Shown: piece after piece, positions 1 through 64,000 of the stretch
How the letters are laid out: each line of letters starts with the position of its first letter
Numbering within the stretch: the first letter of the stretch is position 1
Assembly (NCBI RefSeq): GCF_004564075.1
Contig: NZ_CP038256.1
Location: forward strand, 806,001 to 870,000
Length of the DNA: 64,000 nt
From: Microbacterium sediminis
GTDB taxonomy: Bacteria > Actinomycetota > Actinomycetes > Actinomycetales > Microbacteriaceae
Direction of reading: 5' to 3'
Position numbers and translations under genes: made by a program
The notes under the pieces: model-generated
Database searches by the model: none
What the model was told of the DNA's origin: nothing
The model's input: only the letters and a program-made list of their open reading frames with translations

Positions 1-490
1 CCACGAGCATCTCGAAGCCGGCCCGGACCTTGCCCGCCCACAGCTTCTCGACCTGCTTGAGGATCAGCGCCGCGACGGGGCCGGCGACCATGGCGCCGAG
101 GAACATCACGGTGCCGGCGGCGCCGATGATCACGCCGAACGCGGCCACGGCACCGACCACGCCACCGCGGTGACCGTAGACCACGTTGCCGCCGGTGAAG
201 GCGATCAGCAGGGGCAGCAGGTACGTGATGATCGGGCTGACGAGACCGATCCACTCGGTGCCGTCGGAGGCGGTGCCGCCGCCGAGCATCGCCGAGTCGG
301 CCCAGCGCCACGCCGGGATCGGGCCGCTGTTGCCGAGCCAGCCGGTGTCGATGAACAGGGCCGTGATGAGGCCCCACGCGATGAACGCCGCGATGTTGGG
401 CATGATCATGCCCGAGAGGAACGTGCCGAACTTCTGCACGCCCACGCGGACCGTGCCGGGCGACTTCGCCGCGGCTGCTGTGTCAGTCAT
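1..490 (-). CDS. mtlA: PTS mannitol-type transporter subunit IIC (partial)
   Basis: This is the N-terminal 163 residues of the membrane IIC domain of a mannitol-family PTS permease, which imports a hexitol and phosphorylates it on entry. The gene runs off the left edge, so any fused IIB or IIA domain is unseen. The opening stretch VGVQKFGTFLSGMIMPNI after Arg15 is the conserved MtlA start, and residues about 20-46, 75-97 and 103-135 are hydrophobic helices. The ATG lies 41 bp after ptsI on the same strand, so it is probably the last visible gene of an IIB-ptsH-ptsI-mtlA operon. Only a weak purine-rich ribosome site is visible. Mannitol as substrate is inferred from family membership and from the divergent MtlR-like regulator. 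Confidence 0.88.
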   Translation of the reverse strand, partial: MTDTAAAAKSPGTVRVGVQKFGTFLSGMIMPNIAAFIAWGLITALFIDTGWLGNSGPIPAWRWADSAMLGGGTASDGTEWIGLVSPIITYLLPLLIAFTGGNVVYGHRGGVVGAVAAFGVIIGAAGTVMFLGAMVAGPVAALILKQVEKLWAGKVRAGFEMLV

Positions 491-531
491 GGATTCGTCT
501 TTCTGGGTATGGGGAGGGTGGATTCGGGTGA

Positions 532-2193
532 TCACGAGATGGCGGCGCGCGCGGCCTCGCGGGCGGCGCCGGCGTCGGTGGTGGCCAGGGCGGCCTGCGC
601 GATGCGGCGCGCGTCGTCGAGCGTGTGGCGCTTCAGCTCCGCGCGCACATCGACGAGCGAGCGCGGCGACATCGACAGGGTCGTGGCGCCGAGGCCCACG
701 AGCACGACCGCGAGCAGCGGATCGGCGGCCGCCTGGCCGCAGATGCCGACGGGCTTGCCGTGGCGGGCGCCGGCGGCGCCGACCTCGGCGATCAGGCGCA
801 GCACGGCGGGGTGCCAGGGGTCCTGGAAGGACGACACCGTGCCGAGCAGGCGATCGGCGGCCATCGTGTACTGCACGAGGTCGTTGGTGCCGATGGAGCC
901 GAAGTCCGTGTGCTGCAGGATCGCGTCGGCCAGCAGGGCCGCGGCGGGCACCTCGACCATGACCCCGGCCGTCTTCAGGCCGTGCTCGTGCGCGAGCTCG
1001 GTGAAGTACTGCGCCTCCTCGACGTTCGAGACCATGGGGGCCATCACCCACAGGTCGGCGTCGGTGGCGGCATCGGCCTGGGCGAGGGCGGTGAGCTGGT
1101 CGCGCAGGATCTGCTCGTGCGCGCGCAGGCTGCGCAGGCCCCGCAGGCCGAGCGCCGGGTTCTGCTCGTCGCCGTCGGTGAGGAACTTCAGCGGCTTGTC
1201 GGCGCCGGCGTCGAGCACGCGCACGACGACCTTCTTGCCGGGGAACGCCGCGAGCAGCTTCTCGTACGAGGCGCGCTGGGCATCGACCGTGGGGGCCTCG
1301 TCGGCGCTGAGGAAGAGGAACTCCGTGCGGAACAGGCCCACGCCCTCGGCGCCGAGGTCCACCGCCTCGGCGGCGGCGTCGGGATTGCCGAGGTTGGCCA
1401 GCAGCGGGATCGCCGTGCCGTCGGCCAGCTCGCCCGGGGTGACGGGCGCGGCGGCGGCGGCCTTGCGGCGCTCGACGCGCTCGTCGGCCTCCGCGAGCTG
1501 CTCCGCGGTGGGGTCGAGCACGACCACGCCGGCGGCGGCGTCGACGAGCACCGTCGCGCCGTCGACGAGGCCGGGGTGCTCGCCCGTGCCGACCACGGCC
1601 GTGATGCCCTTGTCGCCCGCGAGGATCGCCGTGTGCGACGTGGGGCCGCCCTCGGTGGTGACCACCGCGAGCACCTTGTCCAGATCGAGCAGGGCGGTGT
1701 CGGCCGGGGCGAGGTCGTCGGCCACGAGCACGAACGGGTGGTCGAGCTCGGGCACGCCGGGGGCCGGGACGCCCCGCAGCTGCGCGATGACGCGCTGCGA
1801 GACGTCGGCGAGGTCGGCGGCGCGCTCGCCGAGGTAGCCGCCCATCTCCTGCAGCGTCTGCGCGAAGCGGGCGAACGCCGTGTGCACCGCGTACTCGGCG
1901 GTGCGGCCCTCGTCGATGAGCTCGCCGACCTGCTCCTCGAGCGTCGGGTCCTCGGCCATCATGGCCTGCGCCTCGAGCACCTCCTGCGCGGCACCGCCGG
2001 CCCGCTCACCGCGTGCGTTCAGCTCGGCTGCGACGGCGGCGACGGCGCGCGCGGCGTCGGCCTTCTCCTCGTCGGGGGTGCGGGTGCTGCGGGCGTCGCT
2101 GGGCGCCTCGAGCCGCGGCGCCATGCGGGCGATCGGCCCGTGCGCCACGCCCTGGCCGATGCCGACACCGCGGATGTCGGTCATCGACGTCAC
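532..2193 (-). CDS. ptsI: Phosphoenolpyruvate-protein phosphotransferase (enzyme I)
   Basis: Enzyme I takes phosphate from PEP and passes it to HPr, the first step of the PTS chain in the cytoplasm. The length (553 aa) is normal. The phosphorylated histidine is His187 in GGPTSHTAIL, and the C-terminal PEP-binding barrel carries GSIGTNDLVQY and the catalytic cysteine Cys485. The motif around that cysteine reads CGQAAADP, where a glutamate (CGE) is more usual. A GTG start overlaps the ptsH stop codon (GTGA), which suggests translational coupling; an ATG three codons further in is the alternative start. It lies between ptsH and mtlA in a PTS operon. Confidence 0.95.
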   Translation of the reverse strand: MTSMTDIRGVGIGQGVAHGPIARMAPRLEAPSDARSTRTPDEEKADAARAVAAVAAELNARGERAGGAAQEVLEAQAMMAEDPTLEEQVGELIDEGRTAEYAVHTAFARFAQTLQEMGGYLGERAADLADVSQRVIAQLRGVPAPGVPELDHPFVLVADDLAPADTALLDLDKVLAVVTTEGGPTSHTAILAGDKGITAVVGTGEHPGLVDGATVLVDAAAGVVVLDPTAEQLAEADERVERRKAAAAAPVTPGELADGTAIPLLANLGNPDAAAEAVDLGAEGVGLFRTEFLFLSADEAPTVDAQRASYEKLLAAFPGKKVVVRVLDAGADKPLKFLTDGDEQNPALGLRGLRSLRAHEQILRDQLTALAQADAATDADLWVMAPMVSNVEEAQYFTELAHEHGLKTAGVMVEVPAAALLADAILQHTDFGSIGTNDLVQYTMAADRLLGTVSSFQDPWHPAVLRLIAEVGAAGARHGKPVGICGQAAADPLLAVVLVGLGATTLSMSPRSLVDVRAELKRHTLDDARRIAQAALATTDAGAAREAARAAIS

Positions 2194-2465
2194 TCCGCGT
2201 CCTGGTCGGTCTCGAGCATCGTGACGAGGCGGTCCATCACGGCCTCCGCGTCGTCGCCCGTGACCTCGAGCGTGACCTCGTCGCCGGTGTTGGCGCCCAG
2301 GGCGATCACGCCCAGGATGCTCGCCGCGTTGACGGGCTTGCCGTCGCCCTTGGCGATCGTGACGGGGATTCCGGCGTCCTTCGCGGCCTGCGCGAAGAGC
2401 TTCGCGGGCCGGGCGTGCAGACCGTGCGATGCCGCGATGCGGACGGTACGGGAGATGGTGCTCAT
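2190..2465 (-). CDS. ptsH: HPr phosphocarrier protein
   Basis: HPr carries phosphate from enzyme I to sugar-specific EIIA proteins. The 91-residue protein has the active-site histidine His17 in HGLHARPA. Ser49 in NAASILGV aligns with the regulatory Ser46 of Bacillus HPr, although no HPr kinase is visible here. The ATG at 2465 is preferred over the one two codons upstream because a GAAGGG ribosome site sits 6 nt before it. The stop codon overlaps the GTG of ptsI, and the IIB gene ends 13 bp upstream. A second HPr paralogue lies about 2.7 kb away. Confidence 0.95.
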   Translation of the reverse strand: MSTISRTVRIAASHGLHARPAKLFAQAAKDAGIPVTIAKGDGKPVNAASILGVIALGANTGDEVTLEVTGDDAEAVMDRLVTMLETDQDAE

Positions 2466-2478
2466 GGGCATCCCTTCG

Positions 2479-2805
2479 TCAGGCGGACGCCGCGTCGGCG
2501 CCCTGATCGGCGACGGCGCGGGCCAGCGCGAGCGTGCGGGCGCCGTCGAGGTCGGTGAAGATGTCGTCGGGCAGCACGCCCACGGCCACGCCCCGCGGCG
2601 CCGCGAGCGCGCGGATGTCCTCGAGCGAGCGCTCGAGATGCGGGCCGATCAGCACCACGTCGGCCGTGTCGAGATCGATCGGCAGCGACTTCTCGGTGCC
2701 GGCGAAGGCGGCGTATCCGAGTCCGGCGGCCTGCGCGGCGCGCCGGAGGCGAAGGGCGACGAACGTGCTGGACGCTCCCGCGCCGCACACCACAAGGATC
2801 CTCAT
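2479..2805 (-). CDS. PTS sugar transporter subunit IIB (stand-alone)
   Basis: This is a 108-residue stand-alone IIB domain with the small flavodoxin-like fold of the lactose/cellobiose or related IIB families. It receives phosphate from an EIIA on an N-terminal cysteine and passes it to the sugar held by IIC. The sequence opens MRILVVCGAGASSTF, so Cys7 is the phosphorylation site. The ATG at 2805 is preceded by GGAGA. It is the first gene of the leftward cluster ending in mtlA and is separated by 136 bp from the divergent regulator. The exact sugar cannot be read from the sequence; co-location with mtlA suggests a polyol. Confidence 0.85.
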   Translation of the reverse strand: MRILVVCGAGASSTFVALRLRRAAQAAGLGYAAFAGTEKSLPIDLDTADVVLIGPHLERSLEDIRALAAPRGVAVGVLPDDIFTDLDGARTLALARAVADQGADAASA

Positions 2806-2871
2806 CGATCTCCAACTTTCCCTTCTGATCGATCCTGCTCGTCCGTCGAGGGGCGAGGCAACCAGGCTTCT

Positions 2872-2887
2872 TTCCGCCCGTGCGGAA
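2872..2887. promoter_or_regulatory. Candidate operator between PTS operon and its regulator
   Basis: TTCCGC and GCGGAA form a perfect 6-bp inverted repeat separated by CCGT. It lies in the 136-bp gap between the divergent IIB and PRD-regulator genes, where a shared operator is expected. No binding-site consensus was matched, so the role is inferred from position and symmetry. Confidence 0.35.
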
Positions 2888-2941
2888 GATCTCCTCGCAC
2901 AGGCCGCGCGTGATTGACTGATCCGGCAACGGAAGGCGGAG

Positions 2942-4879
2942 ATGACCAGGCGCAGACAGGATCGGATGCTCGGCATCCTGCTGCGTCGCGGCGACTGGAT
3001 GACGGCCGCGACGCTGGCCGATCAGCTCGGCGTCACGCCGCGCAGCGTGCGCTCCTACGTCACGGCCGTGAACGCGCGGGTGCCCGACGGCGACGCGATC
3101 GAGTCGGGCCCCGCCGGCTACCGCGCCCTGCCGACGGCGGCCGCCGTGCTGCACGCGGGCACCGAGCCGGGCACCCCGCGGCAGCGGCTGCACGAGATCG
3201 TGCGGGCGCTGCTCGATGCCGACGACGGCATCGACGTGCACGAGATGGCCGACCGCCTGCACGTGAGCTCGGCCACGCTCGAGTCCGACCTGGGGCGCGT
3301 GCGATCGCTGCTGAGCGGGCCGGGCCCCGCCGCCGAGGGATCGGGGCTCGCCCTCGAGCGCCAGGGGTCGCGGCTGTGGCTGGCGGGCACGGAGCTCGCG
3401 CGGCGGCGATTCGTGAGCCGCCTCGTGCACGACGAGATGGACGACGGCGCGTTCGACCTGGCCTCGCTGCGGCGGGCGGCCGATGCGCTGGCCGTGCCCT
3501 CGGCGGCGCTCGGCGCCTTCAAGGCCGACCTCGTGGCGGCGCTCGGCCGCCTCGGCTACTTCGTCAACGAGCTCGCCGCCTCCGACGTCGTGCTGCACGT
3601 CGCCATCGCCGCCGACCGGGTGGCGCAGGGCCACGCCCTCGAGGCCGCGCACGGCGACCCCGACCCGACCCGCGAGCGCATCGCCGACGCGATCGGCGAG
3701 CTGGCCCGCACGCACTTCCGTGCGGAGCTCGGCCGCGGCGACCGGCTGCACCTGGCCGCGCTCGTCCTCACGCGCATCGTCGTGCCCGGGGCGCAGGAGG
3801 AGCCGGGCGGCGCGAACCCGGACCCCGCGATCGAGGCCGCGGTGTCGGCGGCGGTCTCGCGCGCGGCGGCGGGGTATCTCGTCGACATCGCGCACGAGGA
3901 CTTCGTGCAGCGCCTGGCCCTGCACGTGCAGAACCTGGTCTACCGCGCCCGCGAGCAGGCCTGGTCGCGCAACCCGCTGACGCGCACGCTGAAGGCGACC
4001 TACCCGATGATCTTCGACGTCGCCGTCTCGATCGCCGGCGAGCTGTCCGAGACGCTCGGCGTGCCGATCCGCGACGACGAGATCGCGTACATCGCCATGC
4101 ACGTCGGCGGCCGCCTGGAGCGCAGCCGCCGCGCCGAGACCACGCTCACGGCGACGATCGTGTGCCCCGGGTACTACGAGCTGCACGAGCTGCTGCGTTC
4201 GAGCGTCGACCGCTCGCTCGGGCGGGCGATCGAGGTCACGACCGTCGAGACCCGCGTCGACGTGGACTGGGACGCGATCGGCACCGATCTCGTGCTCACG
4301 ACGATCGAGCCGCCCGTCCCGTCCGAGCGCATCGTGCGCATCCAGCCCTTCCTCACCGACGCCGACGTGGAGCGCGTGACCGCCGTGGCCGCGCGCGTGC
4401 GCCGGACGCGGCGGCTGGGACGGCTGCGCGCCGAGCTGGCGCGGTACTTCGCGCCCGGGGCCTTCGTGCGGGGCATCGACGCGAGCGGCGGCGAGGAGGG
4501 CGTGATCCGGCACCTGGGGGAGCTGCTCGTGGCCCAGGGCGTGGTCGGCGACGACTACGTGGAGAGCACGATCGAGCGCGAGCGCCTCTCGTCCACGGCC
4601 TTCACCGAGACCCTCGCCGTGCCGCACGCGCTGCGCATGACCGCCACGCGCACGGCGATCGCGCTCGCGGTGGCCGAGCAGCCGATCGCCTGGGGCGACG
4701 GCCGCGTGAACGTCGTGGCGCTGGTGGCCTTCAGCGAGAGCGACCGCGAGGCGTTCCAGACCGTGTTCGAGCAGTTCGTGGAGGTGTTCGGCGAGCCCGA
4801 GAACGCGCAGCGCCTGATCCGCCGCGGCACCGACCTGTCGTCGTTCCTCGACGAGCTCGCGGCCGTCATCGACGGCTGA
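2942..4879 (+). CDS. PRD-domain transcriptional regulator with EIIA domain (MtlR/BglG type)
   Basis: This 645-residue PTS-controlled transcription regulator probably acts on the divergent PTS operon. In order it has an N-terminal winged helix (residues about 8-60, TAATLADQLGVTPRSVRSYV), a second helix-turn-helix (about 80-125), two PTS regulation domains with conserved histidines (including HEDFVQRLALHVQN and AMHVGGRLE), a weak IIB-like stretch, and a C-terminal type-2 EIIA domain whose phosphorylatable histidine is His562 in LAVPHALRM. Phosphorylation of the PRDs by HPr and of the EIIA/IIB region by EII proteins normally sets activity in this family. The ATG follows GGAAGGCGGAG. The next gene, a second HPr, converges on it. 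Confidence 0.9.
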   Translation: MTRRRQDRMLGILLRRGDWMTAATLADQLGVTPRSVRSYVTAVNARVPDGDAIESGPAGYRALPTAAAVLHAGTEPGTPRQRLHEIVRALLDADDGIDVHEMADRLHVSSATLESDLGRVRSLLSGPGPAAEGSGLALERQGSRLWLAGTELARRRFVSRLVHDEMDDGAFDLASLRRAADALAVPSAALGAFKADLVAALGRLGYFVNELAASDVVLHVAIAADRVAQGHALEAAHGDPDPTRERIADAIGELARTHFRAELGRGDRLHLAALVLTRIVVPGAQEEPGGANPDPAIEAAVSAAVSRAAAGYLVDIAHEDFVQRLALHVQNLVYRAREQAWSRNPLTRTLKATYPMIFDVAVSIAGELSETLGVPIRDDEIAYIAMHVGGRLERSRRAETTLTATIVCPGYYELHELLRSSVDRSLGRAIEVTTVETRVDVDWDAIGTDLVLTTIEPPVPSERIVRIQPFLTDADVERVTAVAARVRRTRRLGRLRAELARYFAPGAFVRGIDASGGEEGVIRHLGELLVAQGVVGDDYVESTIERERLSSTAFTETLAVPHALRMTATRTAIALAVAEQPIAWGDGRVNVVALVAFSESDREAFQTVFEQFVEVFGEPENAQRLIRRGTDLSSFLDELAAVIDG

Positions 4880-4916
4880 GCCCGCGGGGCCTGTTTTCCG
4901 GCGCGCTGGTTCCGAC

Positions 4917-4972
4917 GCGAGGGGGATCGCTCGGGATCCGACCGGATCCGCGGGATCGCCCTCGGCTCGCGC
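4917..4972. terminator. Bidirectional terminator-like hairpin
   Basis: GGATCCG and CGGATCC (4934-4940 and 4943-4949) form a perfect 7-bp stem with a 2-nt gap. Partly complementary outer arms (GCGAGGGGGATC and GATCGCCCTCG) extend it. It lies between the convergent PRD regulator and HPr paralogue, where transcripts from both sides should end. There is no U-tract, as is common in this GC range. Confidence 0.45.
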
Positions 4973-5001
4973 GATCTCCCTCGGCTCGGGACGGCGGCGG
5001 G

Positions 5002-5256
5002 TCAGGCGGGCGGTGCGAGGATCGCGGCCACGGCGTCCAGCGTCGCCGGGGCGTCCTCGCCCTCCGCCTCGACGACCACGCGCGTGCCGGGGGTGAGCTC
5101 CAGATCCATCACCGCGAGCACGCTCGCCGCGTCCACCATGCACCCCTCGATCCCGAGCCGCACCGTGCCGGTGGCCTCGCGCGCCAGCTGGGCGAGCTGA
5201 GCCGCGGGGCGCGCATGCAGCCCATCGGGCGACGTCACGACGATGATCCGCTGCAC
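5002..5256 (-). CDS. HPr family phosphocarrier protein (second paralogue)
   Basis: This 84-residue HPr-fold protein has the phosphorylatable histidine His14 in DGLHARPAAQ and a serine in DAASVLAV at the position of the regulatory serine. It is clearly distinct from the ptsH at 2190-2465. It may serve a different EIIA, a DHA-kinase-type relay, or the neighbouring PRD regulator; the sequence alone does not decide. The GTG start sits 6 nt downstream of a TAGCGT -10 box, so the mRNA is probably leaderless. It converges on the PRD regulator and is followed upstream by the repeat-rich gap at 5304-5569. Confidence 0.88.
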   Translation of the reverse strand: MQRIIVVTSPDGLHARPAAQLAQLAREATGTVRLGIEGCMVDAASVLAVMDLELTPGTRVVVEAEGEDAPATLDAVAAILAPPA

Positions 5257-5262
5257 GCCCCC

Positions 5263-5268
5263 ACGCTA
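5263..5268 (-). promoter_or_regulatory. -10 box of second HPr gene, leaderless
   Basis: TAGCGT on the minus strand lies 6 nt before the GTG start codon, so transcription probably begins at the start codon itself. Confidence 0.5.
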
Positions 5269-5303
5269 CCCGTGCCTCGAGGCCTGGGCTTGAGCCCCAG
5301 CGC

Positions 5304-5406
5304 TCTCGACTCCGCTGCGCTCCGCTCGAGCCGTCTCGGCTCGCTTCGCTCGCTCGACGAGCCGTGGGTGGTTTCGGCTCGTCGACCGGCGGCGGCGGAG
5401 TCGAGA
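5304..5406. repeat. Dispersed palindromic repeat, family A, copy 1
   Basis: The outer arms TCTCGACTCCG and CGGAGTCGAGA enclose an inner perfect stem TCGACGAGCC / GGCTCGTCGA (5354-5363 and 5376-5385). A 103-bp stretch starting at 5287 is repeated almost exactly at 5411. Related copies occur at 5428-5569, 24217-24307 and 27350-27449. It resembles the REP-like intergenic palindromes common in Microbacteriaceae genomes (from memory). The gap 5257-5595 holds this copy and copy 2 and no gene that I can support. Confidence 0.75.
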
Positions 5407-5427
5407 CCGAGGCTTGAGCCCCAGAGC

Positions 5428-5569
5428 TCTCGACTCCGCTGCGCTGCGCTCGAGCCGTCTCGGCTCGCTTCGCTCGCTCGACGAGCCCGGGTGGTCCCGG
5501 CTCGTCGACCGGAGCGCGAGGCGCGGAGCGGAGACGGGTCGAGCGCAGCGCCGAAGGCGCGGAGTCGAG
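5428..5569. repeat. Dispersed palindromic repeat, family A, copy 2
   Basis: This copy has the inner stem TCGACGAGCC (5478-5487) / GGCTCGTCGA (5499-5508) and left arm TCTCGACTCCG. Its right part is longer than in copy 1 and contains GGAGACGGGTCGAGCG, a stretch shared with the repeat inside the ABC ATPase gene at 24217-24307. It lies just downstream of the stop codon of the sugar-phosphate mutase gene, which runs leftward. Confidence 0.75.
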
Positions 5570-5595
5570 GCCTGGGCCGCACGCCCGGCGCGGGG

Positions 5596-7257
5596 TCAGG
5601 CCAGCGTCTCGAGCAGGCGGCGGACGGCGGCCTCGAGGGCGGCGAGGCGGGCCTGGGCCTCGGCCGCATCGGCGCCGCGCACGTCGAGGTAGACCTTGAG
5701 CTTGGGCTCGGTTCCGCTCGGGCGCACGATCACCCGCGAGCCGTCCGCGAGCGCGTAGCGCAGCACGTCGCCCGCCGGCAGGTCGGTGCCGCCGGCCGCG
5801 AGATCGTCGGCCCGGTCGACCGGCACGTCGCCGAACGCCGTCGGGGGATCGGCGCGGAGGGCGGACGTGATGCGGCCGATCACCGACAGGTCATCGACGC
5901 GCAACGCCACCTGGCCGTCGCGGTACACGCCGATCTCGGCGGTCACCTCGTCGAGCAGGTTGGCGATCGTGAGCCCTCGGCCGCGTGCCTCGGCGGCGAG
6001 GCCGAGAAGCGCCACGGAGGCCGAGATGCCGTCCTTGTCGCGCACGGTGTCGGGGTTGACGAGATAGCCCAGCGCCTCCTCGAAGCCGAACACGAGGCTC
6101 GGGGCGCGCGAGATCCACTTGAAGCCCGTGAGCGTCTCGTGGAAGTCGAGCCCGTAGCGCTCGGCGATCGCCCCCAGGCCCGGCGACGACACGAGCGAGC
6201 AGGCCAGCGCCGCGCCCGGCGCGCCCGCGGCGGCGCGAGCGGCACGCAGCCCCAGCAGCAGCCCGATCTCGTTGCCCGTCAGCCGGCGCCAGCCGTCGCC
6301 GTCGGGGATCGCGACGCCGAGGCGGTCGGCATCGGGGTCGTGCGCGACGAGGAACTCGGCGCGCGCGGCGCTCGCCGTGGCGTACGCCAGATCGAGGGCG
6401 CCGGGCTCCTCGGGGTTGGGGAAGACGAGGGTGGGGAAGGTGCCGTCCGGCTCGAGCTGCGCGGTGGTCAGCGCGGGCCGCGGGTAGCCGGCGGCATCGA
6501 GCACGCGCGCGAAGGTCTCCCACCCCACGCCGTGCATCGCGGTGTACGCCCACGTCATGCCGGCGGCGGCCCCCGGGGCCGGCGCGACCGCCGCGGTCGC
6601 CGCGACGTACGCGTCGATCACCGACTCCGGCGCGATCTCGAACGCGCCCGACCGCGGCAGCTCGGTGATCGGCCGCTCCGCGACGCGGGCGATGTGCGCG
6701 GCGATCGCGCCGTCGGCGGGCGGGACGATCTGCGATCCGCCGTCGGCGCCGCCGAGGTACACCTTGTAGCCGTTGTCGTCGGGCGGGTTGTGGCTGGCCG
6801 TCACCATGACGCCCGCGTCGGCGCCGAGGTGGCGCACGGCGAACGCCAGCACGGGCGTGGGCAGCAGGCGCGGCAGCAGCACGGTGCGCACGCCCGCGCC
6901 GGCGAACAGCTCGGCGGAGTCGTGCGCGAACACGGCGGAGTTGCGGCGCCCGTCGTACCCGATCACCACGAACGGCTCCCGATCGGCGATCTGCTCGCGC
7001 AGGTAGGCCGCAAAGCCCGCGGCGGCCTGCGCCACCACGACGCGGTTCATGCGCAGGGGCCCCGCCCCGAGCGCGGCGCGCAGGCCCGCGGTGCCGAACT
7101 GCAGGCGACCGGCGAAGCGGGCCTCGAGGTCGGCGCACGCGGCCGGCTCGCCGTTGGAGGCCGAGGCGATCAGCGTCGCCAGCTCCGCGCTCGTGGCCGG
7201 GTCCGGGTCCTGCGCGAGCCAGGCGCGGGCCTGCCCGAGCACGTCGGCGACCGTCAC
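5596..7257 (-). CDS. Phospho-sugar mutase (phosphoglucomutase/phosphomannomutase)
   Basis: The enzyme belongs to the alpha-D-phosphohexomutase family and interconverts sugar 1- and 6-phosphates; the downstream position after a nucleoside phosphorylase also fits ribose 1-phosphate/5-phosphate conversion. All four family motifs are present: catalytic Ser155 in TASHNP, the metal loop DPDADRLG, the sugar-binding loop GFEEALGY and the phosphate-binding RPSGTEPKLKVY. The length of 553 aa fits the PgcA/PmmB subfamily. The GTG start overlaps the stop of the purine nucleoside phosphorylase gene (GTGA), so the two are an operon, matching deoD-pmmB in M. tuberculosis. Substrate preference is not readable. 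Confidence 0.92.
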   Translation of the reverse strand: MTVADVLGQARAWLAQDPDPATSAELATLIASASNGEPAACADLEARFAGRLQFGTAGLRAALGAGPLRMNRVVVAQAAAGFAAYLREQIADREPFVVIGYDGRRNSAVFAHDSAELFAGAGVRTVLLPRLLPTPVLAFAVRHLGADAGVMVTASHNPPDDNGYKVYLGGADGGSQIVPPADGAIAAHIARVAERPITELPRSGAFEIAPESVIDAYVAATAAVAPAPGAAAGMTWAYTAMHGVGWETFARVLDAAGYPRPALTTAQLEPDGTFPTLVFPNPEEPGALDLAYATASAARAEFLVAHDPDADRLGVAIPDGDGWRRLTGNEIGLLLGLRAARAAAGAPGAALACSLVSSPGLGAIAERYGLDFHETLTGFKWISRAPSLVFGFEEALGYLVNPDTVRDKDGISASVALLGLAAEARGRGLTIANLLDEVTAEIGVYRDGQVALRVDDLSVIGRITSALRADPPTAFGDVPVDRADDLAAGGTDLPAGDVLRYALADGSRVIVRPSGTEPKLKVYLDVRGADAAEAQARLAALEAAVRRLLETLA

Positions 7258-8075
7258 GCGATCCGCCCGATCACATCCGCCAGCAGCCGCGAGATGCGCG
7301 CCTCGGCCGCCTGCCCCGCCTCGATGACCTCGGCGTGGCTGAGCGGGGTGGGCGAGATGCCGGCGGCGAGGTTCGTGATGAGCGAGAAGCCGAGCACCTC
7401 CATGCCGGCCTGGCGGGCGGCGATCGCCTCGAGCGCCGTGGACATGCCGACGATGTCGCCGCCGATCGCCTTCGCCATGCGGACCTCCGCCGGCGTCTCG
7501 TACTGAGGCCCGCGGAACTGGCAGTACACGCCCTCGTCGAGCGACGCGTCGACCTCGCGCGCGATGTCGCGCAGCCGCTGCGCGTACAGGTCGGTCATGT
7601 CGATGAACGTCGCGCCCTCGAGCGGCGTGTCGGCGGTGAGGTTGATGTGGTCGCTGATCAGCACCGGCTGCCCCGGCGCCCAGCTCTCGCGGATGCCGCC
7701 GGCGCCGTTGGTGAGCACCATGGTCTTCGCGCCGGTCGCCGCGGCGGTGCGGACGCTGTGCACCACGCGGCGGACGCCGTGCCCCTCGTAGTAGTGCGTG
7801 CGGGCGCCGATGACGAGCACGTGCGCGCCGGCCGCCGTGCGCACGCTGCGCAGGGTGCCGACGTGACCCTCGAGCGCGGGCCGCGAGAACCCCGTCACCT
7901 CGGTCGCCGGCACGGTCGCGACGGTCTCGCCGATGAGGTCGGCGGCCTTGCCCCAGCCGCTGCCGAGCGTCACCGCGAGGTCGTGTCGGGCCACGCCCGT
8001 GAGGCGCGCGATGTCGTCGGCCGCGCGGCTGGCGACGTCGAACGGATCGGCCGGCGGATCGAGGGGATGAGTCAT
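7254..8075 (-). CDS. Purine-nucleoside phosphorylase
   Basis: The enzyme cleaves inosine and guanosine with phosphate to free base plus ribose 1-phosphate in purine salvage. The 273-residue protein has the trimeric (class II) PNP features: the phosphate-binding GSGWG loop, ARTHYYEGHG, TNGAGGI, and the C-terminal base-binding EVLGFSLITNLAAG. The start is taken at the ATG before THPLDPPADPF. An in-frame extension upstream would add 30 residues unlike the family. A TATCCT -10 box lies 6 nt before this ATG. The stop codon overlaps the start of the downstream mutase, which can use the pentose 1-phosphate produced. Confidence 0.93.
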   Translation of the reverse strand: MTHPLDPPADPFDVASRAADDIARLTGVARHDLAVTLGSGWGKAADLIGETVATVPATEVTGFSRPALEGHVGTLRSVRTAAGAHVLVIGARTHYYEGHGVRRVVHSVRTAAATGAKTMVLTNGAGGIRESWAPGQPVLISDHINLTADTPLEGATFIDMTDLYAQRLRDIAREVDASLDEGVYCQFRGPQYETPAEVRMAKAIGGDIVGMSTALEAIAARQAGMEVLGFSLITNLAAGISPTPLSHAEVIEAGQAAEARISRLLADVIGRIA

Positions 8076-8081
8076 GTCACG

Positions 8082-8087
8082 AGGATA
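8082..8087 (-). promoter_or_regulatory. -10 box of purine-nucleoside phosphorylase gene, leaderless
   Basis: TATCCT on the minus strand lies 6 nt before the ATG. It shares a 49-bp gap with the divergent lpdA promoter, so the two promoters are almost back to back. Confidence 0.5.
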
Positions 8088-8112
8088 GTTCGGCCCCGCG
8101 GCGCGGGTGGGC

Positions 8113-8118
8113 AAGAAT
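8113..8118 (+). promoter_or_regulatory. -10 box of lpdA, leaderless
   Basis: AAGAAT lies 6 nt before the ATG of lpdA. The first base departs from the TANNNT pattern, so this is a weaker case than its neighbours. Confidence 0.4.
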
Positions 8119-8124
8119 GGACGC

Positions 8125-9546
8125 ATGACCTTCGACTTCGAGCGCAAGCAGCGGATCGCGATCATCGGCGGCGGCCCCGGCGGCTACGAGGCGGCGATCG
8201 CGGGCGCGCAGCTGGGCGCAGAGGTGACGCTGATCGAGAGCACGGGCGTGGGCGGATCGGCGATCCTCACCGACGTCGTGCCGTCGAAGACGCTCATCGC
8301 CACCGCCGACGCCGCGCGGTCGATCGGCGACGCCGGCGACCTGGGCGTGCAGTTCTACGCCCGGGGCGAGAACGGCAAGCCGCTCAAGCCCGAGGTCGCC
8401 ATCAACCTGCTCGCGGTGAACAAGCGCATCCTCGCGCTGGCCGGCCAGCAGTCCGAGGACATCCGCGAGCAGCTGCTCGACGCCGGCGTGAAGATCATCT
8501 CGGGTCACGGCCGCCTCGAGGGCGACGAGGCCGTCGTCGTGTCGACCGGGCCGAAGGGCACCGACTTCGACCGGATCGAGGCCGACACGTTCGTCATCTC
8601 GGTGGGCGCCTCGCCGCGCGAGCTGCCCAGCGCCAAGCCGGACGGCGATCGCATCCTCACGTGGAAGCAGCTGTACGACCTCGAGTCGGTGCCCGAGAGC
8701 CTCATCGTCGTGGGATCGGGCGTGACGGGCGCCGAGTTCGCCTCCGCCTACATGAACCTCGGCTCGCAGGTGACCCTCGTCTCCAGCCGCGAGCAGGTGC
8801 TGCCGGGCGAGGACCCGGACGCCGCGAAGGTGCTGGAGAAGGTGTTCCGCCGCGGCGGCATGAAGCTGCTGGCCAAGTCGCGCGCCGAGAAGGTCGTCAA
8901 CACCGGCGACGGCGTCGTGGTCACGCTCTCCGACGGCTCGACCGTCGAGGGCTCGCACTGCCTCATGGCGGTGGGCGCCGTGCCGAACACGAAGGATCTC
9001 GGGCTCGAGACGGCCGGCGTGCAGCTGGCCGACTCCGGCCACATCATGGTCAACAAGGTCGGCCGCACGTCCGTGCCGAACATCTACGCGGTCGGCGACT
9101 GCACCAACCTCGTGCCGCTCGCGTCGGTGGCCGGCATGCTGGGCCGCACCGCCGTGTTCCACGCGATGGGCGACGCCGTGATCCCGTTCTCGGAGCGGCG
9201 CATCGCCTCCAACATCTTCACCAGCCCCGAGATCGCCACGGTCGGATGGACGCAGGAGGAGGGCGCGGCCGTCTACAAGCTGCCCCTCGAGGCGAACGCC
9301 CGCGCGAAGATGATGGGCGTCAAGGACGGCTTCGTGAAGCTGTTCGCGCGCGAGTCGTCGGGCACGATCATCGGCGGCGTCGTGGTGGCGCCGAAGGCGA
9401 GCGAGCTGATCTTCCCGATCGCGATCGCGGTCGAGCGCCGCCTGACGGTGGATCAGCTGGGCCGCGTGTTCGCGGCGTACCCGTCGCTGACGACGTCGAT
9501 CACCGACGCCGCCCGCGCGATGCACGGCGTCGACCTGCGCTCCTGA
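8125..9546 (+). CDS. lpdA: NAD(P)H-quinone dehydrogenase, LpdA type (flavoprotein disulfide reductase family)
   Basis: This is a 473-residue FAD- and NAD(P)H-binding protein of the lipoamide-dehydrogenase superfamily. The FAD motif GGGPGGYEAA is near residue 13, the NAD(P) motif VGSGVTGAEFAS near 200 and the second FAD motif YAVGDCTN near 320. The redox-active CxxxxC pair is absent (the region reads VGGSAILTDVVPSK) and the C-terminal catalytic His-Glu motif is replaced by AAYPSLTTSITDA. It therefore cannot act as a pyruvate-dehydrogenase E3 and matches mycobacterial LpdA (Rv3303c), a quinone reductase linked to oxidative stress. The ATG at 8125 is chosen for its -10 spacing and for the loss of family similarity upstream. 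Confidence 0.88.
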   Translation: MTFDFERKQRIAIIGGGPGGYEAAIAGAQLGAEVTLIESTGVGGSAILTDVVPSKTLIATADAARSIGDAGDLGVQFYARGENGKPLKPEVAINLLAVNKRILALAGQQSEDIREQLLDAGVKIISGHGRLEGDEAVVVSTGPKGTDFDRIEADTFVISVGASPRELPSAKPDGDRILTWKQLYDLESVPESLIVVGSGVTGAEFASAYMNLGSQVTLVSSREQVLPGEDPDAAKVLEKVFRRGGMKLLAKSRAEKVVNTGDGVVVTLSDGSTVEGSHCLMAVGAVPNTKDLGLETAGVQLADSGHIMVNKVGRTSVPNIYAVGDCTNLVPLASVAGMLGRTAVFHAMGDAVIPFSERRIASNIFTSPEIATVGWTQEEGAAVYKLPLEANARAKMMGVKDGFVKLFARESSGTIIGGVVVAPKASELIFPIAIAVERRLTVDQLGRVFAAYPSLTTSITDAARAMHGVDLRS

Positions 9547-9553
9547 CGCGGGC

Positions 9554-9579
9554 CCCGCTCACGCGCCCGCGTGAGCGGG
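9554..9579. terminator. Hairpin terminator after lpdA
   Basis: CCCGCTCACGCG and CGCGTGAGCGGG form a perfect 12-bp stem with a two-base loop, starting 8 bp after the lpdA stop codon. No strong U-tract follows. Confidence 0.65.
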
Positions 9580-9586
9580 TTGCGAT

Positions 9587-9689
9587 GGTCGCTTCCGCTC
9601 CGGCGCTTCGCGCCTGCGTTCAGCAACCGATCCGTGCAACCCCTCGGTTGCTGAACGGAGCGAGCGAAGCGAGCGCAGCTGAAGCGACC
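9587..9689. repeat. Dispersed palindromic repeat, family B, full copy
   Basis: Two arms of 43-45 bp (9587-9629 and 9645-9689) are inverted copies with scattered mismatches; each runs from GGTCGCTTC to GTTCAGCAACCG. The element fills the gap between the convergent lpdA and biotin carboxylase genes, where it may act as a two-way terminator. A related half-element lies at 13979-14021. Confidence 0.7.
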
Positions 9690-9713
9690 ACCGAATCCCC
9701 GCGCGGGGAGGGG

Positions 9714-11486
9714 TCAGACGATCTGCAGGAGCTGGTGGCCGGCGGGGACCGTGGCGCCCGGCGTCGCGTCGACGGCCGAGATGACGCCGTCCTTGTGCGC
9801 CTGCAGCGGCTGCTCCATCTTCATCGCCTCGAGCACGACCACGAGGTCGCCCTTCACGACCGACTGGCCCTCCTCGACGGCGACCTTGACGACCGTGGCC
9901 TGCATGGGCGACTTCACGGCGTCGCCCGAGGCACCGCTCGTGACGGTCGCGGTGTGCGAGCGGCGCGACGGGGGAGCCACCGCGGGCCGTCCGGCCGACG
10001 CGGGCGCCGCGAGGCGGTCGGGCAGGCTCACCTCGAGGCGCTTTCCGGCGACCTCGACGACCACGGTGTGGCGGCCGACGGGCGCGGGCAGCGGCTCGGG
10101 CTCGCCGTCCCAGGCCGGGATGTCGTTATCGAACTCGGTCTCGATCCAGCGCGTGTACACGCCGAACCGGCCGTCCTCGGCGGTGAAGGCGGGCTCGCGC
10201 ACCACCTTGCGGTGGAAGGGGAGCACGGTGGGCAGGCCGGCGATCTCGAACTCGTCGAGCGCGCGGCGGGCGCGCTCGAGCGCCTCGGCGCGATCCTTGC
10301 CGGTCACGATGATCTTCGCCAGCAGCGAGTCGAAGGCGCCGCTGACGGTGTCGCCGGCGGTCACGCCCGAGTCGAGGCGGATGCCGGGGCCGCCGAACGT
10401 CTTGAACACGTGGATCGGACCGGGCTGGGGCAGGAAGCCGCGGCCGGGGTCCTCGCCGTTGAGGCGGAACTCGATCGAGTGGCCGGTCGGCGCGGGGTCG
10501 TCGTAGTCGATCGTGCCGCCCGCGGCGATGCGGAACTGCTCGCGGACCAGATCGATGCCCGTGACCTCCTCGGAGACGGGGTGCTCGACCTGCAGGCGGG
10601 TGTTGACCTCGAGGAACGAGATCGTGCCGTCGGCGCCGATGAGGAACTCGCAGGTGCCGGCGCCGGTGTAGCCGACCTCGCGCAGGATCGCCTTGGACGC
10701 CTCGTAGAGGATGCGGTTCTGCTCCTCGGTGAGGAACGGCGCGGGCGCCTCCTCGACGAGCTTCTGGTGGCGGCGCTGCAGCGAGCAGTCGCGCGTGGAG
10801 ATGACGACGACGTTGCCCTCGGCGTCGGCGAGGCACTGGGTCTCGACGTGGCGCGGCTTGTCGAGGTACTTCTCGACGAAGCACTCGCCCCGACCGAACG
10901 CGGCGATGGCCTCGCGGGTGGCCGACTCGAACAGCTCGGGGATCTCGTCGAGCTCGCGCGCGACCTTGAGGCCGCGACCGCCGCCGCCGTAGGCGGCCTT
11001 GATCGCGATCGGCAGGCCGACCTCGCGGGCGAAGGCGACGACCTCCTCGGCGGTGTCGACGGGACCGGGGGTGCCGGGGGCGAGCGGGGCGCCGACCTTC
11101 TCGGCCACGTGGCGGGCGGTGACCTTGTCGCCGAGCGCCTCGATCGCCTCGGGCGACGGGCCGATCCAGACGAGCCCGGCGCCGATGACCGCACGGGCGA
11201 ACTCGGCGTTCTCGGCGAGGAAGCCGTAGCCGGGGTGGACCGCGTCGGCGCCCGAGCGGCGGGCGACGGCGAGGATCTTGTCGATGCGCAGGTACGTCTC
11301 GGCGCTCGTCTCGCCGCCGAGCGCGTAGGCCTCGTCGGCGAGCTTGGCGTGCAGGGCGTCGCGGTCCTGATCGGCGTACACGGCGACCGATCCGAGACCG
11401 GCGTCGCGCGCGGCGCGGATGATGCGGACGGCGATCTCGCCGCGGTTGGCGATGAGGACCTTGCGGAGCGCACGGGGGTCGGACAT
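9714..11486 (-). CDS. Acyl-CoA carboxylase alpha subunit (biotin carboxylase + BCCP)
   Basis: The enzyme carboxylates biotin with ATP and bicarbonate and carries it to a carboxyltransferase beta subunit, giving malonyl- or methylmalonyl-CoA for lipid synthesis. The biotin carboxylase part (residues 1-450) has the ATP-grasp loop GGGGRGLK, the [14 protein letters not shown] catalytic region and RFRL-type FRLNGEDP. After a linker, the C-terminal BCCP domain carries biotinylated Lys556 in EAMKMEQ. The length of 590 aa matches actinobacterial AccA3/AccBC (Rv3285 type). No beta subunit is in the window. The ATG lies 7 nt after a TAGGCT -10 box. Confidence 0.95.
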
Positions 11487-11493
11487 GGATTTC

Positions 11494-11499
11494 AGCCTA
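11494..11499 (-). promoter_or_regulatory. -10 box of acyl-CoA carboxylase gene, leaderless
   Basis: TAGGCT on the minus strand lies 7 nt before the ATG. Confidence 0.55.
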
Positions 11500-11564
11500 G
11501 TTTTGGCCGGCCGCGCGGGTTTGAGTGACTCCTACAGCAAACCCCGTGTTTCGTGTCGTGATGT

Positions 11565-12209
11565 CTACGACGCCCGGTTCCAGAGCGAGGTCCACTCCAC
11601 GCCCAGCTCGCGGACCAGGCGGCGCAGGGTCGAGAGCGACATGCCGACCACGGTCGACGGGTCGCCCTCCACGCGCTCGATGAACGCGCCGCCGAGGCTG
11701 TCCACCGTGAACGCGCCCGCGACCTGCAGCGGCTCGCCCGTGCCGACGTAGGCCGCGATCTCGGCGTCGGTGACGTCGGCGGCGAAGCTCACGGCGGCCT
11801 CGGCGACGGCGTGCGCCTCGCGCGGCTCCCGGCCCGGCGTCACCCGGACGACGCTGTGCCCGGAGTGCAGCACCCCGGTGCGCCCGCGCATGGCCCGCCA
11901 CCGCTCGGTGGCCTTCTCGGCGGTGTAGGGCTTGCCGTAGATCACGCCGTCGAGCTCGAACATCGAGTCGCCGCCGATGACGACGCCGTCGAAGCCCTCC
12001 TCGGCGAGGCGGGTCGCCACGTCCCGCGCCTTCAGCCGCGCGAGCACGAGCACGTGCTCCGCCGGGGGCAGCGTGCGCCCCTCGGCGGCCTCGATCGCGG
12101 CGATCTCGGCCTCCTCGTCCACGCCGGGCGACGCGAGCCGGGGCTCGATGCCCACCTGGCGCAGGAGCATGAGGCGGGCGGGGGACGTCGAGGCGAGGCA
12201 GACCTGCAT
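11565..12209 (-). CDS. maf: Maf family nucleotide pyrophosphatase
   Basis: Maf proteins hydrolyse non-canonical or modified nucleoside triphosphates (dTTP/UTP type or m7GTP type) to the monophosphate. The 214-residue protein has the N-terminal [14 protein letters not shown] motif (residues 5-18), [10 protein letters not shown] and GKPYTAEKA, all standard for the family. A longer in-frame reading exists upstream, but the ATG at 12209 begins the conserved domain and lies 6 nt after a TACCGT -10 box. It is divergent from argS with 67 bp between the two start codons, and downstream of it lies the acyl-CoA carboxylase gene on the same strand. Confidence 0.9.
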
Positions 12210-12215
12210 GCCACC

Positions 12216-12221
12216 ACGGTA
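12216..12221 (-). promoter_or_regulatory. -10 box of maf, leaderless
   Basis: TACCGT on the minus strand lies 6 nt before the maf ATG. Confidence 0.5.
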
Positions 12222-12262
12222 TCGAGCGCCGCCGCTCGGCATTTGCCCGAGCGGCCCACAAC

Positions 12263-12268
12263 TAGACT
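12263..12268 (+). promoter_or_regulatory. -10 box of argS, leaderless
   Basis: TAGACT lies 8 nt before the argS ATG. No Shine-Dalgarno-like sequence lies between them. Confidence 0.55.
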
Positions 12269-12276
12269 GGGCCCCT

Positions 12277-13941
12277 ATGAATCCCGAAGCCCTTGCCGCC
12301 GCTCTGCTCGCCGTCCTGACGCCGATCGCCGAGCGACGCCGACCGGGCGAGGACCTCGGGATCACGACCGCCGACCTCACGTTCGAGCGCCCGCGCAACC
12401 GCGACCACGGCGACTGGGCGAGCAACGCGGCGATGAAGTTCGCCAAGCCGCTCGGCACCAACCCGCGCGAGCTCGCGCAGGAGATCGCCGAGGGCCTCGC
12501 CGCCGTCGATGGCGTCGCGGGCGTGGAGGTCGCCGGACCGGGCTTCATCAACATCCGTCTCGACGCCGCCGCGGCCGGCGCGCTGGCGAAGACGATCGTC
12601 GAGGCCGGCGACGCCTACGGGCACGGCACCGCCTTCGCGGGCCAGAAGATCAACCTCGAGTTCGTCTCGGCCAACCCCACCGGCCCGATCCACCTCGGCG
12701 GCACCCGCTGGGCCGCGGTGGGCGACTCGCTCGCGCGCCTGCTCGCGGCGCAGGGCGGCGACGTCACGCGCGAGTACTACTTCAACGACCACGGCGCACA
12801 GATCGACCGCTTCGCCCGCAGCCTCGTGGCCGCCTACCAGGGCGCCGAGACGCCCGAGGACGGCTACGGCGGGGCCTACATCGGCGAGATCGCCCAGCGC
12901 GTCGTCGCCGCCTACGACGGCGACCTGAGCACGCTGGCCCCCGACGAGCTGCAGGAGACGTTCCGCCGGATCGGCGTGGACTTCATGTTCGCCGACATCA
13001 AGCAGAGCCTGCACGAGTTCGGCGTCGACTTCGACGTGTACTTCCACGAGAACGACCTGCACACCTCGGGTGCCGTCTCGCGCGCCGTCGAGCGCCTGCG
13101 CGAGCTGGGCCGGATCTTCGAGCAGGACGGCGCCGTGTGGCTGCGCACCACCGACTACGGCGACGACAAGGACCGCGTCGTCATCAAGTCGGACGGCAAC
13201 CCGGCCTACATCTCGGGTGACCTGGCGTACTACCTGAACAAGCGCGAGCGCGGCTTCGACCGCTGCATCATCATGCTCGGTGCCGATCACCACGGCTACG
13301 TGCAGCGCCTCATGGCCATGTGCGCGGCGTTCGGCGACGAGCCGGGCGTGAACCTGCAGATCCTCATCGGCCAGATGGTCAACCTCGTGCGCGAGGGCCA
13401 GCCCGTGCGCATGTCGAAGCGCGCCGGCACCGTCGTGACGCTCGAGGACCTCGTCGAGATCGTCGGCGTCGACGCCGCCCGCTACTCGCTGGTGCGCAGC
13501 TCGACCGATTCGAACCTCGACATCGACCTCGACGTGCTGCAGAAGCGCACCAACGACAACCCGGTGTTCTACGTGCAGTACGCCCACGCGCGCACCCACA
13601 ACGTCGCGCGCAACGCGGTCGATGCGGGCGTCACCCGCGACACCTTCGCGCCCGAGCTGCTCACGCACGAGACCGAGGCCGCGCTGCTCGGCGCGCTGCA
13701 GGAGTTCCCGCGCATCGTGGCCTTCGCCGCCGACCAGCGCGAGCCGCACCGCGTGGCCCGCTACCTCGAGGAGATCGCCGGCCTGTACCACCGCTGGTAC
13801 GACAACTGCCGCGTCACGCCCAAGGGCGACGAGCCGATCGAGCCGGTGCACGGCACGCGCCTGTGGCTGAACGACGCCACCGGCCAGGTGCTGCGCAACG
13901 GCCTCGGCCTGCTGGGAGTGAGCGCCCCCGAGCGCATGTGA
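12277..13941 (+). CDS. argS: Arginine-tRNA ligase
   Basis: Class I aminoacyl-tRNA synthetase that charges tRNA-Arg. The 554-residue protein has the N-terminal additional domain (residues 1-100), the HIGH-type motif in [15 protein letters not shown] (around 135), the KMSKS-type motif RMSKRAGT (around 375) and a C-terminal DALR anticodon-binding domain ending LGVSAPERM. In-frame codons upstream are open, but the ATG at 12277 matches the usual family start and sits 8 nt after a TAGACT box. It opens the argS-lysA-hom-thrB-rho-prfA block conserved in Actinobacteria. Confidence 0.96.
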
Positions 13942-13962
13942 GCGCCGCGGCCAGCCACGGCG

Positions 13963-14028
13963 AGCCCCAGGTTGCGCTGGTCGCTTCAGCTGCGTTCGCT
14001 GCCGCTCACGTCGTTCAGCGATGGGGCT
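13963..14028. repeat. Dispersed repeat, family B, half copy in stem-loop
   Basis: The core GGTCGCTTCAGCTGCG to GTTCAGCGA (13979-14021) matches one arm of the element at 9587-9689. Here it is enclosed by short inverted arms AGCCCCA and TGGGGCT. It lies just after the argS stop codon and may act as a transcript end. Confidence 0.5.
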
Positions 14029-14071
14029 GACCTTCCCACCCACCGAAAGCCGCCCAGCTCGGCGTGAGAGC

Positions 14072-14842
14072 ATGCCGCGTATGAGGAAGCGTCGGGGATG
14101 GATCGCGCTCGCGGTCGTCGTCGTGCTGCTGGCCGGAGCCTTCGCGGGCGGCGAGGCGATCGCGCGCTCGGTGATCCGTGACCGCGTGGAGCAGGCCGTG
14201 CGCGACGCGGGGATCGAGGCGTCGGCGCCGATCGACATCGGGATCCCCGGCCTCGTGCTGCCGCAGCTGATGGGCGGCCGGATCGGCGAGGCGACCGCGT
14301 CGGCGCGGGGCGTGACGGTGGAGGGCATCACCGCCGACGTGACGCTCGACGTGCGGGGCCTCGATGTGCGCACCACGGCGGCCGAGAGCATCGCCGCCGA
14401 GGCCAGCCTCGACGCGGGCGCGCTGCAGGCGCTGCTCGGCCGCGCGAGCGCGGGGTCGGTGTGGCACGAGCTCGGCGACGCCGCGCGCGTGCGCATCGCC
14501 GAGCCGCACGTCGAGGTCTCCGGCGAGCTGCCCGTGCTCGGCCTCCCGCTGCCGCTCGAGCTCGCCCTCGACGCCTCTGCCGACGACGGCCGGCTCCTGC
14601 TCGCGCCGCAGCGGCTCACGCTCGGCGACTGGAGCATCGACCGCGAGGCGCTCGACGCGCTGCCGCCCGGGGCGCCCGCCTCGCTGTCGCAGCCGATCCC
14701 GGTGTGCCTCGAGGAGGCGCTGCCGCGGGGCGTGGCCCTCGACGCCGTGCGCGTGCACGGCTCCCGCCTGCTCGCCGGATTCCGGATCGACGGCGCGATC
14801 CTGAACGATCCGTCGTTGCGGCAGCCGGGCGACTGCGCATAG
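14072..14842 (+). CDS. DUF2993 (LmeA-like) membrane-anchored protein
   Basis: This 256-residue protein has one N-terminal membrane helix (residues about 11-30, IALAVVVVLLAGAFAGGEA) after basic residues, followed by an extracytoplasmic domain of the DUF2993 family. Mycobacterial members such as LmeA bind phosphoinositides and help build the cell envelope. The domain carries repeated short beta-rich stretches (DIGIPGLVLPQLMGG, VSGELPVLGLPLPLEL). Two start codons are possible, ATG at 14072 and ATG at 14081. No clear ribosome site favours either; a GAGCAT stretch lies 7 nt before the second. It stands between argS and lysA. Substrate and exact role are unknown. Confidence 0.78.
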   Translation: MPRMRKRRGWIALAVVVVLLAGAFAGGEAIARSVIRDRVEQAVRDAGIEASAPIDIGIPGLVLPQLMGGRIGEATASARGVTVEGITADVTLDVRGLDVRTTAAESIAAEASLDAGALQALLGRASAGSVWHELGDAARVRIAEPHVEVSGELPVLGLPLPLELALDASADDGRLLLAPQRLTLGDWSIDREALDALPPGAPASLSQPIPVCLEEALPRGVALDAVRVHGSRLLAGFRIDGAILNDPSLRQPGDCA

Positions 14843-14879
14843 CGCCCAACGGACGACATGGCGCCCGCCGCCCTCGACT

Positions 14880-14885
14880 TAGACT
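14880..14885 (+). promoter_or_regulatory. -10 box of lysA, leaderless
   Basis: TAGACT lies 6 nt before the GTG start of lysA and supports that GTG as the true start. Confidence 0.6.
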
Positions 14886-14891
14886 CATCGG

Positions 14892-16310
14892 GTGTCCTCC
14901 CACAGCCCCGCCGGGGCGGTCGTGCCCGAGTGGCTCGCCGTGCCGGACGATCCCAATGACCTCGTCGAGCCCGTCTGGCCCGCCGGCGCCGCGCGCGACC
15001 CGCGGGGCGTCCTGACGCTCGGCGGCATTCCCGCCACCGAGCTGCGCGAGCGGTTCGGCACGCCCCTGTACGTGGTCGACGAGGACGCCGTGCGCGCCCG
15101 CGCCCGCGAGGTGCTCGCCGCCTTCCGCGAGGCCACCGCCCGGCACGGCGCGCGCGCCCGCGTCTATTACGCCGGCAAGGCGTTCCTCAGCACCGAGATC
15201 GTGCGATGGGTGCGCGAGGAGGGCCTCGCCGTCGACGTGGCGACCGGGGGAGAGCTCGCGATCGCGCTCGCCGCGGGCGCCGATCCGTTCCACCTCGGCA
15301 TGCACGGCAACAACAAGTCGATGGCCGAGCTGGAGCAGGCGGTGTCGGTCGGCATCGGATCGGTCGTCCTCGACAGCGCGATCGAGATCGAGCGGCTCGC
15401 CGCGATCGCCGAGCGCCGCGGGGTCGTGCAGCGGGTGCTCGTGCGCGTCAACAGCGGCGTGCACGCCGAGACCCACGACTTCCTCGCCACCGCCCACGAG
15501 GACCAGAAGTTCGGATTCCCGCTGCAACAGGCGCCCGAGATCGTGGCGCGCATCCGCGAGCTGCCGTCGCTGGAGTTCATGGGCCTGCACTGCCACATCG
15601 GCTCGCAGATCTTCGGCACCGCGGGCTTCGCCGAGTCGGCCGCCCGCGTGATCGAGGTGCACGCCGAGCTGCTGCGCGGCGGCGACGTGCCGGTGCTCAA
15701 CCTCGGCGGCGGCTTCGGCATCGCCTACACCCGCGTCGACGACCCCACCCCGATCGCCGAGCTGGCCGACGGCATCGTCGACGCCGTCGCGGGCGAGTGC
15801 GCGGCGCGCGGGATCCCCGTGCCGAACCTCGCCTTCGAGCCCGGCCGCACGATCGTCGGCCGGGCCGGCGTGACCCTGTACGAGGTCGGCACCGTCAAGC
15901 CGGTGCAGGCGACCGCGGCCGTCACCCGGCTCTACGTGAGCGTCGACGGCGGCATGAGCGACAACGCACGCCCCGCGCTGTACGGCGCCGACTTCTCGGC
16001 CCGGATCGCCTCGCGCACGAGCGACGCCCCGCCGGCCCTCGCCCGGGTCGTCGGGCGCCACTGCGAGTCGGGCGACATCGTCGTCGACGCCGAGTACCTG
16101 CCCGCCGACGTCGCCCCGGGCGACCTGCTCGCCGTGCCGGCGACCGGCGCCTACTGCCACTCCCTCTCCAGCAACTACAACGCCGTTCCCCGTCCGCCCG
16201 TCGTGGCGCTTCGTCAGGGCACCGCGCGCGTCATCGTGCGCGGCGAGACGATCGACGATCTGCTCGCCCGTGACATGGGCGTCGCGGCACCGAATGAGGT
16301 CACCGAATGA
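14892..16310 (+). CDS. lysA: Diaminopimelate decarboxylase
   Basis: This PLP enzyme converts meso-diaminopimelate to L-lysine, the last step of lysine synthesis. The 472-residue alanine-racemase-fold protein has the PLP lysine Lys96 in YAGKAFLS, the glycine-rich phosphate site LGGGFGIAY, EPGRTIVG, and the catalytic cysteine region HCESGDIV. The GTG start is fixed by a TAGACT box 6 nt upstream. The stop codon overlaps the hom ATG (ATGA), so lysA-hom-thrB form a coupled operon that links both products of aspartate semialdehyde. Confidence 0.95.
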   Translation: MSSHSPAGAVVPEWLAVPDDPNDLVEPVWPAGAARDPRGVLTLGGIPATELRERFGTPLYVVDEDAVRARAREVLAAFREATARHGARARVYYAGKAFLSTEIVRWVREEGLAVDVATGGELAIALAAGADPFHLGMHGNNKSMAELEQAVSVGIGSVVLDSAIEIERLAAIAERRGVVQRVLVRVNSGVHAETHDFLATAHEDQKFGFPLQQAPEIVARIRELPSLEFMGLHCHIGSQIFGTAGFAESAARVIEVHAELLRGGDVPVLNLGGGFGIAYTRVDDPTPIAELADGIVDAVAGECAARGIPVPNLAFEPGRTIVGRAGVTLYEVGTVKPVQATAAVTRLYVSVDGGMSDNARPALYGADFSARIASRTSDAPPALARVVGRHCESGDIVVDAEYLPADVAPGDLLAVPATGAYCHSLSSNYNAVPRPPVVALRQGTARVIVRGETIDDLLARDMGVAAPNEVTE

Positions 16311-17605
16311 TCGAACACCGCAAGCTCCGGGTCGCCCTGCTGGGGGCCGGGTCCGTCGGATCGCAGGTGGCGAACCTGCTGCTCACCCACCGCGAGGAGC
16401 TCGCCGAGCGCTCCGGCGCCGAGCTCGAGCTCGCGGGCATCGCCGTCCGCGACGTCGACGCCCCGCGCGATGTCGAGCTGCCGCGCGAGCTGCTCACCAC
16501 CGACGCCGAGAGCCTCATCGTGGGAAGCGACATCGTCATCGAGCTCATGGGCGGCATCGAGCCGGCCCGCTCGTACGTGCTCGCGGCGCTGACCTCCGGC
16601 GCCGACGTGGTCACGGGCAACAAGGCCCTGCTCGCCACCCACGGCGCCGAGATCTTCGACGCCGCCGATCAGGTGGGCGCGTCGGTGTCGTATGAGGCGG
16701 CCGTCGCGGCGGCGATCCCGATCATCCGCCCGCTCAAGGACTCGCTCGCGGGCGACCGGATCCAGCGCATCTTCGGCATCGTCAACGGCAGCACCAACTT
16801 CATCCTCGACAAGATGGATCGCGAGGGCCTCAGCGCCCAGGAGGCGCAGCAGCTGGCCACGGACCTCGGCTATCTCGAGGCCGACCCCACGCTCGATCTC
16901 GAGGGCTACGACGCGGCGCAGAAGGCCGCGATCCTCGCGAGCCTGGCCTTCCACACGAAGATCTCCATGGACGACGTGCACCGCGAGGGCATCTCGAACG
17001 TCACCGCCGAGATGATCGAGGGCGCGCGCAAGGCCGGCTCCGTCGTCAAGCTGCTGGCGATCTGCGAGCGCCTCGAGGAGGACGGCGAGGAGTCGATCTC
17101 GGTCCGCGTGTACCCGGCCCTCATCGGCCGCGACCACCCGCTCGCGAGCGTGCACGGCGGCAACAACGCCGTGTTCGTCGAGGCGGCGGCGGCCGGGCCC
17201 CTCATGTTCTACGGCGCCGGCGCGGGCGGCGTGCAGACCGCATCGGCCGTGCTCGGCGACGTCGTCTCCGCGGCCCGGCGGCACATCGCCGGGGGCGTCG
17301 GCGTGGGGGAGTCGCCCCGCATGAGCCTGCCGACGTCGCCGATCGGACGCATCCTCACCCGCTACCAGGTGCGGCTCGAGGTCGCCGACGAGCCCGGCGT
17401 GCTCGCCACGATCGCGGGGCTGTTCGCCGACGGCGGCGTCTCGGTGGCCACGGTCGACCAGACGCAGGGCGACGAGGGGCAGGCCATGCTCGTCATCGGC
17501 ACGCACCGGGCGCGCGAGCAGGCGCTCAGCGACATCGTCGCGCGCCTGGCCGCCAGCGACGCCGTCGAGCGCGTGGCCTCGGTGCTGCGCATGGAGGGCG
17601 AGTGA
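16307..17605 (+). CDS. hom: Homoserine dehydrogenase
   Basis: The enzyme reduces aspartate semialdehyde to homoserine with NAD(P)H, on the way to threonine and methionine. The 432-residue protein has an N-terminal Rossmann domain (LLGAGSVGSQVANLL, residues 9-23), the central catalytic domain (GIVNGSTNFIL and DLEGYDAAQKAAILA), and a C-terminal ACT domain (about 350-430, RLEVADEPGVLATIAGLF), the usual site of threonine feedback control. It overlaps lysA by 4 bp upstream and thrB by 4 bp downstream. Confidence 0.96.
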   Translation: MIEHRKLRVALLGAGSVGSQVANLLLTHREELAERSGAELELAGIAVRDVDAPRDVELPRELLTTDAESLIVGSDIVIELMGGIEPARSYVLAALTSGADVVTGNKALLATHGAEIFDAADQVGASVSYEAAVAAAIPIIRPLKDSLAGDRIQRIFGIVNGSTNFILDKMDREGLSAQEAQQLATDLGYLEADPTLDLEGYDAAQKAAILASLAFHTKISMDDVHREGISNVTAEMIEGARKAGSVVKLLAICERLEEDGEESISVRVYPALIGRDHPLASVHGGNNAVFVEAAAAGPLMFYGAGAGGVQTASAVLGDVVSAARRHIAGGVGVGESPRMSLPTSPIGRILTRYQVRLEVADEPGVLATIAGLFADGGVSVATVDQTQGDEGQAMLVIGTHRAREQALSDIVARLAASDAVERVASVLRMEGE

Positions 17606-18585
17606 CGGTGGCGCAGGGCTCCCGGCCGGGTGCGGCCGCGGGCGGCTGGGGCGAGGGCGCCGTCGCGATCCGCGTGCCCGCGACGAGCGCGAACCTCGGG
17701 CCCGGCTTCGACACCCTCGGCCTCGCGCTCAGCATCTACGACGAGCTCACCGTCGAGGAGCTGCCCGGTGGTGAGCTGCGCATCGACGTGTCCGGAACGG
17801 GTGCCGAGTCGATCGCCCGCGACGAGTCCAACCTCGTCGCCCGCTCGATCTGGCACGTGTTCGAGGCGGTCGGGATCGACGCCCCCGGGCTGCGGATCGA
17901 CGCCCGCAACGGCATCCCGCACGGCCGCGGTCTCGGCTCGTCCGGCGCGGCCGTCGCCGCCGGGGTGCTCGCGGCGAAGGGGCTGCTGGCCGGGCGGGCG
18001 GAGCTGAGCGACACCGATCTGCTCCGCTACGCGACCGAGCTCGAGGGGCATCCCGACAACGTCGCGCCCGCGCTTTTCGGCGGGCTGACGATCGCGTGGC
18101 TGGAGAACGGCGTGCCGCAGCACAAGAAGCTGCTCGTGCATCGCGGCGTCTCGCCGCTCGTGTTCGTGCCCGAGACCACGATGTCCACCTCGGCCGCGCG
18201 CGGCCTGCAGCCCTCGCAGGTGCCGCACGCCGACGCGGTGTTCAACGTGTCGCGGTCGGCGCTGCTCATCGCCGCGCTCATGCAGAGCCCCGAGCTGCTG
18301 CTGTCGGCGACCGACGACAAGCTTCACCAGACCTACCGCGCCGAGGCGATGCCCGAGACGCATCGGCTCGTGCAGGCGCTGCGCGCCGAGGGGTTCGCGG
18401 CCGTCGTCTCGGGCGCCGGGCCGAGCGTGCTCGTGCTCGCCGACGGGCCGGGGCGCCGCCTCGAGGCGGTGGAGGTGGCGCGCCGCGCGGTCGACACGGC
18501 GTGGGAGCCGCTCATGCTCGCCGTCGATTTCAAGGGTGGTACAGTGAGGGACATAGCGGAGGGTGCCCTCGAGCACGAATTCTGA
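17602..18585 (+). CDS. thrB: Homoserine kinase
   Basis: This GHMP kinase phosphorylates homoserine to O-phosphohomoserine, the substrate of threonine synthase. Its 327 residues include the N-terminal substrate motif VPATSANLGPGFDTLGLAL (residues about 16-34), the ATP loop IPHGRGLGSSGAAVAAGV (around 110) and the C-terminal GAGPSVLVL. The GTG start overlaps the hom stop codon. thrC is not adjacent as in M. tuberculosis but lies 3.3 kb downstream, after rho and prfA. Confidence 0.95.
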   Translation: MTVAQGSRPGAAAGGWGEGAVAIRVPATSANLGPGFDTLGLALSIYDELTVEELPGGELRIDVSGTGAESIARDESNLVARSIWHVFEAVGIDAPGLRIDARNGIPHGRGLGSSGAAVAAGVLAAKGLLAGRAELSDTDLLRYATELEGHPDNVAPALFGGLTIAWLENGVPQHKKLLVHRGVSPLVFVPETTMSTSAARGLQPSQVPHADAVFNVSRSALLIAALMQSPELLLSATDDKLHQTYRAEAMPETHRLVQALRAEGFAAVVSGAGPSVLVLADGPGRRLEAVEVARRAVDTAWEPLMLAVDFKGGTVRDIAEGALEHEF

Positions 18586-18637
18586 ATCCGCTCGCAAATC
18601 TGCGAAGCCCCGCACGGTCTCCCTACCGTCCGGCCGT

Positions 18638-18730
18638 ATGTTCCACTTTCGGCGCGGCAACCCGGCGATCGGCGCACGACGTGGCGCGCGCATGGCGAAT
18701 CCCTCTGACGGATCCCCCTGCGGTGGCTGA
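18638..18730 (+). CDS. Possible leader ORF in the rho 5' region
   Basis: This 30-codon open frame begins MFHFRRGNPAIG and ends 18 nt before the rho ribosome site. A TATGTT stretch overlapping its start could be a -10 box instead, in which case the ORF would not be transcribed as a whole. No ribosome site is visible. Enterobacterial rho has a comparable leader ORF, but I see no sequence similarity. It is recorded as a possibility only. Confidence 0.15.
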   Translation: MFHFRRGNPAIGARRGARMANPSDGSPCGG

Positions 18731-18758
18731 ATCAACCACGACCCGATGAGGAGTCAAG

Positions 18759-20720
18759 TTGGAGTCCATCTCCGAAGTCCAGGACGGTGCCGTGGAGGCG
18801 CCCGAGAACCTCGACGCGCCCGCCGAGCAGGCGGAGGCCGCTGAGGCCGTGACGGCCGACGAGGCCGAGGCCGTCGCCGCGGCGGAGGCCGCCGAGGCCG
18901 AGACCGAGGCTGTCGCCGAGGCCGAGACCGCCGAGGCTGCGGAGCCCGTGGCCGAGCCCGCCCCGGCCAAGGCCCCCCGCAAGCGCGCGCCGCGTCGCGC
19001 CAAGGCCGCGTCGGCCGAGGCCCCGATCGAGGCGTCGGCGGCCGAGGAGTCCGCTCCCGCCGCCGAGGAGCCCGCCGCCGCGCCGGCCGCCGAGGCACCG
19101 GCCGAGGCCGCCGCCGAGCCCGAGGTGGCCGAGGAGGCCCCGGCCCAGAAGCCCAAGCGCGCCCCGCGCCGCCGCGGCAAGGCGGCCGAGGCCGCCGAGC
19201 AGGCTGCCGCCGACGAGGCCGCCGCCGCGGCCGACGCCGAGAAGACCGAGGCCGCGGAGGAGGCCGCGCCGGCCGAGACCGAGCCCGCCGCCGAGCAGGG
19301 CGAGGGCGACGCCGAGGGCGAGCAGGGCGAGGGCGAGGGCTCGGAGGACGGCAACGGCCGCAGCCGCCGCAGCCGCTCGCGCAGCCGCAACCGCAATAAG
19401 AACCGCGCCGACGCGCCGGCCGCCGAGGCCGCCGCGCCCGCGCCGCAGGCCCAGCCCGCCGCGCAGGACGAGGGCGGACGCGGCAACCGCCGCAACAAGC
19501 GCGCTCGCGGCGCCCAGAACGACGAGTTCGAGCCGGAGATCGGCGAGGATGACGTCCTCATCCCCATCGCCGGCATCCTCGACGTGCTCGACAACTACGC
19601 GTTCGTCCGCACCACGGGGTACCTGCCCGGTCAGCAGGACGTGTACGTGTCGCTCGGCCAGGTCAAGAAGTACAACCTCCGCAAGGGCGACGCCGTGGTC
19701 GGCGCCATCAAGCAGCCGCGCGAGAACGAGCAGCAGGGGCGCCAGAAGTACAACGCGCTTGTGAAGGTCGACGCGATCAACGGCCTCTCGGTCGAGGACG
19801 CCGCGAACCGCGTCGAGTTCGGCAAGCTCACGCCGCTCTACCCGCAGGACCGCCTGCGCCTCGAGACGGCGCCCGAGAAGCTGACCCAGCGGATCATCGA
19901 CCTCGTCGCGCCGATCGGCAAGGGCCAGCGCGGCCTCATCGTCGCGCCCCCGAAGGCGGGCAAGACGATCGTGCTGCAGCAGATCGCGAACGCGATCGCG
20001 CAGAACAACCCCGAGGTCCACCTCATGGTCGTGCTCGTCGACGAGCGCCCCGAGGAGGTCACCGACATGCAGCGCACGGTGAAGGGCGAGGTCATCGCCT
20101 CGACCTTCGACCGCCCCGCCGAGGATCACACCACGGTCGCCGAGCTCGCCATCGAGCGCGCCAAGCGCCTCGTCGAGCTGGGCCGCGACGTGGTCGTGCT
20201 GCTGGACTCGATCACCCGCCTGGGCCGCGCCTACAACGTCTCGGCGCCCACGTCGGGTCGCGTGCTCTCGGGCGGCGTCGACGCGTCGGCGCTGTACCCG
20301 CCGAAGCGCTTCTTCGGTGCCGCGCGCAACATCGAGAACGGCGGATCGCTCACGATCCTCGCCACGGCGCTCGTCGAGACCGGGTCCAAGATGGACGAGG
20401 TCATCTTCGAGGAGTTCAAGGGCACCGGCAACATGGAGCTGCGCCTGTCGCGCCAGCTCGCCGACAAGCGCATCTTCCCGGCGGTCGACGTCAACGCGTC
20501 GAGCACCCGCCGCGAGGAGATGCTGCTGAGCCCTGACGAGGTCAAGATCACGTGGAAGCTGCGTCGCGCCCTCGCGGGCATGGACCAGCAGCACGCGCTC
20601 GGGGTCATCCTCGAGAAGCTCAAGGAGACGCAGTCGAACGTCGAGTTCCTCGTCCAGATGCAGAAGTCGATGCCCGCCACGGGCGGCCGCTCGTCGGGCG
20701 ACGAGAACCAGATCCGCTGA
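18759..20720 (+). CDS. rho: Transcription termination factor Rho
   Basis: This hexameric RNA helicase ends untranslated transcripts. The 653-residue protein starts at TTG, supported by GAGGAG five bases upstream. Residues 1 to about 255 are a disordered Ala/Glu/Pro-rich region with basic blocks ([24 protein letters not shown]), typical of actinobacterial Rho and thought to add RNA contacts. Next comes the Rho RNA-binding domain ([18 protein letters not shown]), then the ATPase core with Walker A PPKAGKT (397-403) and Walker [13 protein letters not shown] 173-nt gap separates it from thrB; it probably has its own promoter. prfA follows after 7 bp. The rpmE gene found between rho and prfA in mycobacteria is absent. 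Confidence 0.96.
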
Positions 20721-20727
20721 TCCGCAC

Positions 20728-21801
20728 GTGTTCGAGTCCGTCGACGCGCTGATCGACGAGCACCGTCGGGTCCAGGAGGAACTCTCCGACCCGGCGGTGC
20801 ACGCCGACGCGGCGCGCGCCAAGCGCGTCAACCGCCGCTACGCCGAGCTGTCGCGCATCGTCGCGGCGCATCAGGCGTGGGTCGCGGCGGGGGTGGACCT
20901 CGAGGCGGCGCGCGAGCTCGCCCGCGAGGACGAGGCGTTCGCCGACGAGGTGCCCGCGCTCGAGGAGCGGCTCGCCGAGGCGCAGGAGCGCCTGCGACGG
21001 CTGCTCATCCCGCGCGACCCCGACGACGCCCGCGACGTGATCATGGAGATCAAGGCGGGCGAGGGCGGCGCCGAGAGCGCGCTGTTCGCGGCCGATCTGC
21101 TGCGCATGTACCTGCAGTACGCCGCGTCGCAGGGCTGGAAGACCGAGATCATCGAGCGCGACGAGTCCGACCTCGGCGGGTTCAAGAACGTGCAGGTGGC
21201 GTTCAAGGGCTCGTCCAGCGACCCCGCGCAGGGCGTGTGGGCGCATCTGAAGTACGAGGGCGGCGTCCACCGCGTGCAGCGCGTGCCCGCGACCGAGTCG
21301 CAGGGCCGCATCCACACGTCCACCACCGGCGTGCTCGTCTTCCCCGAGGTCGACGAGCCCGAGGAGATCGCGATCGATCCGAACGATCTGAAGATCGACG
21401 TCTTCCGCTCGTCCGGCCCCGGCGGCCAGTCGGTCAACACGACCGACTCGGCGGTGCGCATCACCCACATCCCGACCGGGATCGTGGTGTCGATGCAGAA
21501 CGAGAAGTCGCAGCTGCAGAACCGCGAGGCCGGCATGCGCGTGCTCCGCGCCCGGCTGCTCGCCCGCCAGCAGGAGGAGCTCGCGGCGGTGGCGGCGGAC
21601 GCCCGCAAGTCGCAGATCCGCGGCATGGACCGCTCCGAGCGGATCCGCACGTACAACTTCCCCGAGAACCGGATCGCCGATCACCGCACGGGGTACAAGG
21701 CCTACAACCTGGATGCGGTCATGAACGGCGCCCTCGACCCCGTCATCCAGTCCTGCATCGAGGCGGACGAGGCCGAGCGGCTGGCGGCGCTGGGCGACTG
21801 A
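20728..21801 (+). CDS. prfA: Peptide chain release factor 1
   Basis: RF1 reads UAA and UAG stop codons and triggers release of the finished protein. The 357-residue protein has the PVT-type codon-recognition region ([10 protein letters not shown]) and the catalytic GGQ motif at residues 232-234, whose glutamine is methylated by PrmC (encoded at 29114). A GTG start lies 7 bp after the rho stop codon; in this family the first residues [14 protein letters not shown] fit that start. Its transcript probably ends in the strong inverted repeat that begins just after the stop codon. Confidence 0.96.
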
Positions 21802-21807
21802 GCAAGT

Positions 21808-21865
21808 CCGCAAGTCTCTGCGGAATCCGGTCGTCCGGACGCGCGGAGTTCGCAGAGACTTGCGG
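21808..21865. terminator. Long inverted repeat after prfA
   Basis: Two 22-bp arms (21808-21829 and 21844-21865), beginning CCGCAAGTCTCTGCG and ending with its complement, match with only a few mismatches around a 14-bp centre. It begins seven bases after the prfA stop codon and precedes the thrC promoter. There is no U-tract. It may be a terminator or another intergenic palindrome. Confidence 0.55.
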
Positions 21866-21888
21866 ATAAGGGCCCATGCGGGGCGTGC

Positions 21889-21894
21889 CAGAAT
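21889..21894 (+). promoter_or_regulatory. Candidate -10 box of thrC
   Basis: CAGAAT fits the pattern of other -10 boxes here. A transcript starting 7 nt downstream would have a leader of about 28 nt containing the GAGGAG ribosome site. Confidence 0.35.
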
Positions 21895-21928
21895 GGGACA
21901 TCCGAGCAGGTCCGATCCGAGGAGCGCC

Positions 21929-23332
21929 GTGCAGTTCATCTCCACCCGAGGCGGCGCGCAGCCGCTGTCGTACTGCGAGACGCTGCTGGAGGGACTGGCC
22001 ACCGACGGCGGCCTCGCGGTGCCCGAGACGATGCCCCGGGTCGACGCCGAGACGCTCGAGCGCTGGCGCGCGCTGACCTACCCGCAGCTGGCCACCGAGG
22101 TGCTCGGGCTGTTCGCGACCGACATCCCGCGTGAGGATCTCGCCCGCATGACCGCCGCCGCCTACGAGGCGTTCCCGGACGAGGTCGTGCCGCTGCGCTC
22201 GATCGGCGACGGCATCACGCTCGTGGGGCTCTCGGAGGGGCCCACGCTGGCGTTCAAGGACATGGCGATGCAGTTCCTCGGCCAGGTGGTCGAGTACGCG
22301 CTCGAGCGCACCGGTTCGGTGCTCAACGTGCTGGGCGCGACCTCGGGCGACACCGGCTCGGCCGCCGAGCACGCGCTGCGGGGCAAGGAGCGCATCTCGG
22401 TGTTCATGCTCTCGCCGCAGGGGCGCATGAGCGCGTTCCAGCGGGCGCAGATGTTCTCGATCGACGACGCGAACGTGCACAACATCGCCGTCGACGGCGT
22501 CTTCGACGACTGTCAGAACCTCGTCAAGGAGCTGGCGGGCGACCTGGCGTTCAAGCGCGCGCAGCACCTCGGCGCCGTGAACTCCATCAACCTCGCCCGC
22601 ATCACGGCGCAGGTCGTCTACTACTTCTGGGCCTGGCTGCGCGCGACCGACGCCGGCGGCCCGATCGAGGTGTCGTTCAGCGTGCCGTCCGGCAACTTCG
22701 GCAACATCCTCTCCGGCTTCTTCGCCCGGCAGATGGGCCTGCCGATCCGCCGACTGGTGCTGGCGACGAACGAGAACAACGTGCTGGACGAGTTCTTCCG
22801 CACCGGCGTCTACCGCCCGCGCAGCGCGGCCGAGACCCACGCGACCTCGAGCCCGTCGATGGACATCTCGAAGGCGTCGAACCTCGAGCGCTTCATCTTC
22901 GAGCTCCTCGGCCGTGACGGCGAGCGCGTGGCGGCCGCCTGGCACGAGCTCGACGCCCAGGGGTTCTTCGACGTCTCGGCCGAGCAGCCGCGCTTCGCCG
23001 ACGAATTCGGCATCGTCAGCGGCACGTCGACCCACGCCGACCGCATCGACACGATCCGCGCCGTGCACGCCGCCACCGGCGAGATCATCGATCCGCACAC
23101 GGCCGACGGCGTGAGGGTCGCCCGCCCCTTCGTGGAGCCCGGCGTGCCGATGCTCGTCCTCGAGACCGCCAAGCCCCACAAGTTCGCCGACACGATCCGC
23201 GAGGCGCTCGACATCGAGCTCGAGTACGCGCCCGAGGTGCGCGCCATGCTCGACGCGCCGCAGCGCGTGACCGAGATGCCCGACGACGCCGCCGCCCTGC
23301 GCGCCTACATCGAGGCGCACGCGCTGCGCTGA
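21929..23332 (+). CDS. thrC: Threonine synthase
   Basis: This PLP enzyme turns O-phosphohomoserine into threonine. The 467-residue protein is of the longer, yeast/E. coli-like class, with N-terminal FISTRGGAQPLSYCETLLEGL, the PLP lysine Lys110 in LAFKDMAMQF, and SGNFGNILSGFFAR. GTG at 21929 is chosen because GAGGAG lies 4 nt upstream and the family starts at this point; an ATG 12 codons upstream is a weaker alternative. In M. tuberculosis thrC sits between thrA and thrB, so its position after prfA is a rearrangement, and the class may also differ from the mycobacterial one. A strong terminator follows. Confidence 0.93.
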   Translation: MQFISTRGGAQPLSYCETLLEGLATDGGLAVPETMPRVDAETLERWRALTYPQLATEVLGLFATDIPREDLARMTAAAYEAFPDEVVPLRSIGDGITLVGLSEGPTLAFKDMAMQFLGQVVEYALERTGSVLNVLGATSGDTGSAAEHALRGKERISVFMLSPQGRMSAFQRAQMFSIDDANVHNIAVDGVFDDCQNLVKELAGDLAFKRAQHLGAVNSINLARITAQVVYYFWAWLRATDAGGPIEVSFSVPSGNFGNILSGFFARQMGLPIRRLVLATNENNVLDEFFRTGVYRPRSAAETHATSSPSMDISKASNLERFIFELLGRDGERVAAAWHELDAQGFFDVSAEQPRFADEFGIVSGTSTHADRIDTIRAVHAATGEIIDPHTADGVRVARPFVEPGVPMLVLETAKPHKFADTIREALDIELEYAPEVRAMLDAPQRVTEMPDDAAALRAYIEAHALR

Positions 23333-23349
23333 TCGCCCGCGATCGCTCC

Positions 23350-23395
23350 CGAAAGCCCCGGTTCGCCGGGGCTTTCGTCGTCTCCGGATCTTTTT
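23350..23395 (+). terminator. Intrinsic terminator with UUCG tetraloop after thrC
   Basis: CGAAAGCCCCGG and CCGGGGCTTTCG form a perfect 12-bp stem closed by TTCG, the extra-stable tetraloop. A run of five T lies 14 nt further on. Confidence 0.85.
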
Positions 23396-23427
23396 CCTCG
23401 GAACGCTTGCGCCCGATCACTATTCAG

Positions 23428-23478
23428 TGTCACTATGTACTAGTAGTCAATATCGCTAGGTACTAGTACATAGCGACA
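23428..23478. promoter_or_regulatory. Inverted-repeat operator region of padR operon
   Basis: TGTCACTATGTACTAGTA and TACTAGTACATAGCGACA are 18-bp inverted repeats with a single mismatch, 15 bp apart. The region is strikingly AT-rich against its surroundings. ATGT/ACAT half-sites are characteristic of PadR operators, and the second arm ends 20 bp before the padR start codon. I infer self-repression with release by a drug-like ligand. Confidence 0.75.
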
Positions 23479-23498
23479 CGGAGTAGCAGGAGGACGAG

Positions 23499-23834
23499 AT
23501 GGGCAAGCAGATGACGGAGATGCTCAAGGGCGTGCTCGAGGGCATCGTCCTGGGTGTCCTGTCGGCGCGCCCCGCATACGGATACGAGATCACGGCATGG
23601 CTGCGCGACCGGGGATTCACCGGCATCGCGGAGGGCACCATCTACGCGCTGCTCGTGCGCATCGAGCAGCGGGGGCTGGTGGACGTGGAGAAGGTTCCGT
23701 CCGAGAAGGGGCCGCCGCGCAAGGTGTACTCGCTCAACGCGAGCGGGCACGACCGACTGAACGAGTTCTGGAACGACTGGAGCTTCCTGGCCGCACGGCT
23801 CGAGGAGCTCCGCACCGACACGGGAGAGAAGTGA
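23499..23834 (+). CDS. PadR family transcriptional regulator
   Basis: This 111-residue winged-helix repressor has the PadR core (LEGIVLGVLSARPAYGYEI, residues about 14-32, and EGTIYALLVRIEQRGLV, about 45-61). Such proteins usually repress efflux or detoxification genes and lose DNA binding when a hydrophobic ligand binds. The ATG follows AGGAGG. A strong inverted repeat lies directly upstream. It is the first gene of padR-DUF1048-ABC ATPase-ABC permease, with overlapping or nearly overlapping genes, so it very likely controls the transporter. Confidence 0.92.
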   Translation: MGKQMTEMLKGVLEGIVLGVLSARPAYGYEITAWLRDRGFTGIAEGTIYALLVRIEQRGLVDVEKVPSEKGPPRKVYSLNASGHDRLNEFWNDWSFLAARLEELRTDTGEK

Positions 23835-23836
23835 CC

Positions 23837-24205
23837 ATGGCAGCAGGATGGATCGAGAAGCTCACGGGCTCGATCGAGCAGAAGAAGCAGTACCGGCAGT
23901 ACAAGGCGCGCCTCGAGGCGCTGCCGGGCGAGTACCGCGTCGCGGCGCAGGCGCTCGACCGCTACGTGATGTACGCCGGCGGCATCGCCGACGGTGAGGT
24001 CATGATGCGCATGTTCGGCGACCTGGCGGACCTCTTCGAGGAGCACGCCGCCGCGGGCACGCCGACCCGCGACATCGTGGGCGACGACCCGGTCGAGTTC
24101 GCCGAGGAGTTCGTCTCGAACTACTCGGACGGCGGCTGGATCACCAAGGAGAAGGAGCGCCTGAAGAAGGCGATCGACGGCATCGACGCGGGAGGTGCAT
24201 CGTGA
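23837..24205 (+). CDS. DUF1048 family protein
   Basis: This 122-residue, mostly helical, charged protein of the DUF1048 family has no membrane segment. It starts 2 bp after padR and its stop codon overlaps the ABC ATPase start. DUF1048 genes commonly follow padR genes in Gram-positive bacteria, but their biochemical role is unknown. Visible features are an N-terminal basic stretch (EQKKQYRQYKARLEALP), a hydrophobic helix with YVMYAGGIADGEVMMRMF, and an acidic middle (DDPVEFAEEF). It may modulate PadR or the transporter; this is inference from context. Confidence 0.85.
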   Translation: MAAGWIEKLTGSIEQKKQYRQYKARLEALPGEYRVAAQALDRYVMYAGGIADGEVMMRMFGDLADLFEEHAAAGTPTRDIVGDDPVEFAEEFVSNYSDGGWITKEKERLKKAIDGIDAGGAS

Positions 24206-25062
24206 CCGCCCACGGGTCGTCGACCGGAGCGCCCGCCGGGCGCGGAGTGGAGACGGGTCGAGCGACACTTCGACACGGCTCAGCGCGGGTCTCCGCGAGT
24301 CGAGACCGCATCGCGATCACCGTCGCCGGCATCGAGAAGTCGTTCGGCGAGCTCGCGGTGCTCAAGGGGGTCGACCTCGAGGTCGAGCAGGGCGGGATCT
24401 TCGCCCTGCTCGGCTCGAACGGGGCCGGCAAGACCACCCTCGTGCGCATCCTCAGCACCCTGCTGCGGCCCGACGCCGGCACCGCGACCGTCGCGGGCAA
24501 CGACGTCGTCTCCGACGGGCAGGCGGTCCGCGAGGCGATCAGCCTCACGGGCCAGTTCGCGGCCGTCGACGAGGTGCTCACGGGGCGCGAGAACCTGGCG
24601 CTCGTGGCGCGGCTGCGTCACCTGCCCGATCCGGGCCGGGTGGCCGACGAGCTGCTGGCGCGGTTCTCGCTCACCGAGGCGGGTGGGCGGCGCGCCGGCA
24701 CGTACTCGGGCGGCATGCGGCGCCGGCTCGACATCGCGATGAGCCTGATCGGCGAGCCGCCGATCATCTTCCTGGACGAGCCCACCACGGGTCTCGATCC
24801 GGAGGCGCGCATCGAGGTGTGGGACACGGTGCGCGAGCTCGCCGGCCGCGGCGCGACGATCCTGCTCACCACCCAGTATCTGGACGAGGCCGAGCAGCTC
24901 GCCGACCGCATCGCGATCCTGCACGAGGGGCGCATCCTCGTGCACGGCACCCTCGCCGACCTCAAGGCGCTCATGCCGCCGGCGAAGGTCGAGTACATCG
25001 AGAAGCAGCCGAGCCTGGAGGACGTCTTCCTCCGGCTCGTCGGAAAGAAGGAGGCGGCCTGA
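24202..25062 (+). CDS. ABC transporter ATP-binding protein (DrrA type)
   Basis: This is the ATPase of an ABC-2 exporter resembling daunorubicin-resistance DrrA, powering efflux through the permease encoded next. The 286-residue protein has Walker A GSNGAGKT, signature YSGGM, Walker B IIFLDEPT and the H-loop region TTQYLDEAEQL (Gln in place of the usual histidine, as in DrrA-like proteins). The first 36 or so residues, before the domain begins at IAITVAGIEKSF, do not look like the family: they are encoded by a dispersed repeat (24217-24307). The GTG start overlaps the DUF1048 stop, and no start codon close to the domain exists, so the repeat appears to be translated. Confidence 0.93.
   Translation: MTAHGSSTGAPAGRGVETGRATLRHGSARVSASRDRIAITVAGIEKSFGELAVLKGVDLEVEQGGIFALLGSNGAGKTTLVRILSTLLRPDAGTATVAGNDVVSDGQAVREAISLTGQFAAVDEVLTGRENLALVARLRHLPDPGRVADELLARFSLTEAGGRRAGTYSGGMRRRLDIAMSLIGEPPIIFLDEPTTGLDPEARIEVWDTVRELAGRGATILLTTQYLDEAEQLADRIAILHEGRILVHGTLADLKALMPPAKVEYIEKQPSLEDVFLRLVGKKEAA
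24217..24307. repeat. Dispersed repeat, family A-like copy inside a coding region
   Basis: TCGTCGACCGGAGCGC, GCGCGGAG and GGAGACGGGTCGAGCG follow in the same order as in the intergenic copy around 5502-5545, and the stretch ends GAGTCGAGACC. It lies in frame within the 5' end of the ABC ATPase gene and adds about 30 codons. Confidence 0.65.
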
Positions 25063-25829
25063 TGGCCATGGCACACGTGCTCGGCGACACCGCCGCGCTC
25101 ACGGGGCGCTCGATGAGGCACATCCTGCGCAGTCCCGACACGATCATCACGACGGCGGTCACGCCGATCGCGATCATGCTGCTGTTCGTGTTCGTCTTCG
25201 GCGGCGCGATCCAGACACCGGGAGACCAGTCGTACATCGACTACATGCTCCCGGGCATCCTGCTCATCACGATCGCCTCGGGGATCGCGTACACGGCCTA
25301 CCGGCTGTTCCTCGATCTGCAGGGCGGGCTCTTCGAGCGCTTCCGCTCCATGCCGATCGCGCGGTCCAGCGTGCTGTGGTCGCATGTGCTGACCTCGGTC
25401 GTCGCGAACCTCGTGTCCGTCGCGCTCGTGATCGGGGTGGCGCTGCTGATGGGCTTCCGCACCGGCGCGAGCGTGCTCGCGTGGCTCGGCGTGGCGGGCA
25501 TCCTCGCGCTGTTCACGCTGGCGCTGACCTGGGTTGCGGTGATCGCGGGCCTGTCGGCGAAGTCGGTGGAGGGGGCGAGCGCGTTCTCGTACCCGCTCAT
25601 CTTCCTGCCGTTCATCAGCTCGGCCTTCGCGCCGACCGACTCGATGCCCGGCCCCGTCCGTTGGTTCGCCGAGAACCAGCCCGTCACCTCGATCGTGAAC
25701 ACGATCCGGTCCCTCTTCGCCGGTGAGAGCGTCGGCGTCGAGATCTGGATCGCGCTGGCCTGGTGCCTCGGCATCCTCGCCGTCGCGTGGATCGCGGCGG
25801 CGCTCATCTACCGGGGCAAGGCCCGGTGA
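25062..25829 (+). CDS. ABC-2 type transporter permease (DrrB type)
   Basis: This 255-residue membrane protein has six predicted helices (about residues 26-48, 62-82, 108-133, 142-165, 172-190 and 228-250) and is the permease partner of the upstream ATPase. The DrrB/ABC-2 signature region around LFERFRSMPIARSSVLWSHV is present. The ATG overlaps the ATPase stop codon (TGATG) and has AAGGAGG upstream. With padR and DUF1048 it forms a compact efflux operon, likely for a lipophilic drug or toxin; the substrate is unknown. A hairpin terminator follows. Confidence 0.92.
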   Translation: MAMAHVLGDTAALTGRSMRHILRSPDTIITTAVTPIAIMLLFVFVFGGAIQTPGDQSYIDYMLPGILLITIASGIAYTAYRLFLDLQGGLFERFRSMPIARSSVLWSHVLTSVVANLVSVALVIGVALLMGFRTGASVLAWLGVAGILALFTLALTWVAVIAGLSAKSVEGASAFSYPLIFLPFISSAFAPTDSMPGPVRWFAENQPVTSIVNTIRSLFAGESVGVEIWIALAWCLGILAVAWIAAALIYRGKAR

Positions 25830-25852
25830 GCCTGCCGATCCAGCCCGCGTGA

Positions 25853-25886
25853 GCGCCTTCCCGAGTCGACCGGGAAGGCGCTTTCG
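25853..25886 (+). terminator. Intrinsic terminator of the padR-ABC operon
   Basis: GCGCCTTCCCG and CGGGAAGGCGC form a perfect 11-bp stem with a 7-nt loop, followed by TTTCG. It begins 23 bp after the permease stop codon. Confidence 0.75.
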
Positions 25887-25926
25887 CGTGTGGCGTCCGT
25901 TTTCGGCCCCCGCCCCCCGGGCGCGA

Positions 25927-25932
25927 GAGGAT
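25927..25932 (+). promoter_or_regulatory. -10 box of amidase gene, leaderless
   Basis: GAGGAT lies 6 nt before the GTG start. It departs from TANNNT at the first base. Confidence 0.35.
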
Positions 25933-25938
25933 GGGCGG

Positions 25939-27321
25939 GTGGAACTGCATGAGCTGGGTCTGGTCGGTCTCGCCGAGGCGCTGCGCCGGGGCGAGGTGAC
26001 GCCGGTCGAGGCGGCCGAGCATCACCTCGGACGGATCGACGCGGCCGCGCAGCTGGGCGCGTTCGTGGAGGTGACGCGCGAGCGGGCGCTCGACGCGGCC
26101 CGGGCGCTCGGCGCACCGCCCGAGGACGCCCCGCCGCTGTGGGGCGTCCCGCTGGCGGAGAAGGACCTCACCGCCCGCGCCGGCGTGCCCACCCGCTACG
26201 GCTCGCGGGCCTTCGCCGACTTCGTGCCGGAGCGATCCGATCCGCTCGCCGAGGCGCTCGACCGGCTCGGGGCGATCAGCGTCGGCAAGACCAACACCCC
26301 GGAGTTCGGCCTCACCGGCTACACCGAGTCGCTCGTCGCGCCGCCGGCCCGCAATCCCTGGGACCCCGCCACGGGCGCCGGGGGCTCGAGCGGGGGAGCG
26401 GCCGTCGCCGTGGCGGCCGGCCTGCTCCCGGCGGCGCCCGCCTCGGACGGCGGCGGGTCGATCCGCATCCCCGCCGCGACCGTCGGCGTCGTGGGGCTCA
26501 AGCCCTCGCGCGGGCGGCTGCCGTTCGGCTCCGGCCTCGATGCGCCGGGCGGGCTGGCCGTCGCCGGTCCGATCGCCCGCACGGTGGCGGACGCGGCGTA
26601 CCTGCTCGATGCGCTCGCCGGGTCGGCGCCGTACGAGTACGCGACCCGGGCGCCGGGGGAGGGGCCGTTCGCGGCGTCCGCCCGGCGCGATCCGGGGCGG
26701 CTTCGGATCGGGGTCACCACCGTGAGCCCGTGGGACGGCTGGACCGACACCACGCTCTCGCCGTCGGCGCGCGGCGCCTTGGAGCGGGCGATCGCGCTGC
26801 TCGGCGCCCACGAGGTGACCGAGCTGGACTGGCGACCGCAGGGCTATCCGGAGCTCTTCACGACGATCTGGCGCGCCGCCGCCGCGCGCATCCCCATCGC
26901 CGACGACGAGCTCGATGCACTGGCCGGACCGCTCACGGCCTGGCTCGTGCGCGAGGGGCGCGCGCTGTCGGCCGAGCGGGTGATCGGCGCCTACCAGGCC
27001 GCGGCGGCGTTCGAGCGCGCGACGATCGCCGCCTTCGCGCCCTACGACGCGATCCTCACCCCGGCCCTCGCCCTCGATCCGCAGCCGATCGGGTGGTTCG
27101 GGGAGGCCGGCGATCCCGAGGGCGACTTCGCGCGCCAGTGCCAGTACGCGCCGCATACGAGCTTCGTCAACGTCGCGGGCCTGCCGGCCATCTCGGTCCC
27201 GGTGACGACGCAGGGCCGACCCGTGAGCGTGCAGCTCATCGGCCGGCCCGGCGGCGAGGCGACGATCCTCGCGCTCGCCGCGCAGCTCGAGGCCGGCCGC
27301 GGCCCGCTGCCCTGGCCCTGA
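25939..27321 (+). CDS. Amidase (amidase-signature family)
   Basis: This 460-residue amidase-signature hydrolase releases ammonia from carboxamides. The Ser-cisSer-Lys triad is visible: the lysine in PLAEKDLTAR (around residue 75), the cis-serine in AGGSSGGAAVA and the nucleophilic serine in ASDGGGSIRIPA. It stands alone between terminators, not next to gatC or gatB, so a role as GatA of the tRNA amidotransferase is unlikely; aryl or aliphatic amides are more probable substrates. The GTG at 25939 is chosen from the -10 spacing and from the family start VELHELGLVGLAEAL. Confidence 0.9.
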   Translation: MELHELGLVGLAEALRRGEVTPVEAAEHHLGRIDAAAQLGAFVEVTRERALDAARALGAPPEDAPPLWGVPLAEKDLTARAGVPTRYGSRAFADFVPERSDPLAEALDRLGAISVGKTNTPEFGLTGYTESLVAPPARNPWDPATGAGGSSGGAAVAVAAGLLPAAPASDGGGSIRIPAATVGVVGLKPSRGRLPFGSGLDAPGGLAVAGPIARTVADAAYLLDALAGSAPYEYATRAPGEGPFAASARRDPGRLRIGVTTVSPWDGWTDTTLSPSARGALERAIALLGAHEVTELDWRPQGYPELFTTIWRAAAARIPIADDELDALAGPLTAWLVREGRALSAERVIGAYQAAAAFERATIAAFAPYDAILTPALALDPQPIGWFGEAGDPEGDFARQCQYAPHTSFVNVAGLPAISVPVTTQGRPVSVQLIGRPGGEATILALAAQLEAGRGPLPWP

Positions 27322-27349
27322 GTCGACGCCGGACGAGCCCCCGCTCAGA

Positions 27350-27449
27350 TCTCGACTCGCTTCGCTCGCTCGATCCGTCTCCGCTCGCTTCGCTCGGTCG
27401 ACGAGCCGTGAGGGGTTTCGGCTCGTCGACCGGAGCGGCGGAGTCGAGA
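27350..27449. repeat. Dispersed palindromic repeat, family A, copy 3
   Basis: The outer arms TCTCGACTC (27350-27358) and GAGTCGAGA (27441-27449) enclose the inner 10-bp stem TCGACGAGCC (27398-27407) / GGCTCGTCGA (27420-27429). It fills the 142-bp gap between the convergent amidase and cysE genes, where it could stop transcription in both directions. Confidence 0.75.
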
Positions 27450-27463
27450 CGACCCCGGGCGCG

Positions 27464-28027
27464 TCAGATCATGTACTCCGGGGCCTGGAGGTACTTGCGG
27501 GCGTCCTCGCCGGTGCCGCGCGCGCGGACCTTGGCCGGGATGCCCAGCAGCACGCTGTGCGGCGGAGCGTCGCGGGTGACGACGGCGTTGGCGCCGACCA
27601 CGGAGTGCGCGCCGATCGTCACCGGGCCGAGGATCTTCGCGCCGGCGCCCACGGCCACGCCGTCGCCGAGGGTGGGGTGACGCTTGCCCTTGGCGAGCGA
27701 GCGTCCGCCGAGCGTGACGCCGTGGTACAGCATGACGTCGTCGCCCACCTCGGCGGTCTCGCCGATGACCACGCCCATGCCGTGATCGATGAAGAAGCGG
27801 CGGCCGATCGTCGCGCCCGGGTGGATCTCGATGCCCGTGAGCCAGCGGGTCAGCTGCGACCCCGCCCTGGCCACGAAGCGCAGGCCGCGGCGCCACAGCG
27901 CGTGCCACACCCGGTGCGCCCAGATCGCGTGCAGCCCCGGGTAGAGCAGCACGATCTCGAGGAAGCCGCGCGCCGCCGGATCACGGCGACGCGCGGCTTC
28001 GACATCCTCGCGGACGTTCAGTCCCAT
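27464..28027 (-). CDS. cysE: Serine O-acetyltransferase
   Basis: The enzyme acetylates serine to O-acetylserine, the substrate of cysteine synthase. The 187-residue left-handed beta-helix protein has the catalytic [22 protein letters not shown] region with the conserved histidine and aspartate, and hexapeptide repeats through residues 80-150. It is of the short bacterial type without the long N-terminal helical domain of E. coli CysE. It lies 19 bp after cysK on the same strand, so both cysteine steps are co-transcribed. The C-terminal tail, which in this family docks into CysK, ends in isoleucine (YMI), as the CysK-CysE complex requires. Confidence 0.94.
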
Positions 28028-28046
28028 GGGATCGATTATCCCGGGA

Positions 28047-28985
28047 TCACTCCTCGCGGAGGTCGTCGAACAGCCCCGTGGAGATGTAGCGCTCTCCGGT
28101 GTCGGGGATGATCACGACGATGTTCTTGCCGGCGTTCTCGGGCTTCTTGGCCTCCTGGATCGCGGCCCAGGCGGCGGCGCCCGACGAGATGCCGACGAGC
28201 AGGCCCTCCTGCGCGGCGAGCGCGCGGGCGGTGTCGATCGCGTCCTCGAACTCGACGGTCGCGACCTCGTCGTAGACGGTGGTGTCGAGGATCGGCGGCA
28301 CGAAGTTCGGGCCGATGCCCTGGATCTTCGCCGGGCCGGGGGTGCCGGTCGACAGCAGCGGCGAGGCGGTGGGCTCGACGGCGACGATCTTCACGTCGGG
28401 GTTGCGCTCCTTGAGCACCTGGCCGACACCGGTGATGGTGCCGCCGGTGCCGACGCCGGCGACGAAGATGTCGACCTTGCCGTCGGTGTCGCGCCAGATC
28501 TCCTCGGCCGTCGTCTTGCGGTGGATCGCCGGGTTGGCGGCGTTCTCGAACTGCTTGGCGAGGATCGCGCCGGGCGTCTCGGCGACGATGCGCTCGGCCT
28601 CGGCGACGGCCGCCTTCATGCCGCCGGTGGGATCGGTGAGCACCAGCTCGGCGCCGAAGCGCTTCAGCAGCGAGCGGCGCTCCTTCGACATCGACGCGGG
28701 CATCGTGAGGACCACCTTGTAGCCGCGCGCGGCGCCCACGAGGGCGAGCGCGATGCCGGTGTTGCCGCTGGTGGCCTCGACGATCGTGCCGCCCGGCTGC
28801 AGCTGGCCCGACTCCTCGGCGGCGTCGACGAGGGCGATGCCGAGGCGGTCCTTCACGCTCGATCCGGGGTTGTAGTACTCGAGCTTGGCGAGCACCGTAG
28901 CGCCGGCGTCTCCCGGCACGCGGTTCAGGCGCACGAGCGGGGTGTTGCCGAACGCCGAGGTGATGTCGTTGTGGATGCCGGGCAT
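28047..28985 (-). CDS. cysK: Cysteine synthase A (O-acetylserine sulfhydrylase)
   Basis: This PLP enzyme makes cysteine from O-acetylserine and sulfide. The 312-residue protein has the PLP lysine in [11 protein letters not shown] (around residue 44), the substrate loop [12 protein letters not shown] and the PLP-phosphate loop [10 protein letters not shown]. The ATG at 28985 follows AAAGGTGG. It precedes cysE in a two-gene operon and is divergent from prmC. Confidence 0.95.
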
Positions 28986-29020
28986 GGCGCCACCTTTCAC
29001 GGAGTGGGACGGATGTCGCA

Positions 29021-29026
29021 AGCCTA
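29021..29026 (-). promoter_or_regulatory. -10 box of cysK-cysE operon
   Basis: TAGGCT on the minus strand lies 35 nt before the cysK ATG, leaving room for a short leader with the AAAGGTGG ribosome site. Unlike most promoters here it is not placed for a leaderless transcript. Confidence 0.5.
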
Positions 29027-29099
29027 TGGCCGGAGGGACCGGCGCGGACAGGCCCCCGTAACACTGTGACGGGCGGACCCGCCGTTCAGGTCGCGCGGC

Positions 29100-29105
29100 T
29101 AGGCT
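29100..29105 (+). promoter_or_regulatory. -10 box of prmC, leaderless
   Basis: TAGGCT lies 8 nt before the GTG start of prmC. Confidence 0.55.
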
Positions 29106-29113
29106 TGCGCCCC

Positions 29114-30001
29114 GTGACCGCCCTCGAACCCGCCGTGTCGCGCGCCTCCGTCCGCGAGGCGCTGCGCGACGCCGCCGCCCGGCTCGCGCGCGCCGGCGTG
29201 CCCGACCCGGATGTGGACGCCGAGCTGCTGCTCGCACACCTGCGCGGCGTCGGCCGGGGCGAGGTGCAGGCGTCCGCCCTGCGCGGCGACGCGCTTTCCG
29301 GCGACGAGTCCGCGGCTCTCGAGGAGCTCATCGCCCGCCGCGCCGCGCGCGAGCCGCTGCAGCACATCACGGGCGTCGCGCCGTTCCGCCACCTGGAGCT
29401 CGCGGTCGGTCCCGGCGTGTTCGTGCCGCGGCCCGAGACCGAGATGGTCGCGCAGCTGGCGATCGACGCGCTGCGCGCCGTGCCCGACGCCGAGCCGATC
29501 GCGGTGGACCTGTGCACCGGCAGCGGGGCGATCGCGCTCGCCCTCGCCACCGAGGTGCCGCACGCCCGCGTGATCGGGGTGGAGAACTCCGTCGACGCGT
29601 TCGTGTGGGCGAAGCAGAACGCGGCCCGCGTCGCCGCCGACAACCTGCGGCTCGTGTTCGACGACGCCACGCGCGCGCTCCCGGAGCTCGACGGCACGGT
29701 CGCCGTGCTCGTCACGAACCCGCCCTACGTGCCCGACGACGCCATCCCGCGCGATCCCGAGGTCCGCTTCCACGATCCCGAAGCGGCCCTGTACGGCGGC
29801 CCCGACGGGCTCGACATCGTCCGCGCCCTCAGCGCGCGCGCGCTCGGGCTCGTGCGCCCGGGCGGCACGATCGTCATCGAGCACGGCGAATGGCAGGGGC
29901 GGCCGATCCGCGAGCTGCTCACCGCCGACGGCTGGCGCGCCGCGGCCACCCACCCCGACCTCACGCAGCGCGACCGCGCAACCACGGCGATCCGGCCCTG
30001 A
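29114..30001 (+). CDS. prmC: Peptide chain release factor N5-glutamine methyltransferase
   Basis: PrmC methylates the glutamine of the GGQ motif in release factors, including the RF1 encoded at 20728. The 295-residue protein has an N-terminal helical domain (residues 1-80, with [13 protein letters not shown]), a SAM-binding Rossmann fold ([15 protein letters not shown]), and the catalytic NPPYVP motif that binds the glutamine. The GTG at 29114 is preferred because of the TAGGCT box 8 nt upstream. In M. tuberculosis it directly follows prfA; here an insert of about 7 kb, from thrC to cysK, separates them. Confidence 0.95.
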
Positions 30002-30015
30002 GCGGGCGCGCGACG

Positions 30016-30021
30016 TAGACT
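30016..30021 (+). promoter_or_regulatory. -10 box of tsaC, leaderless
   Basis: TAGACT lies 8 nt before the ATG of tsaC, inside the 28-bp gap after prmC. Confidence 0.55.
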
Positions 30022-30029
30022 GATCGGCG

Positions 30030-30869
30030 ATGTCCCCCGTCTTCGACTGCGCCGACTCCGCGCAGCTGCTCACCGGTATGCGCCAGGCGCGCCAGGCGAT
30101 CGCACGCGGGCAGCTCGTGGTCATCCCGACCGACACCGTCTACGGCGTCGCCGCCGACGCCTTCAGCCCCGCCGCCGTCGCCGGCCTGCTCAAGGCCAAG
30201 GGGCGCGGACGCCAGCAGCCGCCGCCCGTGCTCGTCTCGGGCCGCGCCGCGCTCGCCGCGCTCGTGGAGTCCGTTCCCGTCGAGGTCGACGCGCTCGTCG
30301 ACCGGTTCTGGCCCGGCGGGCTCACGATCGTGCTGCCCGCGCAGCCGTCGCTGTCGTGGGACCTCGGCGACACCGAGGGCACCGTGGCGGTCCGCATGCC
30401 GAATCACCCGATCGCGCTCGAGCTGCTCGAGGAGACCGGGCCGCTGGCCGTCTCGAGCGCGAACCGCACCAAGCTCCCGGCCGCGGTGTCGGCGGGGGCG
30501 GCGCAGGACATGCTCGGCGACTCCGTGGCCGTCTACCTCGACGCCGGCCCCAGCGAGACGGGCATCGCCTCGACGATCATCGACGCGACCTCGCTCGTGA
30601 CGGCCACCGAGCCGGCCGCGCGCGAGGTGCGCGTGCTGCGCGAGGGCGCCGTCTCGCGCGAGGCGCTGCGCGAGGTGCTCGGCTCGCTTCTCGCCCCCGC
30701 CGAGGGCGAGACCGGCGAGACCCCCGAGCCCGACACCGTCGCGAACCCCGAGAGCGAGGCCCCGCGGCCGGACGGTGCGCCGGGCGACCCGCGATCGGCG
30801 TTCGCGGCGGCGCTGCAGCGCAGCAGGGAATCCCAGACCCAGCAGGGGAGCGGTCAGGAGAGCGCGTGA
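30030..30869 (+). CDS. tsaC: L-threonylcarbamoyladenylate synthase
   Basis: The enzyme makes threonylcarbamoyl-AMP from threonine, bicarbonate and ATP for the t6A modification at tRNA position 37. The YrdC/Sua5 domain covers residues about 10-210 (GQLVVIPTDTVYGVAADAFSP; KGRGRQQPPPVLV; AVRMPNH; VSSANRTKLPAA). Residues from about 215 to 279 are a Pro/Glu-rich tail of low complexity, without the usual Sua5 C-terminal domain. The stop codon overlaps the start of wecA, matching Rv1301-rfe in M. tuberculosis. Confidence 0.93.
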   Translation: MSPVFDCADSAQLLTGMRQARQAIARGQLVVIPTDTVYGVAADAFSPAAVAGLLKAKGRGRQQPPPVLVSGRAALAALVESVPVEVDALVDRFWPGGLTIVLPAQPSLSWDLGDTEGTVAVRMPNHPIALELLEETGPLAVSSANRTKLPAAVSAGAAQDMLGDSVAVYLDAGPSETGIASTIIDATSLVTATEPAAREVRVLREGAVSREALREVLGSLLAPAEGETGETPEPDTVANPESEAPRPDGAPGDPRSAFAAALQRSRESQTQQGSGQESA

Positions 30870-32035
30870 GGCAGTACGTCTTCACGCTCATCCTCACGGC
30901 CGCGCTCACCCTCGCCCTGGCCTGGGCGATCTGGCGACTCGCGCTGCGGTTCAAGCTGTATCCGGGCATCCGCGATCGCGACGTCCACACCGTGCCGACC
31001 CCGCGGCTCGGCGGCGTGGCCATGTTCATCGCGATCGTGACGGCCATGCTCGTCTCGTCGGCCAACCCGTTCTTCGGCATCATCTGGGCCGACTCGCGCG
31101 TGATGTGGTCGATCCTCGGAGCGGCCGCGCTGACGGTCGTGGTCGGCGTGCTCGACGACCTGCTCGACCTGGACTGGATGATCAAGCTCGCGGCGCAGTT
31201 CCTGGCGGCGGGGATCATCGCGGTCGGCGGCGGGCTGCAGATCTACACGCTGCCGCTCGGCGACCTCTGGGTCGGCTCGAGCTGGCTGAGCATCGCGCTG
31301 ACGATGTTCGCGATCGTCGTGGTCATGAACGCCGTCAACTTCATCGACGGCCTGGACGGCCTCGTGGCGGGCGTGTGCCTCATCGCCAACACGATGTTCT
31401 TCGTGTACTCGTACGTGCTGGTGCGCGACACCGGCAACAGCACGTACTTCAACCTGGCGACCTTCCTCGCCGTCGTGCTCGTCGGCGCGTGCGCGGGATT
31501 CCTCCCCATGAACTGGAACGGCGCCAAGCTCTTCATGGGCGACGGGGGCGCGCTCGTCCTGGGCCTGCTCATGGCCACGAGCGCGATCGCGATCACGGGC
31601 CAGTTCGACCCCGCCATGCTCGAGGACGATCGGCTCGGGCGCTCGCAGCTGGTCGGTGCCTTCCTGCCGATCCTGCTGCCGATCGTCGTGGTGATGCTGC
31701 CGCTGCTCGACTTCGGCCTCGCGATCATTCGCCGCCTGCGCGCGGGCAAGTCGCCGTTCTCGGCCGACCGCAAGCACCTCCACCACCGCATGCTCGACAT
31801 GGGGCACAGCGACCGCGACGCCGTGCTCATCTTCTATGCCTGGACCGGCATCTTCAGCCTCGCGGTGCTGCTGATGTACCTCGGCGCGCGCGAGGACTGG
31901 CCGGGGGAGTACCTCCCCGGCGTCGGCTTCGGCCTGCTCGGCGTGGCCGCGTGCCTCGTCGTCACGCTCACGCCGAGCCGCCGCACCCGGCCGGGCGCGC
32001 TCCCCACGACCCCCGACACAGTGAAGGCCTCCTGA
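30866..32035 (+). CDS. wecA: Polyprenyl-phosphate GlcNAc-1-phosphate transferase (WecA/Rfe)
   Basis: This integral membrane enzyme moves GlcNAc-1-phosphate from UDP-GlcNAc to a polyprenyl-phosphate carrier, the first step of cell-wall glycopolymer linkage units. The 389-residue protein has about 11 membrane helices and the family motifs RDVHTVPTPRLGG, the magnesium-binding DDLLDLDW, NAVNFIDGLDGLVAG and HLHHRMLDMGH. A GTG start overlaps the tsaC stop codon and has AGGAG upstream. The AtpI-like gene starts within its stop codon, so tsaC, wecA and that gene are coupled ahead of the ATP synthase operon. Confidence 0.92.
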   Translation: MRQYVFTLILTAALTLALAWAIWRLALRFKLYPGIRDRDVHTVPTPRLGGVAMFIAIVTAMLVSSANPFFGIIWADSRVMWSILGAAALTVVVGVLDDLLDLDWMIKLAAQFLAAGIIAVGGGLQIYTLPLGDLWVGSSWLSIALTMFAIVVVMNAVNFIDGLDGLVAGVCLIANTMFFVYSYVLVRDTGNSTYFNLATFLAVVLVGACAGFLPMNWNGAKLFMGDGGALVLGLLMATSAIAITGQFDPAMLEDDRLGRSQLVGAFLPILLPIVVVMLPLLDFGLAIIRRLRAGKSPFSADRKHLHHRMLDMGHSDRDAVLIFYAWTGIFSLAVLLMYLGAREDWPGEYLPGVGFGLLGVAACLVVTLTPSRRTRPGALPTTPDTVKAS

Positions 32036-32502
32036 TGCCCCGCAAGACCATCTCCAGCAACCCGACCTTCCGCGCCGGCCTCCTGTGGACCACGGTCGCC
32101 GGCGCCGTGGTGCTCGTCGCGGCCGCCGTCGTCGGCCTGATCGTCGACGGCTCGCAGGGACTGTGGAGCGGGGTGCTGGGCGCGCTCATCGGCGCCCTCT
32201 TCCCGATCATCACCGTCGCGAGCATGCTCTTCGGCAACCGCTGGTACGGCACGCCCCAGTTCCTGCAGATGTTCTTCGGCATCACGATGGGCGTGTTCAT
32301 CGTCAAGGTCGTCGTGTTCCTCGTCGCGATCGCCGTCGTGCTCGGCCTGCCGTGGGTGAACCTCATCGTCTTCTACGTCGCGCTCGTGGCCGCGGCCGTG
32401 GCGTCGCTCGTCATCGACGTGATCATCGTCACGCGCATGCGCATCTCGGGCGCCAGCGACGTCGCCCTGCCCGGCGACGACGAGGAGTCGCCGCGGCCCT
32501 GA
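32035..32502 (+). CDS. Small membrane protein upstream of atpB (AtpI-like position)
   Basis: This 155-residue protein has four membrane helices (about residues 16-37, 44-64, 74-100 and 105-128) and a charged C-terminal tail. It occupies the place of AtpI, a helper in assembly of the ATP synthase c-ring, and of Rv1303 in M. tuberculosis. Sequence similarity to AtpI is weak, so the function is inferred from position and topology. The ATG overlaps the wecA stop codon. Confidence 0.75.
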   Translation: MPRKTISSNPTFRAGLLWTTVAGAVVLVAAAVVGLIVDGSQGLWSGVLGALIGALFPIITVASMLFGNRWYGTPQFLQMFFGITMGVFIVKVVVFLVAIAVVLGLPWVNLIVFYVALVAAAVASLVIDVIIVTRMRISGASDVALPGDDEESPRP

Positions 32503-32546
32503 TCCGCGACTTCTACAGCGTGTCAAAAGGCGGGCCGGAATCCTGC

Positions 32547-32552
32547 TAGGCT
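32547..32552 (+). promoter_or_regulatory. -10 box of the atp operon
   Basis: TAGGCT lies about 115 nt before the atpB start, with TGTCAAAA near the -35 position. The transcript would carry a leader of about 108 nt. The 164-nt gap holds this promoter and short hairpins such as CGCCC/GGGCG near 32628-32650, and nothing else I can identify. Confidence 0.5.
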
Positions 32553-32666
32553 GGGAGAGTCCTCGCGGCTGGCAGGCGGCGCAAGCGCTGTGGTCCCGCG
32601 GATGACACACCCACCACCGACTTACCCGCCCGGTTGCTCTCTGGGCGAGAAGCTGGAGCCACCGAG

Positions 32667-33473
32667 TTGACTCAAGCGACGATGATCGTCCCGATGGCCG
32701 ACGGCAACGTTTTCACCCCGCCGTCGATCACCGACTTCTTCCCGGACGCGATCCTCACCATCGGTGGCGTCGACATCATGACGCGAATCAACCTCGCGCA
32801 GGTGCTCGCGACGATCGTGCTGGTCCTCCTCCTGGTGCTCGGCACCCGCCGCCTCACGGTCGTGCCGGGCCGCTTCCAGAGCGTGCTCGAGTTCGGCTTC
32901 GGCTTCGTGCGCAACAACATCGCCTACGACCTCCTCGGCGAGAAGGACGGCCGGCGCTTCGTGCCGCTGCTGACGGCGATGTTCCTCACGATCCTCTTCA
33001 TGAACGTGACGGGCGTCGTGCCGGGCATCAACATCGCCGGCACCTCGGTGATCGGCGCCCCGCTCGTGTTCGCGCTTGTCGCGTACGTGGTCTTCATCTA
33101 CGCGGGCATCAAGAAGCACGGCGCGTTCCGCTACCTCAAGAACTCGCTCCTGCCCGGCGGCGTGCCGATCTACCTGGCGCCGATGATCATGGTCATCGAG
33201 TTCATCTCGACCTTCATCGTGCGTCCGGTCTCGCTCACGCTGCGACTGCTGATGAACATGATGGTCGGGCACTTCATGCTCGCCCTGTTCTTCGCGGCGA
33301 CCAACTTCTTCGTGCTGAGCCTGCCGAGCCTGATGGGCGTGTTCTCGATCGGCTCGTTCGCCATGGGCCTGCTGTTCATGCTCTTCGAGCTGTTCGTCGC
33401 CTTCCTCCAGGCCTACGTCTTCACCATCCTCACCGCGGTGTACATCCAGCTGTCGCTCGCGGACGAGCACTGA
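32667..33473 (+). CDS. atpB: ATP synthase Fo subunit a
   Basis: Subunit a forms the proton half-channels beside the c-ring. The 268-residue protein has six or seven membrane helices and the essential arginine Arg193 in SLTLRLLMNMMVGH. The start is uncertain: TTG at 32667 has GGAG 8 nt upstream and is preferred; another TTG lies 11 codons earlier and an ATG five codons later (MIVPMADG). It is the first gene of atpBEFHAGDC. Confidence 0.94.
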   Translation: MTQATMIVPMADGNVFTPPSITDFFPDAILTIGGVDIMTRINLAQVLATIVLVLLLVLGTRRLTVVPGRFQSVLEFGFGFVRNNIAYDLLGEKDGRRFVPLLTAMFLTILFMNVTGVVPGINIAGTSVIGAPLVFALVAYVVFIYAGIKKHGAFRYLKNSLLPGGVPIYLAPMIMVIEFISTFIVRPVSLTLRLLMNMMVGHFMLALFFAATNFFVLSLPSLMGVFSIGSFAMGLLFMLFELFVAFLQAYVFTILTAVYIQLSLADEH

Positions 33474-33501
33474 CGGTCAGTCAACCGGCTGATCGCCCTA
33501 A

Positions 33502-33756
<255 letters not shown>

Positions 33757-33790
33757 TCCCCTTTCCGCGACTCACAGAGAAGGAGACAGG

Positions 33791-34345
33791 GTGCTGAACG
33801 CTCTTGTCACCGTCGCGGCGGAGGAGGGTCACACGACCAACCCGCTCCTCCCGCACGCGTACGACATCATCTGGTCGGCCGTGTGTCTGGCGATCGTCCT
33901 GGTCGTGGTCATCTTCGTCGCGATCCCGCGTCTGAACAAGGTCCTCGACGCGCGCGCCGAGGCCATCGAGGGCAACATCGAGAAGGCCGACGCCGCCCAG
34001 AAGGAGGCCGAGGCCGCGCTCGAGGAGTACACCAAGCAGCTCGCCGAGGCGCGCGTGCAGGCCGGTGAGATCCGCGAGGCCGCCACCGAGAACGCCAAGA
34101 AGATCGTCGCCGAGGCGAAGGCGCAGGCCGCCGCCGAGGCCGACCGCATCCAGGCGGCCGCTCAGGCGCAGATCGAGGCGGAGCGTCAGGCCACCCTCAT
34201 CTCGCTGCGCAGCGAGGTGGGCGGCATCGCCCTCGACCTCGCGGGCAACGTGATCGGCGAGACCCTGAGCGACGACGAGAAGGCGAAGTCGGTCGTCGAC
34301 CGCTTCCTCGCCGACCTCGAGGCGTCGCAGGAGGCCGCGAAGTAA
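33791..34345 (+). CDS. atpF: ATP synthase Fo subunit b
   Basis: Subunit b is the outer stalk that holds F1 against Fo. The 184-residue protein has one N-terminal membrane helix (residues about 20-42) and a long charged coiled-coil region (45-160) rich in Ala, Glu and Lys. It is separate from delta, unlike the b-delta fusion of mycobacteria. The GTG start has AAGGAG upstream, and the stop codon overlaps the atpH ATG (TAATG). Confidence 0.95.
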   Translation: MLNALVTVAAEEGHTTNPLLPHAYDIIWSAVCLAIVLVVVIFVAIPRLNKVLDARAEAIEGNIEKADAAQKEAEAALEEYTKQLAEARVQAGEIREAATENAKKIVAEAKAQAAAEADRIQAAAQAQIEAERQATLISLRSEVGGIALDLAGNVIGETLSDDEKAKSVVDRFLADLEASQEAAK

Positions 34346-35130
34346 TGGGCAGCGCGACCACTCAGGCACTCGCGGCATCGGTCGCCGTGCTCGACAAGCA
34401 GCGGATCGGCGCCGCCACGGCGCGCGATCTGTTCGCTGCCGCGCGCGCCGTGGCCGGCTCGCCGCAGCTGAGCGGCGCGCTCGCCGATCACTCGGCCGGT
34501 CCGGAGGCCCGTACGGCGCTCGTCGCCTCGGTGTTCGGCAAGCTGTCGGCGGGGGCTCGCAACGTCATCGCCGCGGCCGCCGCGCAGCGCTGGTCCTCGC
34601 GCCGCGATCTGATCGAGGGCATCGAGGATCTCGCCGTCCGTGCCGCGGCGAAGGCGGAGAAGACCGCCGACGTCGCCGGCGAGCTGTTCGGCGTCACGCG
34701 CCTGATCGCCTCGAACCCCGAGCTCGAGCTCGCGCTCGGCAGCACCCTCGGCGACCCGGCCGCCAAGTCGGCCCTCATCGAGAAGCTGCTGGCGGGGAAG
34801 GCGAGCGAGACGACGATCCTCATCGTCTCGGAGCTCGTGCGCGAGCTGCGCGGCCGCCGCGTCCGCAGCCTGCTCAGCGACGTCATCCGCACCGTCGCGG
34901 CGCAGACGGGCCGCACGGTCGCGACCGTGACGACGGCGCGCCCGCTCACCGACGACCAGGCGCAGCGCCTCACGGCGAGCCTCTCGCGCAGCTACGGCGG
35001 CGAGATCGCGCTCAACCAGATCATCGACGCCGACGTCGTCGGCGGCATCCGCGTGCAGATCGCCGATGACGTCATCGACGGCAGCATCTCCGCGCGCCTC
35101 ACCGACCTGCGCCAGAAGCTGGCCGGCTGA
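34345..35130 (+). CDS. atpH: ATP synthase F1 subunit delta
   Basis: Delta joins the outer stalk to the top of F1. The 261-residue protein is longer than the 177-residue E. coli form, as is usual in Actinobacteria without the b-delta fusion; the extra length is in the N-terminal half. The C-terminal OSCP signature region is RLTASLSRSYGGEIALNQII with DVVGGIRVQIADDVIDGS. It overlaps atpF by one base and precedes atpA by 63 bp. Confidence 0.95.
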   Translation: MGSATTQALAASVAVLDKQRIGAATARDLFAAARAVAGSPQLSGALADHSAGPEARTALVASVFGKLSAGARNVIAAAAAQRWSSRRDLIEGIEDLAVRAAAKAEKTADVAGELFGVTRLIASNPELELALGSTLGDPAAKSALIEKLLAGKASETTILIVSELVRELRGRRVRSLLSDVIRTVAAQTGRTVATVTTARPLTDDQAQRLTASLSRSYGGEIALNQIIDADVVGGIRVQIADDVIDGSISARLTDLRQKLAG

Positions 35131-35193
35131 CACCGACTTCCCGCCCCGGCGGAGACTTCGGGACCTCCGGGTCCCACCGAACGAAGGAAGACA

Positions 35194-39239
<4,046 letters not shown>

Positions 39240-39241
39240 TC

Positions 39242-39502
39242 ATGGCCCTTCAGGTCAGCCTGGTCTCCGCCGAGGCGGAGGTCTGGAGCGGCGAGGCGAA
39301 GCTCGTGGTCACCACGACCACGGAGGGCCAGATCGGCTTCATGACCGGTCACGAGCCCGTGCTGGCGATCCTCGGCGACGGACCCGTCCGCATCACGCAG
39401 ACCGATGACTCGGTGATCGAGGCGACGGCCGGCGACGGCTTCGTGTCGGTCGAGTCCGACCGGGTGACGATCGTCGCGGGTCACGCCGCGCTCGCGTCCT
39501 GA
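39242..39502 (+). CDS. atpC: ATP synthase F1 subunit epsilon (short form)
   Basis: Epsilon joins gamma to the c-ring. At 86 residues it contains only the N-terminal beta-sandwich (LQVSLVSAEAEVWSGEA through TIVAGHAALAS). The C-terminal helical hairpin, which inhibits ATP hydrolysis in E. coli and Bacillus, is missing. The stop codon is overlapped by the CTG that appears to start the next gene. I believe short epsilon subunits occur in other Microbacteriaceae, so this is probably not a truncation error. Confidence 0.94.
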   Translation: MALQVSLVSAEAEVWSGEAKLVVTTTTEGQIGFMTGHEPVLAILGDGPVRITQTDDSVIEATAGDGFVSVESDRVTIVAGHAALAS

Positions 39503-40251
39503 CCACGGTCCTGCTGCCCCCTTCGGAGACGAAGCGGGCAGGCGGATCGGGTGAGCCGCTCGCTCTCGACGGCCTCGCACTGCCGGTGCTCGCACCGCAG
39601 CGCGAGGCCGTCGCGGCGTCTCTGGTGGCCCTCGCCGCGGATCCGGACGCGTGCGCGCGCGTGCTGAAGCTCTCGCCCCGCCAGCTGGGCGCGATCGACG
39701 ACAACGCCGCGCTGCGCACGTCGCCGACCATGCCCGCCGCGGATCGCTACACGGGCGTGCTCTTCGACGCGCTCGATGCCGGCACCTTCGACAACGCCGC
39801 GCGCTCGTGGCTCGGGGCGCACGTGCTCATCCACACCGCGCCGTTCGGTCCGGTGGGCGCGCTGGACGCCGTCCCCGCCTATCGGCTCGCCGCCGGCACG
39901 TCGCTGCCCGGCCTGCCGCCGCTGCGCCGCCTGTGGGCCGAGCCCACCACGGCGGCGCTGTCCGCGGTGGCGGGGCTCGTGATCGATCTGCGTTCCGAGG
40001 CGTACGCGGCGCTCGGGCCGGTGCCCGAGACGGTCGCCTCGACGTACGTGCGGGTCGTGACCGAGGGGCCCGACGGGGCCACGCGGGCGCTCAATCACTT
40101 CAACAAGAAGGCCAAGGGCGAGCTCACTCGGCTGCTGTGCCTGCGCCGGCCCGAGCTCGCCTCGGTCGCCGACTTCATTGCGTGGGGGAGCGAGGCCGGC
40201 GTGGCGCTGCGCCCGGGGGAGCGATCGGGCGAGACGGAGCTCGTGGTCTGA
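39499..40251 (+). CDS. YaaA family peroxide-stress protein (probable CTG start)
   Basis: YaaA (DUF328) proteins lower free iron and protect DNA during peroxide stress; their exact chemistry is unresolved. Similarity to the family begins at the very N-terminus in VLLPPSETKRAGG and continues to RALNHFNKKAKGEL. No ATG, GTG or TTG precedes this motif in frame. The only candidate is CTG at 39499, which overlaps the atpC stop codon (CTGA) in the same geometry as the coupled ATGA/GTGA junctions elsewhere here. The first GTG (39586) would remove 29 residues including the conserved motif. Length from CTG is 250 residues, normal for the family. Confidence 0.82.
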   Translation: MTTVLLPPSETKRAGGSGEPLALDGLALPVLAPQREAVAASLVALAADPDACARVLKLSPRQLGAIDDNAALRTSPTMPAADRYTGVLFDALDAGTFDNAARSWLGAHVLIHTAPFGPVGALDAVPAYRLAAGTSLPGLPPLRRLWAEPTTAALSAVAGLVIDLRSEAYAALGPVPETVASTYVRVVTEGPDGATRALNHFNKKAKGELTRLLCLRRPELASVADFIAWGSEAGVALRPGERSGETELVV

Positions 40252-40309
40252 GGATCACCCGGCCCGGATCCTCCGGTCAGCCCCCTGTCGCCGGGTGTCC
40301 GACCGCGGA

Positions 40310-40315
40310 TATCGT
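40310..40315 (+). promoter_or_regulatory. Candidate -10 box before the DUF5684-like gene
   Basis: TATCGT lies 45 nt before the ATG; the leader would carry the GGAGG ribosome site. Confidence 0.4.
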
Positions 40316-40360
40316 GGGCGGACGCCGCCTCTCCGGCGGCGCGCGTCCCGGGAGGATCCC

Positions 40361-41113
40361 ATGGAACTGATCGCCGTCATCTTCGGCAGCATCGTGCTGC
40401 TGATGTCCGGACTGGCCGTCGCCGTCGGCGCCTACCTGCTGTGGTCGGCCTTCGCGATGTCGCTCTTCCGCAAGGCCGGGGTGCAGGGCGCCTGGCGCGC
40501 GTGGGTGCCGTTCTACAGCCAGATGATCTTCCTCAAGCTCGGCGACGTGAACCCGTTCCTGTTCCTCTTCGTGCTCGTGGGGTGGATCGACGTCCTCGCG
40601 CCGATCGTGAACCTGTTCGTGTGGGTCATGATGTGCCTGGCCGCCTACCGGATCGGGCTCAAGCTGCAGAAGGAGAGCTGGTGGGTGGTGCTCTTCGCCA
40701 TCCCGCCGATCACGTTCGTGTGGCTCGGGATCGTGGCGCTCGACGGTTCGCGCTGGGATCCGCGCGTGCCGCCGGCCGCCTGGGCCGGCAACGGCTTCCT
40801 GGCCGACCGCACCGCGTGGGAGGGCGTGCCCGCGCAGGCGACCGCCGCGCCCGCCGCGTACGCGCACGCGCACGCGCAGCCGGGCTACGCGCCGCAGCCC
40901 TCCCCGCAGCCGGGCTACGCGGCGCAGCCGCACCCCGGCGCGCCCGCCGACCCGCTCGTGCCGCCGCGTCCCGCCGACGCGCCCGGCCCGAACCGCCCGC
41001 CGGCGGCGTCCGATCCGCTCGCGCCGCCGCAGCCGCCGACGCCGCCGCCCACGACCCCGCCGCCCTTCGACCCGCCGGCGCCGCCGACCACGCCGCAGAA
41101 TCCGCCGTCGTAG
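40361..41113 (+). CDS. Membrane protein with proline-rich tail (DUF5684-like)
   Basis: The first 130 residues contain four membrane segments (about 2-27, 58-72, 76-92 and 102-125) with a conserved-looking loop RKAGVQGAWRAWVPFYSQM, which resembles the DUF5684 family found beside signal peptidases and secretion genes. The remaining 120 residues are disordered and rich in proline and alanine, with repeated QPGYA units (AHAQPGYAPQPSPQPGYAAQ) and a polyproline end. GGAGG lies 5 nt before the ATG. The function is unknown; the tail may bind partners or span the wall. Confidence 0.75.
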   Translation: MELIAVIFGSIVLLMSGLAVAVGAYLLWSAFAMSLFRKAGVQGAWRAWVPFYSQMIFLKLGDVNPFLFLFVLVGWIDVLAPIVNLFVWVMMCLAAYRIGLKLQKESWWVVLFAIPPITFVWLGIVALDGSRWDPRVPPAAWAGNGFLADRTAWEGVPAQATAAPAAYAHAHAQPGYAPQPSPQPGYAAQPHPGAPADPLVPPRPADAPGPNRPPAASDPLAPPQPPTPPPTTPPPFDPPAPPTTPQNPPS

Positions 41114-41162
41114 GCGCGAGCTCGGGACAGCGCGATGACAGAAGGCGTGCAACGCGCGCGAC

Positions 41163-41168
41163 TATGAT
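41163..41168 (+). promoter_or_regulatory. Candidate -10 box of PP2C gene
   Basis: TATGAT, close to the consensus, lies about 70 nt before the start codon and gives a leader carrying AGGAGG. Confidence 0.5.
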
Positions 41169-41238
41169 GTGAACACCGACGTCGCCGAGCCCGCTCCGGG
41201 GTCCGCCGCGCGACCTCGACCGACCAGGAGGCCGATTC

Positions 41239-42078
41239 GTGCCCGACGCGACCACAACGGCGCAGACCCAGAGCGTGCCGCTCTCGAGCGGCGCCGAGGC
41301 GCTGCTGACGTGGGCGGGCGCGACGGATCGCGGCCGCAAGCGCGAGGTCAACCAGGACGCGATCCTCATGGCCTGCCCGCTGTTCGTCGTCGCCGACGGG
41401 ATGGGCGGCCACATCGGCGGCGAGATCGCCAGCGCGAACACCATCTCGCGGCTGTCGGACGTCGCCGAGTCGGGCGAGATCACCCCGGAGTCGATCGAGG
41501 GCGCGCTCAGCGCCGCGGTGCACGACATCGCCGATCACCCCGAGACCACCGACGACGGCACGGGCACGACCGTGACCGGCATCTACCTCGACCCGGCCGA
41601 GCCCGAGTCCTGGGTCGTCCTCAACATCGGCGACTCGCGCGTGTACCTGCAGCGCGACGAGGCGCTCATCCAGATCACGACCGATCACTCGCTCGTCCAG
41701 GAGCTCGTGCAGGCCGGGCGGCTCAGCCCCGAGGAGGCCGAGAGCCACCCCTACGGCAACGTCATCACGCGCGCCGTCGGCCCCAGCGAGAGCGTCGTGC
41801 CCGACTACGTGCGCGTCGAGGTCGTCGACGGCGATCGCTTCGTCATCTGCTCGGACGGGCTCACCAAGGAGCTCACCGACTACGGGATCCTGCACTTCCT
41901 GCGCGAGAACCCCAACCCCGCCGATGCCGTCGACGCGATGCTCGAGGCGGCGCTCGAGAACGGCGGGCGCGACAACATCTCGATCGTCGTCGTGGACGTC
42001 GCCGTGACCGAGGCCTCCTCGGACGACGCCGAGGACGAGGCGGATGAGGGCGCGGCCGAGGACGACGAAGCGGCCTGA
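41239..42078 (+). CDS. PP2C-type serine/threonine protein phosphatase
   Basis: This metal-dependent phosphatase removes phosphate from Ser/Thr and usually opposes PknB-type kinases. The 279-residue protein has the PP2C motifs NQDAIL, the metal site VVADGMGGHIGGE, DGTGTTVTG, NIGDSRVYL, VICSDGLTKELTD and GGRDNISIVVV. The last 25 residues are an acidic tail (DDAEDEADEGAAEDDEAA). The GTG start has AGGAGG 8 nt upstream. It precedes the EccC-like ATPase gene by 144 bp on the same strand; whether they work together is open. There is no membrane segment. Confidence 0.93.
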   Translation: MPDATTTAQTQSVPLSSGAEALLTWAGATDRGRKREVNQDAILMACPLFVVADGMGGHIGGEIASANTISRLSDVAESGEITPESIEGALSAAVHDIADHPETTDDGTGTTVTGIYLDPAEPESWVVLNIGDSRVYLQRDEALIQITTDHSLVQELVQAGRLSPEEAESHPYGNVITRAVGPSESVVPDYVRVEVVDGDRFVICSDGLTKELTDYGILHFLRENPNPADAVDAMLEAALENGGRDNISIVVVDVAVTEASSDDAEDEADEGAAEDDEAA

Positions 42079-42222
42079 CGCCGGTGCGCGGCGGGGCCGG
42101 ATTGCGGTCCTCGCGCCGCGTGCGGTCCCTGCCCCTCGCTCACAGGGCCCGATGGGCGTGTCGGCGTCCACAGATCGGCCCGATGTCCCCCGCCGGCGGC
42201 GCCGGCGCGCTGGGCTGGGAGG

Positions 42223-44994
42223 GTGACCGACACCGCCTTCCCGCGCACCGCCGCCCCGATCGAGCTGCCCTCGCCCGCCCCGCCCACGCGACGCGGACCG
42301 CTGCCCCTCATCGCGTCGATCGTGCCGATCGTCGGAGCCGTCGTGATGTGGCTCGTCACGGGATCGGCGTTCATGCTGCTGTTCGCCGCGCTGGGGCCCC
42401 TCATGGCCGTCGCCGCCCTCGCCGACGCCGCGCGGGTGCGCCGACGCGAGCGCCGAGCCGCGGCGCGCGAGCTCGACGAGGCGTGCGAGCGCGCGGAGGG
42501 CGAGATCGCCCGCCGCCACGAGGCCGAGCGCCGCCTGCTCGAGGCCGCGCGGCCCGATGTCGTGACGCTGGCCGACGAGCGGGCGCCCTGGACGCGCGGG
42601 CCCGACGAGCTGGTGCTCGGGCTCGGCCGGGTGGCGAGCGCCGTGCGCGTCAGCGGCGGCGAGGGGGAGCGCGCCGAGCGCCTGCGCGCCCGTGCCGAGC
42701 GGATCGACCATGCCCCGGTCGCGGTGCCGGCGGTCGGCGGCGTGTGCGTGCAGGGGGAGCCGATCGCGGCCCGGGCGGTCGCGCGGGCGCTGCTGATGCA
42801 GCTGTGCCTGCGCGCGGGACCGGGCGAGTTGTCGGTCGTCGCCGTCCCGGCGGAGGAGGATGCGGCGTTCGCCGCCCTGCCGCATCGCCGCTCGCAGGCG
42901 CCGCTGCGCGCGGCCCTGACATGGGGCGCGGCACCGGCCGGCGCCGCCGACATCGTCATCGCGGCGGTCAGCCCGCGCGAGCCGGTGCCGGTCGGCTGCG
43001 CGCGGGTGCTCGAGCTCGAACCGGACCGGCCCCTGGCGGGGCGCGTGCTCGACGCGACGGCCGCCGCCGCGGGCGAGCCGGTCGAGCTCGTCGCCGAGGC
43101 CCTGTCTGCGGGGCAGGCCCGCGAGCTGTGCGAGGCGCTGGCGGGGCGGGTGAGCGGCGGCGTGCCCGCGCCGCTGGCGCTCGGCGAGCTCGCCGACCCG
43201 CCGGCCTCCGACCGCGGGCTCGCCGCCGTGATCGGGCGCGGGGTCGGCGGCGACGTCGTGGTGGATCTCGTCGCCGACGGCCCCCACGCGGTCGTGGTCG
43301 GCATGACCGGCGCGGGGAAGAGCGAGCTGCTGACCACGTGGGTCGCGTCGCTGTCGCGCCGGCTCGGGCCCGATCGCGTGACCTTCCTGCTGGCCGACTT
43401 CAAGGGCGGCACGGCGTTCGAGGCCCTCGCGGGCCTGCCGCACGTCGCCGGTGTCGTCACCGACCTCGACGGCGCCGGTGCGCGGCGGGCGGTCGAGAGC
43501 CTGCGGGCGGAGCTGCGCCGCCGCGAGGGCGAGCTCGCCCGGATCGGTGCGCGCGACGTCGCCGATCCGCGCGTCGCGATGCCGCGCCTCGTGATCGTCG
43601 TCGACGAGTTCGCCGCGCTGCTGCAGGATCACGGCGACCTCTCGGCGCTGTTCACCGACATCGCCGCGCGCGGACGGGCCCTCGGCATGCACCTCATCCT
43701 GGGCACGCAGCGGGCGGCCGGGGTGTTCCGCGACTCGCTGCTGGCGAACTGCCCGCTGCGGGTGGCGCTGCGGGTGACCGACGCGTCCGACAGTCGCCTG
43801 GTGATCGGCACGGACGGCGCCGCCACGCTCCCCGGCGACGCCGCATCGCGCGGCATCGCGCTGGTGCGCCGGGCGGGCGACGCCGCGCCGGTGACGTGCC
43901 GGATCGCCCGCACCGGCGTGGCCGATCTCGCCGCGATCGGCCCGGGCTCCGCGGCCCCCGACGCGCCCTGGCTGCCGCCCCTGCCGGGACTGCTGCCGCT
44001 GGCCGAGTTGCGGGCGCAGTCCGACGCGCCGCCCGGGATCCTCCTGGGGCTCGCCGATGAGCCCGATCGCCAGCGGCAGGAGCCGGTCCTGCTCCGCCAC
44101 GGCGTGGATCGCGGCGTCGCGGTGATCGGCGCGGGCGGCACGGGCAAGAGCGCGGCGGTGCGGCTCATCGCCGACCAGACGAGACCGGGCGAGAGCCTGA
44201 TCGTGCCGCCCGACGCGGAGGCGGCCTGGGACGCCGTCGAGCTGGCGCTGCGTGCCGCCCCGGCGGTCGTCGCGATCGACGACGTCGACGCCCTCCTGGG
44301 ACGCTATCCCGCCGAGTACGCCGGCGAGCTTCTCGCGCGCCTCGAGACCCTCGCGCGCGACGCGGGAGCGCGCCGCTCGATGCTCGTGTGCACCGCGGCC
44401 CGCGCGTCCGGGCCGGTGGCGCGGCTGCTCGACCTGCTGCCGCGCCGGGTGATCCTGCCGCTGCCGTCGCGCGCCGATCACGTGGCTGCCGGTGGTGAGG
44501 GGGCCGAGTTCGCCCCGGGTCGCGGGCCCGGGCGCGCGGTGATCGACGGGCGCGAGGTGCAGCTCGCCTGGCCGGGCGAGCCTCGCGCCGACGGGGCGCC
44601 GGCGCCGGCGGACGCGATCTGGCACCCGGCCGCGCCCGTCACCGGGCTCATCGTGCGCGGGGCGGCATCGCGGGCCGCCGGATTCGCGCAGTCCTGGGGC
44701 CGCGGCGTCCGCGTGGTGGCGCTGGACGGGCTGGAGCCCGGCGCCCGGCTCGACGAGCTGACGGCCGGGTCGGCCCGCGTGGCGATCGCGGGCGACGGCG
44801 ACACCTGGCTGCGCCACGCCACGCTGCTGCGCGACGTGCGCCGCACCGGCGAGCTGGTGTTCGGCGCCGAGTGCGCCGCCGAGCTGCGCACGATCGCGGG
44901 GGAGCGGGATCTCCCGCCCTACGCCCGTCCCCGCGCCTCGCGCGCGTGGCGGGTCGTCGAGGGCGCCGCGCCCGAGCGGGTGGTGCTGCCGTGA
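42223..44994 (+). CDS. FtsK/SpoIIIE-domain ATPase of EccC/EssC type
   Basis: This 923-residue protein resembles the motor ATPase of type VII (ESX-like) secretion. It has two N-terminal membrane helices (about residues 28-47 and 49-68), a charged coiled region (75-110), then a first FtsK-type ATPase with Walker A GMTGAGKS (360-367), Walker B VIVVDEFA around Asp461, and LGTQRAAGVF. A second, more degenerate ATPase has a P-loop GAGGTGKS (636-643) and VVAIDDVDALL. Classical EccC has three such domains and about 1300 residues, so this is a compact form. No WXG100 substrate, EccB/D/E or mycosin lies nearby. The GTG start lies 6 nt after TGGGCT, a weak leaderless-type box. Confidence 0.85.
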   Translation: MTDTAFPRTAAPIELPSPAPPTRRGPLPLIASIVPIVGAVVMWLVTGSAFMLLFAALGPLMAVAALADAARVRRRERRAAARELDEACERAEGEIARRHEAERRLLEAARPDVVTLADERAPWTRGPDELVLGLGRVASAVRVSGGEGERAERLRARAERIDHAPVAVPAVGGVCVQGEPIAARAVARALLMQLCLRAGPGELSVVAVPAEEDAAFAALPHRRSQAPLRAALTWGAAPAGAADIVIAAVSPREPVPVGCARVLELEPDRPLAGRVLDATAAAAGEPVELVAEALSAGQARELCEALAGRVSGGVPAPLALGELADPPASDRGLAAVIGRGVGGDVVVDLVADGPHAVVVGMTGAGKSELLTTWVASLSRRLGPDRVTFLLADFKGGTAFEALAGLPHVAGVVTDLDGAGARRAVESLRAELRRREGELARIGARDVADPRVAMPRLVIVVDEFAALLQDHGDLSALFTDIAARGRALGMHLILGTQRAAGVFRDSLLANCPLRVALRVTDASDSRLVIGTDGAATLPGDAASRGIALVRRAGDAAPVTCRIARTGVADLAAIGPGSAAPDAPWLPPLPGLLPLAELRAQSDAPPGILLGLADEPDRQRQEPVLLRHGVDRGVAVIGAGGTGKSAAVRLIADQTRPGESLIVPPDAEAAWDAVELALRAAPAVVAIDDVDALLGRYPAEYAGELLARLETLARDAGARRSMLVCTAARASGPVARLLDLLPRRVILPLPSRADHVAAGGEGAEFAPGRGPGRAVIDGREVQLAWPGEPRADGAPAPADAIWHPAAPVTGLIVRGAASRAAGFAQSWGRGVRVVALDGLEPGARLDELTAGSARVAIAGDGDTWLRHATLLRDVRRTGELVFGAECAAELRTIAGERDLPPYARPRASRAWRVVEGAAPERVVLP

Positions 44995-44998
44995 GTGC

Positions 44999-45994
44999 TC
45001 AGACGGTGGCGCGGATGCGGCCCACCGGCTCGCCGCCGCCGAGCACCGCGAACAGCGGGTCGGACGCGAGAGCGGCCTCCACCTCGACCGCGGGCAGCGC
45101 GCCCGCCTGCGCCAGCAGCGTGAGCGCGATCGCGCACGTGGCGCGGGCCCCGCCGTCGAGCACCTTGAGCGCGACCGTCGTGCCGTCGGGGGCGACCATG
45201 ATCTGCACGGCCTCGGCGCCGATCTTCGAGAACACGCCGAACCGCTCGATGGCGAAGGTGTCGGTCAGGCCTGGGCCGGCGATCGCCCAGGGGTGCTCGC
45301 GCACCGTGCGCACGAGCGCGCCGGCGACGCGGTGCAGCCCGAACGGCGAGCGCTCCGACGCCGTGCCGATGCGGTGCATGCCGCGCGCGAGCGCCGAGAG
45401 CGGGAGGGCGTGGACGGGGGCGCCGCAGCCGTCGATCACGGTGGCCGCCACCTTCGTGCCGCCGCACAGGCGCTCCACCGTCTCGCGGATGTGCGCCTGC
45501 AGCGGGTGATCCGGGTGGAGGTAGCCCTCGGTGTCCCAGCCGGTGGCCACGCAAGCGGCGAGCATGGCGGCGTGCTTGCCCGAGCAGTTCATGCGGATGC
45601 GGCTCTTGCCCACGTGATCGCGGACGAGATCGTCGCGCGTGGCCTGATCGCCCGGCCAGGCCTCGGGGCAGCCGAGGTGATCCTCGGTGAGCCCGGCCTC
45701 GGCGAGCATGCCGCGGACCACCTCGACGTGCCGATCGGTGCCGCTGTGGCTGGCGGTCGCGAGGGCGAGGCGCTCGCCCTCCAGGGCCGCGCCGGCGGTG
45801 ACGCTGGCGACCGCCTGGAACGGCTTCAGCGACGAGCGCGGCAGGATCAGCGCCTCGGTGTCGCCGAGCGCGCGGACGACATCGCCCTCCGGCCCCAGCA
45901 CGATCGCCGCGCCCGCGTGGCGGGACTCGACGAATCCGCCCCGATCGGTCACGGCGAGTTCGACGGAATCGGTCACGGCGAGCGTCTCGAGCAT
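44999..45994 (-). CDS. Asparaginase (asparaginase II family, PF06089 type)
   Basis: This 331-residue protein of the asparaginase family related to Rhizobium L-asparaginase II hydrolyses asparagine to aspartate and ammonia. Conserved stretches are ILPRSSLKPFQA (residues about 55-66), ATASHSGTDRH, MNCSGKHAAMLAAC and VIDGCGAPVHALPL. The ATG at 45994 is chosen because TAGGCT lies 7 nt upstream and the preceding codons show no similarity. It converges on the EccC-like gene with only 4 bp between stop codons and is divergent from osmC. Confidence 0.88.
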   Translation of the reverse strand: MLETLAVTDSVELAVTDRGGFVESRHAGAAIVLGPEGDVVRALGDTEALILPRSSLKPFQAVASVTAGAALEGERLALATASHSGTDRHVEVVRGMLAEAGLTEDHLGCPEAWPGDQATRDDLVRDHVGKSRIRMNCSGKHAAMLAACVATGWDTEGYLHPDHPLQAHIRETVERLCGGTKVAATVIDGCGAPVHALPLSALARGMHRIGTASERSPFGLHRVAGALVRTVREHPWAIAGPGLTDTFAIERFGVFSKIGAEAVQIMVAPDGTTVALKVLDGGARATCAIALTLLAQAGALPAVEVEAALASDPLFAVLGGGEPVGRIRATV

Positions 45995-46001
45995 GGACTC
46001 C

Positions 46002-46007
46002 AGCCTA
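46002..46007 (-). promoter_or_regulatory. -10 box of asparaginase gene, leaderless
   Basis: TAGGCT on the minus strand lies 7 nt before the ATG. Confidence 0.55.
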
Positions 46008-46091
46008 GAACCTGGCGCCCCCGTGCCCCGAGGCGACCGCCGCCGGGCGTTGCGCGCGGCGGCGCGGCGGCCGAGGCCCCGCGCGACCTGC

Positions 46092-46097
46092 CAGACT
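46092..46097 (+). promoter_or_regulatory. -10 box of osmC-like gene, leaderless
   Basis: CAGACT lies 6 nt before the ATG of the OsmC gene. Confidence 0.45.
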
Positions 46098-46103
46098 GGC
46101 GCC

Positions 46104-46646
46104 ATGACGGGCGAGCACTCCTACGCACTCACCACCACGTGGACGGGCAACCGCGGCACGGGCACCTCCGGGTATCGCGACTACGCCCGCGATGTCGAGA
46201 TCGAGGTCGCGGGCAAGCCGGTGCTGCTGGCATCGGCCGACAAGCCGTTCCGCGGCGATCCCGGTCGCTGGAACCCCGAGGACCTCCTGCTGGCGTCGCT
46301 GAGCGAGTGCCACCTGCTGTCGTACCTGCACGCGTGCGTCGAGCGTGGCGTCGTGGTCACGTCGTACGTGGACGAGGCCGTGGGCACCATGCGGCAGGCG
46401 GGCAACGGCGGCCGCTTCGAGCGCGTCACGCTGCGGCCGCGGGTCACCGTGGCCGACGCGTCAATGGTCGACGACGCGATCGCCGCCCATCACGACGCGC
46501 ACGAGTGGTGCTTCATCGCGAGCTCGGTCAACTTCCCCGTCGAGCACGAGGCGACCGTCGAGGTCGGCGAGGCGAGCGGCGCGCCCGAGGTGAGCGACTC
46601 GGCCGAGGCGAACGGCGCGGCGGAGGCGAGCGGCGCGGCGGGCTGA
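46104..46646 (+). CDS. OsmC/Ohr family peroxiredoxin-like protein
   Basis: OsmC/Ohr proteins reduce organic hydroperoxides with a cysteine pair. The domain (residues 1-155) has the first cysteine in LASLSECHLLSYLH and the second in HEWCFIASSVN, with the conserved arginine region TGNRGTGTSGYRDY. The last 25 residues are a low-complexity tail with repeated Ala-Ser/Asn-Gly-Ala units (SGAPEVSDSAEANGAAEAS), probably disordered and not needed for catalysis. It is divergent from the asparaginase gene and converges on the acyltransferase gene. Confidence 0.9.
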   Translation: MTGEHSYALTTTWTGNRGTGTSGYRDYARDVEIEVAGKPVLLASADKPFRGDPGRWNPEDLLLASLSECHLLSYLHACVERGVVVTSYVDEAVGTMRQAGNGGRFERVTLRPRVTVADASMVDDAIAAHHDAHEWCFIASSVNFPVEHEATVEVGEASGAPEVSDSAEANGAAEASGAAG

Positions 46647-46667
46647 CGCCGTGCGCGCCGCCGCGCG

Positions 46668-47450
46668 TCAGCGGCGCTCGTGCGGCAGCGCGCGCTTGAT
46701 CTTCTCGATCGGCGTCTGCGCCGGCAGCTCGTTGTAGGCGTCGGCGAGCTCCTGCCCCGAGAGGGCGTGGATCGCCGCCATGATCTCGTCCGTCGCGGTG
46801 CGCCGCGCGCGACCCGACGAGGCGGGGCCGTGGTGCGACAGGTCGAGCGGCTCGCCGAACTTCACGACGACGCGCTCCTTGAGCGAGGGCATCTTGGCGC
46901 CCACCGGCATCACCTTGTCGGTGCCGATGAGGCCGATCGGCACCACGGGCGCGCCCGTCTGCAGCGCGAGGAACGCCACGCCGGTGCGGCCCTTGTAGAG
47001 CCGGCCGTCGCGCGAGCGCGTGCCCTCGGGGTGCAGCGCCACCGCCGCGCCCGAGTCGAGGATCTGCCGCTGGCGCTCGAGGGCGTCCAGGGCCGCCTGC
47101 CCGGCGCCGCGGTCCACGGGAACGGCGCCGACGGCCGTGAAGAACGCGCGCGAGAACCAGCCCTTCAGGCCGGTTCCGGTGAAGTAGTCCGACTTGGCCA
47201 GGAAGTGCACGGGGCGCGGCGCGGCCGCGATCGGGATCGCGATCGAGTCGATGAACGACAGGTGGTTGCTCGCGAAGATCACCGGACCCTCGGGCGGGAT
47301 GTTCGACTTGCCTTCCACGCGGGGGCGGTAGATGGCGCGCGCGAGCGGGGCGATCGCGATGCGGCCGAAGGTGTAGAGCGCGCTCGGCTTGAGCGGCGTC
47401 GCGTCGGTTTCGCCCGGCTCGTTCGGGTTCGGGGCGCCGTCGGAGGTCAT
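46668..47450 (-). CDS. 1-acyl-sn-glycerol-3-phosphate acyltransferase (PlsC-like)
   Basis: This membrane-associated acyltransferase adds a fatty acid to lysophosphatidate or a related lipid. The 260-residue protein has the catalytic NHLSFID (NHxxxxD) motif around residue 62, the substrate-binding PEGTRSRDG, and VPIGLIGTDK. The N-terminal 20 residues are disordered and acidic. The ATG lies 6 nt after TAGGCT. GAAGGG between box and start could also act as a ribosome site, although it touches the ATG. Downstream it converges with osmC. Confidence 0.9.
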   Translation of the reverse strand: MTSDGAPNPNEPGETDATPLKPSALYTFGRIAIAPLARAIYRPRVEGKSNIPPEGPVIFASNHLSFIDSIAIPIAAAPRPVHFLAKSDYFTGTGLKGWFSRAFFTAVGAVPVDRGAGQAALDALERQRQILDSGAAVALHPEGTRSRDGRLYKGRTGVAFLALQTGAPVVPIGLIGTDKVMPVGAKMPSLKERVVVKFGEPLDLSHHGPASSGRARRTATDEIMAAIHALSGQELADAYNELPAQTPIEKIKRALPHERR

Positions 47451-47456
47451 CCCTTC

Positions 47457-47462
47457 AGCCTA
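47457..47462 (-). promoter_or_regulatory. -10 box of acyltransferase gene, leaderless
   Basis: TAGGCT on the minus strand lies 6 nt before the ATG. Confidence 0.5.
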
Positions 47463-47571
47463 CCCAGCGAAGATTCCCGGCCAGGAATGCGCGGGTGACG
47501 GAGCGCTGTCAGGCGACGCATCGAGAAGATGGGGGAGGATGGGTGCCGTCCCCGAACGAAGAGGTGCCTCC

Positions 47572-48543
47572 GTGCGACGTCGATCCGCTGCCCTGCTGTC
47601 CACCATGACCCTCGCGGTCCTCGCGCTCGCCGGCTGCGCCACCTCCGGGGACTCCACCGCCGAGCCCGAGCCCACGGGCACCCCCGCCGACCTGTGCGCG
47701 GCGGCGGCCGACTCGGGCCCCGCCGTCGAGGCGCTCACCGTCTCGGACGCGCCGCTGTCCGACGGCGTGGTCGAGGTCACCTTCGAGGCGCCCCTCACCG
47801 TGGACCAGTTCCAGCGCCAGGTCGTGGTCGAGGGCGACGGCGCCCCGCTCGAGGCCGGCCAGTTCGTCGACGTCGCGATCACCGGCTACGACGCCACCAC
47901 CGGCGAGCTCGTCGGCACCGCCGGCTACAACCCCGGCGAGCAGCTGCCGCAGCAGATCTCGCCGGAGAGCACCCTCGGCATCGTGCTGGGCTGCGCTCCC
48001 ATCGGGTCGCGCGTCGCGGCCGCCTACGTCGGCGGCACCGCCGAGGACGGCACCGAGGTGCCGCCCGCCGTCTACACCTTCGACGTGCTCGGCGTGACGC
48101 CCACGGCCGCCTGGGGCGAGCAGCAGGAGCCGGTCGAGGGCATGCCGACCGTCGAGCTCGCCGACGACGGCGCTCCGACCGTCACGATCCCCGAGGGTCT
48201 CGAGACGCCCGACACCACGCAGCTGGCCACGCTCAAGACGGGCGACGGCATCACGGTCGAGGACGGAGATCAGGTGATGGTGCAGTACACCGGCATCCGC
48301 GCCTCCAACGGCGAGGAGTTCGACTCCAGCTGGGCGTCGGGACCCATCGACTTCAACACCTCGGGCGTCATCGAGGGCTTCACGAAGGCGCTCGTGGGGC
48401 AGACGGTCGGCTCGCAGGTGCTCGCCGTCATCCCGCCGGCCGAGGGCTACGGCGAGGGCGAGATCAACGAGAACGACCTCACGGGCGAGACGCTGATCTT
48501 CGTCGTCGACATCCTCGCCACGCAGCACCTGGCCGCCGGCTGA
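47572..48543 (+). CDS. FKBP-type peptidyl-prolyl isomerase lipoprotein
   Basis: This secreted, lipid-anchored folding helper has 323 residues. A signal peptide ends in the lipobox LALAGC, so the mature protein begins at the cysteine. Two FKBP-like halves follow: a degenerate one (about residues 90-175, [18 protein letters not shown] to VYTFDVLGV) and a canonical one (about 225-318, [46 protein letters not shown]). The GTG start has GAGGTG upstream. dxr begins 8 bp after the stop, so both may be co-transcribed. Confidence 0.9.
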
Positions 48544-48551
48544 TCCACGCC

Positions 48552-49634
48552 ATGCGCCGCATCCTCATCCTCGGATCGACGGGCTCGATCGGCACGCAGG
48601 CCCTCGATGTCGTCCGCGCCAACCCGCACCTGTTCGAGGTCGCGGGCCTGGCGGCGGGGCGAAACGGCGAGGCGCTGCGGGCGCAGGCCGAGGAGTTCGG
48701 CGTGTCCCGCACGGCGCTCGGGGCCGCGGAGGCCACGCGGCTCGTGCGCGAGGTCCCGGCCGACGTGGTGCTCAACGGCATCACGGGATCGGTCGGGCTC
48801 GGTCCCACGCTCGCGGCGCTCGAGGAGGGGCGCACGCTGGCACTGGCGAACAAGGAGTCGCTGATCGTCGGCGGCCCGCTCGTGAAGGAGCGGGCGGCCG
48901 AGGGGCAGATCGTGCCCGTCGACTCCGAGCACTCCGCCCTCGCCCAGGCTCTGCGCTCCGGCCGCGCCGACGAGGTGCGCCGGCTCGTGATCACGGCGTC
49001 GGGCGGCCCGTTCCGCGGCCGCACCCGCGACGAGCTCACCGACGTCACCCCGGCGCAGGCCCTCGCACACCCCACGTGGGACATGGGGCGGGTCATCACC
49101 ACGAACTCCGCCACGCTTGTCAACAAGGGCCTCGAGGTGATCGAGGCGCACCTGCTCTTCGACGTGCCGTTCGAGCGGATCGACGTGGTCGTCCACCCGC
49201 AGTCGATCGTGCACTCCATGGTGGAGTTCGTCGACGGGTCCACGATCGCCCAGGCCTCGCCGCCCGACATGCGCCTGCCGATCGCCCTCGGCATGGCCTG
49301 GCCCGACCGGGTGCCGGGGGTCGGCGCGCCGATCGACTGGACGGCGGCCGCGAGCTGGACGTTCGAGCCCCTCGACGACGACGCGTTCCCGGCCGTCTCG
49401 CTCGCCAAGCGCGTCGGCGAGGCCGGGGCGACGTTCCCGGCCGTGTTCAACGCGGCCAACGAGCAGGCGGTTGACGCGTTCCACGAGGGCCGCCTGTCGT
49501 TCCTGGGGATCGTCGAGACGGTCACGCGCGTCGTGGAGGCGCACGAGCCCCCGGCGCAGCTGACGCTCGAGACGCTCGCGGCCGCCGAGCGTTGGGCCCG
49601 CGACGAGGCGGATCGCGCGATCGCGGGCGCCTGA
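48552..49634 (+). CDS. dxr: 1-deoxy-D-xylulose 5-phosphate reductoisomerase
   Basis: This is the second step of the MEP isoprenoid pathway: rearrangement and NADPH reduction of DXP to MEP; it is the target of fosmidomycin. The 360-residue protein has the NADPH motif [12 protein letters not shown] (residues 6-17), [11 protein letters not shown], the metal-binding VDSEHSAL, the flexible loop around [18 protein letters not shown], and [12 protein letters not shown]. The ATG at 48552 begins the conserved motif; the open frame continues upstream inside the FKBP gene without homology. ispG of the same pathway lies 5 kb downstream. Confidence 0.95.
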
Positions 49635-49676
49635 GTTCAGCGGCCTCATCGGTGCCGCATGCGACGATAGATCACG

Positions 49677-51293
49677 ATGTCGCACACGACCCCCAAGCGC
49701 CGGACGCCGCCCACGATGCTGCGTCCCGCCGCCCCGAACCGCCGCCTCCTGTCCGACGTCGCCGCGCATGTCGGCGGCCGCCTCGACGGGGAGGACACCG
49801 AGGTCTGCGGCGTCACGCTGTCGTCGACCGACCTGAAGCCGGGGGAGCTGTTCGTCGGCATCCGCGGCGCGAACCGTCACGGCGCGGAGTTCGCCGCCCA
49901 GGCGGCCGCGAACGGCGCGGCCGCGGTGCTCACCGATCACGAGGGCGCCGGGATCGCGGCGGCGGCCGGCCTGCCGATCGTGATCGTCGAGGACCCGCGC
50001 GGCGTGCTCGGCGACGCTGCGATGTTCGTGCACCGCACCGCGCCGGGCGAGGACCTGCCGCTGCTGTTGGGCACCACGGGCACGAACGGCAAGACGAGCG
50101 TCACGCACCTGCTCGAGGGGATCCTCACGCAGATCGGCGTGGTCGCGGGCGCCTCCACTTCGGCCGAGCGCGTCGTCGCCGGCGAGCGCGTGGTGTCGGG
50201 CCTGACGAGCCCCGAGGCCACGGAGTTCCACGCGCTCCTCGCGCTCATGCGCGAACGCGGCGTGAAGGCGTTCGCGGTCGAGGTCAGCGCGCAGGCGATC
50301 ACCCGCCGCCGGCTCGAGGGCGTGATCTTCGACGTCGCCGCCTTCACGAACCTCACGCACGATCACCTCGACGACTACGGCGACATGGAGACGTACTACG
50401 CCGCCAAGCGGCCGTTCTTCACCGCCGCGCGGGCGCGCCGCGGCGTGGTCTCGCTCGACTCCGCCCCGGGCGCGCGCATCGTGGCCGACGCCGAGATCCC
50501 CGTCACGACGATCGCCACCCGCGGCATCGCGGAGACCGGCGCGATCGACCGCGCCGACTGGATCGTCGAGGTCACCTCCGAGGCGCAGAGCGGCACCGGC
50601 TTCGCCCTGGCCCACCGCGACGGCCGCCGCCTGGAGACGACCGTGCCCGTGATCGGCGCCCACATGGCCGCCAACGCGGGGCTCGCGATCGTGATGATGC
50701 TCGAGGCCGGCTACGCCTGGGAGCGGATCACGGCCGCGCTGGAGCGCGACGGCGGCATCCGTGCCTGGGTGCCGGGGCGCACGCAGCTCGTCAGCGGCTC
50801 CGAGGGCCCGGCCGTCTACGTCGACTTCGGCCACACCCCGGACGCGTTCGAGAAGACGCTCGCGGCCGTGCGCCGGGTCACCCCCGGCAAGGTGCTCATG
50901 CTCTTCGGCGCAGATGGCGACCGCGACACCCTCAAGCGCCCCGACATGAGCCGCGCGGCCGTCGCCGGCAGCGACATCACGGTGATCACCGATCACCATC
51001 CGCGGTTCGAGAACGCCGCCGACATTCGCCGCGTGCTCGTCGAGAGCGCCCGCGCCGCCGACCCGGATCACGAGATCCACGAGGTCTCGCCGCCGGAGGC
51101 CGCGATCGTCAAGGCCGTCTCGCTCGTCGGCCCGGGCGACGCGATCCTGTGGGCCGGTCCCGGGCACCAGAACTACCGCGACATCGAGGGCGTCCAGTAC
51201 GCCTACTCGGCGCGCGAGCTCGCGCGACAGGCGCTCATCGACGCCGGCTGGCCCACGGGCGAGCGCGTCTGGCCGAACCCGTACGAGGGCTGA
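49677..51293 (+). CDS. MurE-like Mur ligase (UDP-MurNAc-tripeptide synthetase family)
   Basis: This ATP-dependent ligase of the Mur family has 538 residues. It has the MurE N-terminal UDP-binding domain (LSSTDLKPGELFVGIRG), the central P-loop GTTGTNGKTS (132-141), the carbamylated-lysine region YYAAKRPFFTA, and the C-terminal domain with FGADGDRDTLKRP. At the amino-acid recognition site, where MurE has DNPR, it reads DHHPRFE (from Asp439). It lies alone between dxr and rseP rather than in a division/cell-wall cluster, so it may be a second MurE with another substrate. A GACGAT stretch 8 nt before the ATG could be a weak -10 box. Confidence 0.85.
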   Translation: MSHTTPKRRTPPTMLRPAAPNRRLLSDVAAHVGGRLDGEDTEVCGVTLSSTDLKPGELFVGIRGANRHGAEFAAQAAANGAAAVLTDHEGAGIAAAAGLPIVIVEDPRGVLGDAAMFVHRTAPGEDLPLLLGTTGTNGKTSVTHLLEGILTQIGVVAGASTSAERVVAGERVVSGLTSPEATEFHALLALMRERGVKAFAVEVSAQAITRRRLEGVIFDVAAFTNLTHDHLDDYGDMETYYAAKRPFFTAARARRGVVSLDSAPGARIVADAEIPVTTIATRGIAETGAIDRADWIVEVTSEAQSGTGFALAHRDGRRLETTVPVIGAHMAANAGLAIVMMLEAGYAWERITAALERDGGIRAWVPGRTQLVSGSEGPAVYVDFGHTPDAFEKTLAAVRRVTPGKVLMLFGADGDRDTLKRPDMSRAAVAGSDITVITDHHPRFENAADIRRVLVESARAADPDHEIHEVSPPEAAIVKAVSLVGPGDAILWAGPGHQNYRDIEGVQYAYSARELARQALIDAGWPTGERVWPNPYEG

Positions 51294-51296
51294 GCC

Positions 51297-52589
51297 GTGG
51301 AGGTGCTCTCGTTCATCCTCGGCGTGGTCGTGATCGTGCTCGGTCTCGGCCTGTCGATCGGTCTGCACGAGATCGGCCACCTCATCCCCGCCAAGGCGTT
51401 CGGCGTGCGCGTGGGCCAGTACATGATCGGCATGGGGCCGACCGTGTGGTCGCGGCGGTTCGGCGAGACGGAGTACGGGATCAAGTGGCTGCCGATCGGC
51501 GGCTACATCTCGATGGCGGGCATGTATCCGCGCAGCCGCGACGACGACGGTGCACGCGGCGGCCTGTTCGCCACGCTCGTGCAGGACGCCCGCGCCGCCA
51601 ACGACGAGACGCTCGAGGGCACCGACGATTCGCGCGCGTTCTTCACGCTGCCCACGTGGAAGCGGATCGTCATCATGCTCGGTGGCCCCGCGATGAACGC
51701 GGTGCTGGCCGTCGTGCTGTTCACGATCCTCGCCACGGGCATCGGGCTGAACCAGAGCACGACGACGGTCGCCTCCGTGTCGGAGTGCGTGCTGCCCGCC
51801 GGCACGACGCAGACCGAATGCGGCGCCGACGACCCCGCCTCCCCGGCGGCGGCCGCAGGGCTGGAGCCGGGCGACACGATCGTGTCGATCGACGGCACGC
51901 CCGTGTCGACCTTCGCCGAGGCGTCCGCGATCGTCCGCGCTCACCCGGGCGACGAGATCGATGTCGTCGTCACGCGCGACGGCGCCGAGCACACCCTGCG
52001 CCTCACGCCGGTCCTCGCCGAGAACTCCTACGTGGGCGAGGACGGCGAGACGGTGGTCGCCGAGGTCGGCTTCGCCGGCTTCAGCCCCACCACGGAGCGC
52101 GTGCGGCAGCCGATCTGGAGCGGCGCGGAGACCGCGGTGGAGAACACCGGCGCCGTGCTCGGCATCGTCGCCCAGCTGCCCGTGCGGCTGTGGGACACGG
52201 CCGTCGACCTGTTCACGGGTCAGGAGCGCGACCCGAACGGCCCGATCAGCGTGATTGGCGTCGGTCGCATTGCCGGCGAGGTCGCGGCGACCGAGGCGCC
52301 GATCCTCGACCGCGTGGGCGTGATGATCGGCCTGCTCGGATCGATCAACATCGCGCTGTTCGTGTTCAACCTCATCCCGCTGCTGCCGCTCGACGGCGGG
52401 CACGTGGCCGTCGCGCTGTGGGACGCCCTGAAGCGCGGCTGGGCGCGCGTGTTCCGCCGCCCGCCGCCGCGCCCCGCCGACGCCACGCGACTCGTGCCGC
52501 TCACGCTCGTGGTCGTGGTGCTGCTCGTCGGCATGGGCGCGCTGCTGTTCGCCGCCGACATCTTCAACCCCGTGAGCCTCGGCGGCTGA
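51297..52589 (+). CDS. Site-2 protease family zinc metalloprotease (RseP/Rip1)
   Basis: This intramembrane protease cuts anti-sigma factors or other membrane proteins. The 430-residue protein has the zinc motif HEIGH (His24, Glu25, His28) in the first membrane helix, a PDZ domain (about residues 175-245, AGLEPGDTIVSIDGTPV), and the third metal ligand in NLIPLLPLDGGH (LDG) near residue 365, with four membrane helices in all. A GTG start lies 3 bp after the MurE-like stop codon. It matches rip1 in the dxr-rip1-ispG block of M. tuberculosis. Its stop codon lies 7 bp from that of the convergent trpE-G-like gene. Confidence 0.92.
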   Translation: MEVLSFILGVVVIVLGLGLSIGLHEIGHLIPAKAFGVRVGQYMIGMGPTVWSRRFGETEYGIKWLPIGGYISMAGMYPRSRDDDGARGGLFATLVQDARAANDETLEGTDDSRAFFTLPTWKRIVIMLGGPAMNAVLAVVLFTILATGIGLNQSTTTVASVSECVLPAGTTQTECGADDPASPAAAAGLEPGDTIVSIDGTPVSTFAEASAIVRAHPGDEIDVVVTRDGAEHTLRLTPVLAENSYVGEDGETVVAEVGFAGFSPTTERVRQPIWSGAETAVENTGAVLGIVAQLPVRLWDTAVDLFTGQERDPNGPISVIGVGRIAGEVAATEAPILDRVGVMIGLLGSINIALFVFNLIPLLPLDGGHVAVALWDALKRGWARVFRRPPPRPADATRLVPLTLVVVVLLVGMGALLFAADIFNPVSLGG

Positions 52590-52596
52590 CGCCGCG

Positions 52597-54501
52597 TCAG
52601 CTCGTCAGGGCGTGCTCGGCGAGGCGCCCCAGCGTGCGGATCCCGTCGCGCGAGAGGATCGACTCCAGGTGCCCCTGGATGCTCGCGAAGCGCGGTCCGC
52701 GCAGCGCGTAGACGTCGCCGGTGGTGGGATCGGCGGCGATCTCGGTCTCGCCGGTGCGCGTGGTGCCGGCCTCGACCCGCGCCGTGAAGGTGTTGTAGAA
52801 CCCGATCGCGGCGGGCTCGCCGAAGATGTCGACGGTCAGCTGCACGCCCTGGTGCGGGCTGTCCAGGGCGACCAGGTCGATGCCCGCGGCGTCGGCGAGG
52901 ATCTGGTGGCTCAGGCACACCGCCACCAGCGGCAGCGCGCGCTCGCGGCGGTGGGCCACCACCTGCCGCATGCGGGCGATGCGGGGGTTCGCTGCGTCGC
53001 GGGGGTCGCCCGGGCCGGGGCCCGAGACCACGAGCTCGGCGGCGTCGAGCTCGGCGTCGGTCACCTCGGACCAGTGCGCGATCCGCACCTCGAGGCCGAG
53101 GTGGCGCAGCTGGTGGGCGAGCATCGTCGTGAAGCGGTCCTCCGCGTCGACCACGAGCGCGGAGTGACCCGCGAGCGGCCCCGCGCCCGGCGCCTGTTCC
53201 TCCAGCCAGAACGGCGCGAGGCGCGCGTTGCGCGACGCAAGCAGCTGGGCGATGTCGGGGTCGTCGGCGAGCCGGCGCGGCACCGCGGGCGCGTCGTCGT
53301 CGGCGGCCTTCGCGGCGCGCGGCACGGCGCCGATCGCCCCGAGCACGCCGGCGGCCTTGCCGTGCGTCTCGCTCACCTCGCCGTACGGGTCGGAGTGGCG
53401 CACGAGCGTCGCCCCGACGGGCACCCGCAGGCGGCCGTGCTCGAGGTAGGCAGTGCGGATGAGGATCGGCGCGTCCAGGTCGTGTCCGCCGTCGGCGTCG
53501 GGGGTGAACAGCGCCGCCACTCCGGAGTAGTAGCCGCGCGGGGTGGCCTCATGACGGCGGATCACCGTGTAGGCGTTCTGCATCGGCGATCCCGTGACCG
53601 TCGGCGCGAACATCGTCTCGCGCAGGATCTCGCGCGGGTCCAGGCGCGACGTGCCGCGGAGCATGTACTCGGTGTGGGTGAGGCGCGACATCTCCTTGAG
53701 GTGCGGCCCGGTGATGCGCCCCCCGTCGCTGCAGACGGCGCTCATCATCTTGAGCTCCTCGTCGACGACCATGAAGAGCTCCTCGGTCTCCTTGGTGTCG
53801 CGCAGGAAGGCCGACAGCGTCTCGACCGTGGCGCCTCCCTGCGGGTGGCGGAACGTGCCGGAGATCGGGTTCATCGTCACGGTGCTCGACCCGTCGCCGT
53901 TGGCCGTCGCGACCACGTGCGCCTCGGGGCTCGCGCCGACGAGGAGGCGATCGCCCGCCACGATGAGGAACGTCCAGTAGGCCCCGCGCTCGTGCTCGAG
54001 CAGCGCGCGGAACCAGGTCAGCGCCGCCGTGCGCGCGTCGGCGTCGACGCCGGCCACGTAGTCGCGGCGGATGACGAAGTTCGCCCCCTCGCCGCGCCCG
54101 ATCTCGTCGGCGATGACGCGGCGCACGATCGCGGCGTACTCCTCGTCCGACAGATCGAAGCCCGCATCCGTGAGCGGAATGGTCGCGCTCGGCAGCGCCG
54201 CGAGCACCTCGTCGGCGCTCACGCGGCCGTGCTCGTCGACGAGGAGACAGCGCAGGGGAGTGCCGTCGTCCTCCGCCTCGAAGCCGCGCTCGCGCACCTG
54301 CCGGTACGGCACCAGGGCGAGCACCTCGCGCGGCGCGCCGTCCGGTCCGGTGAGCGGGATGTCGGCGAGCAGCTCGACATCGACGACCGGGCCGGTGAGG
54401 ATCTCGACCTCGCCGCCGTCGCGGGCGATGAGCGCGAACGACGCATCGGGGTCGCCCGCGAGGCGGAGGGTGCGCTCGGCGGTCGTGGGTGCTGCTTCCA
54501 T
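52597..54501 (-). CDS. Fused anthranilate/ADIC synthase (TrpE-TrpG, PhzE type)
   Basis: This 634-residue fusion of a chorismate-using domain (residues about 1-430) and a class I glutamine amidotransferase (about 440-634) makes anthranilate or 2-amino-2-deoxyisochorismate from chorismate and glutamine. The first part carries [40 protein letters not shown] and [17 protein letters not shown], which resemble PhzE more than classical TrpE. The amidotransferase has the nucleophile Cys529 in AVCLSHQ and a His/Glu pair in QGHLES. Upstream is a trp-type leader peptide with attenuator hairpins, which points to tryptophan supply. No other trp or phenazine core gene is in the window apart from a PhzF-like gene. 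Confidence 0.88.
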
Positions 54502-54544
54502 CAGGGGCTCACTTCGATGTGGGGCGGTCTTCCCGGAAAGCAGA

Positions 54545-54569
54545 ACGACCGCCTGCGGTGGGCGGTCGT
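54545..54569 (-). terminator. Attenuator terminator hairpin of the trp leader
   Basis: On the minus-strand RNA, ACGACCGCC and GGCGGTCGT form a perfect 9-bp stem with a 7-nt loop, followed by GTTCTGCTTTCC, a weak U-rich stretch. It lies between the leader peptide and the structural gene, as in attenuators. Confidence 0.75.
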
Positions 54570-54587
54570 CTCGTTGTGCGCGAATGC

Positions 54588-54606
54588 GGCCCGCCTCAGG
54601 CGAGCC
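54588..54606 (-). promoter_or_regulatory. Trp leader 1:2 hairpin spanning the leader stop codon
   Basis: GGCUCGCC and GGCGGGCC pair over 8 bp (one G-U) with the leader stop codon UGA as the loop. The 5' arm overlaps the last Trp codon. A ribosome stalled at the Trp codons would cover this arm and free GGCGG to pair with CCGCC of the terminator stem. Confidence 0.65.
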
Positions 54607-54631
54607 ACCACCAGTTCTGGGTCACGTGCAC
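54596..54631 (-). CDS. trpL: Trp operon leader peptide ([11 protein letters not shown])
   Basis: This 11-codon open frame carries three consecutive tryptophan codons just before its stop. It starts at GTG, 6 nt after a TACGGT -10 box, so the leader RNA is probably leaderless. A second in-frame GTG two codons on is possible. Downstream come two mutually exclusive hairpins and then the fused TrpE-TrpG gene, 95 nt beyond the leader stop codon. The arrangement is that of classical tryptophan attenuation: ribosome stalling when charged tRNA-Trp is scarce lets transcription proceed. Confidence 0.85.
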
Positions 54632-54637
54632 GAGGTC

Positions 54638-54643
54638 ACCGTA
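54638..54643 (-). promoter_or_regulatory. -10 box of trp leader
   Basis: TACGGT on the minus strand lies 6 nt before the GTG of the leader peptide. Confidence 0.55.
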
Positions 54644-54768
54644 TACGCGCCGCCCGTGCGGCGGCAAATCCGGCCGTCAGCTCGTGGCGCGCGCCAGCAT
54701 CTGCCCCCAGCGCCTCGGGCTCGGCATGTGCTCAGCCCGCGGACAGCCCGCGTGGAACCGCGCGCGCG

Positions 54769-54774
54769 TAGGCT
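54769..54774 (+). promoter_or_regulatory. -10 box of ispG, leaderless
   Basis: TAGGCT lies 7 nt before the GTG start of ispG. Confidence 0.6.
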
Positions 54775-54781
54775 CTATGAC

Positions 54782-55933
54782 GTGCCAGCTGTGAACCTCG
54801 GTATGCCTCGCGTCCCCGAAACCCTCGCTCCCCGCCGCAAGAGCCGGCAGATCCGCGTGGGCAAGGTGCTCGTCGGCGGCGACGCCCCCATCAGCGTGCA
54901 GTCGATGACGACGACGCCGACCACCGACATCAACGCGACCCTGCAGCAGATCGCCGAGCTCACGGCGTCGGGCTGCGAGATCGTGCGCGTGGCGGTTCCC
55001 AGCCAGGACGACGCCGATGTGCTGCACATCATCGCGAAGAAGTCGCAGATCCCCGTGATCGCCGACATCCACTTCCAGCCGAAGTACGTCTTCCAGGCGA
55101 TCGATGCGGGATGCGCCGGCGTGCGCGTGAACCCGGGCAACATCCGCAAGTTCGACGACCAGGTCGGCGCGATCGCCAAGGCGGCGCAGGCCGCCGGCGT
55201 CTCGCTGCGCATCGGCGTGAACGCCGGCTCGCTCGACCGCCGCCTGCTCGAGAAGTACGGCAAGGCCACCCCCGAGGCGCTCGTCGAGTCGGCCGTCTGG
55301 GAGGCGAGCCTGTTCGAGGAGCACGACTTCCACGACTTCAAGATCTCGGTCAAGCACAACGACCCGATCGTCATGGTCAAGGCGTACCGCATGCTCGCCG
55401 AGCGGGGCGACTGGCCGCTGCACCTCGGCGTCACCGAGGCCGGTCCCGCCTTCCAGGGCACGATCAAGAGCGCCACGGCGTTCGGCATCCTGCTGTCCGA
55501 GGGCATCGGCGACACGATCCGCGTCTCGCTGTCGGCCCCGCCGGCCGAGGAGGTCAAGGTCGGCCACCAGATCCTGCAGTCGCTGAACCTGCGCGAGCGC
55601 AAGCTCGAGATCGTCTCGTGCCCGTCGTGCGGCCGCGCCCAGGTGGACGTGTACTCGCTCGCCGAGAACGTGACCGAGGGTCTGAAGGATGTCACCGTGC
55701 CGCTGCGCGTGGCCGTGATGGGCTGCGTCGTGAACGGCCCGGGCGAGGCCCGCGAGGCCGACCTGGGCGTGGCCAGCGGCAACGGCAAGGGCCAGATCTT
55801 CGTCAAGGGCGAGGTCATCAAGACGGTGCCCGAGGCCGAGATCGTCGAGACCCTCATCCAGGAGGCCCGTCGCATCGCCGACGAGATGGGCCCCGACGCC
55901 GGCATCGGCACCGCCCAGGTCGTCACTGCCTGA
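54782..55933 (+). CDS. ispG: 4-hydroxy-3-methylbut-2-enyl-diphosphate synthase
   Basis: This iron-sulfur enzyme of the MEP pathway reduces MEcPP to HMBPP. The 383-residue protein is of the short bacterial type. Its cluster is held by Cys280 and Cys283 in [11 protein letters not shown] and Cys315 in [11 protein letters not shown]. The N-terminal barrel starts with [12 protein letters not shown] and carries [10 protein letters not shown]. The GTG at 54782 is preferred because TAGGCT lies 7 nt upstream; a longer open frame upstream is antisense to the trpE-G gene. A hairpin follows the stop codon and then a GNAT gene, as in the mycobacterial order. Confidence 0.95.
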
Positions 55934-55939
55934 CGTTGA

Positions 55940-55962
55940 GCGGGCGCGGGAGCCGCGCCCGC
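55940..55962. terminator. Hairpin after ispG
   Basis: GCGGGCGCGG and CCGCGCCCGC form a perfect 10-bp stem with a 3-nt loop, 6 bp after the stop codon. There is no U-tract. It lies just upstream of the promoter of the next gene. Confidence 0.5.
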
Positions 55963-55968
55963 GGACGA

Positions 55969-55974
55969 TATCGT
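55969..55974 (+). promoter_or_regulatory. -10 box of GNAT gene, leaderless
   Basis: TATCGT lies 7 nt before the ATG. Confidence 0.5.
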
Positions 55975-55981
55975 GAGAGAC

Positions 55982-56446
55982 ATGCGCATTGTCCTCGACG
56001 ACCTGACGGCGCCGGCGGTGCGCGACCTCATCGCGGAGCACCTCGACGAGATGCACGCCACGAGCCCCGCGGAGAGCGTGCACGCCCTGCCGCTGGCGGC
56101 CCTGGAATCGCCCGACGTGACGGTGTGGAGCGCGTGGGACGGCGACGAGGTGCTCGGCTGCGGCGCGCTGAAGGAACTGGACGCGGCGCACGGCGAGATC
56201 AAGTCGATGCGCACGCGCGAGGCCGCCCGCGGGCGCGGCGTCGGCGCGTCGATCCTGCAGACGATCCTGGCGGAGGCGGTCGAGCGCGGATACCGTCGCG
56301 TGAGCCTCGAGACCGGCAGCGAGGAGCACTTCGCCCCGGCCCGCCGCCTCTACGCCCGTCACGGATTCGTGGAGTGCCCACCGTTCGGCGACTACACCGA
56401 CGACCCCCTCAGCGTCTTCATGACGCGCGAGCTGACCGGCGCCTGA
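55982..56446 (+). CDS. GNAT family N-acetyltransferase
   Basis: This 154-residue acetyltransferase uses acetyl-CoA; the pyrophosphate-binding loop is RGRGVGASIL (residues about 81-90), and ETGSEEHFAPARRLYARHGF is the C-terminal family motif. It is similar in layout to the YedL/PhnO-like group. Its position after ispG matches Rv2867c in M. tuberculosis, although I cannot confirm orthology. The acceptor substrate is not readable. The ATG follows the -10 box by 7 nt; a GTG three codons earlier overlaps the box and is less likely. Confidence 0.85.
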   Translation: MRIVLDDLTAPAVRDLIAEHLDEMHATSPAESVHALPLAALESPDVTVWSAWDGDEVLGCGALKELDAAHGEIKSMRTREAARGRGVGASILQTILAEAVERGYRRVSLETGSEEHFAPARRLYARHGFVECPPFGDYTDDPLSVFMTRELTGA

Positions 56447-56447
56447 G

Positions 56448-56813
56448 TCAGGCGAGGTGGGCGCCGGCGCCCACCGCGTACGCCTCGGCGACCCAACCGG
56501 CGAACTCCTCGTCCAGCTGCGCCGGCGACGTGATCGTGAGGTGGTGGACGAAGAGCCGGCTCGTGTAGGGCGCGACGTTCTGGACGCGCGGATCGTCGAT
56601 CGCCCGCTGCAGATCGAGGTAGACGCGGATCCCCTTCGCCGTGGGGCGGGCGCCCGCGAAGCCGCGGCGCGTGCCCTTGAAGGTGATGGATGACTTCGAC
56701 GGCGACACGGTGTAGGGCCCGCACGCCGCGACGAGCTCCTCGAAGCGGCGGTAGAGCGCGACGGACGCCTCCGGCTTGTCTCGCAGGTGCTCGTCGACGG
56801 TCCACTCGGTCAT
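56448..56813 (-). CDS. DUF5655-like small protein
   Basis: This 121-residue protein has a central motif SKSSITFKGTRRGFAGARP and HHLTITSPAQLDEEFAGWVAEAY at the end, resembling the DUF5655 domain seen alone or at the end of larger proteins. No membrane helix or catalytic motif is evident, and the function is unknown. The ATG at 56813 lies 7 nt after TACGGT; a longer in-frame reading upstream overlaps the phzF-like gene without similarity. It converges with the GNAT gene, with one base between the stop codons. Confidence 0.75.
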   Translation of the reverse strand: MTEWTVDEHLRDKPEASVALYRRFEELVAACGPYTVSPSKSSITFKGTRRGFAGARPTAKGIRVYLDLQRAIDDPRVQNVAPYTSRLFVHHLTITSPAQLDEEFAGWVAEAYAVGAGAHLA

Positions 56814-56820
56814 GAGCACG

Positions 56821-56826
56821 ACCGTA
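56821..56826 (-). promoter_or_regulatory. -10 box of DUF5655-like gene, leaderless
   Basis: TACGGT on the minus strand lies 7 nt before the ATG. Confidence 0.5.
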
Positions 56827-56845
56827 GCGGGTACCGCCGACGGCG

Positions 56846-57673
56846 TCAGAGTGTCAGCTCGCCGCGGATCGTCGTGAGCGTGTCGCCCGCGACCCACACG
56901 GTCTGGCCCTCGCGCGAGACGTGAACGCGGCCACGTCGCTGGAGGGCGGTCCCCTGGGAGGCGACATACGACGAGGGCAGCACGGAGCCGGCGAGCCACT
57001 GCCCGAGCGCGGCGTTCAGCGAGCCGGTGACGGGATCCTCGCCGAGGCCCATGTCGGGGCGGCAGAACGCCCGCACCTCGATGGCGCACTCCGAGCCGTC
57101 CGGGTACGCGCCCACGACGCCGACGTCGGCCGGCAGCGCCGCGAAGTCCGGCGTGAGGGCCAGCACGGCCCGCGCGTCCGCGAGCCGGATGCCGACCCAG
57201 CCCGGTCCGTTATCGCACCAGGCCGCGTCGACGATCGCGTCGCGGGCGATGCCGAGCGCCGCGGCGATCCCGGCGAGGAGCGGTTCCTCGACCGGTCCGG
57301 AGCGCCGCAGCGCGGGCGCGGCGAACGCGAGCCGCCCGCCCACCCGGCGCAGCAAGACGAGGCCGACGCCGCACTCCTGCACGATCTCCTCGCCCGCGGG
57401 CGCGCCCCCGGCCTCGAGCCAGGCGTGCGCGGAGCCGAGCGTGGGGTGGCCGGCGAAGGGCAGCTCGCCGCCGGGGGTGAAGATCCGCAGCCGGTAGTCC
57501 GCGGCGGGGTCGGTCGGGCGCAGCAGGAACGTCGTCTCGGACAGATTGGTCCAGCGGGCGAACGCGGCCATCTGCGCGTCGGTGAGATCGTCGGCGTCGT
57601 GCACGACCGCGACGGGGTTGCCGAGCAGCGGCTCGGGGCTGAACACGTCGACCTGGCGGAACGGGAGGCGCAT
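56846..57673 (-). CDS. PhzF family isomerase-like protein
   Basis: This 275-residue protein of the PhzF/diaminopimelate-epimerase fold has the catalytic glutamate in NLSETTFLL (around residue 46), the FTPGGELPFAGHPTLGSAH region and GEDPVTGSLNAALG. True PhzF isomerises DHHA in phenazine synthesis, but most family members in ordinary genomes have unknown substrates. The phenazine genes phzB, phzD and phzG are absent here, so a phenazine role is not supported despite the PhzE-like gene 2.3 kb away. GAGGGG lies directly before the ATG; a CACGCT stretch 6 nt upstream is a weak -10 candidate. Confidence 0.88.
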   Translation of the reverse strand: MRLPFRQVDVFSPEPLLGNPVAVVHDADDLTDAQMAAFARWTNLSETTFLLRPTDPAADYRLRIFTPGGELPFAGHPTLGSAHAWLEAGGAPAGEEIVQECGVGLVLLRRVGGRLAFAAPALRRSGPVEEPLLAGIAAALGIARDAIVDAAWCDNGPGWVGIRLADARAVLALTPDFAALPADVGVVGAYPDGSECAIEVRAFCRPDMGLGEDPVTGSLNAALGQWLAGSVLPSSYVASQGTALQRRGRVHVSREGQTVWVAGDTLTTIRGELTL

Positions 57674-57677
57674 CCCC

Positions 57678-58664
57678 TCAGCGTGCCACGGAATCGCCGG
57701 GGCGGATCTCCACCGCGAACTCCTCGAGATGAGGCAGGTGCGCCCGCGCCTGCTCCTGCGCGGCGAGGCGGATCGCCTCGGCCTCGGCGAGCGTCGTGGC
57801 GGTCACCGTGAGGACCGCGTCGCCGTGCAGCCGGTGGCCGACCCACCGCAGGCGGAGGCGGTCGACCGAGCCGATGCCCTCCACGTGCGCGAGGGCGTGC
57901 TCGGCGCGGGTGAGCAGCGCCGGATCGATGCCGTCGAGCAGGCGCCGGCCGACGGATCGCACGGTGCCCACGAGAAGCGCGACAATCGCCGCCGCGATGA
58001 GGAGACCGACGATCGGATCGGCCAGCGGGAAGCCGAGCAGCACGCCGATGCCGCCGATCACGACGGCGAGCGAGGTGAACCCGTCCGTGCGCGCGTGCAC
58101 GCCGTCGGCGACGAGAGCGGCGGAGCCGATCCGCCGTCCCACCCGGATCCGGTAGATCGCGACGGCCTCGTTGCCGAGGAAGCCGACGACCCCCGCCGTC
58201 ATCACCCAGCCGACGTGCGAGATCGGCTGGGGGTCGATGATCCGGTCGATCGCCTGCCAGGCCGCCACGATCGCCGATGCGGCGATCGCGACCACGATCG
58301 CGAGTCCGGCCAGATCCTCGGCGCGTCCGAGGCCGTACGAGTAGGTGCGGGTCGGGCGGCGCCGGGCGAGCGAGAACGCGATCCACAGCGGCACGGCCGT
58401 GAGTGCGTCCGAGAGGTTGTGGATCGTGTCGGCCAGCAGGGCGACCGATCCGCTGAACGACACGATCACCGCCTGCGCGATCGTCGTGGTGAGCATGATG
58501 GCGAGGCTGACCTTGAGCGCGCGGACGCCGGCCGCGTGCGAGATCAGGGGGTCGTCGATCGCGTCCGCCACGTCGTGCGTGTGTGGCACGAAGACCTCGT
58601 GGAGGAACCCCCGCAGCCCCGTCGGGTGCGCGTGCTCCCCGTGGTCGTGGTCGTGGGCGGTCAT
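57678..58664 (-). CDS. Cation diffusion facilitator (metal efflux transporter)
   Basis: This 328-residue CDF transporter probably exports zinc or a similar metal against protons. It has a histidine-rich cytoplasmic N-terminus (HDHDHGEHAH), six membrane helices and a C-terminal cytoplasmic domain. The metal sites HNLSD in helix 2 and HARTD in helix 5 are the HxxxD/HxxxD pair typical of zinc/cadmium CDFs. Its ATG overlaps the stop codon of the upstream ArsR regulator (ATGA), so both are one operon under metal control. Confidence 0.92.
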   Translation of the reverse strand: MTAHDHDHGEHAHPTGLRGFLHEVFVPHTHDVADAIDDPLISHAAGVRALKVSLAIMLTTTIAQAVIVSFSGSVALLADTIHNLSDALTAVPLWIAFSLARRRPTRTYSYGLGRAEDLAGLAIVVAIAASAIVAAWQAIDRIIDPQPISHVGWVMTAGVVGFLGNEAVAIYRIRVGRRIGSAALVADGVHARTDGFTSLAVVIGGIGVLLGFPLADPIVGLLIAAAIVALLVGTVRSVGRRLLDGIDPALLTRAEHALAHVEGIGSVDRLRLRWVGHRLHGDAVLTVTATTLAEAEAIRLAAQEQARAHLPHLEEFAVEIRPGDSVAR

Positions 58665-59017
58665 GCCGAGGCCTGGTGGTGATGCCGAGGACGGCCGATC
58701 GTGTGCTCGGCCTGCTGGATGGCCTGGGTCACGAGCTGCGAGGCGTGCTCGTCCTCCAGCCGGTAGAACACGCGCTGGCCCTGCTGCCGCGTCGCGACGA
58801 TGCGCGCCATGCGCAGCTTCGCGAGGTGCTGCGACACGGCGGCGGGGGACTTGTCGACGATGTCGGCGAGGTGATTCACCGACAGCTCGCCCGCCTGCCG
58901 CAGCGCGAGGACGATCCGCACGCGCGTCGCGTCGGCGAGCATCTGGAACACCTCGACGGCGAGCTCGACGAACGTGCTGTCGGGATCGATGCCGCATACC
59001 TTCGTATCTGCGTCCAT
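58661..59017 (-). CDS. ArsR/SmtB family metal-responsive repressor
   Basis: This 118-residue winged-helix repressor has the recognition region LSVNHLADIVDKSPAAVSQHLAKLR (shown in part: DKSPAAVSQHLAKL). The C-terminus ends in a histidine cluster (RPRHHHQASA) after HTIG, suitable for zinc or nickel/cobalt sensing. ATG at 59017 is preferred over longer readings because similarity starts there and it sits at the centre of a palindrome. It overlaps the CDF gene downstream. Binding at the palindrome would block its own expression and that of the exporter until metal rises; this is inferred. Confidence 0.9.
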   Translation of the reverse strand: MDADTKVCGIDPDSTFVELAVEVFQMLADATRVRIVLALRQAGELSVNHLADIVDKSPAAVSQHLAKLRMARIVATRQQGQRVFYRLEDEHASQLVTQAIQQAEHTIGRPRHHHQASA

Positions 59018-59027
59018 ACGCAGATAC
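59004..59027. promoter_or_regulatory. Palindromic operator centred on the arsR start codon
   Basis: GTATCTGCGT and ACGCAGATAC are perfect 10-bp inverted repeats separated by CCAT, which contains the start codon on the minus strand. Imperfect palindromes of this size are typical ArsR/SmtB operators. Confidence 0.7.
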
Positions 59028-59112
59028 TTGCACATCGAAGCGCTTCCCCGGTGTGCTCTTGCCGGAGATCGCCGTCGGGAGGTGCGTTCGCGTCGCCCGC
59101 GCGTCTCCTCGC

Positions 59113-59144
59113 GGCACCAGCGCACTCGGGAACCGTGCGGTGCC
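59113..59144 (-). terminator. Hairpin after LLM oxidoreductase gene
   Basis: GGCAC/GTGCC and CGCAC/GTGCG form a stem with a small bulge, starting 5 bp beyond the stop codon on the minus strand. Confidence 0.45.
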
Positions 59145-59149
59145 CGGCG

Positions 59150-60040
59150 TCAGCTCACGTGCGCGGCGACCTCGGCGAGGAACCGATCGCCCAGGTCGTT
59201 GATCTTCGCGACGTCGCTGAGCGAGGTCAGCGGCAGGATGAACTCGTCCACGCCGCCGGCGGCGTACGCGGCCATCGTGTCCACGAGCTGCTGCGGGGTG
59301 CCGCCGATCGCCGGGCGACCCATGCGCGCGGCCTTCTCGGCGCCGTCGGGCTGCTGGAAGGTGAGCGCCTGGGTGGTGCGCCACAGGCTCTTCGGATCGC
59401 GCCCAGCCTTCTCGAGGGCGGCGGTGAAGATCTCGTTCTTCGGGGCGTACTGATCGGGCGTCGACCAGAAGTTCCACTCGTCGGCGTACTCGGCCACGAG
59501 CCGCGGCATGACCTTCTCGCCCTTGCCACCGATGAGGATCGGCAGGCTCGGGTGCGGCTTCGGGTTCAGCGACGCGTGCTCGAGCGTGTAGCGCTCGCCG
59601 GAGAAGTCCACGAAATTCTCGTCGCGCAGGCCCTTCCAGATCGCGAGGGCCTCGCGGAACCAGCGGATGCGGCTGGGCACGTCGCCGTACTCGATGCCGA
59701 ACGCGCGGTGCTCGTTCTCCTGCCAGCCCGCGCCGACGCCGAGGACGAACTGGCCCTGGCTGATGTCGCTGATCGCCGCGCCCTGCTTGGCGACGACGCC
59801 CGGGTGGCGGTAGGTGTTGCCGAGCACCATCGATCCGATCCGGATCCCGGGCACGGTCGCCGCGAGCGCCGTCAGCTGCGTCAGGCACTCGCCGCGCGCG
59901 CCGTCGTTGGGCTCGTCGGTGTTGTCCATGAAGTGGTCCTCGAGCCACACGCCCCGCCAGCCGGCGTCGGCCGCGTGCGTCGCCGCGGCGAGGAGGTCGG
60001 ACCAGGGCAGATTCGCGGGCAGCCAGAGCGAGAACTTCAT
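59150..60040 (-). CDS. LLM class F420-dependent oxidoreductase
   Basis: This is a 296-residue luciferase-like monooxygenase-fold protein. The start MKFSLWLPANLPW, the motif WLEDHFMDNTDE, GSMVLGNTYRHPGVVAK and GVGAGWQENEHRAFG are typical of the actinobacterial F420-dependent group (TIGR03560-like). It probably uses the deazaflavin F420 to reduce or oxidise a small organic compound; the substrate is unknown. The ATG lies 7 nt after TAGCGT. It stands between the ArsR-CDF operon and the RNB ribonuclease gene, all on the same strand. Confidence 0.87.
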   Translation of the reverse strand: MKFSLWLPANLPWSDLLAAATHAADAGWRGVWLEDHFMDNTDEPNDGARGECLTQLTALAATVPGIRIGSMVLGNTYRHPGVVAKQGAAISDISQGQFVLGVGAGWQENEHRAFGIEYGDVPSRIRWFREALAIWKGLRDENFVDFSGERYTLEHASLNPKPHPSLPILIGGKGEKVMPRLVAEYADEWNFWSTPDQYAPKNEIFTAALEKAGRDPKSLWRTTQALTFQQPDGAEKAARMGRPAIGGTPQQLVDTMAAYAAGGVDEFILPLTSLSDVAKINDLGDRFLAEVAAHVS

Positions 60041-60047
60041 GAAGCCC

Positions 60048-60053
60048 ACGCTA
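60048..60053 (-). promoter_or_regulatory. -10 box of LLM oxidoreductase gene, leaderless
   Basis: TAGCGT on the minus strand lies 7 nt before the ATG. Confidence 0.5.
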
Positions 60054-60098
60054 GTTGACGGCGGCCCGCTGGCTCCGCCTCCGCTCCCCGGGAAGGCG

Positions 60099-61538
60099 TC
60101 AGCCGGCGAGCCGGAGCGCGACCTCGCCCGTGTCGATGCGGGTCGACTCCACGCGCACGCGGACGCGCGAGCCGGGGTCGGCCTTCTCGCGCACGGTCGC
60201 CGTGACGAACGGGTCGGCGATCTGCACGCGCGAGCCGCCCTTCGTCTCAGCGAGCACGATCGCATCCAGCACGTCGCCGATGCGCGCGTGCAGCACGGCG
60301 GCCTCGATCCGGTCGACCGCCCCGCCCTCGAGGCGGCTGGCGAGCCCTCCCGACTCCTGCATGATCGACGGCAGCTCGCCGAGCGACGCGCGGGCCCAGT
60401 CGGGGATCTCCCGCCCGTTCGCCGCGGCCTGGCAGATCGCCAGCGACCAGCGATCCACGAGCCGGCGCAGGGGAGCGGTGGCGTGCGCGTAGGGGGCGCC
60501 GATCGCCGCCTGCTCGACCTGCGCGGGCGGCTCGCCGTCGAACGCGGCGTAGCCGGCGCCGCGGAACAGCGCGGCCGCCGCCTGCAGCACGGCGGGCGTG
60601 GCGGGATCGGCCGGGTCGAGGCGCCGCAGGTACTCGCCGTAGTCGATGTCGTCGGGCCATGGCCGATCGAGCAGCGCTACCTTGCGGCGGAACTCCGCGA
60701 GGGCGTCGGGCTCCGCCGGCGGCAGCGTCCGCAGGATGCCCACGCGGGCGCCGAGCATGAGATCGGCGGCCGCCATGCCGGTCATGAGCGAGAGCTGCGC
60801 GTTCCAGTCCTCGACGACCAGGGGCGTGCGCCGGCGCAGCTCGTACCCGTGCTCGCCCTCCACGACCTCCTCCTCGGGGGAGTTGAGGCTGGCCCCGCCC
60901 CGCGCGGCCTCGAGCGCGATGCGCAGCGGCCCGACCGTCTGCAGGAGTGCGACCTCCTCGGGCGCGGAGCCGTCGTCGATGGCGGCCTGCGCCTCGGGGT
61001 AGCTCCACTGGCGCACCGAGCGCACCCACGCGCGCGTGAGCGTGGTGGACGCGACCGCGCCCTCGGCGTCGAGGGTGAACTGCCAGACGTAGGCGCGGCG
61101 GCGCTCGCCGGGCAGGAGCGACGAGGCGCCGTGTGACAGCACGAGCGGGTGCAGCGGCACCGATCCGTCGGGCGCGTAGAGGGTCTGCCCGCGGCGGCGG
61201 GTCTCGGCGTCGATCGCGCCGCCCGGGCGGACGACCGCCGCCAGGTCGGCGATCGCGTAGCGCACGACGAAGCCCTCGCCGGACCGCTCCAGGTGGAGGG
61301 CCTGATCGAGGTCTCGCGAGCCCTCCGGGTCGATCGTGTGGAAGGGCAGGTCGGTCAGATCGGGGCGGGCGTCGTCGGAGCCGTCCACCGCCGCGGCGTC
61401 GGCGACGGCGGCCGCCTCCGCCTCGGCGTCGGCGGGATACGCCTCCGGCAGCTCCAGCGTGCAGCGCAGCTCGGCGAGCGACTCGGCGAGCGCCCCTTGC
61501 ACGGCGGACGGGGTCAGGTGCGCGTATCGGCCCGGCAT
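60099..61538 (-). CDS. RNB-domain ribonuclease (RNase II/R family)
   Basis: This is a 3'-5' exoribonuclease candidate of 479 residues. The RNB catalytic domain begins with DLPFHTIDPEGSRDLDQAL (around residue 62; the aspartates bind magnesium) and continues through APYAHATAPLRRLVDRWSL. It is much shorter than RNase R: there is no pair of cold-shock domains in front and only a remnant of an S1-like fold behind (ADPGSRVRVRVESTRIDTGEVALRL). Such short RNB proteins are widespread in Actinobacteria. The ATG lies 6 nt after TAGGCT. Confidence 0.9.
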   Translation of the reverse strand: MPGRYAHLTPSAVQGALAESLAELRCTLELPEAYPADAEAEAAAVADAAAVDGSDDARPDLTDLPFHTIDPEGSRDLDQALHLERSGEGFVVRYAIADLAAVVRPGGAIDAETRRRGQTLYAPDGSVPLHPLVLSHGASSLLPGERRRAYVWQFTLDAEGAVASTTLTRAWVRSVRQWSYPEAQAAIDDGSAPEEVALLQTVGPLRIALEAARGGASLNSPEEEVVEGEHGYELRRRTPLVVEDWNAQLSLMTGMAAADLMLGARVGILRTLPPAEPDALAEFRRKVALLDRPWPDDIDYGEYLRRLDPADPATPAVLQAAAALFRGAGYAAFDGEPPAQVEQAAIGAPYAHATAPLRRLVDRWSLAICQAAANGREIPDWARASLGELPSIMQESGGLASRLEGGAVDRIEAAVLHARIGDVLDAIVLAETKGGSRVQIADPFVTATVREKADPGSRVRVRVESTRIDTGEVALRLAG

Positions 61539-61544
61539 GGGGCC

Positions 61545-61550
61545 AGCCTA
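61545..61550 (-). promoter_or_regulatory. -10 box of RNB ribonuclease gene, leaderless
   Basis: TAGGCT on the minus strand lies 6 nt before the ATG. Confidence 0.55.
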
Positions 61551-61594
61551 CGGGCGGGCGCCGCCCGATGGAGCGGCGCCCGCGCGCGGACGGC

Positions 61595-62233
61595 TCAGTG
61601 GATCGTGCCGGCGGAGTGGGCGTCGTCGCGGTCGACGTCGAGCGCCGTGCGGACCGCGACGCCGAGGGCTCGGGCGATCTCGGCCGCCGGCAGCGAGGGG
61701 GCGCCCTCCGGCGCGGTCTCGTCCGACCACGGCACGTGGACGAAGCCGGCCGTCGTGCCGGGGCGCTCCGCCGCGGCGTCGAGCGCGACGTACATCGCGT
61801 GGTTGCAGACGAAGGTCCCGGCCGTGTGCGAGACGGCGGCGGGGATGCCGGCCTCCGCGATCGCGCGGGCGATCGCCTTCACCGGGAGCGTGGCGAAGTA
61901 CGCGGCGGGGCCGCCGGCGACGCTCGGCTCGTCGACGGGCTGGGCGCCGTCGTTGTCGGCGATCCGGGCATCGCGGAGGTTGATCGCCACGCGCTCGGGC
62001 GTCACCTGCGTGCGACCCCCGGCCAGCCCGGTGGCGATGACGACGTCGGGGGAGTGCTCGGCGATCAGCCCGCGCAGGGCGTCGCCCGCGGCGTCGTAGG
62101 CCACGGGCAGCACCGCGGTGACGAGCCGCTCGGCGCGATCCCACGCCCGCGCGACGTCGGCCACGGCCTCGCCGGACGGGTTGCGGGCGTCGCCGCCGAA
62201 CGGCTCGAAGCCGGTGAGGAGCACGGTCGCCAT
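61595..62233 (-). CDS. pcp: Pyroglutamyl-peptidase I
   Basis: This cysteine peptidase (family C15) removes pyroglutamate from peptide N-termini. The 212-residue protein has all three catalytic residues: a glutamate in PERVAINLRDARI (around residue 79), the cysteine Cys143 in TAGTFVCNHAMY and a histidine in GFVHVPW. The N-terminal TGFEPFGG is the family signature. The ATG lies 6 nt after TAGGCT. It stands alone between the ribonuclease and the reductase. Confidence 0.93.
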   Translation of the reverse strand: MATVLLTGFEPFGGDARNPSGEAVADVARAWDRAERLVTAVLPVAYDAAGDALRGLIAEHSPDVVIATGLAGGRTQVTPERVAINLRDARIADNDGAQPVDEPSVAGGPAAYFATLPVKAIARAIAEAGIPAAVSHTAGTFVCNHAMYVALDAAAERPGTTAGFVHVPWSDETAPEGAPSLPAAEIARALGVAVRTALDVDRDDAHSAGTIH

Positions 62234-62239
62234 CGTCCC

Positions 62240-62245
62240 AGCCTA
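62240..62245 (-). promoter_or_regulatory. -10 box of pcp, leaderless
   Basis: TAGGCT on the minus strand lies 6 nt before the ATG. Confidence 0.55.
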
Positions 62246-62266
62246 GGGTCGCCGGCCGCGCCCGGG

Positions 62267-62929
62267 TCAGCGCGCGGCGAGGGCGGCCGCCTCCTCTCGG
62301 CGCGCGGCGAGGGCGGCCGCCTCCTCTCGGCGCGCGGCGAGGGCGGCCGCCTCCTCCCGGCGCGGGGCGCGGGCGGCATCGCGCTCGGCGTCCGCGGTGA
62401 TCCGATCGAGCCAGGCCGCACGGCGCGCCTCGTCGGCGTGGCGCACATCGGTGAACCGCGAGGTGCGCACGGGGCGGATGCCGCAGAAGCGCATCGTCTG
62501 GTTGCGTACGTGCGTCACGGTGGAGTCGCCCGCGAGCGCGAGGAACCAGCGCGGCGAGTCGCTCGTGACGATCAGCCGCCCCGTGCGGCCGGCGAGGAGG
62601 CCCTCGGGCAGGCCGTTGGATCGATAGCGGTAGGTCACCTTCGGCAGCAGCACGCGGTCGAAGAAGCCCTTCAGCAGGGCCGGCACCGACGCCCACCACA
62701 CGGGCGTGGCGACCACGATGTGCGAGGCCGCGAAGATCGCCTCGAGCGCCTCCTGCAGGTCGGGCTCCAGCTGCTGGTCGGCGTGATAGCCGCGGCGCAG
62801 CACGGGGTCGAAGTCGAGGTCGCGGACCGCGATCAGGCGCGCGTCGCCGTGCGCCTCGGCGTAGCGCCGGGCGAGTGAGGCGACGAGGGAGTCGGCGTCG
62901 GGGTGGCCGTCGATGACGAGGGTGCTCAT
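62267..62929 (-). CDS. Flavodoxin-fold NAD(P)H oxidoreductase with C-terminal repeat
   Basis: This FMN-dependent reductase of the NQO1/MdaB/YwrO family probably reduces quinones or similar electrophiles. The 220-residue protein opens MSTLVIDGHPDADSLV, carries the active-site stretch VVATPVWWASVPALLKGFFDRV (shown in part: TPVWWASVPALLKGFFD) and a nucleotide-binding GRLIVTSDSPRWF. The last 40 residues are three in-frame copies of a 10-residue unit (EEAAALAARR), probably a charged helix. The ATG at 62929 has GGAGA upstream. It is divergent from tetR, with a palindrome between them, so TetR very likely represses it. Confidence 0.87.
   Translation of the reverse strand: MSTLVIDGHPDADSLVASLARRYAEAHGDARLIAVRDLDFDPVLRRGYHADQQLEPDLQEALEAIFAASHIVVATPVWWASVPALLKGFFDRVLLPKVTYRYRSNGLPEGLLAGRTGRLIVTSDSPRWFLALAGDSTVTHVRNQTMRFCGIRPVRTSRFTDVRHADEARRAAWLDRITADAERDAARAPRREEAAALAARREEAAALAARREEAAALAAR
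62271..62360. repeat. 30-bp tandem repeat, three copies, in coding region
   Basis: Three consecutive 30-bp units beginning CGCGCGGCGAGGGCGGCCGC (62271, 62301 and 62331) are identical except for one base in the last. A degenerate fourth unit follows. The unit length is a multiple of three, so changes in copy number keep the reading frame of the reductase gene. Confidence 0.95.
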
Positions 62930-62951
62930 GGTTCTCCGATCAATGTGGGCG

Positions 62952-62970
62952 GTGTCCAGATTCTGGGCAC
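62952..62970. promoter_or_regulatory. Candidate TetR operator
   Basis: GTGTCCAG and CTGGGCAC form an inverted repeat with one mismatch around ATT. It lies between the divergent reductase and tetR start codons, just upstream of the tetR -10 box. Confidence 0.5.
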
Positions 62971-62983
62971 TGTCAGGATCCAC

Positions 62984-62989
62984 TACGAT
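62984..62989 (+). promoter_or_regulatory. -10 box of tetR gene, leaderless
   Basis: TACGAT lies 7 nt before the GTG start. Confidence 0.55.
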
Positions 62990-62996
62990 CTTGCGC

Positions 62997-63599
62997 GTGT
63001 CAACTTCCGGTTCGCGCTATCACCACGGCAACCTCGCCGCGGCGCTGCTGGACGCCGCCGACGCGCTGCTGGCCGAGCGCGGATCGGCGGCGCTGAGCCT
63101 GCGCGAGGTGGCGCGTCGGGCGGGCGTGAGCCACAACGCGCCGTATCACCACTTCGCCGACCGGACCGCCCTGCTCAACGGCCTCGCCCAGCGCCACCTG
63201 CGCCGCATGCTCGACGCCCAGATCGCCGCCGTCGAGGCCGAGACCGATCCCGACGCTCGCGTCCGCGCCCTGGGGCTGGCGTACGTGGCGTACGCGCAGC
63301 GGCACCCGCACGGCTTCGCGATCGTGTTCGATCCGGAGATCTGCGATCCCGCCTCCCCGACGCCGGCGATGGCCCCGATGATCCGCGAGAACGAGGAGCT
63401 GCTGGCCGCGGCCGTCGCCGCCGTCGCGCCCGACCTCGACGAGGAGCGGCGCCGGCACGCCGAGGCCGGCTACTGGGCGCTCGTCCACGGCCTCGCGCAC
63501 CTGTCGGTCGCCGGTCACATCCCGCCCGATGCGGCGGCGGCCTTCGACGCGCTCGTCGCGGCGATCCGCACGCGGGCGCCGCGTGCCGGCCGGGCGTAG
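62997..63599 (+). CDS. TetR/AcrR family transcriptional regulator
   Basis: This 200-residue repressor has an N-terminal helix-turn-helix (residues about 20-55, LREVARRAGVSHNAPYHHFADRTAL) and a ligand-binding C-terminal domain of the TetR WHG type (TetR_C_13-like, ending YWALVHGLAHLSVAGHI). The start is the GTG at 62997, 7 nt after a TACGAT box; open frame upstream has no similarity. It is divergent from the flavodoxin-fold reductase, its most likely target. The ligand is probably a quinone or electrophile, by analogy with similar pairs. Confidence 0.9.
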   Translation: MSTSGSRYHHGNLAAALLDAADALLAERGSAALSLREVARRAGVSHNAPYHHFADRTALLNGLAQRHLRRMLDAQIAAVEAETDPDARVRALGLAYVAYAQRHPHGFAIVFDPEICDPASPTPAMAPMIRENEELLAAAVAAVAPDLDEERRRHAEAGYWALVHGLAHLSVAGHIPPDAAAAFDALVAAIRTRAPRAGRA

Positions 63600-63720
63600 G
63601 GGAGCGACCCGGCCGTAGGGCGATTCCGCGGATCCGGTCCGCAGCGGCGCCGGAACCCTGCGGCCGGCAACGTCGCGCCGGAGCGGGCACCGCGCGGCGG
63701 AGCGCGCGGGCGCGGGTGCC

Positions 63721-63726
63721 TAGACT
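63721..63726 (+). promoter_or_regulatory. -10 box of proS, leaderless
   Basis: TAGACT lies 6 nt before the GTG start of proS. Confidence 0.6.
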
Positions 63727-63732
63727 TGAGCG

Positions 63733-64000
63733 GTGGTCACACGTCTCTCGCACTACTTCCTCCGCACGCTCCGTGAAGACCCGGCCGACGCCGAGGTCAC
63801 GAGCCACCGCCTGCTCGTGCGCGCCGGCTACATCCGGCGCCAGGCGCCAGGCGTGTTCGCGTGGCTGCCGCTCGGCCTGCGGGTGAAGGCCAAGCTCGAG
63901 ACCATCATCCGCGAGGAGATGGCCGCCTCCGGCGCGTACGAGGTGCACTTCCCGGCGCTGCTGCCGCGGGAGCCCTACGAGGCCACCGGCCGCTGGGACG
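63733..64000 (+). CDS. proS: Proline-tRNA ligase (partial)
   Basis: This is the first 89 residues of prolyl-tRNA synthetase, a class II enzyme that charges tRNA-Pro; the gene runs off the right edge. The start [20 protein letters not shown] and the class II motif 1 region [27 protein letters not shown] are recognisable ([15 protein letters not shown] ends the window). The GTG is placed 6 nt after a TAGACT box, which fits a leaderless transcript. In M. tuberculosis proS lies downstream of the same dxr-ispG block. Confidence 0.92.

Follow-up and report, generated by a model that had tools for sequence, protein, structure and literature searches.

The fused anthranilate synthase gene trpEG of Microbacterium sediminis is very probably controlled by a ribosome-mediated attenuator acting on a leaderless transcript, and its product is most likely the only anthranilate synthase of the cell. 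The gene lies on the minus strand of the 64,000-nt stretch that we analyzed (positions 806,001 to 870,000 of contig NZ_CP038256.1; referred to here as the window). Its attenuator is real, conserved, and, to judge by its sequence, leaderless. This reading draws on direct observations: all parts of the switch are present, they are conserved, the leaders are in frame, the terminator, hairpin, and outer stem pair with their own partners specifically, and the genome has the rest of the Trp pathway, with trpEG as the sole TrpE, TrpG, or PabB detected in it.

The TACGGT box, GTG-initiated leader, stop-codon hairpin, and 9-bp terminator reported by the first-pass annotation all lie on the minus strand and are correct to the single base (Table 1). 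Starting from GTG at 54631, the short leader ORF with its tandem Trp codons encodes 11 residues and precedes a Trp biosynthesis gene. The 8-bp core of the hairpin, which the fold extends to 10 bp, is formed by GGCTCGCC (54606-54599) and GGCGGGCC (54595-54588) on either side of TGA (54598-54596). The leader stop codon is thus the hairpin loop, a placement that lets a ribosome at the stop disrupt the 1:2 hairpin. Between leader and gene lies an intrinsic terminator with a perfect 9-bp stem, ACGACCGCC...GGCGGTCGT (54569-54561/54553-54545), a tenth G-U pair outside it, and a weak T run behind it (TCTGCTTT). The 94 nt from 54639 to 54546, beginning 8 nt before the inferred +1, fold at -46.1 kcal/mol, compared to -36.8 kcal/mol (sd 3.4) for shuffled sequences (z -2.76).

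Table 1. Positions of the trpEG gene and of the elements in front of it (window coordinates)
Feature	Position	Strand	Evidence and remarks
-10 box TACGGT	54638..54643	-	Sequence; 6-nt spacer to leader GTG
Leader ORF, GTG CAC GTG ACC CAG AAC TGG TGG TGG CTC GCC TGA	54596..54631	-	Start codon is the inferred +1
Three tandem Trp codons	54605..54613	-	Sequence; Trp runs kept in relatives
Outer stem P0, 5' side, takes in the start codon	54622..54631	-	No-ribosome fold; partner-swap test over 108 leaders
Outer stem P0, 3' side	54576..54583	-	Folds; partner-swap test
1:2 hairpin (P1), 5' arm	54599..54608	-	Folds; partner-swap test
1:2 hairpin, 3' arm (antiterminator region 2)	54586..54595	-	Folds; partner-swap test
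Terminator, 5' arm (region 3)	54561..54570	-	Fold; covariation
Terminator, 3' arm (region 4), followed by weak T run	54544..54553	-	Sequence; fold; covariation
trpEG, fused anthranilate synthase of the PhzE-like family (Chorismate_bind + GATase, 634 aa)	52597..54501	-	ATG at 54501; domain, profile, and tree evidence

Conservation was assessed in 154 upstream regions of homologous loci (30 from the family search, 24 from the class search, 80 named, and 20 picked by place from the class search), which are not independent and include many from Microbacterium. A Trp leader was present in 140 of these loci. All but one of the 140 leaders carry 2 or 3 Trp codons, the remaining one (L030, RWPAS) having been admitted with a single W, and the closest relative, L080, keeps three (MRVTQSWWWLS). 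Leaders of Microbacteriaceae, and those of several other groups, frequently have a WWPAS-type C-terminus, next to WLA, WLTA, WTA, WHTA, WRAS, and more. The distance from stop codon to terminator is similar in most loci. No leader was found in the other 14 loci, which comprise L112 and L113, where hardly any sequence lies upstream; six loci of the PhzE clade described below (L166, L168-L171, and L178); L179, which has a long branch; and five loci outside that clade (L040, L150, L152, L172, and L175). Loss of the Trp codons or of stem pairing, which the first-pass annotation had named as speaking against its reading, was looked for: the leader is kept in every Microbacterium locus having upstream sequence; in the wider set, the last five loci show none.

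The first-pass annotation had also noted that the product looks more like PhzE than TrpE, and this likeness holds. The trpEG protein, whose best named relatives are from Microbacterium spp. (M. halophytorum at the top, with 80% identity), aligned to PhzE of Burkholderia lata (3r74), a full-length relative of solved structure, over its full length with 559 bits and shares its fused architecture. TrpE models stayed far under their cut-offs (TIGR00564, 90.3 of 517.7 bits), and the domain scan did not find the N-terminal TrpE domain PF04715 in the trpEG protein. By contrast, PF04715 was present in all three canonical TrpE proteins scanned. The enzyme could be a true PhzE, i.e., an ADIC synthase of a phenazine-like or specialized pathway placed under a genuine attenuator, with anthranilate coming from elsewhere or from an ADIC lyase. 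The bit score to 3r74, the poor TrpE scores, and a gene of the broad PhzF isomerase family at 56846-57673 (minus strand), about 2.3 kb upstream of trpEG, all fit such an enzyme. Genome content, phylogeny, and two alignment columns nevertheless make it quite unlikely.

The M. sediminis genome (2.92 Mb) is 99.99% complete, and profile searches found no other TrpE, TrpG, or PabB in it, while trpD, trpC, trpB, trpA, and a bifunctional hisA-trpF are present. PF00425 matched at two places only, trpEG and a MenF-type isochorismate synthase. The seven GATase places are GuaA, CarA, PyrG, HisH, PurQ, a C26-type protein, and trpEG, and none of the other six is a TrpG or PabA. There is no trpE, nor room for one, between hisI and Trp_oprn_chp; among relatives, trpE adjoins Trp_oprn_chp in L046 and lies behind hisI and before trpC in L055. 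Apart from the PhzF-family gene, trpEG stands outside any phenazine-type or specialized cluster as judged on the scanned window ORFs, among which the neighbors named were Dxr, MurE, an M50 protease, GcpE, and a cation transporter. The GcpE-domain gene, ispG, is divergent from trpEG (about 54845-55867, plus strand). Given this gene content, trpEG is most likely the anthranilate synthase of the cell.

The careful tree contained 57 rows; seven of the 64 rows of an earlier tree had been dropped as duplicates (L181, L184, and L137), as truncated and long (L163), or for a long branch (L179), together with L150 and L152, two rows lacking a leader that fell inside the leader-bearing group of the 64-row tree. 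PhzE of B. lata and ten other rows formed one clade (100/100), which excluded the M. sediminis protein, as well as all 41 leader-bearing rows, from Microbacterium and Streptomyces alike, and L040, L172, and L175, which have no leader. With a distant outgroup, PhzE came to lie nested among the leader-bearing rows, on a root that is unsure because it sits on very long branches. Two columns split the groups completely: L281 is L in 43/43 leader-bearing rows and I in 11/11 PhzE-clade rows, whereas P345 is P in 43/43 of the former and A, S, or T in 11/11 of the latter. PhzE also differs from trpEG in its surroundings. No WW leader was found within 700 nt upstream in any of the 10 PhzE-clade loci seen (B. 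lata not among them). Five of the six second copies viewed for context lie beside specialized-metabolism genes (isochorismatase, DAHP synthase, EPSP synthase, PhzG-like oxidase, and DHQ synthase II among the second-copy neighbors), the sixth, L181, showing nothing decisive. The conflict that the first-pass annotation saw between a PhzE-like protein and tryptophan control does not persist in the tree that it proposed: the protein groups with leader-bearing TrpEG, no other anthranilate synthase was found, and the PhzE-like score arises because PhzE is a relative of the fused TrpEG family. The enzyme puzzle thus largely dissolves. From genome content, phylogeny, and control, we infer that the enzyme would convert chorismate and glutamine to anthranilate, not to ADIC.

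Within the family, a PhzE-like gene (E<1e-100) occurs in 31 of 249 genomes, and trpD in 244. With absence of canonical TrpE defined as a best TIGR00564 E above 1e-100, it is missing from 14/31 carriers compared to 16/218 noncarriers (Fisher p 4e-7, a value that ignores kinship and incomplete genomes). The 14 TrpE-less carriers belong to Microbacterium and four other genera. Eight of the 16 TrpE-less noncarriers fall in two genera (g21 and g74; L206 and L208 among them) that have another large chorismate enzyme in long frames. This enzyme passed the TrpE-clade3 cut-off in the two cases scanned, and the other six are presumed to be alike, which suggests that a TrpE-clade3 enzyme may offer a third way to anthranilate in one family. 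The prediction that the leader would occur only where canonical TrpE is absent proved wrong: 17 of the 31 carriers keep TrpE and have the leader, which is therefore no mark of a sole synthase. No Trp leader was found before canonical trpE in the 10 loci looked at. As a separate observation, neither PabB nor PabA was found in M. sediminis, which may need external p-aminobenzoate or folate or use TrpEG for this purpose, while a third match to the chorismate-binding domain occurs in three genomes of its genus.

Pairing of the stems was examined by covariation and by partner swapping. On an alignment of 37 non-redundant leaders (A2), 94.6% of the terminator cells are paired, both partners have changed in 3 of its 9 pairs (a value reached in 2/500 shuffles), and 17 cells show such two-sided changes (reached in 0/500 shuffles). 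No covariation of the stop-codon hairpin or of the antiterminator was detected on the same 37 rows, their cores hardly varying. Compensatory changes, which the first-pass annotation proposed to test for in both stems, were therefore found in the terminator, whereas for the hairpin the support comes solely from the partner-swap test; together with the conserved Trp codons, the terminator changes back its reading of the element as a tryptophan attenuator. With kinship ignored in both tests, the hairpin scored 15.91 compared to 14.14 (sd 0.23) after swapping over 98 distinct segments of the 140 leaders, and the outer stem, tested on 108 of these leaders, scored 17.15 compared to 13.83 (sd 0.26). 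The 32 leaders missing from the latter set were filtered out because of the form or length of their terminators; each of the 15 viewed folds a hairpin behind the leader. In no-ribosome folds, the post-stop segment takes up four or more of the first 15 nt of the RNA in 106/108 leaders (63.2 expected when this segment is shuffled), and pairing involves at least one base of the start codon in 66/108. At the M. sediminis locus, the longest ungapped helix of P0 is only 5 bp. Terminator, stop-codon hairpin, and 5'-end stem thus show partner-specific pairing.

The antiterminator is a prediction of the folding. In M. sediminis, it would pair 54565-54561 with 54595-54591. We placed the edges of the ribosome footprint 15 nt away from the P-site. 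As long as region 4 has not yet been transcribed, the maximum pair probability is then 0.60 for a ribosome waiting at W7 or W8, 0.53 at W9, and 0.00 at the stop. Over the 108 leaders, pairs between regions 2 and 3 average 8.27 compared to 5.81 with region 2 shuffled, and the mean 2:3 energy lies below all 30 shuffle rounds, although, taken singly, only 20/108 leaders fall below every one of their 30 shuffled versions. Pair number and energy replaced a count of at least 4 pairs, which was unspecific (85/108 leaders pass with region 2 shuffled). At the stop position, 6/108 leaders keep at least 4 2:3 pairs in the best fold, and 57/108 have some 2:3 pair at a probability of at least 0.5. In M. 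sediminis, the terminator has a mean pair probability of 0.97 at equilibrium at every ribosome position and is favored in all states, so antitermination must be kinetic.

From these folds, the switch would operate as follows. Transcription probably begins with the first base of the leader GTG, and the ribosome would load on that 5' end. When Trp-tRNA is short, it would stall at the Trp codons and mask the 5' arm of the 1:2 hairpin, leaving region 2 to pair with region 3 before region 4 exists, and transcription would continue. When Trp is ample, a ribosome at the stop codon would cover region 2, and the terminator would form. If no ribosome is loaded, the outer stem and the hairpin are expected to form, and the terminator too. 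The leader could instead act at translation, via Rho, or by nascent-peptide arrest, not through alternative RNA hairpins. The frequency of WWPAS-type C-termini would suit a peptide signal, and the weak T run and the constant preference for the terminator at equilibrium are likewise in its favor, but the C-terminus varies while pairing with the post-stop segment is kept, the terminator covaries, and its spacing from the stop codon is held in most loci, all of which makes such a mode of action very improbable compared with the hairpin switch.

A TANNNT box, the promoter form described in PMC3898074, precedes the ATG or GTG at the inferred RNA start in 140/140 leaders, by 6 nt in 66, 7 nt in 72, and 8 nt in 2. 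The spacing of 6 to 7 nt is found for 138/140 leader starts compared to 6/4347 other start codons of the same regions. Start codons are ATG in 127 leaders and GTG in 13, with no TTG although TTG was allowed, in keeping with the leaderless RTG initiation reported in mycobacteria (PMC4633059). Box, start codon, and TGGTGG followed in this order in 138/154 regions in a frame-blind test; TGGTGG was in frame with the boxed start in 137 of these 138, and an intervening stop occurred in none. Leaderless transcripts make up 21% in Streptomyces coelicolor (PMC4895711). The first-pass annotation regarded it as unusual that the leader would begin with the first base of the RNA; this layout appears to be conserved in relatives and is not an oddity of one genome.

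Beyond these loci, the 249 family genomes were searched with R1, a covariance model built for the attenuator. The search returned 35 matches at E<=1e-5, 30 of which, some of them part of the model, lie just upstream of the PhzE-like gene (30/31 carriers). The other five (L247-L251), which were not in the model, all have a Trp leader with TANNNT at 6 to 7 nt. Four of them, L248-L251, are leaderless Trp leaders with terminators before trpB (above the TIGR00263 cut-off) in four other family genomes, and L247 is a leaderless leader, MHMTTAWWPTFSVG, with a terminator, before a gene outside the trpB matches. Three weak matches with E between 1e-5 and 0.01 (L252, L253, and L254) have no leader and were taken as chance. 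That the transcript starts farther upstream, the TANNNT match being incidental, is the least credible of the alternatives: an in-frame TTG does exist upstream of the leader GTG in M. sediminis, but the box spacing, the exclusive use of ATG and GTG, and the same layout in these five leaders from outside the model argue against it.

The only carrier without an R1 match at E<=1e-5 is G027, a 1.4-Mb genome without canonical TrpE. Its trpEG (L040) shows no attenuator and seems to begin right behind a TAGCAT box, and the structural gene itself thus looks leaderless; by eye, the region upstream resembles the start of the same ispG gene. Two other trpEG genes have disturbed frames: that of L036 (G224) matches in two frames, with the change near residue 553, and that of L037 (G148) contains one stop codon.

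Leifsonia xyli is a member of the Microbacteriaceae. Attenuators of mycobacterial Cys genes are said to have been tested at a later date, and the attenuator of Streptomyces venezuelae reportedly precedes a fused trpEG whose product is said to have been shown to be an anthranilate synthase and not an ADIC synthase. This last attenuator was studied by experiment (Lin, Paradkar, and Vining 1998, as cited in PMC1262725) and is, like ours, a trp attenuator in front of a gene for anthranilate synthase. In relatives from Streptomyces and Kitasatospora, leaders resembling MFAPQIQNWWWTAPPAAH stand upstream of this fused gene. The S. venezuelae attenuator belongs to another genus and family, and the M. 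sediminis leader is shorter with a different C-terminus. Classical attenuators have been predicted for the trp operons of Corynebacterium and Streptomyces (Seliverstov 2005, PMC1262725), with a double or triple UGG and a GC-rich terminator, as here, and with an antiterminator, which the folds predict for M. sediminis as well. The set of that study included L. xyli, yet trp attenuators are given for the two genera only, and the word "leaderless" is absent from its text. Leaderless Cys-rich upstream ORFs proposed as attenuators in mycobacteria (Shell 2015, PMC4633059) resemble our element as leaderless short ORFs rich in the end-product amino acid before a biosynthetic gene, but they concern cysteine, not tryptophan, and the mycobacterial cys leaders are described as having no obvious terminators (Seliverstov 2005, PMC1262725). 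The Rfam Trp_leader model RF00513 represents the same kind of element; it scored 32.3 bits (gathering, 41) on L017, of the same genus, gave no match in the M. sediminis region at E up to 1, leaving the gathering score unreached, and none on five further loci at E up to 0.1. Given the precedent in S. venezuelae, the attenuator is a variant of an already known kind. It is ordinary in kind; what is unusual is its leaderless build and the replacement of TrpE. In textbook attenuation, the leader peptide is assumed to have its own ribosome-binding site.

The very regular layout, which appears to dispense with such a site in 140 loci, offers a simple natural system for studying how leaderless initiation keeps up with RNA polymerase. 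A broader proposal, which we regard as rather doubtful, is that trpEG and some trpB genes of Actinomycetes share one obligately leaderless attenuator family working as one-shot timers, with PhzE derived from within or beside it by leader loss and a few changes in the chorismate-binding domain. In such a family, the start codon would be the 5' end of the RNA and its neighborhood would pair with the post-hairpin segment, so a ribosome would load only before that segment is made; if this were true, an RNA missing the loading time would be committed to termination. The two columns that split TrpEG from PhzE make the change from anthranilate to ADIC synthase directly testable. Finally, the data suggest that in Microbacterium and four other genera, the PhzE-like enzyme stands in where canonical TrpE is missing, and since it would replace the missing TrpE, labeling it PhzE would conceal a tryptophan gene that is essential.
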